Part shown: piece after piece, positions 1 to 64,000 of the stretch
Numbering within the stretch: the stretch's first letter is position 1
How the letters are laid out: every line of letters starts with the position of its first letter
Source of the DNA: Taibaiella soli
GTDB lineage: Bacteria > Bacteroidota > Bacteroidia > Chitinophagales > Chitinophagaceae
NCBI RefSeq assembly: GCF_003236175.1
Contig: NZ_QKTW01000017.1
Location: 198,304 to 262,303, forward strand
Length of the DNA stretch: 64,000 nucleotides
Direction of reading: 5' to 3'
Program-made: the position numbers and the translations under genes
Notes under the pieces: model-generated
Told to the model about the DNA's origin: nothing
What the model saw: the letters and a program-made list of their open reading frames with translations, nothing else
The model's database searches: none

Positions 1-1
1 A

Positions 2-1210
2 ACCAAAGACAAACCGGACATACGTATTACAACTGAGCGAGCTACCAGACAAAGCGCACGTTTCAAAAAAATCAAGTTTTGCATTTTCCTGTCGGGCCTT
101 TCTGTATTCGCGCAGCTTTATCTTTTTCAGCCATTGCTGCCAACCGTTGCCCAACATTTTGGTACCAGCGTAGGTAATAGTTCGTTACTGGTTTCCTCTG
201 CAACGATTGGTATGGCACTCGGCCTTTTCTTTTTCGGACTAAAAGCGGACAGTTTCTCCCGAAAGAAACAAATGTCTTTTGCACTGATCGCTTCTGCAAT
301 CCTGACGATTATTTCCTTTCAAATTCAGAGTTTGTCCCTGCTGATTACACTCGGACTTATGAAAGGCTTTGTGCTTGCCGGCGTTTCCTCTGTGGCGTTG
401 GCTTATCTCACTGAAGAAGTAGAATTCTCTGTAATAGGCCTGGCGATCAGCATGTATTTAAACGGCAATACCATTGGCGGCATGAGCGGCAGAATATTAG
501 CGATCATCTTTGCCGGTGCTTTCGGCTGGCGGAATGCCGTTTTGCTGATTGGTATCGAAAGTCTGTTTCTCGGACTCTTGTTCTGGAAGTTTTTTCCCGA
601 AAGCCAACTCTTTCAGCCGCAATCAATACCGGTGCGTTTTAAGCTGAAACAAATGAAAGGATTTATCAGCAACTCTTTGATGTTGCCGCTTTTCATTATC
701 GGCGGACTAATGGTCGGCACCTTCGTAAGCGTCTACAACTATCTTACATTCCGGCTGGAAGCAAAACCATTTTCATTAAATCATTACTGGATTGCCTTTA
801 TCTTTTTGATGTACGCATTTGGTGTCGTTGGCGCCATCATCGCCCGCAAACTTTCAGAGCATTATAAACTACGACAGGTCTTACGCGGATTTTTACTGTT
901 ATTTCTATTGGGCGTTGGCCTGATGATCTTTGACAATCTCGCGCTTACCATCACCGGACTTGGCCTGCTCACAACTGCGTTTTTTGCAGCGCACACCATG
1001 GCCAGTCGTATGGTTGCAATCTACGCAGTAGAAGGAAAAAGTGCGGCCACTTCGTTATACTGGTTGTTTTATTACACCGGTTCTGGTATTGTGGGCAGTA
1101 GCTCTGGCTATTTGCTGCACGCAACAAACTGGTCGGTTTATACCATTTCGCTGATGGCATTGATCGCGGTAGCCTGTTTACTGACCATCTCTAAAGAACA
1201 AAAATTATGA
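2..1210 (+). CDS. MFS transporter (5' end outside window)
   Basis: This is a major facilitator superfamily permease, probably an exporter of a small molecule across the inner membrane. The frame is open from the first bases of the window, so the start codon lies upstream; about 400 codons are visible against a usual length near 400-420. The chain is a series of hydrophobic helices, beginning with the segment around nt 90-135 (FCIFLSGLSVFAQLYLF) and a conserved-looking PLLPTVAQHFG loop. A glycine-rich stretch (residues GNTIGGMSGR, near nt 465-495) resembles the helix 4-5 motif of drug/sugar exporters of the YnfM/AraJ type. The stop codon overlaps the next start in ATGA (1207-1210), so the hydrolase that follows is probably translationally coupled. 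The substrate cannot be read from the sequence. Confidence 0.9.
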   Translation, partial: TKDKPDIRITTERATRQSARFKKIKFCIFLSGLSVFAQLYLFQPLLPTVAQHFGTSVGNSSLLVSSATIGMALGLFFFGLKADSFSRKKQMSFALIASAILTIISFQIQSLSLLITLGLMKGFVLAGVSSVALAYLTEEVEFSVIGLAISMYLNGNTIGGMSGRILAIIFAGAFGWRNAVLLIGIESLFLGLLFWKFFPESQLFQPQSIPVRFKLKQMKGFISNSLMLPLFIIGGLMVGTFVSVYNYLTFRLEAKPFSLNHYWIAFIFLMYAFGVVGAIIARKLSEHYKLRQVLRGFLLLFLLGVGLMIFDNLALTITGLGLLTTAFFAAHTMASRMVAIYAVEGKSAATSLYWLFYYTGSGIVGSSSGYLLHATNWSVYTISLMALIAVACLLTISKEQKL

Positions 1211-1929
1211 GGATCATTCCGCTGAAAGAAGGAAACTTTCTGGTGAGCAAAACCAAAGAGTTTAGTGTGCTGGAGGACAATGACGAATCTGAAGGTATTC
1301 GTATGGCAGTACAGCCGTTTTTAGTAATGACCAATGATGAAAACATCTTGCTCGATGCAGGTGTCGGCTGGCTGGAAAACGGACATTTAAAATTGTTCGA
1401 CAATCTGAAAGAAGCACATGTTTCACCCGAGTCAATCAGTAAAGTATTGCTTTCACACCTGCACAAAGATCACATAAACGGACTGGTCATTGATGATGAA
1501 AACGGACTGCGACTTGCCTTTCCACAGAGCAAAATCTATATACAACGCAGAGAATATGAATATGCATTGACCAAAACAGATAGTCCGTCGTTTGACTTTG
1601 TGCGACTAAATTTTCTCATCAATTATGCAGACATCGTCTGGATGGATGCAAATGAAGGTGCTATCACTCCGGAGATCAATTATGTGGTAACAGGGGGCCA
1701 CACGCCATTTCATCAGGTCTTCCGGATACAATCAGAAGGGAAAATCATTTTCTATGGCGCTGACAATCTGCCGCAAAGCAGATACTTCGATATGCATGTA
1801 GCCTACAAAACGGACTATGATGGTAAAAAAGCCATGCAGTGGCGGATACAATGGGAAGCGCAGGCAAAAGCGGAACACTGGCAGATTCTCTTATATCATG
1901 ATTTATCCGAACCGGTGATTCAGTTTTGA
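1207..1929 (+). CDS. metallo-beta-lactamase-fold hydrolase
   Basis: This 240-residue protein has the metallo-beta-lactamase fold and is probably a cytoplasmic Zn-dependent hydrolase. The signature HLHKDH gives H84, H86, D88 and H89. The other expected ligands follow: GGHTPFH near residue 160, the FYGADN aspartate near 182 and a C-terminal histidine in LLYHDL near 231. The set therefore looks complete and the enzyme active. It has no signal peptide. The start overlaps the stop of the MFS gene by four bases, and the next gene follows closely, so the three probably form one operon. Relatives with this size and spacing include lactonase-like and quinolone-response (PqsE-like) hydrolases, but the substrate is unknown. 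Confidence 0.88.
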   Translation: MRIIPLKEGNFLVSKTKEFSVLEDNDESEGIRMAVQPFLVMTNDENILLDAGVGWLENGHLKLFDNLKEAHVSPESISKVLLSHLHKDHINGLVIDDENGLRLAFPQSKIYIQRREYEYALTKTDSPSFDFVRLNFLINYADIVWMDANEGAITPEINYVVTGGHTPFHQVFRIQSEGKIIFYGADNLPQSRYFDMHVAYKTDYDGKKAMQWRIQWEAQAKAEHWQILLYHDLSEPVIQF

Positions 1930-1994
1930 AAATCCCGGTTTGTAAATGGAAAAATAGCCGTACTTCGCGGGCAAAAGAATTTATATTGCCGCTT

Positions 1995-2693
1995 ATGACC
2001 GATTTATCTCCTGCAGCGAAACACGTTCAGCATGTCTCCAATTTCGAGGACTTTGTTGCGCAGCCATTTCATGGGACTATTAACGCAATTTGCTGGTCCC
2101 GCGACCTGTCAGGTGATTTCTCTGAGATTATAAACAAGGTGACACTAGACGGGAATATTACTGAAATTGAACCGGAACAACTGCGTGCACTTGAGTTGAG
2201 CGAACAGGGTCAGATTGCGCGTAACATCCTTTTAAACGACCTAAAATTGTTGACTGATCATGGCGCTTCGCCAGTACTCAATGTGATCAAACACTATGAC
2301 CGGGATGATAGTCTTCCGTTTTTTCCCACTGATGTTTATTCTTTTCATGTAGATCGTGCACCCATTCCAACTGATACTATCTTATGCACCTATTATGGTG
2401 CAGCAAGTGAAATATTACCTAATGAACAAGGCGAGCAGAAAATATTAATTCCGGAGATACGTGCTGAACTCAGGAAACTGTACGATGGACCGGAAGACGG
2501 TTTTGAATCATTCTTAACAGAACATTTCTTTGATCTGCATTATCAGGCAAAACCAGATGCAGACCTTATAAACTTAGGCATAGGCAACCTATGGCGGCTC
2601 GCCTGCGATCATCCGGACAGCCCGGTTCCTCCCAGTCTACACCGTGCGCCTTTGGAAAATGATGGAACATATAGATTGCTGCTGATTTGCTGA
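1995..2693 (+). CDS. DUF1826-like protein
   Basis: This is a soluble 232-residue protein from the ATG at 1995; an in-frame TTG at 1926 would overlap the upstream stop but is less likely. The middle carries FHVDRAPIP followed by LCTYYG and ends with HRAP...YRLLL, a pattern I recall from DUF1826 proteins. The spacing H118-x-D120, then H216 and R227, looks like the iron-binding facial triad and 2-oxoglutarate-binding arginine of Fe(II) dioxygenases; that reading is my inference and no function is established. It lies 65 bases after the hydrolase gene and is followed by a strong terminator, so it probably closes the operon. Confidence 0.7.
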   Translation: MTDLSPAAKHVQHVSNFEDFVAQPFHGTINAICWSRDLSGDFSEIINKVTLDGNITEIEPEQLRALELSEQGQIARNILLNDLKLLTDHGASPVLNVIKHYDRDDSLPFFPTDVYSFHVDRAPIPTDTILCTYYGAASEILPNEQGEQKILIPEIRAELRKLYDGPEDGFESFLTEHFFDLHYQAKPDADLINLGIGNLWRLACDHPDSPVPPSLHRAPLENDGTYRLLLIC

Positions 2694-2848
2694 TGGTGAA
2701 TTAACAACCCATTTCATCCAGACAAAGGAATATCCCGAGATAATAAGGGATGCTGACTGCGTAGGCCCGTCCGTGCGAGTGACACTATTAGAAACCGAGT
2801 TGAATTTCAAGGCTCTTAGCTTGGCAGCACAGTAGCACTTAGTTGATC

Positions 2849-2897
2849 GGGCGACCGCCTAAGCCACGGAGTGATCTGGCTTAGGCTGCCCTTTTTT
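2849..2897 (+). terminator. intrinsic terminator after the first operon
   Basis: Perfect 10-bp arms, GCCTAAGCCA (2857-2866) and TGGCTTAGGC (2877-2886), are extended by GGGC (2849-2852) pairing with GCCC (2888-2891) and followed by six T residues. It lies about 155 bases after the DUF1826-like stop; nothing recognisable is coded in 2694-2848. Confidence 0.75.
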
Positions 2898-2898
2898 G

Positions 2899-2927
2899 CT
2901 TACTTTTTTTGGCATAAAAAAAGTAAG
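2899..2927. repeat. REP-like palindrome CTTACTTTTTTT-N5-AAAAAAAGTAAG
   Basis: Perfect 12-bp arms flank the loop GGCAT, directly after the terminator. Hairpins of the form TTACTTTTT..AAAAAGTAA are, as I recall, widespread intergenic repeats in Bacteroidota. It could also act as a terminator for the leftward reductase transcript. The rest of 2928-3086 holds no gene I can see. Confidence 0.6.
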
Positions 2928-3086
2928 GGAATTCGATAGCCGATGAGAATCGACACAGATAAATCAAGGCGATGAAAGTTTGTTTAGAGAATAACGGTCA
3001 GATGAACTCGAAGTCGTCTGATTATCATCCTCTTTTGTGTATGTGCACCGAATAGTCAGCGTAACAAATGCAAGCAACATCCAGCC

Positions 3087-3635
3087 CTACTGCTGCAAAT
3101 GAATCGCTACACTTCCCGAATCAAAATGCCGGGTATCAATCAGCTTTAAATTCAACTTCTGCTGAAGGCTGCCCACATCAAGCAAGTGCCGCCCATTACC
3201 CATAATCACAGGATGGACCACAAAATAAAATTCATCAATAAGATTGGCAGTTATTAATTCCGGAAGCATGATTACGCTGTCTACTGAAATCCTTTCACCC
3301 GGCAGTTGTTTTAGTTTAAGCAATTCACCTGCGGGATCCTTACGCACAATCCTTGCTTTTTCATCCGCACTTTGCAGCGACCTTGAAACAACAATTCTGT
3401 CAATAGCCGTAAGTCTTTCGGCAAATCTGTTTTCACCAGGTGTGCCACTCTTATCCCGGGCAACATCGGCCCAGTAGGGAAACATCAGCTGATACATCAC
3501 CCGACCATAAAAAAGCAGATCAACATCATCCATTAGTGCAGTATAATAATCCATCAGTTCTTCGGTCGGATTGAAAATCGTGTGATCACAATAGCCGTCC
3601 AGGCTTATATTCATAGCAAATGTTACCGTTCTCAT
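3087..3635 (-). CDS. dihydrofolate reductase family protein (RibD C-terminal type)
   Basis: This 182-residue protein begins MRTVTFAMNISLDGYCDH, the opening of the RibD_C/DHFR-like family, and keeps the FYGRVMYQLM and IVVSRSL strands and the DSVIMLPELI and VHPVIMGNGR segments of that fold. Such proteins are NAD(P)H-dependent reductases whose natural substrates are mostly unknown; they are not the housekeeping FolA. The length is normal for the family. It lies downstream of the araC gene on the same strand with a gap of 130 bases, so it may be either co-transcribed or controlled by that regulator. Confidence 0.88.
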   Translation of the reverse strand: MRTVTFAMNISLDGYCDHTIFNPTEELMDYYTALMDDVDLLFYGRVMYQLMFPYWADVARDKSGTPGENRFAERLTAIDRIVVSRSLQSADEKARIVRKDPAGELLKLKQLPGERISVDSVIMLPELITANLIDEFYFVVHPVIMGNGRHLLDVGSLQQKLNLKLIDTRHFDSGSVAIHLQQ

Positions 3636-3765
3636 GTTGATAATTTTAGTTTAAAGCATACACCAAAAATAAGAACAAGCATGAAGCATTATGAAGGCCA
3701 TTCGCGACAAAAGAAGGGGTATTTAAGCCGAAGATTTCATTCCAACCAACTACATTTCTTCGAAT

Positions 3766-4686
3766 TTAATTAAACGACTGTCTAAACTCCAGCGGTGAAA
3801 TATTTGTCTTCGTCTTGAATAATTTACTGAATGATTGCGGATGCTCAAATCCTAATTCATAAGCGATCTCACTAACCGACAAGTTCGTCGTAGATAACCT
3901 TTCTTTTGCTTTTTCAATGAGCTTGTTGTGGATATGCTGTTGCGTCGTCTGCCCCGTCAATGCTTTGAGCAGGCTTCCCAGATAATTGGGCGATACATTT
4001 AGCGAACTGGCAATATTCTGAGCGGTTGGCAGACCTTTGGCGACCAGATTATCCTCATTAAAATATTGCTCCAATATGGTTTCTAATCTTTCCAGTATCT
4101 GATGACTATTTTTCTTCCGGGTAATGAATTGACGCTGATAAAAACGCTCGCAATAATTCAGCAGCAGTTCTATCTGCGCAATGATGATGTTTTGGCTGAA
4201 CTTATCAATATTAGCAGTGTATTCCCGTTGAATACTTTTCATAATATCCGTAACAATAATCTCTTCTTTTTCTGAAAGGAAAAGCGCTTCGTTTACAGCG
4301 TAACCAAAGAAATCATATTGTCTGATATTTTTTGCCAGAGAAGTTTTCCAAAGAAAATCAGGATGAATCAGCAACAGCCAGCCGGTTGGTTTTACTTCCG
4401 GCTCATCCAGCTCCAGCTGCATCACTTGTCCGGGTGCAATAAACGATAATAAGCCTTCATCGAAATCATATGATTGTTGTCCGTAGCGCAACTTGCCCTT
4501 CGGCATATATCGTTTTAGCCCGATAGAATAAAATTCCTGAATCCAGGTCATTTCCTTTTCATCAGTCTGATAAGTCACCAAACCATAGTCCACCAGGCTA
4601 ACCAAAGGATGTTCAGGTTTTGGCAGTCCGGACATTCTGTGAAACTCCCCGATGGTATTGAATCTATGAATTTTTCTACGTTCCAT
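3766..4686 (-). CDS. AraC-family transcriptional regulator (module 1)
   Basis: This is a 306-residue regulator from the ATG at 4686; an in-frame TTG at 4698 would add four residues. The N-terminal 180 residues form an effector-binding part with the motif YGQQSYDFDEG, and the C-terminal hundred form the double helix-turn-helix of AraC proteins (LNVSPNYLGSLL and SEIAYELGFEHPQSFSKLF). It is clearly paralogous to the regulator at 38934-39854, sharing long stretches such as AYELGFEH.QSFSKLFK.KTN.SPL.FRQSFN. It follows an SDR gene on the same strand with a hairpin between them, so it probably controls that gene and perhaps the DHFR-like gene downstream. The inducer is unknown. Confidence 0.92.
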   Translation of the reverse strand: MERRKIHRFNTIGEFHRMSGLPKPEHPLVSLVDYGLVTYQTDEKEMTWIQEFYSIGLKRYMPKGKLRYGQQSYDFDEGLLSFIAPGQVMQLELDEPEVKPTGWLLLIHPDFLWKTSLAKNIRQYDFFGYAVNEALFLSEKEEIIVTDIMKSIQREYTANIDKFSQNIIIAQIELLLNYCERFYQRQFITRKKNSHQILERLETILEQYFNEDNLVAKGLPTAQNIASSLNVSPNYLGSLLKALTGQTTQQHIHNKLIEKAKERLSTTNLSVSEIAYELGFEHPQSFSKLFKTKTNISPLEFRQSFN

Positions 4687-4705
4687 TGCCTGCTTCAAAA
4701 TTAGG

Positions 4706-4740
4706 AAAAGCGATAAAACATTTGCAGTCCTATCGCTTTT
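4706..4740 (-). terminator. hairpin between SDR and araC (attenuator or terminator)
   Basis: Perfect 10-bp arms AAAAGCGATA and TATCGCTTTT enclose 15 bases. Read on the minus strand the second arm ends in a T run, as in an intrinsic terminator. It lies between the SDR stop and the araC start and could lower araC expression relative to SDR. Confidence 0.6.
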
Positions 4741-4749
4741 GGGTTAAAA

Positions 4750-5586
4750 TTAAAAATCTGTTGATTTGCTCAAGCTTTCGTTGGCTGCCAATTCATTTTG
4801 CAACACTTCAATTTTGCCGTGGGCCATTCCAAAAGCATCGCTTCCCATAAAGAAATGCAATGGTGGATTTTTACTTTCGGCTAGTTGAATGAATGCAATA
4901 GCTGCTTTGTCAGGATCACCTATCTGCTTGCCATTCATCTCTGTATTATGCCACTGTTCTGTATTTCTGGCCGATGTGTACGCATCAATTGAATTTTCCG
5001 AAAAGCGAATGGAACCTTCATCTAAGAAATTCGTGCGGAAATACCCTGGATATACAACCGTTGCATGAATACCAAATTCCTTTACTTCTGCGGATAAAGC
5101 TTCGGTGAAGCCAACCATTGCAAATTTTGTAGCAAAATAAGCGCCGAAGCCAGAAAAAGTTCCGACAAAACCACCAATGGAAGCTATATTAATGATATGC
5201 CCGGATTTTCTACCACGAAAATGCGGCATAACGCTTCTGATTGTGTTCAACGCACCAAACACGTTTACATCAAAGTTGCGGCGGATTTCACTATCGCTCA
5301 GTTCTTCTAAAGTACCCCACTGTCCATAGCCGGCATTATTTACGACCACATCAATGGCGCCGAATGTTTCCAATGTTTCAGCGATGGCATTAGCTACACT
5401 CTTTTCATCTGCCAGGTTGACTTCCAATGGAAGAAAGTTTGCAGTTATTCCTACTTCTTTTTCCAGACTTTCAACCGTTCTGGAAGTTGCAGCTACTTTA
5501 TAGCCTTTATTCAATAATGTTTTTACCAAGGATAATCCTAATCCTTTCGACGCTCCTGTTACGAGCCATACTTTTTGCGTGTCCAT
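4750..5586 (-). CDS. short-chain dehydrogenase/reductase (module 1)
   Basis: This 278-residue classical SDR is an NAD(P)-dependent oxidoreductase. It shows the cofactor motif TGASKGLG near residue 11, NNAGYG near 87, a catalytic serine in NIASIGG near 137 and the YFATK tyrosine-lysine pair near 152-156. The C-terminal sequence PPLHFFMGSDAFGMA is typical of SDRs that accompany AraC regulators in Bacteroidota. The start ATG at 5586 is supported by the immediate cofactor-binding strand. The substrate is unknown. It leads a module whose second gene is an AraC regulator, and it has a relative at 37977-38807 in the same arrangement. Confidence 0.93.
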   Translation of the reverse strand: MDTQKVWLVTGASKGLGLSLVKTLLNKGYKVAATSRTVESLEKEVGITANFLPLEVNLADEKSVANAIAETLETFGAIDVVVNNAGYGQWGTLEELSDSEIRRNFDVNVFGALNTIRSVMPHFRGRKSGHIINIASIGGFVGTFSGFGAYFATKFAMVGFTEALSAEVKEFGIHATVVYPGYFRTNFLDEGSIRFSENSIDAYTSARNTEQWHNTEMNGKQIGDPDKAAIAFIQLAESKNPPLHFFMGSDAFGMAHGKIEVLQNELAANESLSKSTDF

Positions 5587-5650
5587 TTTTCTTGCTTTTA
5601 ATGATTAAACTTTTGACACTGCAAATTTGGCCACGCTCAAAGCCCCGGAA

Positions 5651-5686
5651 GTAACCAAAACAATGGTCGTTGTAGTTAAAACAACG
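5651..5686. promoter_or_regulatory. 21-bp-spaced direct repeats upstream of SDR module 1
   Basis: GTAACCAAAACAATG (5651-5665) and GTAGTTAAAACAACG (5672-5686) are similar at 11 of 15 positions and start exactly 21 bp apart. They lie 65-100 bases before the leftward SDR start. AraC-family activators commonly bind two such direct repeats two helical turns apart, so this is a candidate operator. The nearby palindrome CCCTTCGAAGGG (5716-5727) may be another site. Confidence 0.45.
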
Positions 5687-5795
5687 ATAACAGGAATTTT
5701 AGCGGTTCTATGATGCCCTTCGAAGGGGCTGTCTACCAACAGTTATTTTTAATCGACATAAGATTTTGTTTTTCACGCAACTCGTCTGAAAATCC

Positions 5796-5803
5796 TAAGT
5801 TTG
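5796..5803 (+). promoter_or_regulatory. candidate -7 element TAAGTTTG
   Basis: TAAGTTTG fits the Bacteroidota -7 consensus TAnnTTTG, 54 bases before the ATG of the glutamate-synthase-like gene. No well-spaced -33 TTTG is present, so the call is tentative. Confidence 0.3.
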
Positions 5804-5857
5804 GAGCTGGAATAGTCGACAGATTGCTTAATGATCGCTGGCTATAAATAAAAAAAC

Positions 5858-7468
5858 ATGAGAAAAAGCTTCATCATCTTCTCGGCCTTAACACTGCTTG
5901 TGATATTTTGTTTAGGTGTTTATTTAAGTCCTAACTGGTACATTCTCTTCGCAATAGTACTCTGCCTCACCGGGCTCGGCTACTACGATATGTTTCAGAC
6001 GAAACATTCTATTATGCGGATATATCCGGTATTCGGCAGATTACGTTTTTTAATGGAAGAGCTGCGTCCGAAAATCTATCAGTATTTTATCGAGTCTGAT
6101 ATCGATGGCCGGCCAATTAACCGTATTGACCGTTCTACCATCTACCAAAGGGCAAAAGAAGAAAATGACACCATGCCTTTCGGCACCCAGCTCGATGTAT
6201 ATTCTGAAGGCTATGAATGGATGTGCCATTCCATAGCGCCGAAAGATTTTGAGTTACTGGATCATAACCCGAGAGTAACTGTCGGCAACAAGGCCTGCGC
6301 ACAGCCTTACTCTTGCAGCGTCTATAATATCTCCGCAATGAGCTTTGGTTCGCTTAGCTCTAATGCGGTTGAAGCAATGAATGCCGGCGCTAAAATCGGC
6401 GGGTTTGCGCACAACACTGGCGAAGGTGGATTAAGTCCTTCGCATTTAAAACATGGCGGCGATATCATCTGGCAGATAGGAACCGGTTATTTCGGCTGCC
6501 GCACTGCAGATGGCAATTTTGATGAGAATCTGTTTCGTGAAAAAGCAAGACTGCCACAGGTGAAAATGATTGAGATAAAGATATCGCAAGGTGCAAAACC
6601 CGGACACGGCGGTATTCTTCCGGCTTCCAAAAACACGCCTGAAATCGCAGCGATCAGGCATATAAAACCTTATACGGTTGTCGCTTCACCGCCATATCAC
6701 AAAGCGTTTAATACACCAAGAGAAATGGTCCAATTCATACAACACCTGAGAGTGCTGTCGGAAGGCAAACCAATTGGGTTTAAACTATGCATTGGGCATA
6801 AGAGTGAGTTTATCGGCATTTGCAAAGCGATGATAGAACTGGATATCTATCCTGATTTTATTACTGTAGACGGCGCCGAAGGTGGTACAGGTGCAGCACC
6901 GCAGGAGTTTTCAAATTATGTGGGTGCACCGCTGCTTGACGGACTTGATTTTGTACACAACATTCTTACCGGACTGGATATCCGCAAACACATCAAAATA
7001 CTTGCCTCCGGTAAAGTAGTAAGTGGCTTCCATATAGTACGTGCATTGGCACTTGGCGCAGATGCCTGCTATTCTGCACGCGCTATGATGATGGCTGTAG
7101 GATGTATCCAGGCGCTGTTATGTAACACCAATAAATGCCCTGTTGGCGTGGCTACACAAGATCCTAAACTCACAGTAGGACTAGTAGTGGAAGATAAGAA
7201 AACAAGAGTTGCCAACTTCCATAAAAACACCGTAAAAACCATGGTGGAACTGTTGGGCGCATCCGGCCTCGACAGAAAAGAAAATATAACGCGCTCACAT
7301 ATTTACAGACGTATTTCTTTTCAGTCAATGCTGACTTATGAAGAGATTTTCCCTTCTTATGAAACAGGTTCTTTCCTTACAGAAATACCGGAACGCTACA
7401 AACTCGATTTCAAATACGCCAATCCAGATCATTGGGGCCATTCGAATATCGGAAGTTGGAGTAATTAG
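5858..7468 (+). CDS. FMN-binding glutamate synthase family protein
   Basis: This 536-residue protein carries two hydrophobic helices (residues about 5-24 and 28-46) followed by the FMN-binding (alpha/beta)8 barrel of the large glutamate synthase subunit. Family signatures include MSFGSLSSNAVEAMNAGA, GEGGLSP, QGAKPGHGG, GAEGGTGAAP and the cysteine-rich CNTNKCPVGVATQ, which in GltB holds the 3Fe-4S cluster. It lacks the amidotransferase and GXGXG domains, so it is a stand-alone, membrane-anchored oxidoreductase of uncertain substrate and not a full glutamate synthase. It is monocistronic, with a strong terminator 40 bases downstream. Confidence 0.93.
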   Translation: MRKSFIIFSALTLLVIFCLGVYLSPNWYILFAIVLCLTGLGYYDMFQTKHSIMRIYPVFGRLRFLMEELRPKIYQYFIESDIDGRPINRIDRSTIYQRAKEENDTMPFGTQLDVYSEGYEWMCHSIAPKDFELLDHNPRVTVGNKACAQPYSCSVYNISAMSFGSLSSNAVEAMNAGAKIGGFAHNTGEGGLSPSHLKHGGDIIWQIGTGYFGCRTADGNFDENLFREKARLPQVKMIEIKISQGAKPGHGGILPASKNTPEIAAIRHIKPYTVVASPPYHKAFNTPREMVQFIQHLRVLSEGKPIGFKLCIGHKSEFIGICKAMIELDIYPDFITVDGAEGGTGAAPQEFSNYVGAPLLDGLDFVHNILTGLDIRKHIKILASGKVVSGFHIVRALALGADACYSARAMMMAVGCIQALLCNTNKCPVGVATQDPKLTVGLVVEDKKTRVANFHKNTVKTMVELLGASGLDRKENITRSHIYRRISFQSMLTYEEIFPSYETGSFLTEIPERYKLDFKYANPDHWGHSNIGSWSN

Positions 7469-7507
7469 CATAAATAAAAACACCAGGATCAAACAATCCA
7501 TAATACG

Positions 7508-7558
7508 ATCCGGCCGGGTCACCTGTACATTGCGTTCAAGTGACCCGGCCGGATTTTC
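7508..7558. terminator. strong intrinsic terminator, 15-bp stem
   Basis: Perfect 15-bp arms (7508-7522 and 7540-7554, ATCCGGCCGGGTCAC and its complement) enclose 17 bases and are followed by TTTTCTT. It separates the convergent genes ending at 7468 and 7668 and mainly serves the rightward one. Confidence 0.88.
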
Positions 7559-7667
7559 TTATACTAAGAGCGAGCAGCTTTCCTTCCCCCGCTCAGATCA
7601 TCACATCATCGTTCTTCTTTCGAATAATGGGCAGATCTATTGTTACGCAACAATCATTTATTAACTA

Positions 7668-8468
7668 TCAATTTCCCACCTTTCTAAAACTAAACATATT
7701 TGCCGCTCTTAGCTCATTGCTACCGGCACCGTAGACAACCTTGATATATTGTTTTACCGATAAGGCCACTGCATTGAGTCCGGTCATGGGTGTGTAGAGC
7801 ATCTGATCTCGCTGGGAAATGAGCAGTTTTAACTGGCCGGTCACACGTACTGTCTCCTGATTAACCTCCTTCAATTCAGCCAGACGCTTTTGTAATCCGG
7901 AGATTGTGATATCAGCTTCGTTTGGCGCATAACCCGGTTCAGTAAGAATAGCACCGATCAGCTTTTCAAAATGAGTAATAGTGGCATCATAACTCGTTTG
8001 ACTGACAGATCTGGTTTTAGGTGCATCTTCTGCTTTCGTTGCTTCAGTGCCAGGTGTAACTACACCCAGGCGCCGGCCTCTGATTTTAGCAATATAATAT
8101 TTGCTTGTCTTGATTGCAGTAGACGCAGGATTGGCTATTTCAAGCGTATTGCTGGCTCTAGCCGCTAGTTTCTTCGTGTCTTCAAATAAGTTATTCCGAT
8201 TCTGTCTGGACTGAGACTGCATAATCTCCGCGTTAGTTACCTGCTCCATAATCGCGACCGCCTTATTATAATACTCCTTGAGCTGCGGTATAATCATATC
8301 CGGCCGGCTGGGCTGATAAGCAGTACCCAGCGATTCACAAAAGTGAATAAGGCCCTGAAAATTTGCGACATTCTTATAATGTCCTGTCTCTGAATTTGTA
8401 CCTGGCATGTGTGGTATATTTTGAGAAAGTAAACCAACAACTGTGCCATTTTTTAAGTTCTTATGCAA
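7668..8468 (-). CDS. hypothetical protein (helical, Bacteroidota type)
   Basis: I do not recognise a functional family. The protein has 266 residues if it starts at the TTG at 8468; the first in-frame ATG is at 8408 and would give 246. There is no signal peptide or membrane helix. The middle is mostly helical and rich in charged residues (LISGLQKRLAEL-type segments), with an arginine/lysine-rich patch around residues 120-165. The end, SVKQYIKVVYGAGSNELRAANMF, resembles a motif found in unannotated Bacteroidota proteins with a four-helix appearance. It is a single gene; the phased 21-bp array lies 115-390 bases before its start and may control it. Confidence 0.65.
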   Translation of the reverse strand: MHKNLKNGTVVGLLSQNIPHMPGTNSETGHYKNVANFQGLIHFCESLGTAYQPSRPDMIIPQLKEYYNKAVAIMEQVTNAEIMQSQSRQNRNNLFEDTKKLAARASNTLEIANPASTAIKTSKYYIAKIRGRRLGVVTPGTEATKAEDAPKTRSVSQTSYDATITHFEKLIGAILTEPGYAPNEADITISGLQKRLAELKEVNQETVRVTGQLKLLISQRDQMLYTPMTGLNAVALSVKQYIKVVYGAGSNELRAANMFSFRKVGN

Positions 8469-8583
8469 TGCATTAACAAGTACGGCGATAAATCATTACT
8501 AATCAACGCAAGATATTTTTAAAGCCATTCAAAATGCGCCCACAATAGAAATAATTAAACTAGAACCATAGACTTCAAACACG

Positions 8584-8856
8584 GTACAGAACGTTTCTAA
8601 CAGCTTACTATAAGCTGCACACGAATCGCAGTAAGCTTCTCACAACTTACAGTATACTCTTAAGCTATTACCGCATATCTCTAAAGCATTACCGTAGACG
8701 ATTGTTAGCTTACCGTAAGCTCCTTATAACTTACCGTACAATCATACAACGTCACCGTATATCATTGTCAAATTACCGTAGGCTCCAGAAAGCTTCCTGT
8801 ACATCTCTAAAACATAACCCTAGACAAATGAAGAATTACAGTAGACGTCAATATCA
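8584..8856. repeat. array of 13 dyad-symmetric sites on a 21-bp pitch
   Basis: Thirteen degenerate units start at 8584, 8605, 8626, 8647, 8668, 8689, 8710, 8731, 8752, 8773, 8794, 8815 and 8836, each exactly 21 bases after the last. The conserved core is TTAC-N-GTA(A), with the centre base free (C, A or T); the best unit, 8706-8720, is the 15-bp dyad AGCTTAC-C-GTAAGCT. The remaining bases of each unit vary. A weaker unit may sit at 8563; the register is lost after 8857. Two helical turns between dyads suggests protein binding on one DNA face. It fills the gap between two leftward genes (8469-9006), in which I find no convincing gene. Confidence 0.85.
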
Positions 8857-9006
8857 TTCTTTAAGGTAAATCACTGTATAAGTACTTTAATCAGCTTTAG
8901 GCTATTCGCTGAATACAAATCCAGTATTGCCAGCGTCTTTCACACAGCCAAGGCAACAATAAAGCCAGATCTATTAACCTAATACCCTAAAATTTACGAT
9001 AGACAG

Positions 9007-9741
9007 CTATTGCGCAAACGGTCGTGTGATTCCTACAGGTTTAGGCTTGCAGAACTCGCGGAAATGTTCCCGTATCCACATACTCAACTCCAATGAGCTG
9101 GCTGTATGCGCAAAATCATACGGCATTGGTGTGCTAGCAATAAATATCGCCGCCAGACTATCGCTGGCATGTGTCAGTGCAATCACCTTATCCTGATTGT
9201 AGACGATGGAAACATATTTCGCCTGTTCATCATTCTTTACCATCCCTACAAAATGTTTGTATTTCTTTGACCGTCCGGAAATATGATTTGCCAGCCAGGT
9301 AAAACCACCATTGATAGCAATTCCTGAACTCCCGTCAAACTTTGGCCGCTGCCGGGCATCTTTTATTGTCTTATGATAAATAAGTCTTTCTTCTGCGGAA
9401 TCACGACGGTATTTGAGATAAGGCGATTCTATCACTACTTCATCCAACATATGGGCCGTTGGCATAAGCAGGACATTTCCAGATTTCTCCAGCAAAGCGC
9501 CGGTGCGTTTTTCCAGCATATAGCCCCGAAGGACAAAAATGACCGTATCACCAGCTGCCGCTTTTATTGCATAAGCACCGTTAATCTCTGAGGTTGATAA
9601 CTCTTTACTGCTCCGGTTATAAACGGTCACACCACCCAATGGCAATTTTGTATTGTCGTCGGTAATCACACCAGTCCAGGTCTGTGCATTGACAACACCA
9701 ACCACCAATAAAAGAAAAACAATCAGGACATGCCGCTTCAT
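9007..9741 (-). CDS. exported protein with carboxypeptidase-regulatory-like domain
   Basis: This is a 244-residue exported protein. A signal peptide (MKRHVLIVFLLLVVGVVNAQ) is followed by a CarboxypepD_reg-like beta-sandwich at residues about 22-95 (WTGVITDDNTKLPLGGVTVYN, the form that opens many TonB-dependent receptors). The TonB-plug-like words DEVVIESPY follow, but no beta-barrel: the remaining 140 residues are soluble and unrecognised. Such short proteins are common in Bacteroidota and of unknown role, probably periplasmic or attached to the outer membrane. It is transcribed leftward, divergent from the small exported gene at 9834. Confidence 0.82.
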   Translation of the reverse strand: MKRHVLIVFLLLVVGVVNAQTWTGVITDDNTKLPLGGVTVYNRSSKELSTSEINGAYAIKAAAGDTVIFVLRGYMLEKRTGALLEKSGNVLLMPTAHMLDEVVIESPYLKYRRDSAEERLIYHKTIKDARQRPKFDGSSGIAINGGFTWLANHISGRSKKYKHFVGMVKNDEQAKYVSIVYNQDKVIALTHASDSLAAIFIASTPMPYDFAHTASSLELSMWIREHFREFCKPKPVGITRPFAQ

Positions 9742-9833
9742 GGGTTTGTAGTTCTACGGCAAATGTACGATGATGCAGAGGTTTCTGTAGAAACTTGTTA
9801 TTTTTAAAAATGGTAAATCTGCAGCCATATCTT

Positions 9834-10349
9834 ATGAAAATTATGCTGGCTTTTCTCGGCACATTATATGCATCAATAGCTTCAGGACAGACTAATGTTG
9901 CAAAACCGGGGGCATTCCGGATTTCGCTCACTACCTACAATCATGCAGCATATATTTTCGAAGGAGCTACCACTTATTCGTTGACGGACTCATCTATACA
10001 GATAGCAAAAAAAGGACTTTCTGATACTGCTATTAAAACTGTTTACCTGAGACCGCTGGAAAATAGAGAATCGACGATTGCAAGTATCAACCGAATTCCA
10101 ATGGACACACTTAAAGACTATTATTGCAACTACTGTATCATGATAACGAGTGGCAACGAGTATTTTTTAAGCTTCGAACATAATAGCAAACAAAAAAGAA
10201 TAGACTTACATCATTATTATCTGCCACAGCTGGATGAAATCATAGAGATAATCAACTCTAATCTGCCTGCGGAATATCAAATCCGATATCTGGATAAAAA
10301 CACCATACAAGATTGCAAGTATAGCTATGGAACGGAAGACAACAAATGA
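9834..10349 (+). CDS. small exported hypothetical protein
   Basis: This is a 171-residue protein of unknown function from the ATG at 9834; earlier in-frame starts (9795, 9810) would put charged residues before the signal peptide and seem less likely. The N-terminus KIMLAFLGTLYASIASGQ looks like a signal peptide ending at a Q, usual in this phylum. The mature part contains Y and L rich beta-like segments, two cysteines (DYYCNYC) and a polar end. No motif was recognised. It is monocistronic and converges on the usher-like gene, with only 41 bases between them. Confidence 0.7.
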   Translation: MKIMLAFLGTLYASIASGQTNVAKPGAFRISLTTYNHAAYIFEGATTYSLTDSSIQIAKKGLSDTAIKTVYLRPLENRESTIASINRIPMDTLKDYYCNYCIMITSGNEYFLSFEHNSKQKRIDLHHYYLPQLDEIIEIINSNLPAEYQIRYLDKNTIQDCKYSYGTEDNK

Positions 10350-10390
10350 TCTGACGATTAACGATTAAAAAACGACACACTGCTACAACG

Positions 10391-13123
10391 TTATTTTTTT
10401 CCCGTAAACTGAATCACATCTATCATTTGTGCAGTTTTGTACTTCACTTCAAGGTTTACAGATTCTATTTTCTGTGGCGTTACTGTTACCTTCTCTTGCT
10501 TTAACTGAAAAATATCGCTGAACTCGGCTGAAATTTTAACCTCGTATTTACCCGCAGGAAGCGAAACGTTAAAAGATCCATCCGTCATCACATAACATGT
10601 AAAATCTTTTCCGCTCTCATTGGTAAAAATCAATGGAAGACCCGCTGCGCTTACCGTTCGTGTATAATATTTAGGAATAGAAAGACTAACCTTCCCCGAC
10701 ACTACACCGAGTTTATACATTGGAATAAACTTCTTCGTTCCCTTAAACATCAGCTGGTCGATCTGTCTTACCGGCAAATAGCCATTCCCATTTATAATAC
10801 CCAGATCATTGTTACGCTGATCAGTGTAATGTGAAATTTTGATACGTCCGTCAGCGTCCGATTGAGCCATCTGCTGATTGCTCCCATATACGATACCTTT
10901 CAGTAGTGCCTCCCCCTGATCTCTTTTCCCATTTTGATTCGCATCATTGAAAAAAATCATTGATTTTTTCTGCACAAAAAAATCAGCCGGGCGATGAAAT
11001 AAGAAGCGAACGCCTACACGAATATCCTGGTAGGCAATACCATTGGTAAATGAATACGAACAACTACCAGTTAGTTGCCAGTTCTGAAACAAATTCGCCA
11101 CTACAGACCCCGATACGTATTGGTAAGGAAGAGGATTACCAGCCCAATACTGCAGGTTATAGTTTGCCGACAATTCAAGTTTCTGTTGCAGCAGCGGAAC
11201 ACGGACACCAGGCCCAACGCTATACATTGAAAACGGCTTGCCGGTTGTGGCTTCCTGAATCAGATCTGTTGCAAAGAAAGCATGGTTTTGAACCAGACCC
11301 TGTATGTAAAAGAACTTATATCGTGCCTGCAATTGCAATCTTACCGGACGGTCATTATCATTTCGGGCAGGCACTTGATTTTGAACATAACTTAAAGCTG
11401 TGGTCAGCGAACCGCCAATAGAAAACCGAAGGCTGTTATAGCCCATGTCAAGCGCTGTATAAAAGCCGTTTAATTCATAAAACGGACTATTCGAGAATTG
11501 TGTCTTCTGGCTGGAATAGTATGGCATAAAACGGAAAGAATACTTCCCGGCTGTCTTAAATATATTGACCCCATACTGTCCGTTTTCCTGAAGATTGTGC
11601 GCAATAATACCTGTTACATTGTAGGTATAGGGATCACTGTTTACATAATTTGCAACCATACCAAGGCCCCAGCTATCTGTATTTCCGGAGAAGAGATAAT
11701 TAATAAGTTCCGAAAACTGCATTGTTTTCTTCATTAGTCCTGCATATTCCGGCGTACTGTAATAGTTGTCTGAAAACAGCTGCCAACGTGATTTGTGCAT
11801 CCGCCACCTTAGGCGCGCGGCAGCGCCTTGTTCGTGGCCGCTAAATAATTCTCCCGTATTCCCGAAAAACGAAGCCTCTACAGACTGTCGCAAATCAGGC
11901 TGCCATTTAAAACCTACGCCACCTAAATAGAGATCTTTATAAATGGGATTATTCCATTGATGCAGGAATGATCCATTTACCGAAGTCTGACCTGAAAGAT
12001 CGAAACCGCCCGCAGCATAGAGGCTACGTGTATTATTGCCTGGTGCATTCTGATCGCCGAGCAGATATGAGTTTGCATTGTAAAGATAACTGACCCCAAT
12101 AAAACGTTTGCTATCACCGATGGTTACATTGCCGCCTTGTCCGTAAATTGGTAATTCACCCCAAATATTCATCAGTCCTGCGCGTGTCGTGACCATCCCT
12201 TGTTTGTAGCCAATGTAGGTATTCATCAAGGTTAGCGGCTGATGAGCGCCTGCATTATATGCATCCATCGAGAGCACAACCCCGTTTTCAGTTGCGGCTT
12301 TATTATAAGCTACCTGATATTCCTGGGTATTTACATTCATACCATTGTGATAAAACTGTACAGCAGCATAATTATCTAAAGCCGCAGTGACATTCTGTTG
12401 TAATTCCAGATTATTTGTTACGATAACCGGCCGGATGTTTATTGCCGTTACAGAAGCATTGCTGCTATCGCGCAGATCAATTGCGAGTGATTGTTCTTCG
12501 TATACACTATTGCTATTTTCCCTCTTCTGAAAATGGTAGTCGACTGTCACAGTAGTATCCGTATACGCAGGGAGCGAAAAAAACAATTCGTGCTGTTCCG
12601 TAATCCAGTTTGGTCCATCTCCGGCGTATAGTGATAAATGCTCAGAAGTATTGCCTTTATTACGAACAAGCACCGGCACATGTAATGTTTCTTTCAGATT
12701 ATTAATAACAGGCGAAAGCTCCGTCGTGTTCATCTGAACATTTCGCTGTAAAGCCATATCGATTTTAAACTGAGCGATCGCAGTATCTCCCTTATCTGAA
12801 ATAATCCATAAATAGACGGGAAAACCCGCATACAGATCCTGCCGTGGCAACATGCATTTTACTACCTGCAATGCAGAAGCATGCGGCGCAACTGTTAGAA
12901 CTTTTGCATTAAACAACCGAATAGAAGTTTCCACAGGCACAAAATGAAAACGAGCAGTATCATCACTTTTATTAGCAACGCTTAATGTGTTGAAAAGAAT
13001 AGACCCGGCATTGTCTACAAGCACTACAGAAGACGCAAATCTAGCCTCAATACCTTGTGCATAAATTGAATCTGAGAAATAAAACAGTAAAGAAAAAAAG
13101 AAAAAGAATGCCCGGATCTTCAC
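10391..13123 (-). CDS. usher-like outer-membrane beta-barrel protein
   Basis: This 910-residue protein has a signal peptide ending in YAQ at residue 23, then two Ig-like beta-sandwich regions (about 24-130 and 135-230), then some 480 residues of alternating aromatic/polar beta strands as in an outer-membrane barrel, and a C-terminal soluble part (about 720-910) that begins with a calcium-loop motif FFNDANQNGKRDQGE and ends in carboxypeptidase-regulatory-like sandwiches. Together with divergent pilin-like and chaperone genes next door, it is best read as an outer-membrane usher that exports and assembles a pilus. Sequence similarity to FimD/PapC is not obvious to me, so this is an inference from architecture and context. 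The ATG lies 170 bases from the pilin start, so expression is divergent. Confidence 0.6.
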   Translation of the reverse strand: MKIRAFFFFFSLLFYFSDSIYAQGIEARFASSVVLVDNAGSILFNTLSVANKSDDTARFHFVPVETSIRLFNAKVLTVAPHASALQVVKCMLPRQDLYAGFPVYLWIISDKGDTAIAQFKIDMALQRNVQMNTTELSPVINNLKETLHVPVLVRNKGNTSEHLSLYAGDGPNWITEQHELFFSLPAYTDTTVTVDYHFQKRENSNSVYEEQSLAIDLRDSSNASVTAINIRPVIVTNNLELQQNVTAALDNYAAVQFYHNGMNVNTQEYQVAYNKAATENGVVLSMDAYNAGAHQPLTLMNTYIGYKQGMVTTRAGLMNIWGELPIYGQGGNVTIGDSKRFIGVSYLYNANSYLLGDQNAPGNNTRSLYAAGGFDLSGQTSVNGSFLHQWNNPIYKDLYLGGVGFKWQPDLRQSVEASFFGNTGELFSGHEQGAAARLRWRMHKSRWQLFSDNYYSTPEYAGLMKKTMQFSELINYLFSGNTDSWGLGMVANYVNSDPYTYNVTGIIAHNLQENGQYGVNIFKTAGKYSFRFMPYYSSQKTQFSNSPFYELNGFYTALDMGYNSLRFSIGGSLTTALSYVQNQVPARNDNDRPVRLQLQARYKFFYIQGLVQNHAFFATDLIQEATTGKPFSMYSVGPGVRVPLLQQKLELSANYNLQYWAGNPLPYQYVSGSVVANLFQNWQLTGSCSYSFTNGIAYQDIRVGVRFLFHRPADFFVQKKSMIFFNDANQNGKRDQGEALLKGIVYGSNQQMAQSDADGRIKISHYTDQRNNDLGIINGNGYLPVRQIDQLMFKGTKKFIPMYKLGVVSGKVSLSIPKYYTRTVSAAGLPLIFTNESGKDFTCYVMTDGSFNVSLPAGKYEVKISAEFSDIFQLKQEKVTVTPQKIESVNLEVKYKTAQMIDVIQFTGKK

Positions 13124-13224
13124 CGCGTAAAGCTATTTAGATAAATGAGCATCTGTTATTGTGTAACCTCATTTTGTTCATAGTAGAAGTACTAAATCTT
13201 GGCCATATTCAACGGAGGAATTTT

Positions 13225-13252
13225 TTTGATGTGTTTTGGATAGATACATTTA
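13225..13252 (+). promoter_or_regulatory. candidate promoter of the pilin operon
   Basis: TTTG (13225-13228) and TACATTTA (13245-13252) resemble the Bacteroidota -33 and -7 elements with a 16-base gap, slightly short. The start codon lies 40 bases downstream. Confidence 0.3.
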
Positions 13253-13292
13253 CATCGGGAGAACAAATTTTTAACAACCACATCTACTCGCA

Positions 13293-13811
13293 ATGAAGAA
13301 TTTTCTGGGAGCCTCGGCAATAGCCTTGTGCGGTATTTTATCATGTACGGCAGCTCATGCCCAATCTACAGGCAACGTAACGCTAAATGTGCAGATTGCA
13401 GACATTATTTCGATGACTGTGAATACAAACACTGTCAACTTCAACCTGAACTCGGGAACCAGCTATGCTGCCGATCAGACACAACCGGCTACCTCGCAGT
13501 TTACAATTCTTGCCACTCGTCCGTTTGATCTGGATGTGAAATCGAATGCGGCAAGTCTTACAAATGGTTCTAATTCGCTGCCACTATCAGTCGTGCAAAT
13601 TGAAAGTACCAACTCAAATCTCGGTATTACACCAGCTGCTCCTGTGCTGCTTACTACTGCTAACCAAAAATTGCTGGATGAAGCATCAGCCGGACTTGCA
13701 CAGAATGTAGACATGAAATATACATTGCTGACCAATAGTAATTTCAGCAGCTTTAACGTGCCAGCTGGTACTTACACAACGACACTTGTGTACACAGCAT
13801 CTATCGATTAA
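13293..13811 (+). CDS. pilin-like exported subunit (major)
   Basis: This 172-residue protein has a signal peptide (residues 1-23, ending in AHAQ) and a mature part rich in T, S, N and V, predicted all-beta. It shares with the protein at 14666-15145 the words LLTTANQKLL, VDMKYTLL and the final strand VPAGTYTTTLVYTASID, so the two are homologous subunits. It lies first in the operon and is followed by an attenuator hairpin, which fits a highly expressed major subunit. Architecture resembles archaic chaperone-usher pilins, but I cannot name the family. Confidence 0.65.
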   Translation: MKNFLGASAIALCGILSCTAAHAQSTGNVTLNVQIADIISMTVNTNTVNFNLNSGTSYAADQTQPATSQFTILATRPFDLDVKSNAASLTNGSNSLPLSVVQIESTNSNLGITPAAPVLLTTANQKLLDEASAGLAQNVDMKYTLLTNSNFSSFNVPAGTYTTTLVYTASID

Positions 13812-13829
13812 TATTTAGTTACTTTGTAT

Positions 13830-13872
13830 GCCGGAGTTGATCTCATTGAGAGGCGCTCCGGCAACATTTTTT
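13830..13872 (+). terminator. terminator-like hairpin between pilin and chaperone genes
   Basis: The arms GCCGGAG (13830-13836) and CTCCGGC (13856-13862) enclose 19 bases, then AACA and six T residues (13867-13872) that touch the chaperone ATG at 13873. Partial termination here would leave more pilin than chaperone mRNA. Confidence 0.65.
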
Positions 13873-14673
13873 ATGAAATACTTTATTTCACTTCTTTTCC
13901 TTTTGACCGCCTGTTCTGTCACTGCACAGATAAGCCTGTCGGTTGCACCTGCCCGTTTATTTTTTGATATAACCGGAACAAGAAAGACGGAAAAGATAAA
14001 AGTGTTTAATAACGGCAAGGAAAAGGCTATCTGGCAGATCTATCTGCAGGACTGGACGAGAGACAGTCTGGGACAAAAGCATTTCTTTCCGCCTAATACG
14101 CTGCCGCATTCCTGCGCTGCCGATCTCATTATATTTCCATCCGTGTTGCAAATTCCTCCTGATAGTACCGGCGAAGTAACAGTGAGTATAAAGGATAATT
14201 TCAGCCTGTCACAGACAGATACTTCGAAACATGCAATGGTTGTAATCTCTCAGGCAGATGATCCTGCAAAGCTGAAAGATGCAGCTGCGAAAAAACAGGC
14301 GGCCATTATGATTAAAGCGGAGTTTGCAGTACATGTTTATCTGCTGAATGGCGGGTCAAAAAAGGATGTAACCATCGATCAGTTCTATCTGCAGCGAGAC
14401 AGTGCAAAAAACAAGTTGCAGGTTTACGTGCACAACACAGGCTTGCAACCGTTGGATACAAAGGTGCATATTGAATTTTCAAACGATGCTACTGCAAAGC
14501 AGTGGAAACTAAATGAAATAACTGCCGCGATATTACCAGGCGATATACGAATTGTAAGTTTTGCTTTGCCCGATGGTTTGGAAAAAGGGATGTATTCTGC
14601 AATGGCAACTGTAGACTGCGGTGAAGATGTGCCGTTAAAAATTGGAGAGCTTAGTTTTAACTGGAATGAATAA
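13873..14673 (+). CDS. PapD-like periplasmic fimbrial chaperone
   Basis: This 266-residue protein begins with a signal peptide (MKYFISLLFLLTACSVTAQ). The upstream in-frame ATG at 13828 lies within the hairpin and is rejected. Residues about 20-140 form a first Ig-like domain (ISLSVAPARLFFDITGTRKTEKIKVFNNGKEK) as in fimbrial chaperones, with PPDSTGEVTVSI where the F-G strand region would be; residues 150-266 form a second. Such chaperones bind pilin subunits in the periplasm by donating a strand and deliver them to an usher. Between the two pilin-like genes it completes a plausible chaperone-usher set. It overlaps the second pilin gene by eight bases. Confidence 0.75.
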   Translation: MKYFISLLFLLTACSVTAQISLSVAPARLFFDITGTRKTEKIKVFNNGKEKAIWQIYLQDWTRDSLGQKHFFPPNTLPHSCAADLIIFPSVLQIPPDSTGEVTVSIKDNFSLSQTDTSKHAMVVISQADDPAKLKDAAAKKQAAIMIKAEFAVHVYLLNGGSKKDVTIDQFYLQRDSAKNKLQVYVHNTGLQPLDTKVHIEFSNDATAKQWKLNEITAAILPGDIRIVSFALPDGLEKGMYSAMATVDCGEDVPLKIGELSFNWNE

Positions 14674-15145
14674 GATCTGGGTATTGATTTTTTTATTGCT
14701 GTGCAGCCAAAAAAGCGATGCACAGTCAATAACGATACTAGGTAGTCCGCCAACTATCCAAATGCTGACTGCTGCTGACATCCGAAATGGAAAGTCAATC
14801 ACGCATACCAGTATCCGCATCGGCTATCCTCTTTTGAATCTTGGCGGATTAAGTATGGATGTATTTGCCCGTGCAGAGTTTGCCAATCTTTCATCGACAG
14901 GTTCCGGAACTATTCCTGCAAATAATGTCGGAGTATCTGTTACTAATTTATCGGGCGCAGATCCTGAAATTCTACTGAGCACCGCTAATCAACGTATTCT
15001 GCATCAACCTCCGGGATTGCTGACCGCTTTGCTTGGCGGGACAGCAGATGTTTCTATAAAATACCGTGTGCTCGGTGGCGCGAGTTTACTGGTGCCTGCT
15101 GCCACCTACACTGTACGTATTTTCTACATGGTATCTATGGATTAG
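14666..15145 (+). CDS. pilin-like exported subunit (minor)
   Basis: This is a 159-residue exported protein, start ATG 14666 inside the end of the chaperone gene, giving tight translational coupling. A signal peptide (MNKIWVLIFLLLCSQKSDAQ) is followed by a beta-rich domain. The homology with the first pilin-like protein shows in LLSTANQRIL, VSIKYRVL and the closing strand VPAATYTVRIFYMVSMD. As the last and weaker gene of the operon, it is likely an adapter or tip subunit. No lipobox is visible. Confidence 0.65.
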   Translation: MNKIWVLIFLLLCSQKSDAQSITILGSPPTIQMLTAADIRNGKSITHTSIRIGYPLLNLGGLSMDVFARAEFANLSSTGSGTIPANNVGVSVTNLSGADPEILLSTANQRILHQPPGLLTALLGGTADVSIKYRVLGGASLLVPAATYTVRIFYMVSMD

Positions 15146-15287
15146 GATCTGCGGTTTTTCGCATCAATAATCGATTCAAAATATCCAATGAGCATCTGTC
15201 TGGAAGAGGCAGTGAATTCGGAGCAGGCGGACTAAAACTTTACTAAAGCAGATAGCAATCCTTCTTATGATCTGGGTAAAATGATGA

Positions 15288-15309
15288 GAGTTGCCTAGAC
15301 AAGCAACTC
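15288..15309. terminator. hairpin GAGTTGC-N8-GCAACTC in convergent gap
   Basis: Perfect 7-bp arms with an 8-base loop lie between the pilin operon and the leftward T9SS gene. It is followed by CCCCGATTTT, so the T run is weak; it may end one or both transcripts. The rest of 15146-15376 shows nothing. Confidence 0.35.
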
Positions 15310-15376
15310 CCCGATTTTCATCCAAACTATAATTTTCTAAAGACGATTTTTATTAAACCTTTTAAAGTCTTACCCT

Positions 15377-18300
15377 TTATTGCTTGATAATTTTTGTCTG
15401 GCGGATTAATGTACCCTTATTGGTATAGACCTGTAAAATATACAAACCGGCAGCATATCGCGAAACATCGATCCGGCGTACATCATGACCCGAGAATATT
15501 TCACGTCCGTCAATGGTATGAAGCACCACTTTTACTGATTCCTGACTCTCGATATAGATCATATCAGCAACAGGATTCGGGTACACTTTCACATTCGAAT
15601 TCAGGCTTACTTCCGGCACCGCGTCAGGGTATACATCATATACCGCCGACATGCTCGTACAACCATTCGCATCTGTTACCACAACGTAATACTGCCCTGC
15701 TGCGGCTGGTGTATAAGAGGAATTGGTAGCGCCGATAATAGTCTGCGTACCCTTCAGCCATTGATAATCGGCATAACTTAATGTCGTCTGAAGAATACCC
15801 TGCGGATTCGCAACAATTACCGGTTGCGGCAAAGGAAATATACTAACCTGCTGCGGCGTAGAAGTTGCCGAGCATACACCTTCTGCTACCTTAAGCGTAT
15901 AGGAACCCGCTGTATTTACAGTCAAGGTACTATCTGTAGCACCGGTAATAGCAGATCCGTTTTCAAACCACTGATAGGCATATGCAGTATCGGTAAAGGC
16001 ACTGAGTGTAACGCTGTCTCCACTACAAAAACCAAGCGGGTTACTGGCTGCGACAATGGCAAAAGGAACCTGATCTACATGTACTGTTACTGTATCATAA
16101 AACGCGCAACCATTATTAGCGCCACCGCTGCTGTCCAATGCAGACAGATAATATTGTGTGGTAACATTCGGTGTGAGCACAACTGTATCTCCTGATAAGC
16201 CAACGGGATTCCAATAGTAGCTATAACCAGTGTTTGTTGACGCGGCAGACAGGCTAACCGACTGACCCAGACAAATACTCGGCGTATCGGGTACAAAATT
16301 TACTGCAGGCGCAGGTGTTATCGTCACCGGAACTGTTACCGGCTGTAATTGGCAACTGCCATCATTAACCCTCCACTTGTAGAAATAATAATAGTTAGAC
16401 GGGGTCACCCCACCGGAATACCCGGAAGTAATCGATACCAGATTAGGAAGCGTATAAGGATAGGTAAAGCCTATTGTCGCATCTCTGTTCAGATTAGTCA
16501 TCCCCGTTGCACCCGTTACTACCAGCCGGTAATTGGTTCCAGCCGGCACATGAAAATTAAGCGGTACTATGTTAGCGACACCCGGTGCAGGCGCAACCGT
16601 TACACTAGCTGTTGCCGTCTGGAGTATCGTACCCGCACTGTTTTTAAGCGCAACAGTGATTGTCCCCGAACCGGCTGTACCCTGCGGATACACTTCCGCG
16701 CTCTGCAATACAAAAGGTGCATAAGCAGTAAACATCAGACCTACATCAGAGAAACCATTGTTACCTGTTCCTATATTCACCGGCGCAAGAGAACCTACTG
16801 CCTGTACCCCTGTTATTGAACTCGCGGCGGCTACATAATAAGTAGCATTGCTATACAGAAATGGGGTTGTATAAGAGGCTCCGATATAAAGCGGAACTAA
16901 CGCGGTGGGATTATCATACCATTTTATAACAACGCCAGGCTGCGGTTGTACTTGCAGCACTGCTGCGCCCGGTCCGCAACGCACCGCACCTGTAACACTG
17001 CTCATAACGGGATTAAAAACCGGCACCATAAACGCGCTGCTCGCGGTAAATAAATGGGAGAACTGACAGCTGTCTACGATGCGATAATACATGGTATCAG
17101 TCAATGCAGCCGTTATATAATTGAGTGCGGTTGCTCCGCCGATATTTGTCCAGGGGCCGGAAGGACTGGTCGCCGTTTGCCATTGATAAGAAATACCACC
17201 TGTATTATTAGGATCAGAAGCATTCAGCCAAACCGTATCACCGACACAACGCGGTGCAGTAAAAGCCGGTGTATTTACAGTTGCCGCCACAGGCTGGCCG
17301 CTGCAAATGTCCATGCGAGCTGTCTGTAAGCCAAAACCGGTAAGCGCAGGTGCATTGACAATCTTCCGCACAACATCCGCGCCGCCTGTCATAAAATAAG
17401 TATACCAGGGCTGGGCATTCAGTCTTTCCGATAAATGCAATTGGCTGTCAACTGTCACATTGCCGATCCAGGAAGGTTTATAATAAATTTCAGACTTGTA
17501 TCCTGTTGCAGTACCTGATACTTGCAGGCTGTCATAGAAATACATAAAAGTACCTGCGGGCATCGCCGGTGGCAAGGTTCCTGCGTACTGAAACACATTC
17601 AACGATGCTGGCACCGTACCTGCAGCCCAGGTGATTTTCGCTACGGTATCTTGTCCAAATGTAAAGACCTGTGTAGTGCCTGCTGCCGGTGTTGCGGGTG
17701 TTGCTACTGCTATTGGCGGTGCTACAGTGGGTGTAAATTCATAAGGTCCGATATCCGGCACACCGGTTGTTGTCAAAACAGCTCTGGGATTACCATTGAT
17801 ATCTGTATTGTTTCCCTGAAACTGTACACCATGTCCATTCAAAGACCAGCTGGCGCTGTCTGCGGGATTTGGTGCCAGATTGGTAGTACTTGTAAAAGCC
17901 GGACGATAACTGATGGAATATTTATCATACCCTGTAGCTGCACGCCAGGCATCTAAAGTAGCATAAGACACTGCCGGACTAACGAGCGAGAACAATCCGG
18001 CGCCTCCGCCATAAACATTGTTATAGTCGATCTTCATACCAGCAAGTACACTGTAAACTGCCAGCGGATAACCTGTAGTACCGGCATTGTAGAAGATGTT
18101 GTTATAAGCATTAATGGAAGAAAAAGCCGTAGTAGTATTATACATGTAACCGGCATAGTTGGTCGGTGCCGTAGAATTACTACAGAATGTATTGTTCAGA
18201 AAATCGATGTTATTGGTGTTGTAGCTGCGCAATCCGTATGCGATATTTGACCCTTCCACCCAAACGATATTATTTTTAACCGTACTAAAGCTGGAAGTAA

Positions 18301-20050
18301 ACGGAGATAAACCATAGCAATTGGTGATGCCGGTCATCGTAATCTTGTTATTTGCAATCAGGCTGGTAGCGGAATTGCCGTTGCAGAAATAATGGTAAAT
18401 GCCATATCCTGTTGCCGCACCGGAAATCGTAATCGTATTACCCGTTACTTCGAGCGCATCATCACAATAACCCGGATAAAGTCCGTAGAAAGTTCCACCC
18501 GAGGTAGTGCGGGTTATGATATTATTCCGGAGCTTCAGGTTGGTGGCATAGTATGGATAGATACCGCAGTTATAGGCATTAGTCACCGTATTACTATCGA
18601 TCACGCAACTATCCGAAACGGTAGTAGCTGCGGCACCGCGATAATAGATGCCGTAATATCCATTGGTGACCGTATTGCCAACGAGACGGTTTTTACTACC
18701 GGTTACCGATGCATAAATACCAGCAGTGGTAGCAGCCGTAGCAGCAGCAGGAATATTAAACACACATTTGCTGATAGTGTTTCGTGAAGCAGCACCATCC
18801 ATTGACACGCAAAACGCATACGTACTGCTTGCAGGCGCAAAGCTGAGGTTTCTGAGCGTTATATAGGAAGCCGAAGAAAGTTTGAAGATATAATTAGCCG
18901 CTGAAGTACTCGTATTACCAATGGTCACATCAGCTGCATTGCCGGTGGTGGATGTAAAGGTAATCGTGTTCACGGCGTTGGCCCCTGAAATAGCGTTTAG
19001 CGTTACCTGTTCGGTATAAGTACCCGAGTTGATGTTCATTATCACTGGTCCGCAAACACCAAAATTGTTGAGTGCATTTACAGCGTCTGTAATTGTCGGG
19101 TAATCGGCAGTAGCGCCTCCGATTGTGTAACTGCCATTTAAGGCAGCTCCCATAGTACGACTCACGGTATCATCGCCGTTGTATGAGTCTGCCGTATTAT
19201 TCGGCATCGTAGTCCATGCTTTGATGGTATGCGTAGCGATACCTGTAAACGTGACACTGCCGAGCGAAACGATCGCGGTATTTCCGGCAACGCTGCCAAA
19301 GGTATCCAGCAAACCGGTATAGCTTACCGGTGTTTGCGCCACGCCATCAATCGTCCAGGAAATCGTTACAGGCTGTATCTGATTGGCACCGCGATTAGCG
19401 ATTTTCACTTTCGCCGTATAGGTTCCGATACAAAAATTATTAGGATCGGTTATTGCAATAGCGGTAGCATTATTATTTGGCGGCGGCGTGCGATCGAAAC
19501 CAAAATCCACGAGACCGCTACCCGCGTTTACAGGTGTGACACCAGCAGCCGTGCCCCACACTCTGCGGTTGCCATTAGTGATATTCTGGGTATTCGAAAA
19601 GCCGGTAGTATAGGCGGTGTTCGAGGCTTCAAATATCAGGGATGAAGTACCATCATAAAAGAACGGGGTCTGAAGTGTTACACCAATCCATCCATTCACA
19701 GCAATACTGGTGATGGTATAACTGCTCGCAGAATAAACGGTGGTCATTGGCCCCATCCAGGTATTAAGCGCGGTAGCCGTGAGATTATTAACGCCTAACT
19801 TTATTGTAAAGTTGCTGAGCGTTGTGCTGGTTATTGCGGTAGCAGTTTTAAAATAAATTTTGTTGATAAACCCGGGGGCCGGCGTTGTCGAAAAATCCGT
19901 TGGCAGATACAACCATTGCACACGGTTGGTGGTGCTGCTAAACGGAACCGTGTTAGTCGAAGCCCCGCCAGTAACTGTGTACTGCTGGGCATTTGCCATT
20001 ACTACACACAGCAGTAACGACAATAGGGAAAGAATTGTCTTTTTTGTCAT
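15377..20050 (-). CDS. giant T9SS-sorted surface protein with beta-helix and Ig-like modules
   Basis: This 1557-residue protein is exported by a signal peptide (MTKKTILSLLSLLLCVVMANAQ) and carries a type A T9SS sorting domain at the end (VKVYPNPVADMIYI ... GLYILQV ... IIKQ). The N-terminal 200 residues are a beta-sandwich; residues about 320-720 hold right-handed parallel beta-helix repeats (many N-T-I-N-N-N and NTVTN-type turns) typical of carbohydrate-acting or adhesive surface proteins; the rest are Ig-like modules with the words YQWLKGT, SYTPAAAGQYYVVV and VCSATSTPQ. It is probably surface-attached, with an adhesive or polysaccharide-binding role. It follows the 1024-residue protein by only 50 bases on the same strand, so the two are probably co-transcribed. 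Confidence 0.9.
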   Translation of the reverse strand: MTKKTILSLLSLLLCVVMANAQQYTVTGGASTNTVPFSSTTNRVQWLYLPTDFSTTPAPGFINKIYFKTATAITSTTLSNFTIKLGVNNLTATALNTWMGPMTTVYSASSYTITSIAVNGWIGVTLQTPFFYDGTSSLIFEASNTAYTTGFSNTQNITNGNRRVWGTAAGVTPVNAGSGLVDFGFDRTPPPNNNATAIAITDPNNFCIGTYTAKVKIANRGANQIQPVTISWTIDGVAQTPVSYTGLLDTFGSVAGNTAIVSLGSVTFTGIATHTIKAWTTMPNNTADSYNGDDTVSRTMGAALNGSYTIGGATADYPTITDAVNALNNFGVCGPVIMNINSGTYTEQVTLNAISGANAVNTITFTSTTGNAADVTIGNTSTSAANYIFKLSSASYITLRNLSFAPASSTYAFCVSMDGAASRNTISKCVFNIPAAATAATTAGIYASVTGSKNRLVGNTVTNGYYGIYYRGAAATTVSDSCVIDSNTVTNAYNCGIYPYYATNLKLRNNIITRTTSGGTFYGLYPGYCDDALEVTGNTITISGAATGYGIYHYFCNGNSATSLIANNKITMTGITNCYGLSPFTSSFSTVKNNIVWVEGSNIAYGLRSYNTNNIDFLNNTFCSNSTAPTNYAGYMYNTTTAFSSINAYNNIFYNAGTTGYPLAVYSVLAGMKIDYNNVYGGGAGLFSLVSPAVSYATLDAWRAATGYDKYSISYRPAFTSTTNLAPNPADSASWSLNGHGVQFQGNNTDINGNPRAVLTTTGVPDIGPYEFTPTVAPPIAVATPATPAAGTTQVFTFGQDTVAKITWAAGTVPASLNVFQYAGTLPPAMPAGTFMYFYDSLQVSGTATGYKSEIYYKPSWIGNVTVDSQLHLSERLNAQPWYTYFMTGGADVVRKIVNAPALTGFGLQTARMDICSGQPVAATVNTPAFTAPRCVGDTVWLNASDPNNTGGISYQWQTATSPSGPWTNIGGATALNYITAALTDTMYYRIVDSCQFSHLFTASSAFMVPVFNPVMSSVTGAVRCGPGAAVLQVQPQPGVVIKWYDNPTALVPLYIGASYTTPFLYSNATYYVAAASSITGVQAVGSLAPVNIGTGNNGFSDVGLMFTAYAPFVLQSAEVYPQGTAGSGTITVALKNSAGTILQTATASVTVAPAPGVANIVPLNFHVPAGTNYRLVVTGATGMTNLNRDATIGFTYPYTLPNLVSITSGYSGGVTPSNYYYFYKWRVNDGSCQLQPVTVPVTITPAPAVNFVPDTPSICLGQSVSLSAASTNTGYSYYWNPVGLSGDTVVLTPNVTTQYYLSALDSSGGANNGCAFYDTVTVHVDQVPFAIVAASNPLGFCSGDSVTLSAFTDTAYAYQWFENGSAITGATDSTLTVNTAGSYTLKVAEGVCSATSTPQQVSIFPLPQPVIVANPQGILQTTLSYADYQWLKGTQTIIGATNSSYTPAAAGQYYVVVTDANGCTSMSAVYDVYPDAVPEVSLNSNVKVYPNPVADMIYIESQESVKVVLHTIDGREIFSGHDVRRIDVSRYAAGLYILQVYTNKGTLIRQTKIIKQ

Positions 20051-20100
20051 GGAAGTTTGTTGAAAGATTGTTTCTGAAATACTATAACAGTTTGCTAATC

Positions 20101-23100
20101 TTATCTTATGAGTGTGACGTCACCTTTGTACACTTGTGCTATACCATCCGGCGAAGCAATACGGATAATATAATTGTAGACGCCGATTTCCTGGTCCCTA
20201 CCATTCAGTCTCCCATCCCACCCTTTGTTGGTGCCATCATCTGTGTACACTTCCTTACCCCAACGGTCAAATATGCGGAACTCCTGTATTTTACGGAACG
20301 TAAGATTCACGATGCGGAATACATCATTAAGGTTATCGCCATTTGGTGTAAACGCAGTGGGTATCATCACCGGATCTGAATAATCAATACTGACCCTTAC
20401 GGAGTCATAACTCAGGCAATTCCTGTTACTGTCTGCAATACCAATCACATGGTAATACATCGGTTCCACTGCAGATGCAACGGGGTTAGACAATAAAGGA
20501 TCACTCAGATATTGCTGCGGGTACCAGTAATACTTGTCTGCACCTGTAGACCTTAGCTGCACATAAGTTCCATACTTTACAACAGTGTCCGCTGTCAATA
20601 TCTTCAATGCCGGATACGGCGTTAATTTAATATAAACACTGAATGTATCCAGACAACCATGATCTGTTGTGATCAGATAGTACCGGGTAGATCTGGAAGG
20701 CTTAGCCGTTGTAACAGCGCAAGCGGCACAGCTCAGCGTAGCGGGCGTTACAAAGCCGTCTTCATACCATTGATAATACTGGGCGTTTTTTGCAACAAGA
20801 TCTACAGTAGTCCCCTCGCAGATACTGGTGTCTTTGCTCAGCATTTCGGGTGTAGGCAAATAAACATACAACGTATCCGACACCACGCAACCGTATCTAT
20901 CGATCGTATGCACATAAATGTTTTTGGGTACGGAGATATACGCTTCCGGTGATTTAATATTGGCGCTCGGCTCGTACACCGCATGATCCCATTTATAGGT
21001 CCAGGCTTCTGATTCCGGCGCTTCATAATATTCGAAACGCATTACCGGCAATTGATTCTGTGCGGCCGCCACTGAACCAATGCCGCCATTACAGATACTC
21101 CCTGTATTGCTGAAACTATATAAAGTAGCGGGGTACGAGGTATTAGCATAATAACAGTCTGCCATGTTCACATTCACCGCATTGCTGTAACAGATATCAA
21201 TGATCAGGTTCTGTGTGGTATCCCAATTATAAAGTGTCGGAAAATCAAAGGAAACAAAACCACCGGCCGCTGGAATATTTACCGTTGATGCGCTATTGTA
21301 CACGGGTATCATACCACCCTCAAAACCGCTGTTTTGATCTAATGCTGTGAGTGGTGTACACTTCAATGCAATTTTTACATTGCTTACAGAAGAACCAAGA
21401 CTGGAAAGAAATTTAAAGGCAAGACTTTTGATAGTTCCGGAGAACATACCTGCGCGCTTCATGTCTGACGCATGTACCAAATACTGATGCCGTGCGGAAA
21501 TTCTGTTTCCGATGAGCGGCGACGCAAGCGACCCGTTGCCGTTCTGCTGCGGAATAAGATAAGGCTTCACTTCCACCTGTACCAATGGTGTGGCGGGAAC
21601 CGAAGGTGCGATGGTACAAGCAAGATTTTTAAACGGCCTGAGGCCCGTCACATTCGCATCCAGCTGCATCAATCCCGGACGGCATAAAACTACTGAATCT
21701 GTTGGCGTGATTGTAATAAAAGTACTGTGATCTACTGCTACGGAAACGGTATCAACATTGCCGCATCCCATAAGGGTTGTAGAACTTGCAAAATAAACCG
21801 TGTTTACGTCAGGTGTGGCAACCGGCGATGCACAACTGGTGCAGCTGAGCGAACTGATTGCAGCGCCGCCGCCCAATACATGCCAACTCACATTGGACGC
21901 GCCACCCGATACAAGTTGCAAACTTCCTCGGGGACAAATGGATGCACTGACTTTTGTAATCGTTGCCGGCCTTATGTTGATAGGTATGGTAAATGTCTGC
22001 GACATCAGGATACCAGGCGGCAGACAGGTAGAATCTTTAATTGTAATCGTTAGTGCTTTCAGCCCGGTATCATTGGTATTTGGCGTCCATGAAAAACAAC
22101 CGGTAATACTGCCGGTTGCCTGACCTGTATAACTAAGCGTTGCCCCTGGCGTAGCAATGGCATGATTATCGGTAGCAACCAAAACGGGATTGGCGGAGCT
22201 GGAAGTGGAATTAAAACAAAAAGAAAGTGAACTGTTGGCACAAGCCTGTAAAACACCTGCATTATCTAAGGTCGCACCGACAATAGAGCTGGCAATAGTT
22301 GTCAACGTCGGCTGCGCACTATTACAAGGAATTACCTGCATTTGCATATCGCGTACAATCGTTGACAGCAGCTGGCCGTGCCGGTATTTTTTCACTTTTA
22401 CAGCCAATGCCCATGCACCTTGTATAGAAGGCGTAAAATTCATCTGACCACTGATTGGACTCAGTACAAAACTGTTGCTGCTCGCAAACGGATTATTGGT
22501 AAGATTGTAAGGAGCGTTGAGAATAGACGTAACACCATTGCTGTTGGCCGCGCAACCAGAAGCTGCTCGCGGGGAAACCATTTCAAAGGCGAGCGAATCT
22601 GAGTTCGGATCTACTGCCCCGTTATTATACGCATACGGCTGATTGACGCATACATAAGGTACCGGCGGTACTGAAAATACCGGCGAAGAGTAGCCCTGGT
22701 ATTGCGTATTATCCAGCGTTGCATCTACATAGAAATTAGGCTGGCCTGTATAGTTCAATGCACCGTTGCGCGCACTGAGATAAGTATAAAACGTCCAGTT
22801 ACTCCGTCCCGGCAATGTAAATGTTGCGGTTAATATATGCTCTCTGTATCCCGGCAAAGAGCTGGTAATCTGCGTACAAGTAGTAGGAAAACCCGGACAA
22901 CCCGGAGACACCTCTGTGGCTGTGCCAACCTGTGTCAATGCAAAGCTGCCGCTCCTGGTTCCATCGGCGTTGTAATAACAGATGGTTGCGGGCGACGAAG
23001 TGAGCGTACTGCTACAGTCCCGATAAAAATGTAAAGTAAATTTGTAAGTGGAATCACTAACCCATTCGTAAGTGATTTCCCCGCCGGCACAATGGGTTGC

Positions 23101-23175
23101 ACGGGCCGATGAACTACTAAAAAAAAGGATTGCAATTAAAGCGGCAACTAAATACGGTCGCATAAATTTTGTCAT
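20101..23175 (-). CDS. large CHU_C (gliding-type) surface protein
   Basis: This 1024-residue protein has a signal peptide and opens with THCAGGEITYEWVSDSTYKFTLHFYRDC, a common N-terminal beta module of Bacteroidota surface proteins. Middle Ig-like segments (residues 430-900) contain paired cysteines such as SCTSCASPVATPD and SCAACAV. The final 85 residues are a CHU_C / gliding-motility C-terminal domain: IPTAFTPNGDNLNDVFRI, FRIFDRWGKEVY, GWDGR and YNYIIRI. This domain directs T9SS export and cell-surface attachment (type B). It is the first gene of a likely operon with the 1557-residue protein downstream. Confidence 0.92.
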   Translation of the reverse strand: MTKFMRPYLVAALIAILFFSSSSARATHCAGGEITYEWVSDSTYKFTLHFYRDCSSTLTSSPATICYYNADGTRSGSFALTQVGTATEVSPGCPGFPTTCTQITSSLPGYREHILTATFTLPGRSNWTFYTYLSARNGALNYTGQPNFYVDATLDNTQYQGYSSPVFSVPPVPYVCVNQPYAYNNGAVDPNSDSLAFEMVSPRAASGCAANSNGVTSILNAPYNLTNNPFASSNSFVLSPISGQMNFTPSIQGAWALAVKVKKYRHGQLLSTIVRDMQMQVIPCNSAQPTLTTIASSIVGATLDNAGVLQACANSSLSFCFNSTSSSANPVLVATDNHAIATPGATLSYTGQATGSITGCFSWTPNTNDTGLKALTITIKDSTCLPPGILMSQTFTIPINIRPATITKVSASICPRGSLQLVSGGASNVSWHVLGGGAAISSLSCTSCASPVATPDVNTVYFASSTTLMGCGNVDTVSVAVDHSTFITITPTDSVVLCRPGLMQLDANVTGLRPFKNLACTIAPSVPATPLVQVEVKPYLIPQQNGNGSLASPLIGNRISARHQYLVHASDMKRAGMFSGTIKSLAFKFLSSLGSSVSNVKIALKCTPLTALDQNSGFEGGMIPVYNSASTVNIPAAGGFVSFDFPTLYNWDTTQNLIIDICYSNAVNVNMADCYYANTSYPATLYSFSNTGSICNGGIGSVAAAQNQLPVMRFEYYEAPESEAWTYKWDHAVYEPSANIKSPEAYISVPKNIYVHTIDRYGCVVSDTLYVYLPTPEMLSKDTSICEGTTVDLVAKNAQYYQWYEDGFVTPATLSCAACAVTTAKPSRSTRYYLITTDHGCLDTFSVYIKLTPYPALKILTADTVVKYGTYVQLRSTGADKYYWYPQQYLSDPLLSNPVASAVEPMYYHVIGIADSNRNCLSYDSVRVSIDYSDPVMIPTAFTPNGDNLNDVFRIVNLTFRKIQEFRIFDRWGKEVYTDDGTNKGWDGRLNGRDQEIGVYNYIIRIASPDGIAQVYKGDVTLIR

Positions 23176-23468
23176 TGCGGTTTTATAGATCCAAAAAAAT
23201 AGGGTGAACGTCTGCTATCAGTCGAAAAACCGACAGCACACAGCTAACGCTACGAATTACTTAGTGGTGGATGTTTTAAAATCGGTATGAGGGTATGCGA
23301 CAAAAGGTTTACAAGTCAACTGATCTTTTTTTAAATCCAAATGAATTTCAAGAAAGTTCAACGTCTGTTGCCAGATTAGTTCGTCAGTTTTCGTAAAAGT
23401 AAAAATGGAAGCCAAGTAGTGCAATCACATTTAGAATTAGGATTATCTTTAGTGAAATTCGGTTTTAG

Positions 23469-23509
23469 CTTTAAAGAATTCGGCATTTCGACAATCGAAT
23501 TCTTTAAAG
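23469..23509. repeat. 14-bp perfect inverted repeat
   Basis: CTTTAAAGAATTCG (23469-23482) is repeated inverted as CGAATTCTTTAAAG (23496-23509) around 13 bases. No T run follows, so it is an operator-like or structural element and not a classic terminator. Confidence 0.7.
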
Positions 23510-23848
23510 AAAGATGTCCAAAAGCGTTTGAATGCTTTAATCAATTTGAGGGTTTGGTACAAACTGAAAACTTACCAGAAGCAGATATACTCATCATTTG
23601 GATCATGATCCATTTCAGGCTGGCACCTTTGAGTTCACCCCTCTAGAAAACGCTACCAGCCTACATTCTGCGATTTCCATCTCCAAAAGGGGGATATTTT
23701 TCAGTTTTTTATCAGTATAAAAATTCAGTAAAAAAACGCTACCTAAAGTGTTTTAAGCTTCTGTAGATTTGTTCTATTCAAAGTCATAGACTATGCATTA
23801 TAACCTTAACCTCTATCGTTTTCTTCCATTATTCTTCTCAAATAATCT

Positions 23849-23877
23849 GGCATTTTGCTGTCGCGAGGTAAAATGAC
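23849..23877 (+). repeat. dispersed 29-base repeat, copy 1
   Basis: It matches 36593-36621 at 25 of 29 positions, sharing the core GCGAGG followed by an AATGAC end. The core TGCGAGG resembles short GTCATTGCGAGG-type repeats I know from other Bacteroidota. It lies 105 bases before the T9SS gene at 23982. Confidence 0.6.
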
Positions 23878-23981
23878 CATTGTTTCCAATTACCATTTTT
23901 AACAATAAATACTGGGCATGAATGTCCCGTATTTAAAACCCTTTTTTAATCAATTTATAACCCTTTTCTAAATCAAATTTT

Positions 23982-26900
23982 ATGTTTAAGGTACATCCCA
24001 AATTACAGCAGCTCTGCAAAGCTGCAGGGCTTGCATTAATACCATTAATTAATGTCGGTAATGCACAGGGGCAAAATCTTCTCACCTCAGGATTTACAGA
24101 AGCTGCGATCGTCTCCCGTTGTTTCGATCATCATTCTGAAACATTGTATTGCAACAATGACAACACCATTAATGGCGCTTGTACAAGAGATTTTGCTTTT
24201 AATATTTACCAGAACGACACGCTAGTTATAGACTGGGGATTTCCGGCAGCCCGGACAGCCGCAGAAATTGCGGCAATGCATTACCAGACTTATATCGAAA
24301 CGTCGCCGGGTGTTCTATCAAATATAATACCGCTCAATTTTACCAATAATACATTTAGCGGTAATACACAACTAAAGTTTCCGGTTGCGGGGCTGTCTCT
24401 TGGTCAACACAGACTGGTTTTTTACTACCAAAATACAGACGGTATATATAGACCAGAAGTGTTTATCCGCTTTAACGTAGTACCAACGATTACAAGTGCC
24501 TGGGCAGAGATGCCAACCATTTGTAAAAATGATTTTATCAATGCACACCAAGATTATCATTTCAACATAAAAACGTCGCCCATTACTGTCAATGACATCA
24601 TGTTTAACGCGCCGCAGGTTCCGACGGGCCCATACCTGTCCAATACAGGCTGCACAGGACAGGAACAGATAGAAGTGATCATGGAAGGCGGAGGTATCGG
24701 ATTACCGATACACGGTGTTTCGCATCTTTACGGTAGCACCTGGAATCCGGCAACGGCTGCCAATCCTGTAGATCACTATATCACGTACAGCGACATGGTA
24801 AACTATTTAAATTCCGGTGGTGGAACCAGCAATCCATTGAATATCCATTTCAGTGATGGCGTTAGGGATGTTGTCTTTCCAGCACCAATAATTGTGAATA
24901 ACAGTGCCCAAAACGGTGCAGATCCGTATACAAACACGCCGTCGGCTTCCTACAACTACTATGATTATACCGTTCAAGGTAACGAGATCTGGGATGCTCA
25001 GAACAATCCAGCCTATGGTGCAGGCAATCTAATCCGCATTGAACATCGTTTGCACATTCCAGCGGGCTCAGCACTCACGATCAGTAATATGAATGTGGAA
25101 TTCGGACCGAATGCTGATATATTGATAGAACCGGCACCGGCACCAGTTGACCCAAGTCTTCCGACCGTGTTCGGAGGAGGATTAATCCTCAACAATGCAA
25201 CGCTTACGGCCTTTACGCCTTGCGATGCATCAAGACAACTTTGGAAAGGTATCACCGCATTGGGGAATAGTAGCTTTGATCAAAAAGGACATGGAGCGAA
25301 CATCAATCCTTATTTGCAGTCTTATGTAAACATGAAAAACAGCACTATTTCTTATGCACAGGAAGCATTTCGAAATGGCGATCCTAATGATCTTTACAGT
25401 CGGAATGGTGGTATGATTATGGCGCTGAACTCCCGTTTTTACAACAATGAGCACACCGCAAATTTCCAATCTTACCTGAGCAGTTATCAGCTTGCCGGAC
25501 ATACATTCTACAGCTCTTATCAAAGCCACTTCTACAATTGTGAGTTTACTGCGGATCAGGGGCTCTTCACTGGGTTCATATTCGGCCGCGAAATACGTTC
25601 GTTAGATATTGCCGGATGTTCTTTCACTGCTCCACCAGACCCGCAAAACATCCTGTATGCGTCTAAGGCGATTCAGGGTATTGATATGGGGGTAAATGTG
25701 CGTAATTATACTTACTATAATGCCGGCTCCTTTTATCCGATAACAGTATCATCTTCGTTCACAAATACTAAAACAGCGGTAACAACCTCTCAGTTAAACC
25801 CACTTTACGGCTCTTTCAGCGTTACCAATGCAACGTTCAATAATAATGTGAATGGCGTAATAGCACTGAACGTAACAGCTCCAACCATCGAGTACAATGA
25901 GTTTATTGTACCAAACAGTCCTGGCAACCAGATTATCAGTAATGGTGTGGAAGTCTATGGTGGCAGTGGTTATCATGTATCGGAAAACAAATTTAGCGGT
26001 CCTGGCAGCTATGCTCAAAACATTGGTGTATTGGCATGGGCGACTGGTAGCGCGAATAATACAATCCGCCGAAATAGTTATACAAACTTAGGTACAGCTA
26101 CACTGAGTAACTTCTCAAACAGAGGTACTTCACTTGGCAGTAGTACGGGGCTTCAGATTCTGTGTAATCAGAACAGCGGCAACGGTTATGATATTGCCGC
26201 CAGAGGCAGTAATCCTGTGACGGATGGTATAGCTCGGACTCAGGGAAGCGTAAGTCTACCAGCAGCAAACACCTTCTCTCATACTCCGGGCGGTTTTGAT
26301 ATCTTTAATCCACTGGGTCAGGTGGGTCCTATTACCTACTATTACAAATCTGGTGGCGCACAAGAACAACCGCTTAATTTAACTGGCCTTGTAATTCCCA
26401 TTGCGACAAGTAATAGTAACCAATGCCCTGAAGATGTTATTCCAAATGGACCGGTATCGTCTGATGATATCCGTTTTAATCCGCTCAGCCAAGTGGTTCG
26501 GACATTGCAATTCTATCAGTATAACGACATCGGCGATCTGGACTTAACCAATCTACAAGCGACATTGGCGCAATGGAGTGACCCGCATGCTGACCTCACG
26601 AACGCTGATCTGATGATTGAAACGGAACAGATTGAAGAAGGTAACAACCTATACAATCAGATTGTAGACAAATATGGCCTGGAAGGTCAAGAGGCTGAAG
26701 AGTTCAATAACTTCGGTCGTCAACTTTTGGATCTTCGTATCAGTCAAATCCAAAACGGCTTGCAATCAACCGACCTTAACGACGAAGAGGTAGCGAGATT
26801 GGAAAACATCGCTGAAAATGCTCAAATGTGGGCTAAGCTTCGCGCCCAAAGCTGGTTGCAGAAATACGACGGCCGTGATATTAATAATACGGTTTTGTAT

Positions 26901-27185
26901 CCTGTTTCTTCGGATGATGGGTATCGCATTGCAGCGCAAACCACTGATGCTAATAGTGTGTATCCAAATCCGGCGAAAGACTTGCTGACGGTACACTATA
27001 CTGCAACAGGCGCAGACGCTCCAACGTTTGAGCTGACGACAATTGATGGTAAGGTAGTACGCAGTGCAGCGCTCCGTAGTGCCAGCCAACAAGTATCATT
27101 GCAAGGTTTAGCAGCGGGTATGTATCTGTACCATGTAACTGAAAACGGCAAAGTGATGATGCAAGGCAAGGTTACCAAACAATAA
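23982..27185 (+). CDS. T9SS type A sorted surface protein with parallel beta-helix
   Basis: This 1067-residue exported protein starts with a signal peptide ending at about residue 30 (INVGNAQGQ). Residues 30-330 are an unrecognised beta-rich part (FNIYQNDTLVIDWGFPAART and others); residues about 340-760 show beta-helix features (ITISNMNVEFGPNADILIEPAPAP, SFTNTKTAVTTSQ, NNTIRRNSYTN); residues about 800-950 are acidic and helical (ETEQIEEGNNLYNQIVDKYG). The last 75 are a T9SS type A domain (SVYPNPAKDLLTVHY ... GLAAGMYLYHV ... GKVTKQ). It lies between an intergenic repeat zone and a strong terminator, as a single transcription unit. A role in adhesion or polysaccharide binding is inferred. Confidence 0.9.
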   Translation: MFKVHPKLQQLCKAAGLALIPLINVGNAQGQNLLTSGFTEAAIVSRCFDHHSETLYCNNDNTINGACTRDFAFNIYQNDTLVIDWGFPAARTAAEIAAMHYQTYIETSPGVLSNIIPLNFTNNTFSGNTQLKFPVAGLSLGQHRLVFYYQNTDGIYRPEVFIRFNVVPTITSAWAEMPTICKNDFINAHQDYHFNIKTSPITVNDIMFNAPQVPTGPYLSNTGCTGQEQIEVIMEGGGIGLPIHGVSHLYGSTWNPATAANPVDHYITYSDMVNYLNSGGGTSNPLNIHFSDGVRDVVFPAPIIVNNSAQNGADPYTNTPSASYNYYDYTVQGNEIWDAQNNPAYGAGNLIRIEHRLHIPAGSALTISNMNVEFGPNADILIEPAPAPVDPSLPTVFGGGLILNNATLTAFTPCDASRQLWKGITALGNSSFDQKGHGANINPYLQSYVNMKNSTISYAQEAFRNGDPNDLYSRNGGMIMALNSRFYNNEHTANFQSYLSSYQLAGHTFYSSYQSHFYNCEFTADQGLFTGFIFGREIRSLDIAGCSFTAPPDPQNILYASKAIQGIDMGVNVRNYTYYNAGSFYPITVSSSFTNTKTAVTTSQLNPLYGSFSVTNATFNNNVNGVIALNVTAPTIEYNEFIVPNSPGNQIISNGVEVYGGSGYHVSENKFSGPGSYAQNIGVLAWATGSANNTIRRNSYTNLGTATLSNFSNRGTSLGSSTGLQILCNQNSGNGYDIAARGSNPVTDGIARTQGSVSLPAANTFSHTPGGFDIFNPLGQVGPITYYYKSGGAQEQPLNLTGLVIPIATSNSNQCPEDVIPNGPVSSDDIRFNPLSQVVRTLQFYQYNDIGDLDLTNLQATLAQWSDPHADLTNADLMIETEQIEEGNNLYNQIVDKYGLEGQEAEEFNNFGRQLLDLRISQIQNGLQSTDLNDEEVARLENIAENAQMWAKLRAQSWLQKYDGRDINNTVLYPVSSDDGYRIAAQTTDANSVYPNPAKDLLTVHYTATGADAPTFELTTIDGKVVRSAALRSASQQVSLQGLAAGMYLYHVTENGKVMMQGKVTKQ

Positions 27186-27210
27186 GTAGACTTTTGTTTT
27201 CACTTTAAAG

Positions 27211-27244
27211 CGGAGTAGGTGCAACACACCTGCTCCGTTTTTTT
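27211..27244 (+). terminator. intrinsic terminator of the T9SS gene
   Basis: The arms CGGAGTAGGTG (27211-27221) and CACCTGCTCCG (27227-27237) pair with one G-T wobble and are followed by seven T residues. It lies 26 bases after the stop codon. Confidence 0.9.
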
Positions 27245-27611
27245 ATTGAATATCAAATTTACGAATCAACCGATTTCAGCAGCAACGGGTCATTGTTTCA
27301 GTCCGGCGCCATCACGTTTTGCTTCATTCGATTGTACAGTTACATCATCCGGAGAGACATACAATGCCGTCACAAAATGGGATAAAACAACAAACCTCTT
27401 CTCTTTTCTCCTGATGAAATCAACAGACGGCAGGATAAATTGGGCAGGATTCAATAAACTTACAGGCTTAACCTTTTTACAACTACCACACGGTATCATT
27501 TATACCAATGATCATCTTTTATTACGCGACTCAAGTGGTAGCTCCACTTATGTTTTCCGCAGGGACTTGCCTCTACCAGGAATTACAAACATGAACAGTG
27601 AACATAAATAG
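27219..27611 (+). CDS. doubtful hypothetical protein
   Basis: A 130-codon frame opens at a GTG that lies inside the preceding terminator, so the true start is unclear; an internal ATG near 27414 would leave only 65 residues. The codons look protein-like (NLFSFLLMKSTDGRINWAGF, HGIIYTNDHLLLRDSS), but no family or signal peptide was seen. It may be the remnant of a longer beta-propeller-like gene or chance. The following 27612-28047 is AT-rich and otherwise empty apart from a candidate promoter. Confidence 0.25.
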   Translation: MQHTCSVFLLNIKFTNQPISAATGHCFSPAPSRFASFDCTVTSSGETYNAVTKWDKTTNLFSFLLMKSTDGRINWAGFNKLTGLTFLQLPHGIIYTNDHLLLRDSSGSSTYVFRRDLPLPGITNMNSEHK

Positions 27612-27820
27612 TCTGTTTATCCCAATCCATTCACAAGCTTTTGGCCGGAATATATCTTATAACTAAAACAACTGGCGGCGAACAAAAGTCTTTTAAGAAC
27701 ATTAAGACCAAATAGATCGTACAAACGAATTGACATTTGCCTACGTTCGGGCCACCAGGCAAGAATGTTCATTTATTAATAACACCTGAAAAATACCTAT
27801 AGCCCGGTATTAGCTTAAAG

Positions 27821-27851
27821 TTGCATAGCTAGATAAATGATTCTATTTTTG
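27821..27851 (+). promoter_or_regulatory. candidate promoter of the CsgG-like operon
   Basis: TTG (27821-27823), a 20-base gap and TATTTTTG (27844-27851) match the Bacteroidota TTTG / TAnnTTTG pattern. It would give a leader of about 190 bases before 28048. Confidence 0.4.
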
Positions 27852-28047
27852 GCCGGCACTTCCTATTTAAACGATGCAGTGCTAAAAAAGAAGGTACATT
27901 TCCCAATTGAATTATATTATATAGACCGTCAAAACCTTTACTTATATGCCCGATCAACAAATGCACGATACATAGCGTGCATTTACTAAAATTTTAACCA
28001 CACAAAGCGGCTGTGCCCCGCTCCAATTTCACATCAAACACAAATAC

Positions 28048-28995
28048 ATGAGAAAATTGCTCCTCTTTGCAATGCTGCAATTTGCAGGCTTGCTCTGCTA
28101 TTCGCAAACCAAAACATCAGTCGGGATAATCCCTTTTGAACGATCATCCAATTCACGGAACAGAAATGAAAGCATCTCAAATGATGAAAAAACGCTGATT
28201 GAAGACGCCATTACGGATGCCTTTATTAAAGCAAAGCATTTTACACTGGTAGATCGCTCCAATCTAAATGCTTTAGATAACGAACGAGAGCTCCAGAAAT
28301 CCGAAGCGTTTATCAATGGTGCAACTGTGGAACAAGGTAAAAGCATTGGCGCCGATTATTTAATTCGACTGGGCTTACAGGACTATAAAAATGATGGTGT
28401 CGTTTGCAAATTTAAACTGACGCTGAACGTTATTAATGTTGCCACAGGAGAATTGCGCAATACCGAAATTATCGATGTTCATGTAGGCCATCAAGGCACC
28501 AAAGTTGCCGCCGCTTTCGGCACTGCTGCTGCCGGAACGATGCTTTCTTCCCGCGTTCCAGCCGCTTCTATGCTCGCTTCCAATACCAGCTCAGCGGGGT
28601 CTATGGTAGGATCTAAACAAAAGGCTTTGCAAAAAGCGCTGAATGCAGTAGCGGATGAAATGGATGACTTTGTTGCCAAAAAATTCCCATTGACATTCAC
28701 CATCGTTGAAATACAAAAGCAAGATTCTAATGGTGCAGTTAAAATACTGATTGCCGGCGGCATGTCTTCGGGTCTGCAGCGGGGAGATAAACTCAAAGCG
28801 GTCTATATGAAAGATATGGATGTAGATGGCAAAAAGCTTACCAGAACTGTATTTCTTGCGGATTTGACCGTATCAAAAGTGGAGGACGACAATTTTTCAA
28901 TATGCCTGGTGAATACGGTAAGGAATAAAATTCCCGCAATGCTGGAGAACGGAACAAAGCTCAAGGCAATTCAAACAAATGAAAACGCAGATTAA
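28048..28995 (+). CDS. CsgG/LpoB-family exported protein
   Basis: This 315-residue protein has a signal peptide (MRKLLLFAMLQFAGLLCYSQ). Residues about 22-150 have the fold signature of CsgG/LpoB-type domains (VGIIPFERS, EDAITDAFIKAKHFTLVDRSNL, GKSIGADYLIRLGLQDY, ATGELRNTEIIDV). CsgG forms the curli export pore; LpoB activates peptidoglycan synthase. An alanine-serine-rich linker (about 150-195) follows, then a C-terminal beta domain (VKILIAGGMSSGLQRGDKLKAV) that recalls the FlgT C-terminal domain. No lipobox cysteine follows the signal peptide, so it is probably periplasmic rather than a lipoprotein pore. It opens a four-gene operon. Confidence 0.8.
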   Translation: MRKLLLFAMLQFAGLLCYSQTKTSVGIIPFERSSNSRNRNESISNDEKTLIEDAITDAFIKAKHFTLVDRSNLNALDNERELQKSEAFINGATVEQGKSIGADYLIRLGLQDYKNDGVVCKFKLTLNVINVATGELRNTEIIDVHVGHQGTKVAAAFGTAAAGTMLSSRVPAASMLASNTSSAGSMVGSKQKALQKALNAVADEMDDFVAKKFPLTFTIVEIQKQDSNGAVKILIAGGMSSGLQRGDKLKAVYMKDMDVDGKKLTRTVFLADLTVSKVEDDNFSICLVNTVRNKIPAMLENGTKLKAIQTNENAD

Positions 28996-29007
28996 AACAG
29001 TATTCGT

Positions 29008-29454
29008 ATGCTCAGCAAATATATCCTCAGTATTGCGCTGCTTTTTTTCATCCCATTTACGCTCCGTGCGCAAGTAGCGTTTGTCAGTGAACAGGATGGC
29101 GTCATAACATTACGCACGCAAGGAACAGCGACAAAGAAAGGCGACCTGATTTCAGATGCTCAAAAAAATGCCTTCTTTTATCTTTTCTATCGCGGAATAC
29201 CCGGCGCAAGCGCCGATTATAAGAACCCTCTGATCGGGACTAACGAGACTCAGATCGAGCAGGAATATGCAACCTATTTCAAGGACTTTTACCAGTACCG
29301 CTATCAGTCATTTATTGTTGTCACGGATAATGCAAGCGATCTCATAAAAGGAAAACACAAACAAAAAACCGTCTATACAGACGTTTCTATCAATATCAAT
29401 GCGCTCCGGAAAGATCTGGAAGCGAATAACATTATCAGAAAATTTGGTTTTTAA
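29008..29454 (+). CDS. exported protein, LPP20-like
   Basis: This is a 148-residue protein with a signal peptide ending in RAQ (residue 22). VITLRTQGTATKKGDLISDAQKNAFFYLFY looks like the strand-helix of LPP20/FlgP-type proteins, in which a G..A....A..A pattern packs a helix on a sheet; that likeness is suggestive only. The C-terminus is charged. It starts 12 bases after the CsgG-like stop and ends 2 bases before the next gene, so it is clearly in the operon. Confidence 0.6.
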   Translation: MLSKYILSIALLFFIPFTLRAQVAFVSEQDGVITLRTQGTATKKGDLISDAQKNAFFYLFYRGIPGASADYKNPLIGTNETQIEQEYATYFKDFYQYRYQSFIVVTDNASDLIKGKHKQKTVYTDVSININALRKDLEANNIIRKFGF

Positions 29455-29456
29455 AA

Positions 29457-30356
29457 ATGAAAAAACGATTTATACTGCTGTGCCTTCTAATGACAGTTTT
29501 TAAAATGAACAGCATTGCCCAAAACAGCTCCACCTTCAGTAACGGCGCAGTTCAGACAGTACAACCGAAAGTGATGGTCATTCCTTTTACAAAAGAAGGA
29601 GAAGACATACGAACTATTCTGGAAGCGGATGTAAACCGAAGAATAGCCATTACCAAGGTTAAAGAAGCGTTTGACTCCCGGGGATTTACAACTGTCGATT
29701 TTGTGGCAAAACTGAAAGCCGCAAAAGACAATAATGTTTTCACTTCAGATAATCAGTCGGACATTAAAACCCAGATAATTCAGATGTCCGGGGCCGACAT
29801 CTATATCCTTACAGAGGTTTCAACACAAGAAAGCAGCACGGGAAATTCCGTAAATCTTGTCTTAACGGGTTATGAAGCTTCAACAGGAAATTCCCTGGCA
29901 AACAAAGTAGGCTTTAGCGGCAAATTTTACACCAGCGATTTTGGACAACTTTCAGCCAAAGCCGTAAGCACTTGTGCCGATGACTTCATGAATACGCTGC
30001 AAACAAAATTTACAGACATCGTAAACAATGGAAAATCGGTAATTGTAGACATTAGCTTTGATCCCGCATCTCAGTATAAAATGTCGTCCGAAATCGGGAG
30101 CTCCGGCCTGCCCTTATCTGATCAGCTGGAGGAATGGATGTCTAAAAACTGTTACAAAAACAACTACCATATTCAGGGTACAACGGATTTAAAAATGATC
30201 TTTGATGATGTGCGCATTCCTTTAAAAGATCAGGCAACGCATCAAAACTATAGTTCCAACAAGTTTGCCCTCGAAATTTTCAAGTATCTGAAATCAATCG
30301 GGCTGAATGTGAAGAAGGACATTAAAAGCAATACTATTTACATCGTAATTCTATAA
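29457..30356 (+). CDS. exported DUF6175-like protein
   Basis: This is a 299-residue protein with a signal peptide (residues 1-21, ending NSIAQ). The phrase KVMVIPFTKEGEDIRTILE, a long central helix-strand part and GADIYILTEVSTQES resemble DUF6175 proteins of Bacteroidota as I recall them; the assignment is tentative. The fold again looks CsgG-related (a tract comparable to the first gene's GADYLIRLGLQDY). It begins two bases after the previous stop. The function is unknown. Confidence 0.6.
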   Translation: MKKRFILLCLLMTVFKMNSIAQNSSTFSNGAVQTVQPKVMVIPFTKEGEDIRTILEADVNRRIAITKVKEAFDSRGFTTVDFVAKLKAAKDNNVFTSDNQSDIKTQIIQMSGADIYILTEVSTQESSTGNSVNLVLTGYEASTGNSLANKVGFSGKFYTSDFGQLSAKAVSTCADDFMNTLQTKFTDIVNNGKSVIVDISFDPASQYKMSSEIGSSGLPLSDQLEEWMSKNCYKNNYHIQGTTDLKMIFDDVRIPLKDQATHQNYSSNKFALEIFKYLKSIGLNVKKDIKSNTIYIVIL

Positions 30357-30360
30357 CCTT

Positions 30361-31293
30361 ATGAGATCGATATTACTTGGCGGTCTTCTGGCGCTGTCAT
30401 TTAGCGCGCATTCGCAGACAGAAGGCTATTCAGACGATATTCCGCTGGCCATCGTTATGCCCAACAATGCTGACGACAATATGGGCGAGCAACAATTTTC
30501 GGTATTAAAATCAAGATTGACCCAGGCGGCGTCAAATGCCGGCATGGCCGCAATGGACTATAGCAGCAGCTTTGCTGTATGCCCTAAAATTGCCGTCACA
30601 GATGCCAGTACCGTGGAGGGAGGTATGGAAGCCATCCAGGTGGTTAGTTTCGATGTAACATTCTCCATTAAGGAAATTGACAATAATCTTGTCTTCGCGT
30701 CGACGACCAAACATCTGAAAGGGTCCGGCAAAACCAAACAAGCGGCACTGTCAAATGGGTTCAGTAAAATTGATCCCCAGGACAGAGAAATCGCTTCGTT
30801 TTTTAGTCAGGGCAAACAAAAGATCGTTGCCTATTATCAAACAAAATGCGCGGGATTAATCACTCAGGCGGACCATCTGAATGCACAGCGAAATTATGAA
30901 GCTGCATTAGGCATTCTGATGTCTGTACCCAGTGAAGTAAGCTGCTATGCTCAGGTTCAGGAAAAAGCCGTTTCGGTTTTCAAAGCTTATCAGAACCAGC
31001 AGTGCAGTAAAACAATGCAAAAAGCTAAAGCTGAAATTGCGGCAACCAATTACTCATCTGCCCTGTCTTATTTGCAAGATATTGATCCCGGCTCAAACTG
31101 TAACAATGACGCTAATGCGTTGATCAAATCAATTGGGAATAAAGTGACGGAAACGCAAAGGCAGCAGTATGAGCTTACGATGAAAATCTACAACGATGAT
31201 CGAGCGTTACAAAAATGGAGATTGCAGGCTATGAAAGAGGTTGCCATAGAATATTACAAATCTCGTCCCAAAGCGGTTATCTATGCAAACTAA
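30361..31293 (+). CDS. exported hypothetical protein with TPR-like helices
   Basis: This is a 310-residue exported protein (signal peptide MRSILLGGLLALSFSAHSQ). The first half has beta segments (IPLAIVMPNN, VQVVSFDVTFSIKEIDNN), the second, from residue about 160, is helical with two TPR-like repeats (NAQRNYEAALGILMSV and ATNYSSALSYLQDID), each ending in a cysteine-bearing helix. The end KEVAIEYYKSRPKAVIYAN is conserved-looking. It starts four bases after the third gene and is followed by a terminator, so it closes the operon. I cannot name a family. Confidence 0.7.
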   Translation: MRSILLGGLLALSFSAHSQTEGYSDDIPLAIVMPNNADDNMGEQQFSVLKSRLTQAASNAGMAAMDYSSSFAVCPKIAVTDASTVEGGMEAIQVVSFDVTFSIKEIDNNLVFASTTKHLKGSGKTKQAALSNGFSKIDPQDREIASFFSQGKQKIVAYYQTKCAGLITQADHLNAQRNYEAALGILMSVPSEVSCYAQVQEKAVSVFKAYQNQQCSKTMQKAKAEIAATNYSSALSYLQDIDPGSNCNNDANALIKSIGNKVTETQRQQYELTMKIYNDDRALQKWRLQAMKEVAIEYYKSRPKAVIYAN

Positions 31294-31300
31294 CACGGAT

Positions 31301-31331
31301 AAAGGAGTTACAAAAATGTAGCTCCTTTTTT
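31301..31331 (+). terminator. intrinsic terminator of the four-gene operon
   Basis: AAAGGAGTTACA and TGTAGCTCCTTT pair with a single G-T wobble around AAAA, followed by TTT. It starts seven bases after the stop codon. Confidence 0.88.
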
Positions 31332-31571
31332 GTCTTTCTTATAACGCTGGTTTTGGTCAAAATTCGTTAGTTAAAGAGTCCAGAACGGACAATATTAAAA
31401 AGTGCTAAAGAAAAAGAAAACGATTAGAAAACTAGCAACCCCGTAAATATAAGCTAACTTCCCACCGTAGTTTAAAGTAGTAGCGCCTGCTGAAAATGCA
31501 AACACACGCACAACTGCGGAGCATTTTTTACATATAGCGGGCCAACTTTAATTCAAGCAAAGATCAACGAT

Positions 31572-32210
31572 ATGAAAGCACTTATCATCGGCGCAACGGG
31601 AGCCACCGGCAAGGATCTCACAGAGGCATTGCTGCAGGACAACGATTATACCGAAGTGGTTGTCTTTGTCCGTAAAGCTACCGGGATCAGCCATCCAAAA
31701 CTATCTGAGATTATCGCTGATTTTGATAACCTGGAAACTGTTGCCGGACAGATCAATGGCGATGTCTGGTTTTCCTGCCTGGGTTCCACCTTAAAGACAG
31801 CGGGCTCTAAAGAAAAACAATGGGCTATTGACTATGATATTCCAGTCAGGTTTGCAACGATAGCCAGGCGCAATGGTGTAAACAGTGCGGTATTGTTATC
31901 TTCTTATGGCGCTGCTGCAAAGAGTAAAATGTTTTATTCTATGATGAAAGGTAAACTGGAGGAAGCAATTGCGGAGCTTTCATTCGGTCAGTACATTATT
32001 TTCAGACCTGGATTATTATTGAGAAAAAATACAGACAGGATGGGCGAACGTGTTGCGGCGACACTACTCCATTTTGTAAACACCATAGGTTTATTAAGAA
32101 AACTCAGGCCAATGCCAACCTCGTTACTCGCCGCAAAACTTGCCAAAGCGCCTAAAGTACTGGGTAACGGGAAACATATTATAGAGCTGAACGGAATATT
32201 TAGTTTTTAG
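31572..32210 (+). CDS. NAD(P)-binding oxidoreductase (HTATIP2-like)
   Basis: This is a 212-residue Rossmann-fold protein of the atypical SDR/NAD(P)-binding type. The nucleotide loop GATGATGKDLTEALL sits at residues 7-21, and the words VWFSCLGSTLKTAGSKE, VNSAVLLSSYGAA and IIFRPGLLL match the CC3/TIP30 (HTATIP2) group. There is no signal peptide. It is probably a single gene and its natural substrate is unknown. The 278 bases before it hold no gene. Confidence 0.85.
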   Translation: MKALIIGATGATGKDLTEALLQDNDYTEVVVFVRKATGISHPKLSEIIADFDNLETVAGQINGDVWFSCLGSTLKTAGSKEKQWAIDYDIPVRFATIARRNGVNSAVLLSSYGAAAKSKMFYSMMKGKLEEAIAELSFGQYIIFRPGLLLRKNTDRMGERVAATLLHFVNTIGLLRKLRPMPTSLLAAKLAKAPKVLGNGKHIIELNGIFSF

Positions 32211-32343
32211 AACCCAGGCGGCTGATGGACTCAGCTGCGACCGATCTTATAACACGTTTATTTTTTCCATCCTTATCATCACGACAAATTTCTTGCGGGA
32301 AAATGCTATAGATTTGCGGACACAATCATTTAATAAAACACCC

Positions 32344-32694
32344 GTGAACTTTTTATCGTCCCCGAAAGTGCTCCTATTTTGTAGCTGCTTTTGTGCCGCT
32401 CATTTAGCTGCTGCACAATCAAATAAAGCAAGTTTTCCCGACGGATCACAAAACGTCCATGCGTCTTTCGCCTCCAAAATCATTCCTGTAAACAACACCT
32501 ATGGATATGAAATTTACCGTGAAGGGAAATTATTCATACAGCAGCGAAATATCCCCGGAAGACCTGGTAATGGAGGATTTGCAGACAGCACAAGCGCTAA
32601 ACAGGTAGCTGAACTGGTCATCAAAAAACTAAAAAACGGCGAAATGCCACCCACTGTTTCTGCTGAAGAGCTAAAATCCCTCCATATCCAATAA
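32344..32694 (+). CDS. DUF4907 family exported protein
   Basis: This is a 116-residue protein from the GTG at 32344, the best start for a signal peptide (LLFCSCFCAAHLAAAQ); a TTG at 32293 is in frame but adds charged residues. The mature part GYEIYREGKLFIQQRNIPG, followed by FADSTSAKQVAELVIKKLKNGEMPP, has the features of DUF4907, a small Bacteroidota family. It is 16 bases upstream of a Kelch/T9SS protein and probably shares its transcript. In the genomes I know, DUF4907 genes accompany Kelch proteins; what the pair does is unknown. Confidence 0.75.
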   Translation: MNFLSSPKVLLFCSCFCAAHLAAAQSNKASFPDGSQNVHASFASKIIPVNNTYGYEIYREGKLFIQQRNIPGRPGNGGFADSTSAKQVAELVIKKLKNGEMPPTVSAEELKSLHIQ

Positions 32695-32710
32695 TCTTAT
32701 CTTCTTTCCA

Positions 32711-35700
32711 ATGAACAAAAAAATCATCTTTTGCTTGTTGTTGTGCCTGGCATCAGCAATATTAAAAGCACAAGCGCCCAATACATGGGTTCAAAAAGCA
32801 GACATCGGCGCCACTCTACCCAATAGTGCGGAACGCAGACAAGAGGCCGCCGGTTTTGCGATAGGCGGAAAAGGCTACATCGGGCTGGGATATTCTCAGT
32901 ATACTTCATTGTTTCTAAGCGATGTCTGGCAGTACGATACGCTCTCCAAAACATGGTCTCAAGTAGCGGATTTCCCTGCAATCGGACGTCGGGGACCAAT
33001 CGGTGTAGGCGTGGGCAACAAAGGATATATTATCGGCGGAATGAGAAACGGCCAGTTTGGTCCGGATAATGATATCTGGCAATACGATCCTGCTGCCAAT
33101 ACCTGGACGCAGAAAACAAGTCCGAATGGTCCAGGCCGATATTGGGCAATGGCATTTACCCTCGGTCAAAAAATATTTATTGGAGGCGGTTGGGGTTTAT
33201 CGGGCCCCATGAACGACTTCTGGGAGTATAACATTCCTACCGATTCGTGGACACAAAGAGACACGATACCCGGAGATAAGCGGTTTTCAGGTGCAGGTTT
33301 TGCAGCCGGCGGAAAAGGCTATATAGGTATGGGCGTGTCGCAGACAGCCGATCTCATGGACCTAAACGAGTGGGATACGACGACTCTGACCTGGACACCC
33401 AAAGCGAATTTTCCGCTCACAGGCGGCATCACGGGTTGCACCAGTTTTGGAATCGGCGACAAAGGTTATGTGGGTATGGGAATGGTTTCAGTCGGCAATG
33501 GCTATACAAGCAATTTCTGGGAATTTAACCCGGCGACTAACAGCTGGACACAAAAAGCTTCCTATGGCGGCGGCATTAACTGGGGAGCCAGCAACTTTGT
33601 AATTGGCGACCGTGGCTATGTGGCCGGAGGCTTTGACGGCTCTTACTGGTCAACGAACATGTGGAGTTACGCTCCTACGTCGAACACATGGCGACATGAA
33701 GCAAACTTCGGTCCGCAACATTTAAGAACGGGTTCTTTTGGTTTTAGCATCGGTGAAAAAGGATACATTGGCTCTGGCTTCGATATGTATCATCTCGTCG
33801 ACGTCTGGGAATATGACTCGCAAACAGGTACCTGGAGTCAAAAAGCTGATTTTACCGGAACAGGTCGTGACGCGGCCGTGGGATTCTCGATAGGAAATAA
33901 AGGATATGTAGGCACTGGTAAAGACGGCAATGGTGGTACAAGCGATTTTCTCCAGTATGACCAGGCCACTAATTCATGGACACAGAAAGCGTCGTTTCCC
34001 GGCGATCCGAGAACAGATGCAGTAGGTTTTAGCATTGGGAACAAAGGATATATCGGCACAGGAACCTACCCTTTCTCTGGCAACTATAATGGACTTACAA
34101 ATGATTTCTGGGAATACAACCCGGCAACAGACGCATGGACACAAAAAGCAAATTTCGGCGGTGGTCTTCGCGCCAACGCAATAGGCTTTGCCAGCAACGG
34201 ACGTGGGTACGTCGGACTTGGATCGCCGGATTACGGTTTGACAGCCCTCGATTTTTGGGAGTATAATCCAACAACAAATAGCTGGACGCAAAAAGCGAAC
34301 TTCCCGGGTAACGCACGCACCAGCGCATCGAGCTTTGCCATTGGAAACAAAGGCTATGTTGTTTCTGGTGTTCCATATATTTTCCAGCCTGCGCTTGATG
34401 ACGTCTGGCGTTATAATACCTACACCGATACCTGGACACAACTCGATACATTCGCCGGCCAACCCCGAAAAGGAACTGCCGTTTTCACAATAGGCAATAA
34501 AGGTTATATCGGTGGTGGTACCAGTCAAATCTCCGGAACGATCCTTGGCGATTTCTGGCAATTCACATCAGACTATTATATTCATACAGATACTGTAACC
34601 GGCCCTTATTGTATCGGTTCATCTGTGACTGTTCCTTTCACTATTAATGGTAGCTTTTTTGCGGGAAACGTTTTTACAGCACAGCTTTCCGATGCATCAG
34701 GCTCTTTTGCGAATCCGGTTAATATAGGCACCTTTAGCGATACCGTAGCGGGAAACATTAGCTGCACGCTTCCAACCAATATCCCTTCGGGCAATGGTTA
34801 TAAAATACGAGTGGTGAGCAGCAGTCCTATTATATATGGTTCAGATAACAATCCCGGCTTCACCATTAACGGCATTGCACCAATCGTCAATATCAATACC
34901 ACACCTGGCAATACTATTTGCGAAGGCACTACCGTATTATTTAAAGCGAATGTTGTAGGTGGCGGTACGTTCCCGGCCTATGTATGGAAGAAAAACGGAA
35001 CAACGGTGGGGACAGACAGTACCTATACCAGTTACACACTTTCAAATAACGACCAGCTTACCTGTACGGTAACGAGCTCCGCTCTTTGTGCGTCAACGCC
35101 AACAACCAGCGCACCGGTAACAATGATTGTCAATCCGGTTATCACGTCGACAGTTACCATCAGCGCAACGCCGGGTGACACGATCTGTGCAGGCAGCCTG
35201 ATCACATATACAGCAAATGTTCAGAATGCAGGAACTAACCCTGTTTACCTCTGGCAGGTAAATGGTATTGGCGTAAGCAATGCACCGACATACAGCAGCA
35301 ATTCATTTAGCAATAACGATAAAATTGTTTGCCAGATTACGCCCAACGTTGCCTGCCCTTTCACGCCAAACACTTTCAGCAACCTGGATTCGGTAACTGT
35401 ATATCTTCAACCGTCAGTTAACATCACAGCATCCGGACCGACTAGTTTCTGTGCAGGTGATTCTGTTATGCTGAATGGGAACATGCAAACAGGCGTTGAT
35501 TACCTGTGGCTCCGCAATAACGTGCCAACCATCGTAACAACCCCGGAAAACACCGCACATACGGACGGAAACTATGAGCTTACAGCCACAACCGTTCATG
35601 GATGTAGTGATACGAGCAATGCAATACAGGTTACTGTCAAACCAATGCCAGATATCACCTTGCTTATTACAGGCGATACAACTTTCTGCGAAGGAGGTTC

Positions 35701-36334
35701 TGTAAAAATAGAAGTGGCTTCAACTGCTCCGGGAAATACTTATTTGTGGTTTAATTTGGGTTCAGCCATCAATAACACATCTGCTCAGTATATCGCATCA
35801 ACAAGCGGCGTCTATTCCGTAAGGGCTGCAAACAATCAAAATTGCGTTGATACGTCGCGTCAGGTAACCGTGGTTGAAAATCCAAAACCACAACCTATCA
35901 TTACAATCAGTAATGGCAGCCTGACAACGGGAACTTATTCGAGCTATCAATGGAGTTTAAACCAGACTCCGATATCCGGTGCTACTAATGCGTCCTACAA
36001 TCCGAACGGAAATCCAGGCACCTACACCGTGACTGTATTTGACAATAATGGCTGCAGCAACACATCAGCACCTTATGGCGTGAGTACAGGCGTTTCAAAC
36101 ATTAATCAGGCAAACGGAATTGTTGTATCGCCTATCCCGACACATGGCATTCTTCAAATTACTACGCAACAGGAAATCCGCATTGATCTTTTTGACATTT
36201 CGGGTAAAACGATCTTATCGAATATCCGGAGTCATATGATTGATATTACCGAGCTTCCTGCTGGCGTCTATATTTTGAAAATAAAAGACACTGAAAACAA
36301 TCTGCTTCGCGTAGAACGAGTAGTGAAACAATAA
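32711..36334 (+). CDS. Kelch-repeat surface protein with Ig-like modules and T9SS domain
   Basis: This 1207-residue protein has a signal peptide (ending LKAQ). Residues about 25-620 contain some twelve Kelch-like blades, with recurrent words FAIGGKGYIGLGY, DVWQYDTLSKTWSQVADFP and NDFWEYNPATNSWTQK; each blade has the GKGY and TW signatures, so it forms one or two beta-propellers. Residues about 630-1130 are Ig-like modules with ..TICEGTTVLFKAN.. and YLWQVNGIGVS. The last 75 are a T9SS type A domain (GIVVSPIPTHGILQIT ... LPAGVYILKI ... RVVKQ). It is probably surface-exposed, binding carbohydrate or protein. A terminator lies 43 bases downstream. Confidence 0.93.
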   Translation: MNKKIIFCLLLCLASAILKAQAPNTWVQKADIGATLPNSAERRQEAAGFAIGGKGYIGLGYSQYTSLFLSDVWQYDTLSKTWSQVADFPAIGRRGPIGVGVGNKGYIIGGMRNGQFGPDNDIWQYDPAANTWTQKTSPNGPGRYWAMAFTLGQKIFIGGGWGLSGPMNDFWEYNIPTDSWTQRDTIPGDKRFSGAGFAAGGKGYIGMGVSQTADLMDLNEWDTTTLTWTPKANFPLTGGITGCTSFGIGDKGYVGMGMVSVGNGYTSNFWEFNPATNSWTQKASYGGGINWGASNFVIGDRGYVAGGFDGSYWSTNMWSYAPTSNTWRHEANFGPQHLRTGSFGFSIGEKGYIGSGFDMYHLVDVWEYDSQTGTWSQKADFTGTGRDAAVGFSIGNKGYVGTGKDGNGGTSDFLQYDQATNSWTQKASFPGDPRTDAVGFSIGNKGYIGTGTYPFSGNYNGLTNDFWEYNPATDAWTQKANFGGGLRANAIGFASNGRGYVGLGSPDYGLTALDFWEYNPTTNSWTQKANFPGNARTSASSFAIGNKGYVVSGVPYIFQPALDDVWRYNTYTDTWTQLDTFAGQPRKGTAVFTIGNKGYIGGGTSQISGTILGDFWQFTSDYYIHTDTVTGPYCIGSSVTVPFTINGSFFAGNVFTAQLSDASGSFANPVNIGTFSDTVAGNISCTLPTNIPSGNGYKIRVVSSSPIIYGSDNNPGFTINGIAPIVNINTTPGNTICEGTTVLFKANVVGGGTFPAYVWKKNGTTVGTDSTYTSYTLSNNDQLTCTVTSSALCASTPTTSAPVTMIVNPVITSTVTISATPGDTICAGSLITYTANVQNAGTNPVYLWQVNGIGVSNAPTYSSNSFSNNDKIVCQITPNVACPFTPNTFSNLDSVTVYLQPSVNITASGPTSFCAGDSVMLNGNMQTGVDYLWLRNNVPTIVTTPENTAHTDGNYELTATTVHGCSDTSNAIQVTVKPMPDITLLITGDTTFCEGGSVKIEVASTAPGNTYLWFNLGSAINNTSAQYIASTSGVYSVRAANNQNCVDTSRQVTVVENPKPQPIITISNGSLTTGTYSSYQWSLNQTPISGATNASYNPNGNPGTYTVTVFDNNGCSNTSAPYGVSTGVSNINQANGIVVSPIPTHGILQITTQQEIRIDLFDISGKTILSNIRSHMIDITELPAGVYILKIKDTENNLLRVERVVKQ

Positions 36335-36376
36335 AAGGACCAAGTCGAAGGCATAAAACGCCGACATTTAATTTAG

Positions 36377-36407
36377 AAAGACCATACGGAAACGTGTGGT
36401 CTTTTTT
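36377..36407 (+). terminator. intrinsic terminator of the Kelch gene
   Basis: AAAGACCATACG (36377-36388) pairs with CGTGTGGTCTTT (36393-36404), one G-T wobble, around GAAA, a stable tetraloop, and a run of T follows. Confidence 0.9.
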
Positions 36408-36500
36408 ATAAAACTATGCTCCGCAAAAAATGGAACCTGGAAGTATGGTTAGCGATAGCACCAATTGAACCTCAAAAACAGCATTAAAAATTTCCGCTAA

Positions 36501-36597
36501 TCAATTTTACAGAAATGTTTTCTGTCACTTTTGCCTTGAAGCAAAAGTAACCCAAAGTTCAAGGCTTAAGGAAACTACGGCTAAAATGAACAGGCAT
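36501..36597 (+). repeat. dispersed ~97-base repeat, copy 1
   Basis: It aligns with the reverse complement of 44170-44264, about four in five positions matching by eye, including TGTTTTCTGTCA, TTTTGCCTTGAAG and GCTAAAATGAA. This copy contains a perfect hairpin, ACTTTTGC-CTTGAA-GCAAAAGT (36527-36548), which is degenerate in the other. It carries no gene. The gap 36335-36866 otherwise holds the terminator and the 29-mer. Confidence 0.75.
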
Positions 36598-36621
36598 TTC
36601 GCTGTTGCGAGGAAGAATGAC
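36593..36621 (+). repeat. dispersed 29-base repeat, copy 2
   Basis: It matches 23849-23877 at 25 of 29 positions and overlaps the last five bases of the larger repeat, so the two may be parts of one composite element. The sequence after it, ACGTGGCAATCT, continues the GTCATTGCGAGG...GCAATCT pattern of known REP-like sequences. Confidence 0.6.
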
Positions 36622-36866
36622 GTGGCAATCTAAAAGCTTATTATGCTGCTTTATCCCCCTTCCCGGCCAATCTATAATTGATCTGTGTTGCTCCGTTCAC
36701 CATCATAATTGCGGAGCTGTATGCATTTCATTTTTTAACGCCTACGTTTCCTTAGGCCGGTGGTGTTCCGTAAATCCATCACCATGTCATTTTTTTGATG
36801 GTTAATTGGCATAAGTATAAATCAGGACATTCATCACTAACATCACACAAGCGTTCAACTAATCAT

Positions 36867-37844
36867 TCATTTAGCCACACCAGTAAGCCGTTCCCAATTT
36901 GCATAGGCAAATTTCTCTTTATCAAGATCGCTCAAGGCTATCGATTCAATGAAGTTTCTGGCATCATTCCCCGGCCGGTACTGATAAGGATAATCCGAAG
37001 AAAACAGAATTCTGTCGGAACCCACGATATCAATGGAACGCTGCAGATAAGTGGGGCTATACATGCCGCTTGCTGTGACGTAAAGATTCTGACGGATATA
37101 ATCAATCATAGGTCTCTCCAGTTTTGCTGCGCGGCTTAATGAAGCTAGTCTTTCGGTATAAAATAAAATGACTTCACCCCAGTGCCCAAGAATAATCTGA
37201 AGATTCGGGAAACGATCAAACACTTTCGCCAATATCAGCCGGACAAACTGAATACCCGCTTCGTAATGCCAGCCAAGCCCGAATGTAGCAAACGCGAGAT
37301 CTGTAAAATCATCGAAGCCGGAATAGTAAGTATCTCTAACCGCTTTTTGCGGAATCTGCGGATGAATAAACAAAGGCACACCGAGTGCTTCGGCACGGGC
37401 AAATACTTCCCAAAAATCTTTATGATCTAAATTCTTTTCTCGCGTGCGTCCGCACAACATAGCACCTTTAAAACCTAACTCACTCACGGCTCGCTCTAAT
37501 TCTTTTGCAGCCGCTTCATGTACTGCCATAGGCAAGGCCGCAAAGCCCTGAAAACGATCCGGTGCTTGCTGTACGATTGCCGCGACATAATCATTCGTCT
37601 GCCGGGCAAGTGCCACACTTTCACTTCCCAAATTATGCAGACTAGGACTTGTCAGCGAAAGTACCTGCGTATCTATCCCCGTTTCATCCATCAATTGCAG
37701 CCGCGTACTGCCGATATCTTCCAGGCGCTGCTCTATTTCACCCAAGTGAAGATTCTGTGTCGGATCATCTTTGTCTGCATATTGCTCCCACTGCTTTTTA
37801 ACAGCAGGTGTCAGGAAATGTTCTTCTATCGCAATAATTTTCAT
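36867..37844 (-). CDS. amidohydrolase family protein (gamma-resorcylate decarboxylase-like)
   Basis: This 325-residue protein belongs to the amidohydrolase-2 branch with gamma-resorcylate and aminocarboxymuconate decarboxylases. It shows AIEEHF at residues 5-10 (the E-x-H metal motif), FIHPQIP near 157, ILGHWGE near 215 and FSSDYPY near 280 (aspartate ligand), so the metal site looks intact. Members decarboxylate aromatic acids non-oxidatively; the substrate here is unknown. It is divergent from SDR module 2, with the candidate operator between them, so it may be under the same AraC control. Confidence 0.87.
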   Translation of the reverse strand: MKIIAIEEHFLTPAVKKQWEQYADKDDPTQNLHLGEIEQRLEDIGSTRLQLMDETGIDTQVLSLTSPSLHNLGSESVALARQTNDYVAAIVQQAPDRFQGFAALPMAVHEAAAKELERAVSELGFKGAMLCGRTREKNLDHKDFWEVFARAEALGVPLFIHPQIPQKAVRDTYYSGFDDFTDLAFATFGLGWHYEAGIQFVRLILAKVFDRFPNLQIILGHWGEVILFYTERLASLSRAAKLERPMIDYIRQNLYVTASGMYSPTYLQRSIDIVGSDRILFSSDYPYQYRPGNDARNFIESIALSDLDKEKFAYANWERLTGVAK

Positions 37845-37894
37845 TACATAAAGCTATCGACGAATCATCATATGCTCAAACAAGTTTCTACCAT

Positions 37895-37932
37895 CCGTAA
37901 TTAGACTACAAAGACCCGTAATCAAGCTACAA
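37895..37932. promoter_or_regulatory. 21-bp-spaced direct repeats in the amidohydrolase/SDR 2 gap
   Basis: CCGTAATTAGACTACAA (37895-37911) and CCGTAATCAAGCTACAA (37916-37932) are identical at 14 of 17 positions and begin exactly 21 bp apart, in the 132 bases between divergent genes. It is a candidate site for the AraC protein encoded at 38934. Confidence 0.55.
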
Positions 37933-37976
37933 GTGCGAAAATCCGGCGCACCAACTTTGTGTTCATAAAAAACAAC

Positions 37977-38807
37977 ATGATGACACAACAAACAAGTAAA
38001 GTCTGGTTTATCACCGGCGCATCTCGCGGTTTGGGAAGGATGTGGACAGAAGCAGCTTTGAAACGTGGCGATCGGGTCGCTGCAAGTGCCCGTACTCTGG
38101 ACAGCATTGCCGCATTGAATGATAAATATGAAGGCCAGGTGCTGACTTTAGAAATGGATGTTACCAATCCCGCTCAGGTAAAAGATGCGGTAACCAAAGC
38201 ACATGCTCATTTTGGCCGATTGGACATTGTACTCAATAATGCTGGCTATCCGGTGATCAGCACAATCGAAGACGCAAATCCGGAAGATATACGTGCCTTA
38301 TATGAAACCAACGTCATTGGCCCGGTTACCGTTATTCAGGCAGCATTGCCGTTGCTGCGCCAGCAAGGTTACGGGCATATCCTCGGCACTTCCAGCAGTC
38401 TGGGTCATTTGTCAATACCGATCCTGGGCTATTACTGTTCTTCCAAATGGGCTTTCGAAGCTGTTTATGAAAGTCTGGCTGCGGAGGTTGCTCAATTCGG
38501 CATCAACGTAACCATTATTGAACCGGGTGCTTATGCTACTGAATTCGGCAGCGGGGAGTTATCCAGTTTCTTTAATGGTTTGGACGTCTATAAAAATCTC
38601 AAAGAGCAATTTATGGAAGGCATGAAAGAAATGCCGAGAGGCAATCCGGCGGCCACACCTCAGGCCATCTTTAAAATCGTAGACGCCGAAAACCCACCGT
38701 TGCGCTTTAACCTCGGCAGCTATAACCTGGCGGATCTAAAAGCAGCGTACGCCAGCCGGATCGCTACCTGGGAAGCATGGGATGAGATCTCCCGTTCGGC
38801 TCAGTAA
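37977..38807 (+). CDS. short-chain dehydrogenase/reductase (module 2)
   Basis: This 276-residue SDR starts at the first of two consecutive ATGs (37977, 37980); the TTG at 37959 is less likely. It has TGASRGLGRMW, NNAGYPV and the YCSSK catalytic pair near residue 151-155, and ends PPLRFNLGSYNLADLKAAYASR, like the relative at 4750-5586 and of equal design. It is an NAD(P)-dependent oxidoreductase of unknown substrate, divergent from the amidohydrolase gene and followed by araC 2. Confidence 0.93.
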   Translation: MMTQQTSKVWFITGASRGLGRMWTEAALKRGDRVAASARTLDSIAALNDKYEGQVLTLEMDVTNPAQVKDAVTKAHAHFGRLDIVLNNAGYPVISTIEDANPEDIRALYETNVIGPVTVIQAALPLLRQQGYGHILGTSSSLGHLSIPILGYYCSSKWAFEAVYESLAAEVAQFGINVTIIEPGAYATEFGSGELSSFFNGLDVYKNLKEQFMEGMKEMPRGNPAATPQAIFKIVDAENPPLRFNLGSYNLADLKAAYASRIATWEAWDEISRSAQ

Positions 38808-38820
38808 TATTGAGTTACCT

Positions 38821-38919
38821 GGATAAGCGGCTGTTGAACGGACGAGAATTATCGATTCCTTTTATCTGCTGTTTAATATACGGTATACGAACCTCTCGAA
38901 CAGCAGTAGCCGCTTATCC
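38821..38919. repeat. long inverted repeat between SDR 2 and araC 2
   Basis: GGATAAGCGGCT (38821-38832) recurs inverted as AGCCGCTTATCC (38908-38919), with further partial pairing inside (CGAG with CTCG) and the dyad TATAC-G-GTATA (38877-38887). It covers nearly the whole gap before the araC start at 38934. Confidence 0.7.
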
Positions 38920-38933
38920 TTAATTTTACTTTT

Positions 38934-39854
38934 ATGAAAAAGGAAGAGCATCAACTACTGAGATTAGAGTCATTGTCGGATGCACACCGGCTATTTGGCC
39001 TGCCTCAACCCAAACATCCTTTAATCAGTCTTATCAACGGCGCCCATTCGCCAATCGCGGAAAACCAACTTCCGGGGCGGCATGTGCTCGCCTATTACAA
39101 AATTTCCTACAAGCCTAAACTTGGCGGCAGATTAAAATACGGACAGGGTTACTATGATTTTGACGAGGGTGGACTGCTGTTTGCTGCGCCCGGACAAATT
39201 ATCGGAGGTAATGACAATGATGGCGCTGTATGCTCGCAACAAACTTTACTCATTCACCCAGATTTCTTTTTGGGCTATCCGCTTGCTAAAAAGATGAAGC
39301 AGTATGGATTTTTCTCCTATGCTACCAATGAAACCCTGCATCTTTCCGAAGAAGAAAAAAATACGATCCTTGCTATTTTTAATTTTATGGAAACCGAGCT
39401 AAACGGCCGTATTGACGACTTTAGCCAGGATGTAATGGTATCGCAGACAGAGTTACTGTTTAGTTACGCGAATCGTTTTTATAAACGTCAATTTCTGACG
39501 CGCAAAGCAGTAAACACGGAGCTGTTGGCAAAGCTGGAGGATATCCTCGACAATTACTTTAAAGATGAACTTCCGCTGAGAAAAGGTATTCCTACTGTCG
39601 CCTATCTTGCAGAACAACTGAACCTTTCGCCCAACTACCTCAGCGATATGCTGCGCACCTTAACCGGACAAAGCGCGCAACAACATATTCATGACCGTCT
39701 TATTGAACATGCGAAAGAAAAGCTGTCGACCACTAATTTATCGGTCAGTGAAATCGCCTATGAATTAGGATTTGAGCACTCCCAATCCTTCAGCAAATTA
39801 TTCAAATCAAAAACCAATCAATCACCGCTGGCATTTCGTCAATCGTTTAATTAG
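38934..39854 (+). CDS. AraC-family transcriptional regulator (module 2)
   Basis: This is a 306-residue AraC regulator, paralogous to the one at 3766-4686. The two share YGQ.YYDFDEG in the sensing half, LLIHPDF, RFY.RQF.TRK, NLSPNYLSDMLRTLTGQ, and a nearly identical second helix-turn-helix with the ending FRQSFN. The effector-binding part is the more diverged, so the two modules may sense different signals or be recent duplicates with distinct operators. It probably regulates the SDR gene just upstream and the divergent amidohydrolase. Confidence 0.92.
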   Translation: MKKEEHQLLRLESLSDAHRLFGLPQPKHPLISLINGAHSPIAENQLPGRHVLAYYKISYKPKLGGRLKYGQGYYDFDEGGLLFAAPGQIIGGNDNDGAVCSQQTLLIHPDFFLGYPLAKKMKQYGFFSYATNETLHLSEEEKNTILAIFNFMETELNGRIDDFSQDVMVSQTELLFSYANRFYKRQFLTRKAVNTELLAKLEDILDNYFKDELPLRKGIPTVAYLAEQLNLSPNYLSDMLRTLTGQSAQQHIHDRLIEHAKEKLSTTNLSVSEIAYELGFEHSQSFSKLFKSKTNQSPLAFRQSFN

Positions 39855-40155
39855 TTGACAGTTCAAGTACGTTTTTCGCAGCGATTTGCTTTAACAGGAG
39901 TCATCAACATAAGCAATGAACCTGAAGAATCTGCTTTTCCCAAACACAAAAGTCTTCGGCTTCATGCGTTCCACCAACCATAGTACAAAATCATTCCTTA
40001 CACTAAGGTTTTATTCCAAAAAAACCGGCAAAAACATGATATTTAAACGCTAAAAACTCCCTCTAAAAGGAGCATAATCCGTATCTTCACGGGGCGTTTT
40101 GTGCACTGATTTTCAGGTCTTCGTTTCACACAAAACGGCTACAGATTTTCTAATT
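39855..40155. other. 301-base intergenic region before the TauE gene
   Basis: No gene was found. The only structure is a 9-bp inverted repeat, CGTTTTGTG (40095-40103) and CACAAAACG (40129-40137), 18 bases before the start of the transporter gene, possibly a leader hairpin. Confidence 0.5.
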
Positions 40156-40893
40156 ATGCCGACGTTTTTTGTGTACGTTTTTCTAATCAGTTTTGTTGCA
40201 ACTCTAGTTCGTTCCACATTTGGTTTTGGCGAATCACTTGTGGCGGTTCCTCTATTCAGCATCCTGATGCCAATAGAAGTGGCAGTGCCACTCTCTGTTT
40301 TGATGTCTGTAATTGTCGCGCTTGTAGTAGTGATACAAGATCACAAGAAAATCGATCTGGGCAGTGCAAAATGGTTAATTATTTATGCGGTGATCGGAAT
40401 CCCGCTTGGTCTGCTTCTGCTTATCTACGGTAACGAGCATTGGATAAAGATTGGCCTCGGCGGCTTAATCATACTCTATTCTGTTTATTCGGTGTTTGCC
40501 AAAAGTTCAATACATCTGGAACATGACAGCAAGTTCTGGTTGTTTATCTGTGGCTTTTTATCAGGCATACTGGGCGGAGCGTACGGCGTAAACGGGCCGC
40601 CACTTGTTGTATATGGCAATTTAAGAAGGTGGAATGCAAAACAATTCAGAGCAACGCTTCAGGGCTATTTTTTACCCGTCAGCTTTGTTGGGCTAATCGG
40701 CTATTTTGCCAAAGGACTAATGACGACGGAAGTTCTTAAACTCTTTGCGATTTCCCTTCCTGCCGTTATTCCTGCTATTTTTTTAGGCAGATTTTTAAAT
40801 CACAGGCTCAGGGACGGCACCTTTTTCAAATACGTTTATTTGGGTCTATTACTAATAGGCGTTTTTCTCATTGCTGATACAGCAATGCGCTAA
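40156..40893 (+). CDS. TauE/SafE family membrane transporter
   Basis: This is a 245-residue protein from the ATG at 40156; the GTG at 40099 would add a hydrophilic stretch covering the hairpin and is less likely. It has about seven or eight hydrophobic helices with two related halves: STFGFGESLVAVPLFSIL near residue 20 and LSGILGGAYGVNGPPLVVYG near 145, both signatures of the TauE/SafE anion exporter family. Members export sulfite, organosulfonates or other anions; the substrate here is unknown. It is a single gene converging on the deaminase gene. Confidence 0.9.
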   Translation: MPTFFVYVFLISFVATLVRSTFGFGESLVAVPLFSILMPIEVAVPLSVLMSVIVALVVVIQDHKKIDLGSAKWLIIYAVIGIPLGLLLLIYGNEHWIKIGLGGLIILYSVYSVFAKSSIHLEHDSKFWLFICGFLSGILGGAYGVNGPPLVVYGNLRRWNAKQFRATLQGYFLPVSFVGLIGYFAKGLMTTEVLKLFAISLPAVIPAIFLGRFLNHRLRDGTFFKYVYLGLLLIGVFLIADTAMR

Positions 40894-40934
40894 TTTTTAT
40901 CGGAACGGCTCCGGCTTTGCTTCGATATGATCTT

Positions 40935-41402
40935 CTATTTATTCAACCTGCGTTGAAATTCCTCATTAAGTGCGGCACATTCATCCACACAAATGTCGTT
41001 TGTAATCTTCGGAGCGCTACCCCAATTGGGGATTTCGGCAGTAGAAAGTATTTCAAAAACAGATGTGAAACCTCCTACATAAGTCACCGATATTCCGTAC
41101 AACAACTCCGGAATATGGTGATGGCGGATCACATAAGAACACATGATACAAGGTTCGTGCGTTGTGTACATACATGCCTTGCTCAGTTTATCTGAATATC
41201 CTTTATTGATAGCATCTCTGATCGCAAGTATTTCGGCATGATTGGTGATATCACCTGTCGATTTTCCGGATTCAATTCCTGTTCCAATTATTTGTCCTTC
41301 ATACACCAGCAAAGCGCCCACCGGTGGATTTCCTGCAGCTAAAGCCTCGCGCGCCAGACTCAGGCATTGGCGCATATGGTGTTCGTATTGTTCTTGCATC
41401 AT
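40935..41402 (-). CDS. nucleoside/tRNA-type deaminase
   Basis: This 155-residue zinc deaminase carries HAE (H55, E57) and PCIMC (C85 and C88), the full catalytic and zinc set of the cytidine deaminase superfamily. The length and the pattern NPPVGALLVYEGQIIG fit TadA or guanine-deaminase-like proteins; the genuine TadA is usually found elsewhere, so this may be the free-nucleoside type. It overlaps nothing and lies 29 bases below the response regulator gene, possibly on its transcript. Confidence 0.87.
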   Translation of the reverse strand: MMQEQYEHHMRQCLSLAREALAAGNPPVGALLVYEGQIIGTGIESGKSTGDITNHAEILAIRDAINKGYSDKLSKACMYTTHEPCIMCSYVIRHHHIPELLYGISVTYVGGFTSVFEILSTAEIPNWGSAPKITNDICVDECAALNEEFQRRLNK

Positions 41403-41431
41403 TTATGAGTTTACAAGGTTTTCAAGCATTT

Positions 41432-42082
41432 TCACTTATCCAAAAAACCCATCTGAAGGGCAATCTTTATCAATATAGCAGTGTTCTTCGCACCAAGTTT
41501 CAATTGAATATTCAATCGGTAATTTTCAACCGTACGAACGCTTAAGAACAAACGGTCGGCAATTTCCTGATTGGTGTCACCATTGGCAATATGCTCTAAG
41601 ATATCTTTTTCACGCGGCGTGAGACTGACTTTCGCAAAAACGGCTTTTGATACCTTATCCTGTAATAAATCCATTTTCCGCTTCATCAGATCTTCAACAA
41701 AAGTGCCTCCGTTGTACACGACTTCTATTGCATCTATGATTACCTGTTCCGCCGCACTTTTGAGCACATAACCATGCACGCCTAATTTCATCATATTATT
41801 TGCATAGAGCGTGCTATCAAAATTAGTAAGTACAATAATTTTTAAATCAGGATATTTTTTTCGCAACAGCGGAGCAAGGCTGTCTCCGGTTTTATCAGGC
41901 ATCTGAATATCCAACAGCAAAACATCCGGCACTTCTGTTTCCAGTCCGCGCAATAGTTCGACGCCATTACCATAAGCTCCCACCAGCTGAATATGCGCAT
42001 GCCTCGCCAACATGGTCTGCAGCCCACTGATGACCAAAGGATGATCATCCGTTACGGATACTTTAATAGCTACTTCAGACAT
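41432..42082 (-). CDS. NarL/FixJ-type response regulator
   Basis: This 216-residue response regulator has a receiver domain with D12-D13, phospho-acceptor D58 in LLLDIQMPD, and K108 in YVLKSA, then a LuxR-type helix-turn-helix at residues 148-210 (LTPREKDILEHIANGDTNQE). It acts as a cytoplasmic DNA-binding protein activated by the histidine kinase encoded just upstream, whose gene overlaps its start by eight bases. Its target genes cannot be read here, though the flanking deaminase is possible. Confidence 0.95.
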   Translation of the reverse strand: MSEVAIKVSVTDDHPLVISGLQTMLARHAHIQLVGAYGNGVELLRGLETEVPDVLLLDIQMPDKTGDSLAPLLRKKYPDLKIIVLTNFDSTLYANNMMKLGVHGYVLKSAAEQVIIDAIEVVYNGGTFVEDLMKRKMDLLQDKVSKAVFAKVSLTPREKDILEHIANGDTNQEIADRLFLSVRTVENYRLNIQLKLGAKNTAILIKIALQMGFLDK

Positions 42083-44018
42083 TTTTTAATTTTTCCAGGT
42101 CAAATTCTATGTAAACGGAAGTTCCTTTCCCAATCGCTGATGTGATCGAGATATATCCCTGTAATGACTGCACTCTGAATTGCAGATTTTGCAGACCGAA
42201 TCCTTTGTTGATTTCCGACTGTTCAAAACCGATGCCGTTATCTTCCACAATGAGATTCAGGCGGCCGTCATCTTGTATAATCTGAATGACAGCACTGGTT
42301 GCCCGGGAGTGTTTTACAATATTTTGTATCAGTTCTTGTGCAATGCGGTAAAAAATAAGTTCTACAGATTTATTCATCTCCTCCAAACGACCGTGAAATT
42401 GTACGTCAATCTCCGGCCTCCCACCCGCGGAAATATCAGCAGAATATAGAAGTAATGCATCTTTCAGGCTGTTTTTAGTGAGTATGTCGGGCATAAGGTT
42501 ATGGGCAGTCTGTCGTACTTCATCTGCAGTGTCCGAAAGCAAACGCATTACGCTCTCCAACGACGCCGTACGGTCCGCATCTTTTATAGCCCCTAACGTC
42601 ATCTTGGCCGATGCCAGCATACCACCGATCCCATCATGAAGGTCGCGTGCAAGTCTGGCGCGTTCTTTTTCTTCGCCTTCCATGATTGCTTTGAGATACA
42701 GCAGTTGTTTTTCTTGCGTGAGGTTGCGTATCTCCATTTCATTTAAATGTCTTTTGTGGTTATTAAGCCGCACCACAATGAAAAGCAACATACCAAGCAA
42801 TAACAACCCTGCAGAAAATCCAATGATCCAGCTATTCTTATTCTTTATTTCCAGCTCTTTTTTAGACAAGAGCAACTGTTTTTGTGCGATCTGCTTATCC
42901 TTTTGCGCCACGCGGTAATTATCTTCCAACCTGTTGATACTTGAATCCGCCTGTTTTTCCAGCATGTCTTCCACAAGAGCAATGTGCCTGTTCAACCATT
43001 GATTGGCCGCCTCGTAATCATGTTCTTTTTCGAAGATTCCCGCCATCACCAGCATAGCTTCCCCAATATGCTCTTTATCCATATCCAGGGCTTCCGACAG
43101 TCTGATGGCCTTTTGTACATATACTTTGGCCTTTTCATAATCGCCCGCATCATAATAGGCAAACCCAAGATTATAATAAGATTGCAGGTTGTGTTGATGC
43201 GCGTGCCTGCCATCGGCCAGCGCAACAGCTTTCTCAAAATAAGGAATAGCTTCTTTCGGCCGGCCCGTCTGACGCAACGTAGCGCCCATATTCGCAAGTA
43301 TCTGTTGCTGTGCCCGTACCACGTGTTTCTGTTCTGCGAGCGCCAATGCGTGCCGCATATAAACATCTGATGTTCCCAGATCATTGAGGCTGTAATACAG
43401 ATTTCCCAGATTACCATAGATCGCGATGAGTGCTGCGGTATCGTTTAACTCTTGCGCGATTTTTTCACTTTTCAGGAAATAATTTTTAGTATCGGCATAA
43501 CGTCTGAGTACCCACCAGAGATCGCCGATGTCCATGTAAAGACGCGCGGCTATTGCAGATTCCTGTAAATTATTCTCCGTAATTACCGCTAAGGCTCTGT
43601 AAAAAAATGAACCTGCCAGCCTGTAATCGCTTTTGCGCAAGTATGGAAAACCTATCCCCGTATATAGCAGCGCCACCAATGACCGGTCATAACTACTTTG
43701 CTGCACATAAGGCATCGCCAGATGATAATAGAGTAAAGCTGAATCTGTTTCTCCTATTGCCATATGGGCCAGGCCGATGTGTGTAAGCGCTGCACCCACA
43801 CCCCTATTGAAACCATTATGTTTACTGAGTTCTAATATCGGCCGCAGCAATGCAATACAGCTATCCGGATCTATGAATTCAAATGCAGCAGCCTGATCTA
43901 TAAGACCCAGTGTACGGCCGGTATCCGAAACCTGAAACGTATAGGTTTTGTTTTCCTTACCCCATGAGAAGAGGGGCATCAAAAGAAACAGCAGCGTACA
44001 AAAAACAATATTCCTCAT
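42075..44018 (-). CDS. TPR sensor histidine kinase
   Basis: This is a 647-residue membrane kinase. A signal peptide ends about residue 20; residues 30-385 form tetratricopeptide repeats (DALALAEQKHVVRAQQQILANMGA, YYNLGFAYYDAGDYEKAKVYVQKA) that face the periplasm. A coiled region and a membrane helix (397-417) are followed by HisKA_3 with catalytic H461 in RDLHDGIGG and a HATPase with DNGIGFE near 593 and GFGLQNLQ near 614. This architecture is typical of Bacteroidota NarX-like sensors. It pairs with the response regulator by overlap. The signal is unknown. Confidence 0.95.
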   Translation of the reverse strand: MRNIVFCTLLFLLMPLFSWGKENKTYTFQVSDTGRTLGLIDQAAAFEFIDPDSCIALLRPILELSKHNGFNRGVGAALTHIGLAHMAIGETDSALLYYHLAMPYVQQSSYDRSLVALLYTGIGFPYLRKSDYRLAGSFFYRALAVITENNLQESAIAARLYMDIGDLWWVLRRYADTKNYFLKSEKIAQELNDTAALIAIYGNLGNLYYSLNDLGTSDVYMRHALALAEQKHVVRAQQQILANMGATLRQTGRPKEAIPYFEKAVALADGRHAHQHNLQSYYNLGFAYYDAGDYEKAKVYVQKAIRLSEALDMDKEHIGEAMLVMAGIFEKEHDYEAANQWLNRHIALVEDMLEKQADSSINRLEDNYRVAQKDKQIAQKQLLLSKKELEIKNKNSWIIGFSAGLLLLGMLLFIVVRLNNHKRHLNEMEIRNLTQEKQLLYLKAIMEGEEKERARLARDLHDGIGGMLASAKMTLGAIKDADRTASLESVMRLLSDTADEVRQTAHNLMPDILTKNSLKDALLLYSADISAGGRPEIDVQFHGRLEEMNKSVELIFYRIAQELIQNIVKHSRATSAVIQIIQDDGRLNLIVEDNGIGFEQSEINKGFGLQNLQFRVQSLQGYISITSAIGKGTSVYIEFDLEKLKNV

Positions 44019-44169
44019 AAGCGTTCTTTAAAATTACACCGATAATCGCGGATTTTCTTCTAGGTCAAAAGTCAAAAACTCGCGAGCTGGTTTCCCGTAA
44101 AGATGCATCAGGAGCAAAGACACATCGGGTTTAACAACGGTACAAAGACGCTAGGATATCTGTTTGGTA

Positions 44170-44264
44170 TGCCTTTTCATTTTAGCTTGGCTCTCTTAAG
44201 CCTGAAATTTTGGGGTTATTTTTACTTCAAGGCAAAACTGACAGAAAACACTCCGTAAAATCAG
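44170..44264 (-). repeat. dispersed ~97-base repeat, copy 2 (inverted)
   Basis: Reverse-complement copy of the element at 36501-36597, sharing TGTTTTCTGTCA, TTTTGCCTTGAAG, GGCTTAAG and GCTAAAATGAA. It lies in the 248 bases between the sensor kinase start and the CHU_C gene end, three bases from the latter. Its inner hairpin is degenerate, as expected of an old copy. Confidence 0.75.
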
Positions 44265-44266
44265 GG

Positions 44267-46312
44267 CTAACGAAACAGACTCACACTACCCTTGCCCGTA
44301 AAGCTTTTTCTACCTGCAGTATATTCAACAACATAGAAATAAGTCCCGATCTCAGACTGCACACCCATATAACTGCCATCCCATCCTTCCGCTATACTGT
44401 TGGTATAAAATATTTGCTGGCCCCAACGGTTATAGATGCTGAAGCTGGCAAGTGTTGTTGTCGGATCACTGAACCTGACATGAAGCGAATCATTCAATCC
44501 ATCTGCATTCGGTGTAAACGCGCTCGGTACAAATGCATTAACCACATAGACGGTAACAGAGTCTACAGCCTTACAACCGTTGCTGTCGGTTACGCTTACA
44601 TAATACTCGGTCGTGCGTGACGGAGCTGAGCTAACAACATTGCCGCTATCGGCCGACAAGAAATCAGCGGGAGACCATAAATAGGAAATCCCGCCCTGCG
44701 CCTGCAATTGAGCGCTTTCTCCAGGTCTGATATACTGGTCCGCGCCTACATCTGCAAAAACAGCAGGGGCAACAGTTATCGGAAAATTAAATTGAGCAGT
44801 GCATCCATCAGCATTTGAAATAAGAACAGAATATCCTGTCGAAGAAGCAGGCGTAACAACAACATCCGAATCTGTCTGGTAAACAAGATCAGTTAGCGGA
44901 GTCCAGATGTATGTACTGCCACCACGTGCATGCAGTTGTAACGAATCGCCGGTGCAGGCCGTGGTATCGCCGTAAACATGAAACGCCGCAGCCGAAACGC
45001 CTACTCGTATCGTATCTGTAACACTTGCCTTGCATGTAGCGCTTAAAGAATCCATTGCGGTGACAATAAAATAAGAAGACTGCTGTGCATCAACTGTAAC
45101 GGACGACTGATCGGAGGCAGAAAGAATGGTGGACGGAGAGGACCAGAGGTAGTGTATATTATTGGTGTTGCCATTTACTTCCGCAGACAGGGTTATAATA
45201 CCTGGTGAACATATCAAAGTGTCGTGCGTGGTTAATACAGGCTGCGTAACGGAATGCACATGAATTACAACAGGCGCACTAATAGATGTTATATTGCCGC
45301 AGGTTCCGTTTACGGTGTAATGCAATGTGACGGTGTCTCCGTCGTCGGGAGAATAATTAAACGTACTGTCTGTAGCGCCATTTACTGCCGTGCTATTCAC
45401 ATACCATTGATAAACGCCGCTACTGTCGGGGTTTGTGATATGACCGCTCAGGCTGGCCTGATTTCCGGTACAAACAGACGTGTCATTTGTGACGACCATT
45501 ACAAAAGGCAGATTGTCTAAAAAAGAGCTGGCTGCACTTGCCATATCATCGACCCTGTTTCCTGCTGCCATATAAGGCATAACAGCTGTGGTATCGATGA
45601 TATTCGCAGTAGTAGCAGATACGACTTTACCATGAATGAAGTTGGACGCATTCAGATTGTCCGTATAAATATCCGCACCGATACTCGCCATTCCACCCGA
45701 TCCTGCCCAATTGTTCGGATTATTCAGTGTGTAACCTTGCAAGACAGCGCCGTTGGCATCATGTTTCGAAATGCCCCATATACCCGCCGCACCACCGATT
45801 ACGTAAAAATTGCCGCTGCAATCCGCGATCAGATCGTATGGCAGGGGAAATATAAATCCACCCGCTACAAATGTCGCATTCCCGGTGCCGTCATACCGGT
45901 ACACACTCGGAAAAGAACCAAAGGGTCGAAAAGAAAAAATATGCCCACCACCGGCACCGATGTTTACGGAGGTAGATTGCCCGATCGTATCGCCGGTATT
46001 TATCCATATGCTGGTGTTATGGTCATAATACCAGAATGTGCCGTTGGCAGTTGTATAAAACGTAAGCGTAGTATCACCGCTGCCAAGCACCGGACTTACC
46101 GCCAGCCCAAGACTATTGGCAGGCATCTGTATGGTGTTGGGAGACGGATTGCCCGCAGACACGGGTTGTGAGGGGTCGTAGTTATACAGCTCTCTGGCAG
46201 CATTAATATTTGCCGAATTATAGAGCAATACATATACGAGGTTACGCTGCGGTAGCTGTCCTTTTACGAATAAAGGAATGAGCAACAAGATTAGTAAAAA
46301 CCGGCATTTCAT
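44267..46312 (-). CDS. CHU_C (gliding-type) surface protein
   Basis: This 681-residue protein has a signal peptide (MKCRFLLILLLIPLFVKGQ). The N-terminal 270 residues look like a beta-propeller or sandwich (NTIQMPANSLGLAVSPVL, CSGNFYVIGGAAGIWGI); residues 270-580 are Ig-like modules with paired cysteines (CTGNQASLSGH, CSPGIITLSAE, CTGDSLQLHARG). The end (FVPSAFTPNADGLNDSLHVRF, FSIYNRWGQQIFY, GWDGS, YFYVVEY) is a CHU_C domain, a T9SS type B sorting signal. It is probably an adhesin or sheath-like surface protein, transcribed alone from the 268-base gap to the glucan synthase gene. Confidence 0.92.
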   Translation of the reverse strand: MKCRFLLILLLIPLFVKGQLPQRNLVYVLLYNSANINAARELYNYDPSQPVSAGNPSPNTIQMPANSLGLAVSPVLGSGDTTLTFYTTANGTFWYYDHNTSIWINTGDTIGQSTSVNIGAGGGHIFSFRPFGSFPSVYRYDGTGNATFVAGGFIFPLPYDLIADCSGNFYVIGGAAGIWGISKHDANGAVLQGYTLNNPNNWAGSGGMASIGADIYTDNLNASNFIHGKVVSATTANIIDTTAVMPYMAAGNRVDDMASAASSFLDNLPFVMVVTNDTSVCTGNQASLSGHITNPDSSGVYQWYVNSTAVNGATDSTFNYSPDDGDTVTLHYTVNGTCGNITSISAPVVIHVHSVTQPVLTTHDTLICSPGIITLSAEVNGNTNNIHYLWSSPSTILSASDQSSVTVDAQQSSYFIVTAMDSLSATCKASVTDTIRVGVSAAAFHVYGDTTACTGDSLQLHARGGSTYIWTPLTDLVYQTDSDVVVTPASSTGYSVLISNADGCTAQFNFPITVAPAVFADVGADQYIRPGESAQLQAQGGISYLWSPADFLSADSGNVVSSAPSRTTEYYVSVTDSNGCKAVDSVTVYVVNAFVPSAFTPNADGLNDSLHVRFSDPTTTLASFSIYNRWGQQIFYTNSIAEGWDGSYMGVQSEIGTYFYVVEYTAGRKSFTGKGSVSLFR

Positions 46313-46580
46313 ATCATCTGATTATGCCTGTAGAGACCATCTCAAATTGCGGTTGCGCTGGGGAGGACAAATACTTATATTTATTTATATATGTAAAAAC
46401 ATAAGTAAATGTGATACTTGCGAAGTTTCAAAAACGAATATACCATTCGACTTACTCCAATTAAACCGCACTGACAACATCGATGCTGATGTAAAAACCG
46501 GAAGAAGTAGCGGAACGACTTCAACGGTTTAACCAGAGCGATTCCGTGATTGTCCACCAAAGCCGATATTCGTTAACTAC

Positions 46581-49500
46581 CTATATCACCACTATTACCT
46601 CATGCTCCTTTTTATCATCAATCAGTGTGATCATTTTATCCTGTTGCGGATCATTGTCAACCAATACAGTCATCTCTTTAACACTTTTCTGGAGTATGGT
46701 AATATGGTATGTCGTTTCCTTGTAACGGTAGTGCAGTTTAAAACCTTTCCAATCTTCGGGCACGCAAGGGTTAAAGCTGAGCTTCCCTTCGTTTACCTGC
46801 AGGCCAAGAAAGGAGCTTACGATCAACTGGTACATCCAGCTGGCGGAGCCTGTGTACCAGGTCCATCCGCCGCGCCCTGTATGTGGCGGACACCCATAAA
46901 CGTCTGCAGCCAATACATAAGGTTCCACTTTATAAATGCTGATTTGCTCCGCGGTCCTGCCATGATTAAGCGGGTTGATCATCTGGAGCAGCGACCAGGT
47001 TTTCTGCGTATTTTTCAGCTTTGCAAAAGCCATGATCAGCCATACGGCGGCATGCGTATATTGCCCTCCGTTTTCCCGCACACCGGGCACATATCCCTTT
47101 ATATACCCCGGGTCGATATTTGACTTATCAAACGGCGGCTCGAGCAATTGTATTAATCCGGCATCGGTTTTCACCAAATGCTGTTCGGCGGATGTCATAG
47201 CCATTAACGCCCGTTCCGGATTGCCCGCGCCGGATAGCACGGACCAGCTTTGCGAGATGGAATCTATCTGGCATTCTTCATTTTGCGAAGAACCAAGCGG
47301 CGTTCCATCATCGAAATAGGCCCTCCGGTACCAGTTGCCATCCCAGGCATTCTTGTCAATATTTGCACTGAGTGTATCTGCCTGTTTTCTGCATTCGGCA
47401 GCGAATTCGGCGTCATTATGCCGGTTAGCAATATCAATGAAAGATACCAGCACGTCATAAAGGAAGAACGCCAGCCATACACTTTCCCCTTTGCCTTCAC
47501 GACCCACGCGGTCCATACCGTCATTCCAGTCTCCGGTCCCCATCAAAGGCAGGCCGTGCGCACCAAAGTTCAGGCCGTGCCGGATGGCACATACACAATG
47601 CTCATACAACGTGGCAATCTTATCTGACACACCTGGCAATGCATATACGGAGTCTTCACCGGGGCTCAGTGGACGCATATCCAGAAACGGTTGCGATTCA
47701 TCCAGTACAGACAGGTCTCCTGTGTGTTGTATATACTTGCAGGTGACCAATGGCAGCCATAAATAATCATCAGAGATACGCGTCCTTACGCCTCGTCCCA
47801 CAGGCGGGTGCCACCAGTGTTGTACGTCGCCTTCCGGGAACTGCCGCGAGGCGGCCAGCACTAGCTGTTTGCGCGCCAGTTCGGGTGTTGTGAATAACAA
47901 TGATACCACATCCTGCAGCTGATCGCGGAAACCAAAGGCTCCGCCTGATTGATAATAACCGCTGCGTCCCCATAAGCGGCAGGACAACGTCTGGTAATTG
48001 AGCCAGCCATTGGTGAGTATATTGGTGGCTGTGTCCGGCGTTTCTATCTGAACAGCACTTGTTGTATGCTGCCAGTATGCCCGGGCCCGTTCATACGCTT
48101 CGTGCGCTATGTCATTGCCGCGAAATTGGCGTATGATATCATTAGCCTGATTCATGTCCTGCCCTGCGCCTAACCTGAAGACTATTTCCCGCTCTTCGCC
48201 ATTTGCAAGTTCAATTGGTACCATAATTGCGGCACAAGGATCAAAGCCAACACCAACTTTGTTTGACAACCGGGTACGGTGCATTGCATCGGGGTTCTGT
48301 AAGGATTTATTACGACCTATGAATTCGGTTCGGTCACCTGTATAGGTCCGTGGCATATTTCCGACATCAAAGAATGCCACCCGCTCGCCAAATTCTGTGC
48401 TATATGGATTTCTGGAAATAAGCGCCCCGGTTCCCTGTTCCAGCTCGGTGATCACATACATTGCGGTTTTAGGTCGCAGATCGCCCAATACCCATTCTGT
48501 ATAACCAGTTACGGACAATTTACGGGGCTGGCCGGAATTGTTGCGAATCTTGACTATGGTAAATTTCACCGGTGATTTGACATCCGTAAAGACAGTCATT
48601 TCGGAATAAATGCCATTTTCCATGTGTTCAAAAACACTATACCCGAAGCCATGCCTGGTAACATAAGCCGAGTCGCCTGCTCTCGGTAAAGGAGTTGCAG
48701 ACCAGAAGTTACCGGATTCTTCATCGCGCAGGTAAAACACTTCGCCTGCCGTATCGCTCACAATATCATTGTTCCATGGCGTCAATCGCATTTCATGCGC
48801 ATTGTCTATCCACGTATATGCCTGCCCGCTTTCAGATACCACGGTTCCGAAGTCCGGATTGGCAATTACATTTACCCAAGGCGTCGGCGTCCGCTTTTTA
48901 TTATCCACTATTATCACATACTCTTTACCATCTGCAGAAAATCCACCCAGGCCATTGTCAAATAGAAGGTCTTTTGGCAGCGACAAGCCGTCCGAAGGCG
49001 AGATGGCCGTTTGCCCCTGGGCAAGATATGGTATGTTAGCCCTGATACCAATGCGCTTCGCCACCTGATCGGCAAGCGAACCATTCGCATCAGAGATGAT
49101 CACACGCGCTACCGTCTGGAAGAGTATGCGGTCTTCATTAGATATTTGGTCTGCCGCCCTCAGAAATATGCCCCCGGGCTTGTTCACAAATTCATTGGGG
49201 ATCATAGACAAGATCTGGTTTTGAAATGCCTGCCTGTAGCCGCCATGATCTTCATTCCATATTACCAGGTCCACGATAAGGCCTTTCAGGTGCCAATAGG
49301 TATGCGCCTGTATTAATTGCCTTGCCAATTGTATGTTGTTCTGGTCTTCTATCTGCAGCAACACGATTGGAAGGTCTCCTGATATAGAGTAACCCCATAA
49401 GCCCGACTGCCCTTTATGATTTTTAATAAGAATGGAAGGATCGGCACGCAGCGAAGCATTCATAAATATCACCGAACTGGCGAGACGGCCAAACAACTGC

Positions 49501-52500
49501 GCATCAGCCTCGGACGCGTTTATCTGCCGAAGTATCACCTGGCTGTGCGTCCATGATAACTCGAGTACGCGGTCTTTGTGGTGCCGGTCCTGGTATTGCG
49601 TGATCAAATGCTCACAAACTTCTCTGGTTTCGGCCACACCTGTGACCAGATCAAAGGATACGCTTTCATCGGGCCCCAGCACTACCTTATGTCTTACCGC
49701 TACTATGGGATCAAGCACCGAGCCCTGGCCACCGGCAAGGGGTCCTTGTTCGCTCATCGCTACCGGGTTTGCCGGCGTATTGCCATGCCCCAGAAAGGCC
49801 ATCCTGTCTGTCTCGTAGGATACTTCAGTTTGGTTGGTCCCATTCACCATCATGGTATGGAACATCCACGGCACATGTTCGTCCGCTGAACGGGGCCTCC
49901 GGGTACAAATAATCGCGTTCTTATCCGGTACTATCTCCGTTTGCACAAAAAGGTTCCCAAATGCCGGCTGCATGAGATCTGATGCAGGTGCGGCCAGTAC
50001 TACCTCGGCATAACTTGTTATCTCTATCGTTTTACGTGTGCCGGCTCTGTTGGTGATATGTATCCGGCGCATCTCAATATCGTCTTCGGGCGAAATAACG
50101 ATTTCGGTATGCGTTTCTATGTCATTGGTTGAATTGTGAAAATCAACTCTTCCTTGTGAAAAGGCCGCTTCATACATCTTCGCTTTTTTCTGTACAGGCT
50201 GGTAAGTATTTGACCAGAACGCACCTGTTCCAAGGTCGCGGATGTAGCAGAACATGCCCCAGTTGTCGCAGGTAGTATCTTCCCGCCAGCGCGTTACTGC
50301 CAGATCCTTCCATCTGCTGTAACCGCCACCCGAGTTGGTCACCATGACATGGTACTTCCCGTTCGACAATAGTTGTACTTCTGGTATCGGTGTATCCGGG
50401 GTATGCAGTACGCGTACTTCCTTACCGCTTACAGGATAGCTGACTTCAGCCATATCAGTGGTATGCGCGTAGAATGAAGTTGATTTTGGTATGCGTTCCT
50501 GCAGCAGCAATACGGTTGCCTGAAACTGCGGTTCGGCCTCAAATCGGCGCTGCATAGGCTGTTCATGCAACAGGTATCCCAGCGAAAGAAAACTCATACC
50601 CTGATGGTGCGCCATGAATGATTGAATAACTGCTTTTGTTTGCCCCAGCTGCAAGCGCGACGGTGTGTAGTCTATTGCCTCGTGAAAACCATAGGCTCCT
50701 TCAAAGCCGTCGTCCCACATGGTTTCCAGGTTTTGGCATGCTCCTTCCGGATCAACCATTAATGCCATTGCGGTAGCATAAGGGGCAATTACCAGATCCG
50801 CTTCCAGTCCACGTTTCAGGCCGAGGCCCGGCACGCCGAAAGCGCGGTATTGATAATTAGATGCTGCATCCACCATGTTATATCCCGATTCTGAGATGCC
50901 CCATGGCACGCCCCGCTGCTTTCCGTATTCTATTTGTCTTTTTACCGTGCCTTTGTAGGTCTGGTCCAGTAGCGTGTTTTCATAAGTAGGCATTACCAAA
51001 AGGGGCATGAGATACTCAAACATAGATCCGCTCCAGGACAACAGCACACCTGCTCCCCCGGCATTGGTCAATAATCTGCCCAGTGCAAACCAGCTTTCTT
51101 CGGGCAGTTTGCCCTGAGCGATCGCCACGAATGTGCAGAGTCTCGCTTCTGACGCCAGCAGGTCATAGAAACTTGGATCGCAAACATGTTCTTCCACTTT
51201 ATAGCCGATCGTGAATAAATGCTTGCTTCTGTCGTATAGAAAATCCCATTCCATATCGGCAAGACCGATGCACTCATGACCGAGTTTTTCTATCAGCGAT
51301 TCCTTGCTTTTGATACGCGGTGCCAACGCTGTTATCGCCTGTTTAAACACATCGAGCCACTGATTTTCTTCTTCGGTGTTATCGCTATTTTTTAGTGCAT
51401 CAATACCTGCCACAAGCTGATTCACTTTGAGGCAGAGCGCACTCAAACTAATATTGCCGTTCAGGCCAATAGTATCAATAAATTTGTGTGCATAGGGCGG
51501 CCAGTCTATCCAGGGTTCCAGCAGCTGTACATCATCAGCCGCATCCGAGATTTGCTGTGCGAGCATCTCTGCCCACCATTCAGCCATGCTTTCGGGTGCT
51601 GCGTTTAATTCCTTCTTAGCCGTTTGGTATGACACAGAAAGCTGAGTAATCGCTGCCTGCACACCGTCTATAGTAGCCGGAGCGGCCTGAATACTGGCAT
51701 CCAGCAATGAAGAAAATTCCGCCAGAAGCTTTAGCTCTTCTTTGCCAAGATTGTCCTTTAGCACACGTAACGTATCCAATAACCCTTCAAAAATTTTTCT
51801 CCGGACCATGGGACCGTGCAGTATCTCGAAAAGGCTTTGCCTTAATGTGAGCAGATGTCCGGCGAGATTACCGCTGTCGACTGTAGATATATATTTTGGC
51901 AATAGCGGCTGTAAGGTCTGTGTATCGTACCAATTATAAAAATGACCACGGAATCGTTCCAACTTATGGAGTGTATCAATGGTATCGGAAGTCCGGTTCA
52001 ATACCTGGGTCATTGACAGATATCCGAAGTCCCATGCTGTGATATTCGCCAGCAACGACAGACCGATATTAGTTGGCGATGTACGGTGCGCGATCACTGG
52101 CTGCGGATATTCCTGGAAATTATCCGGCGGCAACCAGTTTTCATCTACAGTCACAAACTTCTCAAAGAAAGCCCATGTCTTTCGCGAGATTTTATGCAGG
52201 AAAATATGTTGCTTAGAAGAAAACAATGCCTTCTTCCTGATAACCGGCCTACTGCTGTACCAGATAATAAATGGTGAGACGCCCCACAACAACAGGATAG
52301 GGACGGCAATTGCGAAACTGTTGAGATCATAGTAAACGAGAAAAGCCAGCAAAGCGACGGCAAGAAAAGGAGCGATCCACATACGTTTGTATGCAGACTG
52401 CAGACTGTTAAGTTTTGTATTGTCTATGTTGGAAGACACATCCCACTCCAGCAGCTTCCGGTGCGATATTAATACCCGCCACACGGTACGCAAGATGGCA

Positions 52501-55235
52501 GACATGTTGGCAAACCCCTCATAAGGAAGACATATCACTGAAAAGACTGTATGGACAACGATATTGGCGGTATTATGACCCAGCATCTTGATGTGATGCG
52601 ACAGGATCACATCATCTGGCTTTTGGAATGCATCCCAGACAACCGTCACAAAGATTGGAAATACGATTATTGCAGATACAGCAATGGTCCAGAACAATGG
52701 CGCATCCAATATTGTCCAGCCCAGTATCATCAAAGCCGTAAGGGCAAATGGAATAAGGCTGCGGCGAATATTGTCAAATATCTTCCAGCGTGATAGTGCA
52801 GAAAGGGTGTTCTTATGCCAGCGCTTATCGCCACCGGGGATAAAAGGCAGGAACCAGGGAAATATCTGCCAGTCACCACGTACCCAGCGCACGCGGCGCT
52901 TCATATCGAGGCGGTAGCTCATCGGGTACTTCTCATAAAGTTCCACATCACTCAGCAGCCCTGACCGCACATAACTGCCTTCAAGCAGGTCATGGCTCAG
53001 TATGCGGTTCTCCGGAAATTTGCCGTGCAATACTTTTTCAAAAACATCGACGTCATAAATGCCCTTCCCGATGAAAGAGCCTTCGGCAAAAAGATCCTGG
53101 TACACATCCGAGCTGGCGCGAGTATAAGGGTCTATGCCGGGTTCGTTACCATGCAGACGACTATAATAAGAGCTGCCTGCTTCCGGCAGGCTTACGTCTA
53201 TTCTTGGTTGCAAAATACCATAACCTTCCGTCACGCGCCTTTTCTTTTCGTCATACACCGGCCGGTTCAGCGGGTGCGCCATTGAGGCGATCATCTTCCA
53301 GGCAGTGCCGCGTGGCAATTGGGTATCGGAATCTAATGTGACTACATACCGAATCTCGCGCAAGGCATCCACATCACCAACGATGCAAGAAAAAGATTCT
53401 TTACAGGCGCCTCTTAGCAGGCAATTGAGTTCAGACAGTTTCCCCCGTTTGCGTTCATACCCCATCCATATCTTTTCCCGGGCATTCCACTGGCGCGGCC
53501 GGTGAAAAAGGAAGAACAGCTCCCGCGTACCGTCTTCATATTTTTTTTTGAGATTTTCTATACCGCACTTTACCAGCTCCAGCAATCGTGCGTCTTCGGG
53601 CAAGGTCTTTTGTGGCGCATCTTTGAAATCGGTGAGCAGGCTGAAGCGCAGATTTTCATCTCTGTTTGCAAGAAAACGCACCTCCAGTGCTTCTACCATT
53701 TCTTCTATCATTTTGACGCTGCTGAGCATGGTAGGTATCACGATCAGGGAACTGCAATCTTCCGGTATAGCTTCTGAAAAGTCCATGCGTGGCAAAAGGT
53801 GCGGTTTTACCAGAAGCGTCGAAAAAAAGTTGATGACCGTTACTGCCAGTTGGCTGGAAGCAAGTATCAGACAGGCGCCCAACAATACAAGCAACCAAGG
53901 GTTGTTAATATCGTCGGTATGTGCTTTCCAAATAAATCCTGCGGTAGTGACGGCAGACATCAGCACGATGCCGCCTAAATAGGCAGTCATACGGCTTTTA
54001 CTGAGCGATTTCCGCAAGCGATCCACAAAACCATGATGCATCTTCGCTTCCTTTTCGGTAGCGGACACCCCTTTGTCAATGAGATAGTAACCAACATGCG
54101 ATTCGCGGCTATCTGCGGTATCTGACGCATCATGGGCCAGCTTTATAGCTATCCGGGCCACTTCGTTTTCTGAGAGCAGTGATTTTTTGGCGATATATTC
54201 TACCATGTGACGGTAATGGTCGCGGGTGGCAAAATCCATTTTCCCATAAACACCATTGACATCGGTGCGTAAGGTTTGCTCTACTACACTGTGACCTTCA
54301 ACAAAGGCACGCCAGTCGAGTGAACCCAATAAACGCAGGCTGCCGATACTGTTACTGACCGATACCTGGTTGGCCGCCTGCTGCTGGATTTCCACCGCGA
54401 CAAGTTCACTGCTCGTCCTGCCATCTTCTGCCAGTCGCTGTTCCATCCAGGTAAGCGGCATGGAAAGCGCTGTTCCTTTTCCCAGTAATTGACGACTCAT
54501 TTCAGAAACGAATGCACTAGTCATCGGTGGGTTTGAACGCGCCATGTCTGCGGTATTCAGCACCAACCGCTGCGGTGTGGTCTGCGCTACTTCCAGCATT
54601 TGTTTTGACCAGTAATCAGCGAGATTTCTGTCGATCATGTCAATAGCCACCTGGGTAGACACCCGCCGCAAATTCTCTATCAGCGTGAGGCGCAGCATAA
54701 TGGGCACCGCCCATAATTCCCCCAGCTCCAACTGGGTTACGGACTGGTAGCTTGTAATGAACTTGCTCAGGCGTTCCCAATCGATCCTGCCATCACTATG
54801 AGTAACGATCTGGAGTATAATATTATATACACGGGTAACACCCGGCGGCTGGGCGCTGCGCAGTTGCGGCAGACGCTCACTATAGACGCGCGGAAGGTGT
54901 TTTTTGACCGTGCGTATTTGTTCTTCTATCAGGTAGAAATTATCTATGAGCCATTCCCCGGCAGGTGTGACAATTTGGTCCTTCCTTATAGCATCCACCA
55001 ATATGGTACGCGCATCGTTGAGTAAACGTTCGTTTTCGGCAAGGCGCTTGAGTAGCAACCCTGGCACACGCCTGTCGCTTAGCTCATGCGTTGTGGCGAG
55101 CTTCTGCCCATAATGCTCCAGTTGTTCAGTACTAAACAATTCCGCCCTTAACGGCGCTTCATTTGCGCGGTTTTGAAAATACGATCTCGTATCCAATATA
55201 GCTTCATGTGCTGTCGTGCCTATTGTGAACTTCAT
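46581..55235 (-). CDS. ndvB: cyclic beta-1,2-glucan synthase (NdvB-like)
   Basis: This 2884-residue membrane enzyme has the length and order of NdvB. Residues 1-400 are a helical N-terminus; membrane helices lie at about 415-475, 815-860, 885-910 and 945-995. Between them is the glucosyltransferase core (GT84) with DSDTQ near 633 and RRVRW near 780. Residues about 1400-1500 form a glucoamylase-like domain (GVPWGISESGYN). The rest is a GH94 phosphorylase-like half with GTGDWNDGMDRVG near 2570 and GGWTWYTGSASW near 2790. NdvB uses UDP-glucose to build, cyclise and adjust beta-1,2-glucans in the periplasm. The gene ends the operon, seven bases after pgm. Confidence 0.93.
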   Translation of the reverse strand: MKFTIGTTAHEAILDTRSYFQNRANEAPLRAELFSTEQLEHYGQKLATTHELSDRRVPGLLLKRLAENERLLNDARTILVDAIRKDQIVTPAGEWLIDNFYLIEEQIRTVKKHLPRVYSERLPQLRSAQPPGVTRVYNIILQIVTHSDGRIDWERLSKFITSYQSVTQLELGELWAVPIMLRLTLIENLRRVSTQVAIDMIDRNLADYWSKQMLEVAQTTPQRLVLNTADMARSNPPMTSAFVSEMSRQLLGKGTALSMPLTWMEQRLAEDGRTSSELVAVEIQQQAANQVSVSNSIGSLRLLGSLDWRAFVEGHSVVEQTLRTDVNGVYGKMDFATRDHYRHMVEYIAKKSLLSENEVARIAIKLAHDASDTADSRESHVGYYLIDKGVSATEKEAKMHHGFVDRLRKSLSKSRMTAYLGGIVLMSAVTTAGFIWKAHTDDINNPWLLVLLGACLILASSQLAVTVINFFSTLLVKPHLLPRMDFSEAIPEDCSSLIVIPTMLSSVKMIEEMVEALEVRFLANRDENLRFSLLTDFKDAPQKTLPEDARLLELVKCGIENLKKKYEDGTRELFFLFHRPRQWNAREKIWMGYERKRGKLSELNCLLRGACKESFSCIVGDVDALREIRYVVTLDSDTQLPRGTAWKMIASMAHPLNRPVYDEKKRRVTEGYGILQPRIDVSLPEAGSSYYSRLHGNEPGIDPYTRASSDVYQDLFAEGSFIGKGIYDVDVFEKVLHGKFPENRILSHDLLEGSYVRSGLLSDVELYEKYPMSYRLDMKRRVRWVRGDWQIFPWFLPFIPGGDKRWHKNTLSALSRWKIFDNIRRSLIPFALTALMILGWTILDAPLFWTIAVSAIIVFPIFVTVVWDAFQKPDDVILSHHIKMLGHNTANIVVHTVFSVICLPYEGFANMSAILRTVWRVLISHRKLLEWDVSSNIDNTKLNSLQSAYKRMWIAPFLAVALLAFLVYYDLNSFAIAVPILLLWGVSPFIIWYSSRPVIRKKALFSSKQHIFLHKISRKTWAFFEKFVTVDENWLPPDNFQEYPQPVIAHRTSPTNIGLSLLANITAWDFGYLSMTQVLNRTSDTIDTLHKLERFRGHFYNWYDTQTLQPLLPKYISTVDSGNLAGHLLTLRQSLFEILHGPMVRRKIFEGLLDTLRVLKDNLGKEELKLLAEFSSLLDASIQAAPATIDGVQAAITQLSVSYQTAKKELNAAPESMAEWWAEMLAQQISDAADDVQLLEPWIDWPPYAHKFIDTIGLNGNISLSALCLKVNQLVAGIDALKNSDNTEEENQWLDVFKQAITALAPRIKSKESLIEKLGHECIGLADMEWDFLYDRSKHLFTIGYKVEEHVCDPSFYDLLASEARLCTFVAIAQGKLPEESWFALGRLLTNAGGAGVLLSWSGSMFEYLMPLLVMPTYENTLLDQTYKGTVKRQIEYGKQRGVPWGISESGYNMVDAASNYQYRAFGVPGLGLKRGLEADLVIAPYATAMALMVDPEGACQNLETMWDDGFEGAYGFHEAIDYTPSRLQLGQTKAVIQSFMAHHQGMSFLSLGYLLHEQPMQRRFEAEPQFQATVLLLQERIPKSTSFYAHTTDMAEVSYPVSGKEVRVLHTPDTPIPEVQLLSNGKYHVMVTNSGGGYSRWKDLAVTRWREDTTCDNWGMFCYIRDLGTGAFWSNTYQPVQKKAKMYEAAFSQGRVDFHNSTNDIETHTEIVISPEDDIEMRRIHITNRAGTRKTIEITSYAEVVLAAPASDLMQPAFGNLFVQTEIVPDKNAIICTRRPRSADEHVPWMFHTMMVNGTNQTEVSYETDRMAFLGHGNTPANPVAMSEQGPLAGGQGSVLDPIVAVRHKVVLGPDESVSFDLVTGVAETREVCEHLITQYQDRHHKDRVLELSWTHSQVILRQINASEADAQLFGRLASSVIFMNASLRADPSILIKNHKGQSGLWGYSISGDLPIVLLQIEDQNNIQLARQLIQAHTYWHLKGLIVDLVIWNEDHGGYRQAFQNQILSMIPNEFVNKPGGIFLRAADQISNEDRILFQTVARVIISDANGSLADQVAKRIGIRANIPYLAQGQTAISPSDGLSLPKDLLFDNGLGGFSADGKEYVIIVDNKKRTPTPWVNVIANPDFGTVVSESGQAYTWIDNAHEMRLTPWNNDIVSDTAGEVFYLRDEESGNFWSATPLPRAGDSAYVTRHGFGYSVFEHMENGIYSEMTVFTDVKSPVKFTIVKIRNNSGQPRKLSVTGYTEWVLGDLRPKTAMYVITELEQGTGALISRNPYSTEFGERVAFFDVGNMPRTYTGDRTEFIGRNKSLQNPDAMHRTRLSNKVGVGFDPCAAIMVPIELANGEEREIVFRLGAGQDMNQANDIIRQFRGNDIAHEAYERARAYWQHTTSAVQIETPDTATNILTNGWLNYQTLSCRLWGRSGYYQSGGAFGFRDQLQDVVSLLFTTPELARKQLVLAASRQFPEGDVQHWWHPPVGRGVRTRISDDYLWLPLVTCKYIQHTGDLSVLDESQPFLDMRPLSPGEDSVYALPGVSDKIATLYEHCVCAIRHGLNFGAHGLPLMGTGDWNDGMDRVGREGKGESVWLAFFLYDVLVSFIDIANRHNDAEFAAECRKQADTLSANIDKNAWDGNWYRRAYFDDGTPLGSSQNEECQIDSISQSWSVLSGAGNPERALMAMTSAEQHLVKTDAGLIQLLEPPFDKSNIDPGYIKGYVPGVRENGGQYTHAAVWLIMAFAKLKNTQKTWSLLQMINPLNHGRTAEQISIYKVEPYVLAADVYGCPPHTGRGGWTWYTGSASWMYQLIVSSFLGLQVNEGKLSFNPCVPEDWKGFKLHYRYKETTYHITILQKSVKEMTVLVDNDPQQDKMITLIDDKKEHEVIVVI

Positions 55236-55242
55236 ATCTGTG

Positions 55243-56904
55243 CTATTGCATCTTTGCAGATGTGCCTTTCAATACAGTATCAACTAAATCCTGTGCCTGC
55301 TCTAATATCTTATTCAAATGTTCCTTTCCCCGGAAGCTCTCGGCGTATATTTTATAAATATCTTCCGTACCAGAGGGCCTTGCCGCAAACCAACTATTTT
55401 GGGTAATCACTTTCAGGCCGCCTATTTGAGCTTTATTACCCGGCGCGGTAGTCAGCACCTGCTCAATTTTTTCGTCAGCCAGGTCTGTTATCGTCACTTG
55501 TTCTGGTGACAAAGCACTGAGCAATTTCTTTTGTACGACGTTGGCGGGTGCTTCTACCCGATCATATACCGGGGTGCCAAACTGTTGGGTGAGGTCTGCA
55601 TATAATTCTCCAGGATCTTTGCCTGTTGCTGACGTCATCTCTGCAGCCAGCAGCGCCGGTACAAACCCGTCTTTGTCTGTTGTCCAGACACTACCGTCCA
55701 GGCGGTTGAAGACCGCGCCTGCACTTTCTTCGCCGACAAAAGCAAGCGAACCATCTGTCAAACCGTCCACAAACCATTTAAACCCTACAGGTACTTCGTA
55801 TAGTTTTCTCCCAAGCCCCGCCGTTACCTTGTCGATCATCGCGCTGCTCACTACCGTTTTCCCGACCGCAGCATCCTTGTGCCATCCGTTCCTGTTTTGA
55901 AACAAATAAGAAATGCACACGGACAAGTAATGGTTGGGCGGCATCAACCCCACACTAGCTGTAACAATGCCATGGCGGTCATGATCGGTATCGCAGGCAA
56001 AGGAGATATCAAACTTGTCTTTCAGGTGAATAAGGCTTTGCATGGCATACGAAGAAGAAGGATCCATGCGTATCTGCCCGTCCCAATCAACGGTCATAAA
56101 CCGGAAAGTGGGATCCACCTCGTTATTTAGCACCGTAAGATTTAGTTTGTAACGGTCGGCTATCGGCTGCCAATAGTGGACGCCAGCGCCACCCAGCGGA
56201 TCAACTCCGATACGCAGATTGCTGGCGCTGATCAGCTCCATGTTGATGATATTGCCCAGGTTCGCGATATAATTGTTCAGATAATCGTAACGGTGCGTGG
56301 TGCCGGCTTTCAACGCATATGCCAACAACGTCCGCTTTACACCGAGGAGTTTCTGCCCCAGCAATTCATTGGCTTTTGTTTCGATCCATTTTGTTACCTC
56401 CGTACCTGCCGGGCCACCATTAGGAGGATTGTATTTAAATCCACCATCCCCAGGCGGATTATGAGAAGGTGTAATCACGATGCCATCAGCCAGGCCAGCT
56501 TTACGGCCCCTGTTATAGGCAAGTATGGCATGGGAAATAACCGGCGTAGGCGTGTATTCATCCATCCCGGCGGTCATCACGTTTACATCATTCGCCGCCA
56601 AAACCTCCAGCGCGCTGGCAAGCGCCGGCACAGAAAGCGCGTGCGTATCCATGCCGATAAACAATGGGCCATCTATTTTATTGGCCTTGCGGTAAAGGCA
56701 GATAGCTTGAGTGATCGCCAGTATATGCCATTCATTAAATGATCTTGAAAATGCAGAACCCCGGTGGCCGGATGTACCAAATGATACCCGCTCTGAGGCA
56801 ACAGCCACATCAGGCACCTCACTGTAATAAGCGGAGACGAGGCGCGGTACATTAACGAGTATATCGTAAGGAGCGGGTTTGCCAGCAAGCGGACTTATTT
56901 CCAT
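55243..56904 (-). CDS. pgm: phosphoglucomutase (alpha-D-glucose phosphate-specific)
   Basis: This 553-residue enzyme interconverts glucose 6-phosphate and glucose 1-phosphate in the cytoplasm. The phosphoserine loop TPSHNPPGDGG (serine near residue 146), the magnesium loop DTDHDRHG near 306 and the sugar/phosphate-binding GEESAG near 400 are complete, as is the opening SFGTSGHRGS. The length matches the family (about 545). It lies 12 bases after pgl and 7 before the glucan synthase gene: the product feeds UDP-glucose for that enzyme. Confidence 0.96.
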   Translation of the reverse strand: MEISPLAGKPAPYDILVNVPRLVSAYYSEVPDVAVASERVSFGTSGHRGSAFSRSFNEWHILAITQAICLYRKANKIDGPLFIGMDTHALSVPALASALEVLAANDVNVMTAGMDEYTPTPVISHAILAYNRGRKAGLADGIVITPSHNPPGDGGFKYNPPNGGPAGTEVTKWIETKANELLGQKLLGVKRTLLAYALKAGTTHRYDYLNNYIANLGNIINMELISASNLRIGVDPLGGAGVHYWQPIADRYKLNLTVLNNEVDPTFRFMTVDWDGQIRMDPSSSYAMQSLIHLKDKFDISFACDTDHDRHGIVTASVGLMPPNHYLSVCISYLFQNRNGWHKDAAVGKTVVSSAMIDKVTAGLGRKLYEVPVGFKWFVDGLTDGSLAFVGEESAGAVFNRLDGSVWTTDKDGFVPALLAAEMTSATGKDPGELYADLTQQFGTPVYDRVEAPANVVQKKLLSALSPEQVTITDLADEKIEQVLTTAPGNKAQIGGLKVITQNSWFAARPSGTEDIYKIYAESFRGKEHLNKILEQAQDLVDTVLKGTSAKMQ

Positions 56905-56916
56905 ATTCGGTTTCTT

Positions 56917-57672
56917 TTAGTGATGGCCTGTAATATCTTGTGGTAGTAACGCCGCTGCCTGTTTATCGAGGTACCAATAGAGCATGCCATGTTTAGGCTG
57001 TATGTACTGGGCCGGGTAAGTATCAGGTTGGTACGGGCCGACAATTACTTTGCTAAGAATAGCGGCCTTATTGCTTCCCGCCGCAAGGAAGATGATATTA
57101 TCCGCTTCATTGATCAGTTTCGCAGTCATCGTTATGCGATACATCTTCTGTTCGGTTACATATACGTCCTTTATCAGTCGGTCGCTTTCGCCAAGTGCAT
57201 CTGTGCCCGGAAATAACGAAGCAGTATGGCCATTTTCACCCAGACCTAAAAGTATCAGATCGAAAGCAGGTGGCTGACCCAAAAAGAAATCCTTTATCTG
57301 CCTTTCGTATTTATGGGCCGCTGGTTCCGGAGACAGCTCCACCGGTACAGGATAAATGTTTGCCGCCGGTATGGTTATATGATCCAGCAAGGCTGTCCGG
57401 GCCATATGCGCATTGTTCTGTTCATCATCGGGCGGTACACAACGTTCATCGCCCCAGAATACAAATGTTTTGTCCCATACCATCTGCATGCTGTACTCCG
57501 GCCCGGCAAGAAGCTTGTATAGTCGCTGCGGCGTTTGCCCTCCGGACAGCGAAATCGTAAATCGCCCTTTATCCGCCACTGCACTCTTTGCTATAGTTAT
57601 GATCAGCGCCGCAGTGGCTTCGTCCAACGCGTCCAGCGTTGGGAATACTTTGATTTCATTTTTTGCGTCCAT
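56917..57672 (-). CDS. pgl: 6-phosphogluconolactonase
   Basis: This 251-residue enzyme hydrolyses 6-phosphogluconolactone, the second step of the oxidative pentose phosphate pathway. It begins at the ATG at 57672, 16 bases inside the zwf end; an upstream in-frame TTG at 57750 would overlap by 95. LSGGQTPQRLY, FWGDERCVPPDD, LLGLGENGHTASLFPG and the final phosphate-binding region match the DevB type. It sits between zwf and pgm, as expected of the pathway. Confidence 0.95.
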   Translation of the reverse strand: MDAKNEIKVFPTLDALDEATAALIITIAKSAVADKGRFTISLSGGQTPQRLYKLLAGPEYSMQMVWDKTFVFWGDERCVPPDDEQNNAHMARTALLDHITIPAANIYPVPVELSPEPAAHKYERQIKDFFLGQPPAFDLILLGLGENGHTASLFPGTDALGESDRLIKDVYVTEQKMYRITMTAKLINEADNIIFLAAGSNKAAILSKVIVGPYQPDTYPAQYIQPKHGMLYWYLDKQAAALLPQDITGHH

Positions 57673-59185
57673 TGTTTTCGGTTTCAAGCGGTATGACCAT
57701 CCAATTGTGCCCGTCTTTTGCAATAAGCGCCTCAGCATCTTCCGGGCCATATGTTCCCGCGGCGTAGTTCGGGAAATTGGGCGAAGTGTTTGCCTGCCAG
57801 GTATCCAAAATAGGCATCAGTACATTCCAGGCTGCTTCTACCTGATCTGAGCGCATAAATAAAGTGGTGTCCCCTTCAAAAATATCCAGCAGCAAAGTTT
57901 CATATGCCTCGGGACTACCGGCGGGATAAGAATCTACGTAGTCAAACACCATATCTACGGGGTTCAACAACATCTTTACGCCCGGTATCTTGGCCTGAAA
58001 GCGTAGTTGAATGCCCATATGCGGCTGTATGTTCAGCACCAGCTTGTTGGGCTGCCAGTTTTCCGTTGATTCAACCGGGAACGAGCGATGCGGCACCTGT
58101 TTGAATTGTATGGTGATCACAGAGATCGTTTCGGCCATACGCTTACCGGAACGCAGGTAAAATGGAACGTCTTGCCAGCGCCAGTTGTCAATAAAAAATT
58201 TGACTGCAGCAAAAGTGTCTACGTTTGATGTTTTGGAAACATCCTGTTCCTGCCGGTATCCTTTCACGTGTTTGCCTTCTACCCAGCCCTCGCCATACTG
58301 CCCTCTCACCGCATATTCATGTACTTGTTCCGGTGTTATTTTCCGCAGTGCATTCAGCACATCCACTTTTTTGTTGCGTATCTCATCCGCCTTAAATGAT
58401 GCCGTAGGCTCCATAGCCACCAGGCACAGCAATTGCAGCAGATGGTTCTGTATCATATCTCTCAAAGCACCGGCGGTTTCGTAGTAATTACCGCGATTTT
58501 CAATACCTATCTGCTCGGCTACCGTTATTTGCACATGATCTATATAGTTGCGGTTCCAGATAGGTTCGAACATTGCGTTGGCAAAACGGAAAGCAAGTAT
58601 ATTCTGTACGGTCTCTTTACCGAGATAGTGATCTATGCGGTAGATCTGCGACTCGTCAAAAAGTTCATGTAACAGATTGTTGAGGTGTCGGGCGCTTTCA
58701 ATGTCATGTCCAAATGGTTTTTCTACGACAATACGGGCTAGCTGTTTGTTTTTGCATAAACCATTCTTCCCAACCCTGACGGCAATACTTTCAAAAAAGG
58801 CCGGCGGCACCGCCATATAGTACACGCGATTTACCGGCTCACCCCAGTCTTTTTCTATCTTGTCTATTTGCTGCTTTAAGCCGGTATAGGTTGCATCGTC
58901 GTTAAAATCTCCTTTCTGGTAAGAGAGGTGTTTCTTAAAATCGTCCCAGTCATCCGGCTTTGCCTTACCTGACCTGGAAAACTGGTCTATCCCTTCACGC
59001 AGATGTCGCTGAAAATCATCCAGACTTATATCCGTATGCGCTACACCCAACATCATGAAGCGGTCGGGCATCCGCTTTCCAAGATATAAGTTATACAATG
59101 CCGGCATTAACTTACGCCAAGTAAGGTCGCCAGCGGCTCCGAAAATGACGATTACCGTGGCCGGTATCTTCGCTCGTGTTTCCAT
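57656..59185 (-). CDS. zwf: glucose-6-phosphate 1-dehydrogenase
   Basis: This 509-residue NADP-dependent enzyme oxidises glucose 6-phosphate. FGAAGDLTWRKL at the start is the dinucleotide loop; RIDHYLGKE near residue 183 is the catalytic signature; VVEKPFGHD and AGTYGPEDAEAL are also typical. The ATG at 59185 overlaps the gnd stop in TGATG, which indicates translational coupling; an ATG at 59206 would overlap gnd by 22 bases. Length is normal. Confidence 0.96.
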   Translation of the reverse strand: METRAKIPATVIVIFGAAGDLTWRKLMPALYNLYLGKRMPDRFMMLGVAHTDISLDDFQRHLREGIDQFSRSGKAKPDDWDDFKKHLSYQKGDFNDDATYTGLKQQIDKIEKDWGEPVNRVYYMAVPPAFFESIAVRVGKNGLCKNKQLARIVVEKPFGHDIESARHLNNLLHELFDESQIYRIDHYLGKETVQNILAFRFANAMFEPIWNRNYIDHVQITVAEQIGIENRGNYYETAGALRDMIQNHLLQLLCLVAMEPTASFKADEIRNKKVDVLNALRKITPEQVHEYAVRGQYGEGWVEGKHVKGYRQEQDVSKTSNVDTFAAVKFFIDNWRWQDVPFYLRSGKRMAETISVITIQFKQVPHRSFPVESTENWQPNKLVLNIQPHMGIQLRFQAKIPGVKMLLNPVDMVFDYVDSYPAGSPEAYETLLLDIFEGDTTLFMRSDQVEAAWNVLMPILDTWQANTSPNFPNYAAGTYGPEDAEALIAKDGHNWMVIPLETENNGRKK

Positions 59186-60612
59186 CAGTTCGTTTTTTGA
59201 TTCCACTGCGTATGAAAACTGCCCGTTTTGTCTGTACGCTTATAAGTGTGCGCGCCAAAATAATCCCGTTGGGCCTGTATCAGATTCGCAGGCGATGAGC
59301 CATTCCTATAACCATCGTAATACGCAAGCGCCGCTGACATAACCGGCATGGCCACGCCAATTGAAATACCCTCTTTTAATGCGAGCCGGAAGCCATCCTG
59401 GCTTTGCTCCAACTTAAGGGCAATTTCTTTATCAAGCATGAGATTCACAAGATCCACATCGTTTTGGTATGCCTGCATGATATCTTCCAGCAATGCAGAA
59501 CGTATGATACAGCCGCCACGCCATATGCGCGCCACGTCTTCCGGTTTCAATCCATAATTGTTGACCACGGATGCGCGCTGCATCAGGTACATACCTTGCG
59601 CGTAAGTAGTAATCATTGTAAAGTAAAGTGCATCTTCCAGCCAATTCACCAATTCGCCCTCGCTGCCCTTGAAAGTAGCACCACGTCCACGCCAGTCGAA
59701 TATTTTTTGTGCTATTTGTCGTTCGTCTTTCAGTGCGGAAAGATCGCGTGCAGATACAGCCGCGTCTATAGTTGGAATCGGCAGATGCATGTCCATAGCG
59801 CTTTGCGAAGTCCACTGGCCTGTGCCATTTTGTTCGGAAGTATCCAGTATCATATCCACAAGATCGTTGCCGGTCTCGGTGTCTTTCTGTGCAAAAATAT
59901 CCGCAGTGATGCCCACCAGATAAGACTGTAACCTGCCTTCGTTCCATTTCGAAAAAACCTCGTGCAGCCTTTCATTATTCATGCCAACGCCAGTCTTCAG
60001 CAGATTATATATCTCTGCTATCGCCTGCATCATACCGTACTCAATACCGTTGTGTACCATCTTCACATAATGCCCCGCGGAGCCCTTTCCGAGATAAGTA
60101 ACGCAAGGTGCTCCATTCACCTGAGCAGCTATAGCCTCCAGCACGGGCGCTACCTGCATATATGCTTCGTGCATGCCGCCGGGCATGATGCTCGGGCCAT
60201 GCCTTGCACCATACTCACCGCCCGATATGCCTACACCCATAAACCGAATCTGCTGTTCCGCCAGTTGCGCGATGCGGCGATCTGTGTCTGTATAATGAGA
60301 GTTACCACAATCTATAACAAGGTCAGCTACCGAAAGAAAAGGTTTTAATTCCGCCACCACGGCATCTACCGGCGCGCCAGCCGGCACCAGCAGCATGACC
60401 ACCTTCGGCGATTTCAGAACGGCGAAAAAATTCTTTAAATCATGAGCGCCATATACCGGCTTTCCTTCTCCTTCACGAACCAGCGCATCTACTTTGGTAT
60501 TGTCTTTATCAAAACCCGCCACGCTAAAACCATGATCGCACATATTATACACCAGGTTGCGGCCCATAGTGCCCAATCCAATCATGCCGTAATCATATTG
60601 CTGTGTTGCCAT
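59185..60612 (-). CDS. gnd: 6-phosphogluconate dehydrogenase (decarboxylating)
   Basis: This 475-residue enzyme oxidises and decarboxylates 6-phosphogluconate to ribulose 5-phosphate. GLGTMGRNLVYNM near residue 12, GVGISGGEYGARHGPSIMPGG near 128 and the catalytic KMVHNGIEYG near 183 are all present; the end YKRTDKTGSFHTQW is the family's conserved tail. It is part of the sugar phosphate operon, 14 bases after the HAD gene. Confidence 0.97.
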   Translation of the reverse strand: MATQQYDYGMIGLGTMGRNLVYNMCDHGFSVAGFDKDNTKVDALVREGEGKPVYGAHDLKNFFAVLKSPKVVMLLVPAGAPVDAVVAELKPFLSVADLVIDCGNSHYTDTDRRIAQLAEQQIRFMGVGISGGEYGARHGPSIMPGGMHEAYMQVAPVLEAIAAQVNGAPCVTYLGKGSAGHYVKMVHNGIEYGMMQAIAEIYNLLKTGVGMNNERLHEVFSKWNEGRLQSYLVGITADIFAQKDTETGNDLVDMILDTSEQNGTGQWTSQSAMDMHLPIPTIDAAVSARDLSALKDERQIAQKIFDWRGRGATFKGSEGELVNWLEDALYFTMITTYAQGMYLMQRASVVNNYGLKPEDVARIWRGGCIIRSALLEDIMQAYQNDVDLVNLMLDKEIALKLEQSQDGFRLALKEGISIGVAMPVMSAALAYYDGYRNGSSPANLIQAQRDYFGAHTYKRTDKTGSFHTQWNQKTN

Positions 60613-60626
60613 TTTGTTTTATTTAG

Positions 60627-61244
60627 TCAACGATGTTTTTTGAAATATGCGTCCAGGAAATCTTTTGTCTGGTCTAATCCCTGGAACCACAACGCCTGCA
60701 GACCAAACATGGTAGCCATTTCCACCAATTCTTTCCTGTCGTCTATGTATAATCCCTGGTCTGGTGCTGTGTGCGCTATATCGCAGGCAAGCCGGAGTAT
60801 CTCTCTGCATGGCTTGTGCAAGCCAACATAACAGGACGATATATAACCATCAAACAGATCATCGAGCCCAAACTTTGCTACGCGGTACTCATGAATCTCG
60901 CGCCCCTCGTTACTGACGGCAAAGACCTTCACGTTAAGTCTTCTTTTAAGGGCTAAGAAAAAATCCAGATGATGGGGCAATGCTACCGACTGCGCAAACA
61001 TGAAATTGGTAAAATCCTTTTTCGTGAAACTGCGCGGTTCGTTAAATACGGCGAGGTCCAGGTAGTCATCAAGGGTGGCCTGGCCGATCTCATAGTTATC
61101 AAATACCGAAGCGTGACGAGTTTCCAGTTCCCCGCGATCTATGTTGAAATGTGCCGCGGCGGGCGGAAGAAATTCGTGTCCCCATCCGTTGCTGAGCACC
61201 ACGTTGCCGATGTCTAAAAACAACGTCTTTATCGGTCCGTTCAT
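60627..61244 (-). CDS. HAD-IA phosphatase (YihX-like)
   Basis: This 205-residue HAD hydrolase carries FLDIGNVVL (motif I with aspartate nucleophile, of the YihX-type D-x-G-N form), an SNE turn in motif II, a lysine in GLHKPCREI (motif III) and YIDDRKELVE (motif IV). YihX dephosphorylates alpha-glucose 1-phosphate; here the enzyme sits inside an operon of sugar phosphate genes, so a sugar phosphate substrate is likely but unproven. Its start overlaps the tal-pgi stop by four bases. Confidence 0.85.
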   Translation of the reverse strand: MNGPIKTLFLDIGNVVLSNGWGHEFLPPAAAHFNIDRGELETRHASVFDNYEIGQATLDDYLDLAVFNEPRSFTKKDFTNFMFAQSVALPHHLDFFLALKRRLNVKVFAVSNEGREIHEYRVAKFGLDDLFDGYISSCYVGLHKPCREILRLACDIAHTAPDQGLYIDDRKELVEMATMFGLQALWFQGLDQTKDFLDAYFKKHR

Positions 61245-64000
61245 GATCTGTTTGCGCTATGTACCGCGCCCGTTTTTTTTATCAGCGACCAGAGTTTTGC
61301 AAGGCAGCCATCTATGTCTTTACCCAGATCGATACGTATTACCCTGCGGCCTTTATCTTCCAGCGAACGGTAGTCACCCAGCGACTGTGCCGTATGCAGT
61401 GTAGCAAATCCATATTGTTCACCGGGTATCGGCAGTTCTTCCGTTTCTTCGCCTACGAGTATGATGTAAAGCCCTGTATCCGGGCCGCCCTTGTGGAGCT
61501 GACCTGTAGAATGCAGATAGCGTGGACCATTGAGCAATGTGGTGGCGTTTTTTAAATGGTTCCTTATACTCATGCGCCATTGCTGCAGTATATTACTGCG
61601 TGCTTCCGTCATCAGAAAATAAGGCAGGACTGCAATGTAATCTCCCGGTTTAGCCAATGACTCAAAACTCGCCATGACTGCTCCTATATGCTCGTTGTCC
61701 TTTATCTGGGCTACTTCTTTGCTGCCATAAATGGAAAACCCATCTACTTCCATCAGCGGCTCGATGTATTTAAAGCTTTCATTTTGCGCCCATTCCTTTA
61801 ATAAGTTGTTGGTGTTCTGTTTACTTTCTGCCACATTTGGCTGGTCGAATGGATCAATGCCAATGACCATACCGGCAATAGCCGTAGCTAGTTCCCAGCG
61901 GTAGTATTCACCACCCAGCGCAATTTTGCTTTTTACTTTTATACGAACCACCGGATGCCCCGCAGTTTCTAATGCTTTTAGCTTTTGTTCATCAGCTGAA
62001 TTATCGTCGGCAGGCAGATACATATGCACAAACAATCGGTCTGGCCCATAAACATCTGGAGCGCCGAGTTCCTCACCATTCACCGGTATAAGGCCTTTGC
62101 CTTCTTTCCCTGTGCTTTCGGCAAGCAATTGTTCTGCCCAGTAGCCAAAGGAGCCAATCGAAGCAGAGAGTACAAATGTGACTTTATCGCGCCCATGTTT
62201 GGCGCATATGCCCATAATGACACCCAGACTGATGCCGGGATTTGATGCAACAGGTACCGCGGCGCCGCTGCTGATGTGCATTTGCTGCGCGCTTTGCAGC
62301 AAAGCATCTATATCCACGCCCATCAATGCCATCGGCAACAGTCCAAAATCGGAGAGTACCGAATAACGTCCACCGATTTCTGTATCATTCAAAAATGTAG
62401 CCCTGAATTTGTATTCCTCCGCCATCTTTACCAGCGGACTTCCCGGATCGGTAATGGCCACAAAATTTTTACCCGGGTCAGCCATTCCTTTTTGCTGCAT
62501 TTGCGCATAGAAATATTTGAAGAAGCTGATTGTTTCCGCCGTACCACCCGATTTGGAGGCTGCGATGAATAGAGTATGTTCCATGTCAATGCTGGCCTCC
62601 ACGTCTTTTATTGCTGCGGTATCCGTATTGTCGAGGACAATCAATTCCAGATAGCCGCTTGCGGTACCATAAGTTTTACGGGCAACTTCAGAGCAGAGGC
62701 TGCTGCCGCCCATACCCAGCAATACGGTGTATTTATATCCTTCGTCTTTTATCTTTTCAGAGAAAGTGGTCAATTCTTTTACGATGTCATCATAGCTATC
62801 CGGGATTGTTATCCAGCCCATGCTTTCCTTTATCAGTTTGGCCGTGGGAGCGTCTGTTTTCCATAAGTAGGGATCTTTAGCATATAACCTGGACGCTACG
62901 TGCTTTTCATCCAATGACGCATAGGCAGCTTCCATTTCTTTTTTCAGCGAGCCATAGCTTGCCACCTGAGTAGAAATATCATCGCCCAGCATGCTGACCC
63001 TTTTATCTTCGAGCGCCGCCATTAATTGATCATACGACTCAACGAATTTTTTGACGCCTTCGTTTTCCAGTTGCCAGGTTACAAAGCGGATATCGATGCC
63101 CGCTTTTTGTAAAGCTTCAAATACCAACGGCGCCTTGTCTACCTCTTCTTCAATTGCGTTTTGCCGCAACTTACCGTGGTCTGCAAGCGCATTGATGGTA
63201 TCGTCGGGTAAGGTATTTACAGTATCCGCACCTACCAGTGCTTCTACATACATCAGATCATCGTACATCGGATCTTTAGTGCTAGTGCTGGCCCAGAGCG
63301 GCCGCTGTACATGCGCACCTTTTTCCGCAAGTGCTTGCCATTCAGGACTGCCGAATATCGCTTTAAATTGTGCATAGGCTAGCTTAGCGCTGGCGATGGC
63401 TACTTTGCCCAACAATAGTTCCGGCTCGCTGCTCCCGCCACTGAATGTGTATTGACTCAGCAGTGAATCCGTCAGCACATCGATGCGACTCAGGAAGAAA
63501 CTCGCTACGGATACGATATTGACTACCGATTTACCTTCTGCTACCCTTCGCCTGACCGCACTAACATAGGCCTGCGCCACCTCCACGTAACGATCTACTG
63601 AGAACAGTAAGGTTATATTGATATTGATGCCCTCATAAAGTAATTGCTCTATGGCAGGAATACCTTCTTTAGTACCGGGAATTTTTATGTAACAGTTCTT
63701 GCGGTCCACCGCGTGATACAAGCGACGGGCTTCGCTGATAGAGCGCTCCGTGTCCCGTGCCAGGTAGGGCGACACTTCCAGGCTTACAAAACCATCTGTA
63801 CCCTCCGAACTGTCAAACACCGGTTTCAATATATCGCAGGCATGTTGTACATCAGCTATTGTAAGCGCGTCATATACCTGCTGTGCCGTAAACCCCTGAG
63901 ACACCAGCTCTTTGATCTGCTCATCGTAATCATTGCTACCGGTAATTGCCTTGTAAAAAATACTGGGATTAGATGTGATACCTCGCAAGCCTTGCTCCGT
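61241..64000 (-). CDS. bifunctional transaldolase / glucose-6-phosphate isomerase (5' end outside window)
   Basis: About 919 codons are visible; the start lies beyond the window edge, but only the first 30 or so residues should be missing. The first 360 residues are a transaldolase: GITSNPSIF at the beginning and NCYIKIPGTKEG (Schiff-base lysine). From about residue 370 a phosphoglucose isomerase follows, with LGMGGSSLC, ASKSGGTAETISFF and GGRYSVLSDFG. Such fusions link the pentose phosphate pathway to glycolysis and occur in several phyla. The stop overlaps the HAD start. It is the upstream member seen here, so the operon promoter lies outside. Confidence 0.95.
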   Translation of the reverse strand, partial: TEQGLRGITSNPSIFYKAITGSNDYDEQIKELVSQGFTAQQVYDALTIADVQHACDILKPVFDSSEGTDGFVSLEVSPYLARDTERSISEARRLYHAVDRKNCYIKIPGTKEGIPAIEQLLYEGININITLLFSVDRYVEVAQAYVSAVRRRVAEGKSVVNIVSVASFFLSRIDVLTDSLLSQYTFSGGSSEPELLLGKVAIASAKLAYAQFKAIFGSPEWQALAEKGAHVQRPLWASTSTKDPMYDDLMYVEALVGADTVNTLPDDTINALADHGKLRQNAIEEEVDKAPLVFEALQKAGIDIRFVTWQLENEGVKKFVESYDQLMAALEDKRVSMLGDDISTQVASYGSLKKEMEAAYASLDEKHVASRLYAKDPYLWKTDAPTAKLIKESMGWITIPDSYDDIVKELTTFSEKIKDEGYKYTVLLGMGGSSLCSEVARKTYGTASGYLELIVLDNTDTAAIKDVEASIDMEHTLFIAASKSGGTAETISFFKYFYAQMQQKGMADPGKNFVAITDPGSPLVKMAEEYKFRATFLNDTEIGGRYSVLSDFGLLPMALMGVDIDALLQSAQQMHISSGAAVPVASNPGISLGVIMGICAKHGRDKVTFVLSASIGSFGYWAEQLLAESTGKEGKGLIPVNGEELGAPDVYGPDRLFVHMYLPADDNSADEQKLKALETAGHPVVRIKVKSKIALGGEYYRWELATAIAGMVIGIDPFDQPNVAESKQNTNNLLKEWAQNESFKYIEPLMEVDGFSIYGSKEVAQIKDNEHIGAVMASFESLAKPGDYIAVLPYFLMTEARSNILQQWRMSIRNHLKNATTLLNGPRYLHSTGQLHKGGPDTGLYIILVGEETEELPIPGEQYGFATLHTAQSLGDYRSLEDKGRRVIRIDLGKDIDGCLAKLWSLIKKTGAVHSANRS

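Follow-up and report, generated by a model that had tools for sequence, protein, structure and literature searches.

The phased array at positions 8,562 to 8,855 of the 64,000-nucleotide stretch of DNA analysed here (hereafter referred to as the window) belongs to a two-part module, consisting of a gene and an array, that recurs across Bacteroidota, with the spacing of the repeats kept and their sequence differing nearly everywhere. This phylum-wide co-travel of array and gene was missed in a preliminary description of the window, which read the array by itself. We consider it probable (about 60%) that each encoded protein has its own phased array, to which it binds cooperatively both in cis and in trans, in the manner of a centromere or iteron platform. 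The array would be the DNA half of a co-mobile module, and the small, basic, all-helical protein encoded beside it the other half. Acting as double-stranded DNA, the array would present 10 to 15 sites two helical turns apart on the same face, allowing a protein to assemble cooperatively along it. The likeliest occupant would be the protein encoded next door, recognising its own private motif both in the adjacent array (in cis) and in orphan arrays that share this motif at other chromosomal positions (in trans), and the outcome would be the anchoring, positioning or compaction of DNA, as at a centromere, and/or autoregulation. A multi-site protein platform had been among the possibilities first listed for the array, and it is the explanation preferred here. 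A cognate binder is supported by the linkage of gene and array, the pitch, the constrained register, motifs that are private and track the protein, the sharing of motifs in trans and the basic, helical nature of the protein. Counted against it are the lack of a recognisable DNA-binding domain or Foldseek match, the failure of profile comparison to relate the array-adjoining families, a weak overall dyad, the part played by descent in the Mantel correlation, the failure to find an orphan partner for the window motif in its own genome and an excess of open frames (60 vs 45).

The window array and its linked gene

The array consists of 14 units of exactly 21 bp, an extent obtained by automatic extension with a position matrix. 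The preliminary description had placed 13 units at 8,584–8,856; the array and its pitch are real, but the count is revised by the extension. Between 8,584 and 8,856, identity at lags of 21, 42 and 63 bp was 0.50, 0.52 and 0.57, respectively, with the remaining lags at roughly 0.20–0.34, and these three lags gave the highest 200-bp autocorrelations in the 64-kb window. The units share a plus-strand consensus core, TTAC-Y-GTA, and have otherwise diverged. The best core sites, TTACNGTA, span 8,605–8,843 on the plus strand, 21 bp apart, with starts at 8,605, 8,626, 8,647, 8,668, 8,689, 8,710, 8,731, 8,752, 8,773, 8,794, 8,815 and 8,836. This core was exact in six units, present with at most one mismatch in 10 and with at most two in 13, always at a spacing of 21 bp; over the whole window, the pattern occurred 16 times, against 6.5 expected, a number attained in none of 100 shuffles. 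The TTAC-N-GTA(A) dyad described earlier was recovered locally in the window array, in which arms of 3–4 bases around a free centre were more symmetric than in column-shuffled arrays (p = 0.003 and 0.005); no such excess was seen for arms of six bases or for the whole unit (p about 0.1). Over arrays in general, dyad symmetry had a mean z of 0.63, with p ≤ 0.05 for 19%, and a universal dyad was rejected because only this fifth or so of the arrays had a clear one. The dyad is thus real in the window array but not general, whereas the pitch is general. Nor is TTACNGTAA, previously taken to be a conserved core, the feature that loci have in common, since the motif differs at almost every one of them.

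The linked gene (7,668–8,408, minus strand) encodes a 246-aa protein of the SETGHAKN family (hereafter referred to as SET), with a pI of about 9.5. Family comparison pointed to ATG at 8,408, rather than TTG at 8,468, as the likely start, and the array therefore ends 153 bp upstream of the gene, instead of the 115 bp originally given; the spacer (8,409–8,561, minus strand) is the presumed promoter or 5′ region. The AlphaFold2 model of the protein (mean pLDDT 91.7) contains only helices, including helices of 37 residues, folded into two helical bundles that form two similar halves. No match to this model was obtained with Foldseek (best E-values of 0.29 for the PDB and 0.14 for viral models). 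The window protein has no Pfam match, comparison of the family with Pfam, NCBIfam, PHROGs, PADLOC and PDB sequences gave no credible match (scattered, chance-like hits of single members), and no DNA-binding domain, including a helix-turn-helix (HTH), was recognisable in the family scans or in the model.

Homologs of the window protein were found in 11 of 149 family genomes, with two paralogs in the home genome, and nearly all of the homologs in these 11 genomes had a 21-bp array nearby. A scan of GTDB contigs identified 240 relatives across Bacteroidota, including members of Flavobacterium, Chryseobacterium, Kaistella, Lacinutrix, Cyclobacteriaceae, Chitinophagales and Breznakibacter; the search for loci relied on two peptide patterns, and of the 240 relatives the 80 best were used. 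The family is sporadic (7 of 296 genomes of the phylum). A plasmid or phage origin was rejected, as collections of 72,556 plasmids and 50,697 phages contained no match; two loci were found in 2.9 million viral contigs.

Linkage of arrays to several protein families

An exact 21-bp array was found beside the gene at 96 of 103 SET loci (a few of which may have been counted twice, having been taken from two collections). It lay downstream at 91 loci and upstream at five, three of the latter being in the home genome; most relatives have it downstream. The median gap between gene and downstream array was 56 bp, and the SET arrays had a median of 12 units. In control windows of the same size from another genome, such periodicity was detected in 3 of 150. 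The seven SET loci without a clean 21-bp array include L139 and L147, whose sequence stops no more than about 230 bp from the gene. They also include L101, with an array pitch of 20.67 bp, and L145, with a truncated gene.

A second family (hereafter referred to as FN3) was reached through arrays that lack a SET protein. Its members, of about 205–213 aa, combine a helical N-terminal part with an Fn3 domain. Arrays were present at 25 of 29 FN3 loci, always upstream, with a period of 21 bp (20 loci), 22 bp (three loci) or 20 bp (two loci, one of which, L216, resembles a 5-bp repeat). De novo scanning of 1.26 Mb from the home genome, including the window, revealed more than a dozen further arrays, some adjoining genes of two more small-protein families (the L288 type and the L241/L255 type). 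Arrays lay beside about 19 of 30 members of the L288-type family and three of four distinct members of the L241 type; among relatives of the L288 and L241/L255 types, they were often directly downstream, with periods of 21, 22, 43/2, 64/3 and 65/3 bp. Three small-protein families besides SET, and possibly DUF6261 (PF19775), therefore adjoin arrays of 20–22 bp; near some DUF6261 genes (L235–L239), the arrays are weak hints, with periods of 41 and 62 bp. DUF6261 proteins are possible distant relatives of the window protein, judging from an hhalign comparison of the two families with five sequences (P = 0.01). No sequence homology was found between SET and FN3, and profile comparison among the array-adjoining families demonstrated no relatedness; several unrelated proteins would therefore have to bind phased arrays.

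The proximity of the arrays to the gene, the basic nature of the protein and the polarity of the motif relative to the gene (similarity on the same strand exceeding that on the opposite strand) would also be consistent with an array working as RNA, its repeats binding the protein or another factor from within the 3′ (SET) or 5′ (FN3) untranslated region. We regard this as improbable: flexible RNA would have no need of a fixed two-turn pitch, and the SET arrays, mostly downstream, can also lie upstream. Moreover, of the 54 loci that could be tested, 20 have a terminator-like hairpin of the intrinsic type between the stop codon and the array, and a transcript of the gene thus need not include the array.

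Pitch, register and private motifs

Over all families, the arrays had periods of 20, 21, 22, 41/2, 43/2, 62/3, 64/3 and 65/3 bp. These periods fit two turns of B-DNA, and the sibling pitches of 20–22 bp bracket that length, in agreement with the two helical turns per unit suggested initially. Positions 10–11 bp apart, that is, one turn apart, were anti-correlated (z = −7.0 for SET and −3.2 for FN3), which may reflect avoidance of binding in half-register. The A+T periodicity at 10.5 bp was depleted in the arrays, rather than enriched, and intrinsic DNA curvature was therefore rejected as their function. An origin of the unit as 3 × 7 bp was not retained either: A+T content has a 7-bp harmonic, yet base identity at lag 7 was merely marginal.

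A plus-strand frame without a start codon is open through the window array; it was found to have 101 codons, matching the 100-codon frame already reported. Over the arrays in general, frames open throughout exceeded expectation (60 of 94 arrays vs 45), as might be the case if the arrays encoded heptad (7-codon) repeats. This reading can practically be dismissed, and it was rejected: many of the periods, which run from 20.5 to 22 bp, are not divisible by three (20, 22, 41, 43, 44, 62, 64 and 65 bp among siblings), and the arrays are therefore not reading-frame repeats. In addition, open frames were equally frequent on the two strands (44 and 41), and no conserved protein was seen in the open frame of relatives.

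In pairs of orthologs, the arrays accumulated 0.129 substitutions per site, the genes 0.098 and the flanks 0.089. Gaps per 100 substitutions numbered 9.2 in the arrays (some of them unit-sized, at 63 and 21 bp, and others probably alignment noise) versus 29.8 in neighbouring non-coding DNA. The number of units was usually equal between orthologs, and a continuation in shifted register was observed in only 2 of 65 arrays. The pitch thus persists at related loci and, with indels depleted and register slips nearly absent, the earlier proposal that it is under selection holds. Drifted tandem duplication without function, as in a minisatellite, would account for the higher identity at lag 63 than at lag 21 in the window, which points to past block duplications, and for the occurrence of nearly perfect repeats and unit-sized gaps in some arrays. 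It is a distinctly improbable explanation, given the same pitch beside the same gene families across the phylum and unit numbers mostly kept while bases change fast, and the same scarcity of indels and slips argues against it.

Distinct motifs were identified in 107 of 120 arrays. One motif for all arrays was rejected: the strand-polar average profile of the SET arrays reached 4.39, against about 1.7 for shuffled columns, but kin arrays contribute to this value and the window array does not fit the profile. Motif similarity was correlated with protein similarity (Mantel r = 0.43, attained in none of 500 permutations), far more strongly in the orientation of the gene strand. The correlation was merely 0.10 at protein identities below 65%; most of the signal therefore comes from proteins more than 65% identical, and common descent contributes part of it.

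Each genome carries several private motifs. In the home genome, gene-linked and orphan arrays together formed motif groups, in which L288 clustered with L243, L269, L252 and L254, L241 with L268, L255 with L249, and L068 with L240:18715. The motif of L068 matched that of the orphan array L240:18715 at 0.52–0.60 for all 21-bp offsets, with no best offset, and the two therefore share a motif and a pitch rather than being simple positional copies; the pairs L269 and L288, and L269 and L243, look like copies. Orphan arrays carrying the motif of a gene-linked array were also found in genomes G200 and G045. No orphan partner was found for the window motif in the home genome. The orphan arrays of the home genome with a pitch of about 21 or 22 bp (L240:18715, L243:4958, L252:11482, L254:3136, L268:8556, L269:19262, L276:8467 and L278:13840) sit between ordinary genes, such as trxB and purD, and fall into a small number of motif groups with strong dyad symmetry. 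Orphan arrays with no gene nearby, and the sharing of one kind of array by several families without detectable similarity, would also be expected of a phased platform for a regulatory or nucleoid-associated DNA-binding protein of the host, with the encoded helical proteins acting elsewhere and profiting from the array or controlling it. We consider such a platform unlikely: a single host protein should give one motif per genome, yet there are several, and motif similarity tracks protein similarity.

Mobility and comparison with known systems

Gene and array move together. Between close copies, the homologous stretch usually begins about 50–110 bp upstream of the gene and ends with the array; the Flavobacterium locus L119 and the Epilithonimonas locus L121 are 98% identical over a segment that starts 235 bp before the gene and runs to 500 bp past it. 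Most upstream neighbours share the orientation of the gene. Among them, on the evidence of sequence alone, are restriction-modification, Vsr-like, DUF262-like and metal-efflux genes. At several Flavobacterium-type loci, an attC-like site (with RYYYAAC ... GTTRRRY-like ends and paired arms) starts about 0–45 bp after the array, and some modules therefore ride in integron cassettes, with the array just before attC. The array itself is not attC. Integron attC sites were located 3′ of the gene and array at L107, L113, L114 and L119, the scanned motif being absent from most loci, and there was no sign of attC by eye at the window locus. No recurrent neighbour family, including recombinase- or transposase-like genes and NTPases (ParA, ParM, TubZ), was found within up to 10 kb, and a transposase-like partner gene was consequently rejected. 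Homology extending little beyond gene and array, cargo-like co-oriented neighbours and true attC sites close behind some arrays would suit arrays that themselves serve a gene-carrying mobile element as sites of recombination or attachment. This is very unlikely, as attC explains the mobility at those loci, no recombinase family recurs and private motifs are ill-suited to a shared recombinase. At L107, L113, L114, L119 and L108, attC-like sites recur along a single contig strand, some of them right after a 21-bp array; these are Flavobacterium-type integron cassettes.

The sopC centromere of the F plasmid consists of 12 repeats of 43 bp and adjoins sopB. ParR binds the parC of its own family and not that of another (PMC9426499). 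The module resembles such iterated plasmid centromeres in having a gene beside an array of direct repeats, a pitch near whole helical turns and private specificity, and it shares with ParABS and ParMRC systems the arrangement of iterated sites next to a possible binder gene. It differs from them in being chromosomal, with no recurring NTPase partner gene and with multiple modules and orphan arrays per genome, and it has no recognisable ribbon-helix-helix (RHH) or HTH, neither an HTH ParB nor an RHH ParR fold having been found with Pfam, NCBIfam, PDB sequences or Foldseek. Plasmid origins of the Rep iteron type have direct repeats about 21–22 bp apart beside the gene of their binding protein. 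The module has no Rep domain and no sign of an origin, and was not plasmid-borne in the collection searched. KfrA of plasmid RA3 is an alpha-helical protein, with an HTH at its N-terminus and an extended helical tail, that binds a repetitive operator (five 9-bp repeats in the promoter) beside its own gene, and this DNA binding is needed for plasmid stability (PMC7783346). The module likewise has a gene for a helical protein beside repetitive DNA, which the protein would bind, but it has 10–15 sites at 21 bp, mostly downstream, and the combination of an HTH and a helical part typical of KfrA, StbA and pSK1-Par was not found in the family scans or the model. Iterated centromeres with private specificity and KfrA are the closest working analogues of the module. 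By its fold and partner genes, it belongs to neither family.

We tentatively suggest that DNA-organising modules with private motifs may form a large and unrecognised class in Bacteroidota, in which diverse small helical proteins act on their own phased arrays, in cis and at orphan sites, as single-protein centromere-like or chromatin-nucleating systems spread horizontally. A phylum-wide combination of gene and array, with unknown protein families and strict helical spacing, would be a new bacterial way of marking and organising DNA, and may account for a number of anonymous proteins of Bacteroidota as well as for one class of repeats between genes. It offers testable partners (one protein, one private motif and a defined array) and a natural library of protein–motif pairs for studying the evolution of DNA specificity. 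Nothing relevant on 21-bp repeats in Bacteroidetes was found in the openly licensed literature, and a description may exist elsewhere.

Some loci have additional features. In composite arrays (L045:1171-1585, L056:1480-1815 and L035:1480-1815), the motif switches part-way, with the 21-bp register kept. The 21-bp array downstream of the gene at L137 is also a near-perfect 7-bp repeat and is perhaps young, and separate 7-bp tandem repeats (e.g. TTTGACT and AAAAGTC) occur in the home genome at L240:10209, L243:13998 and L269:16805. Within the window, positions 10,391–14,673 contain a cluster of genes for a large exported protein of 910 aa, an exported pilin-like protein of 172 aa and a chaperone-like protein of 281 aa. 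This cluster resembles a fimbrial or surface-assembly operon that lacks annotation.
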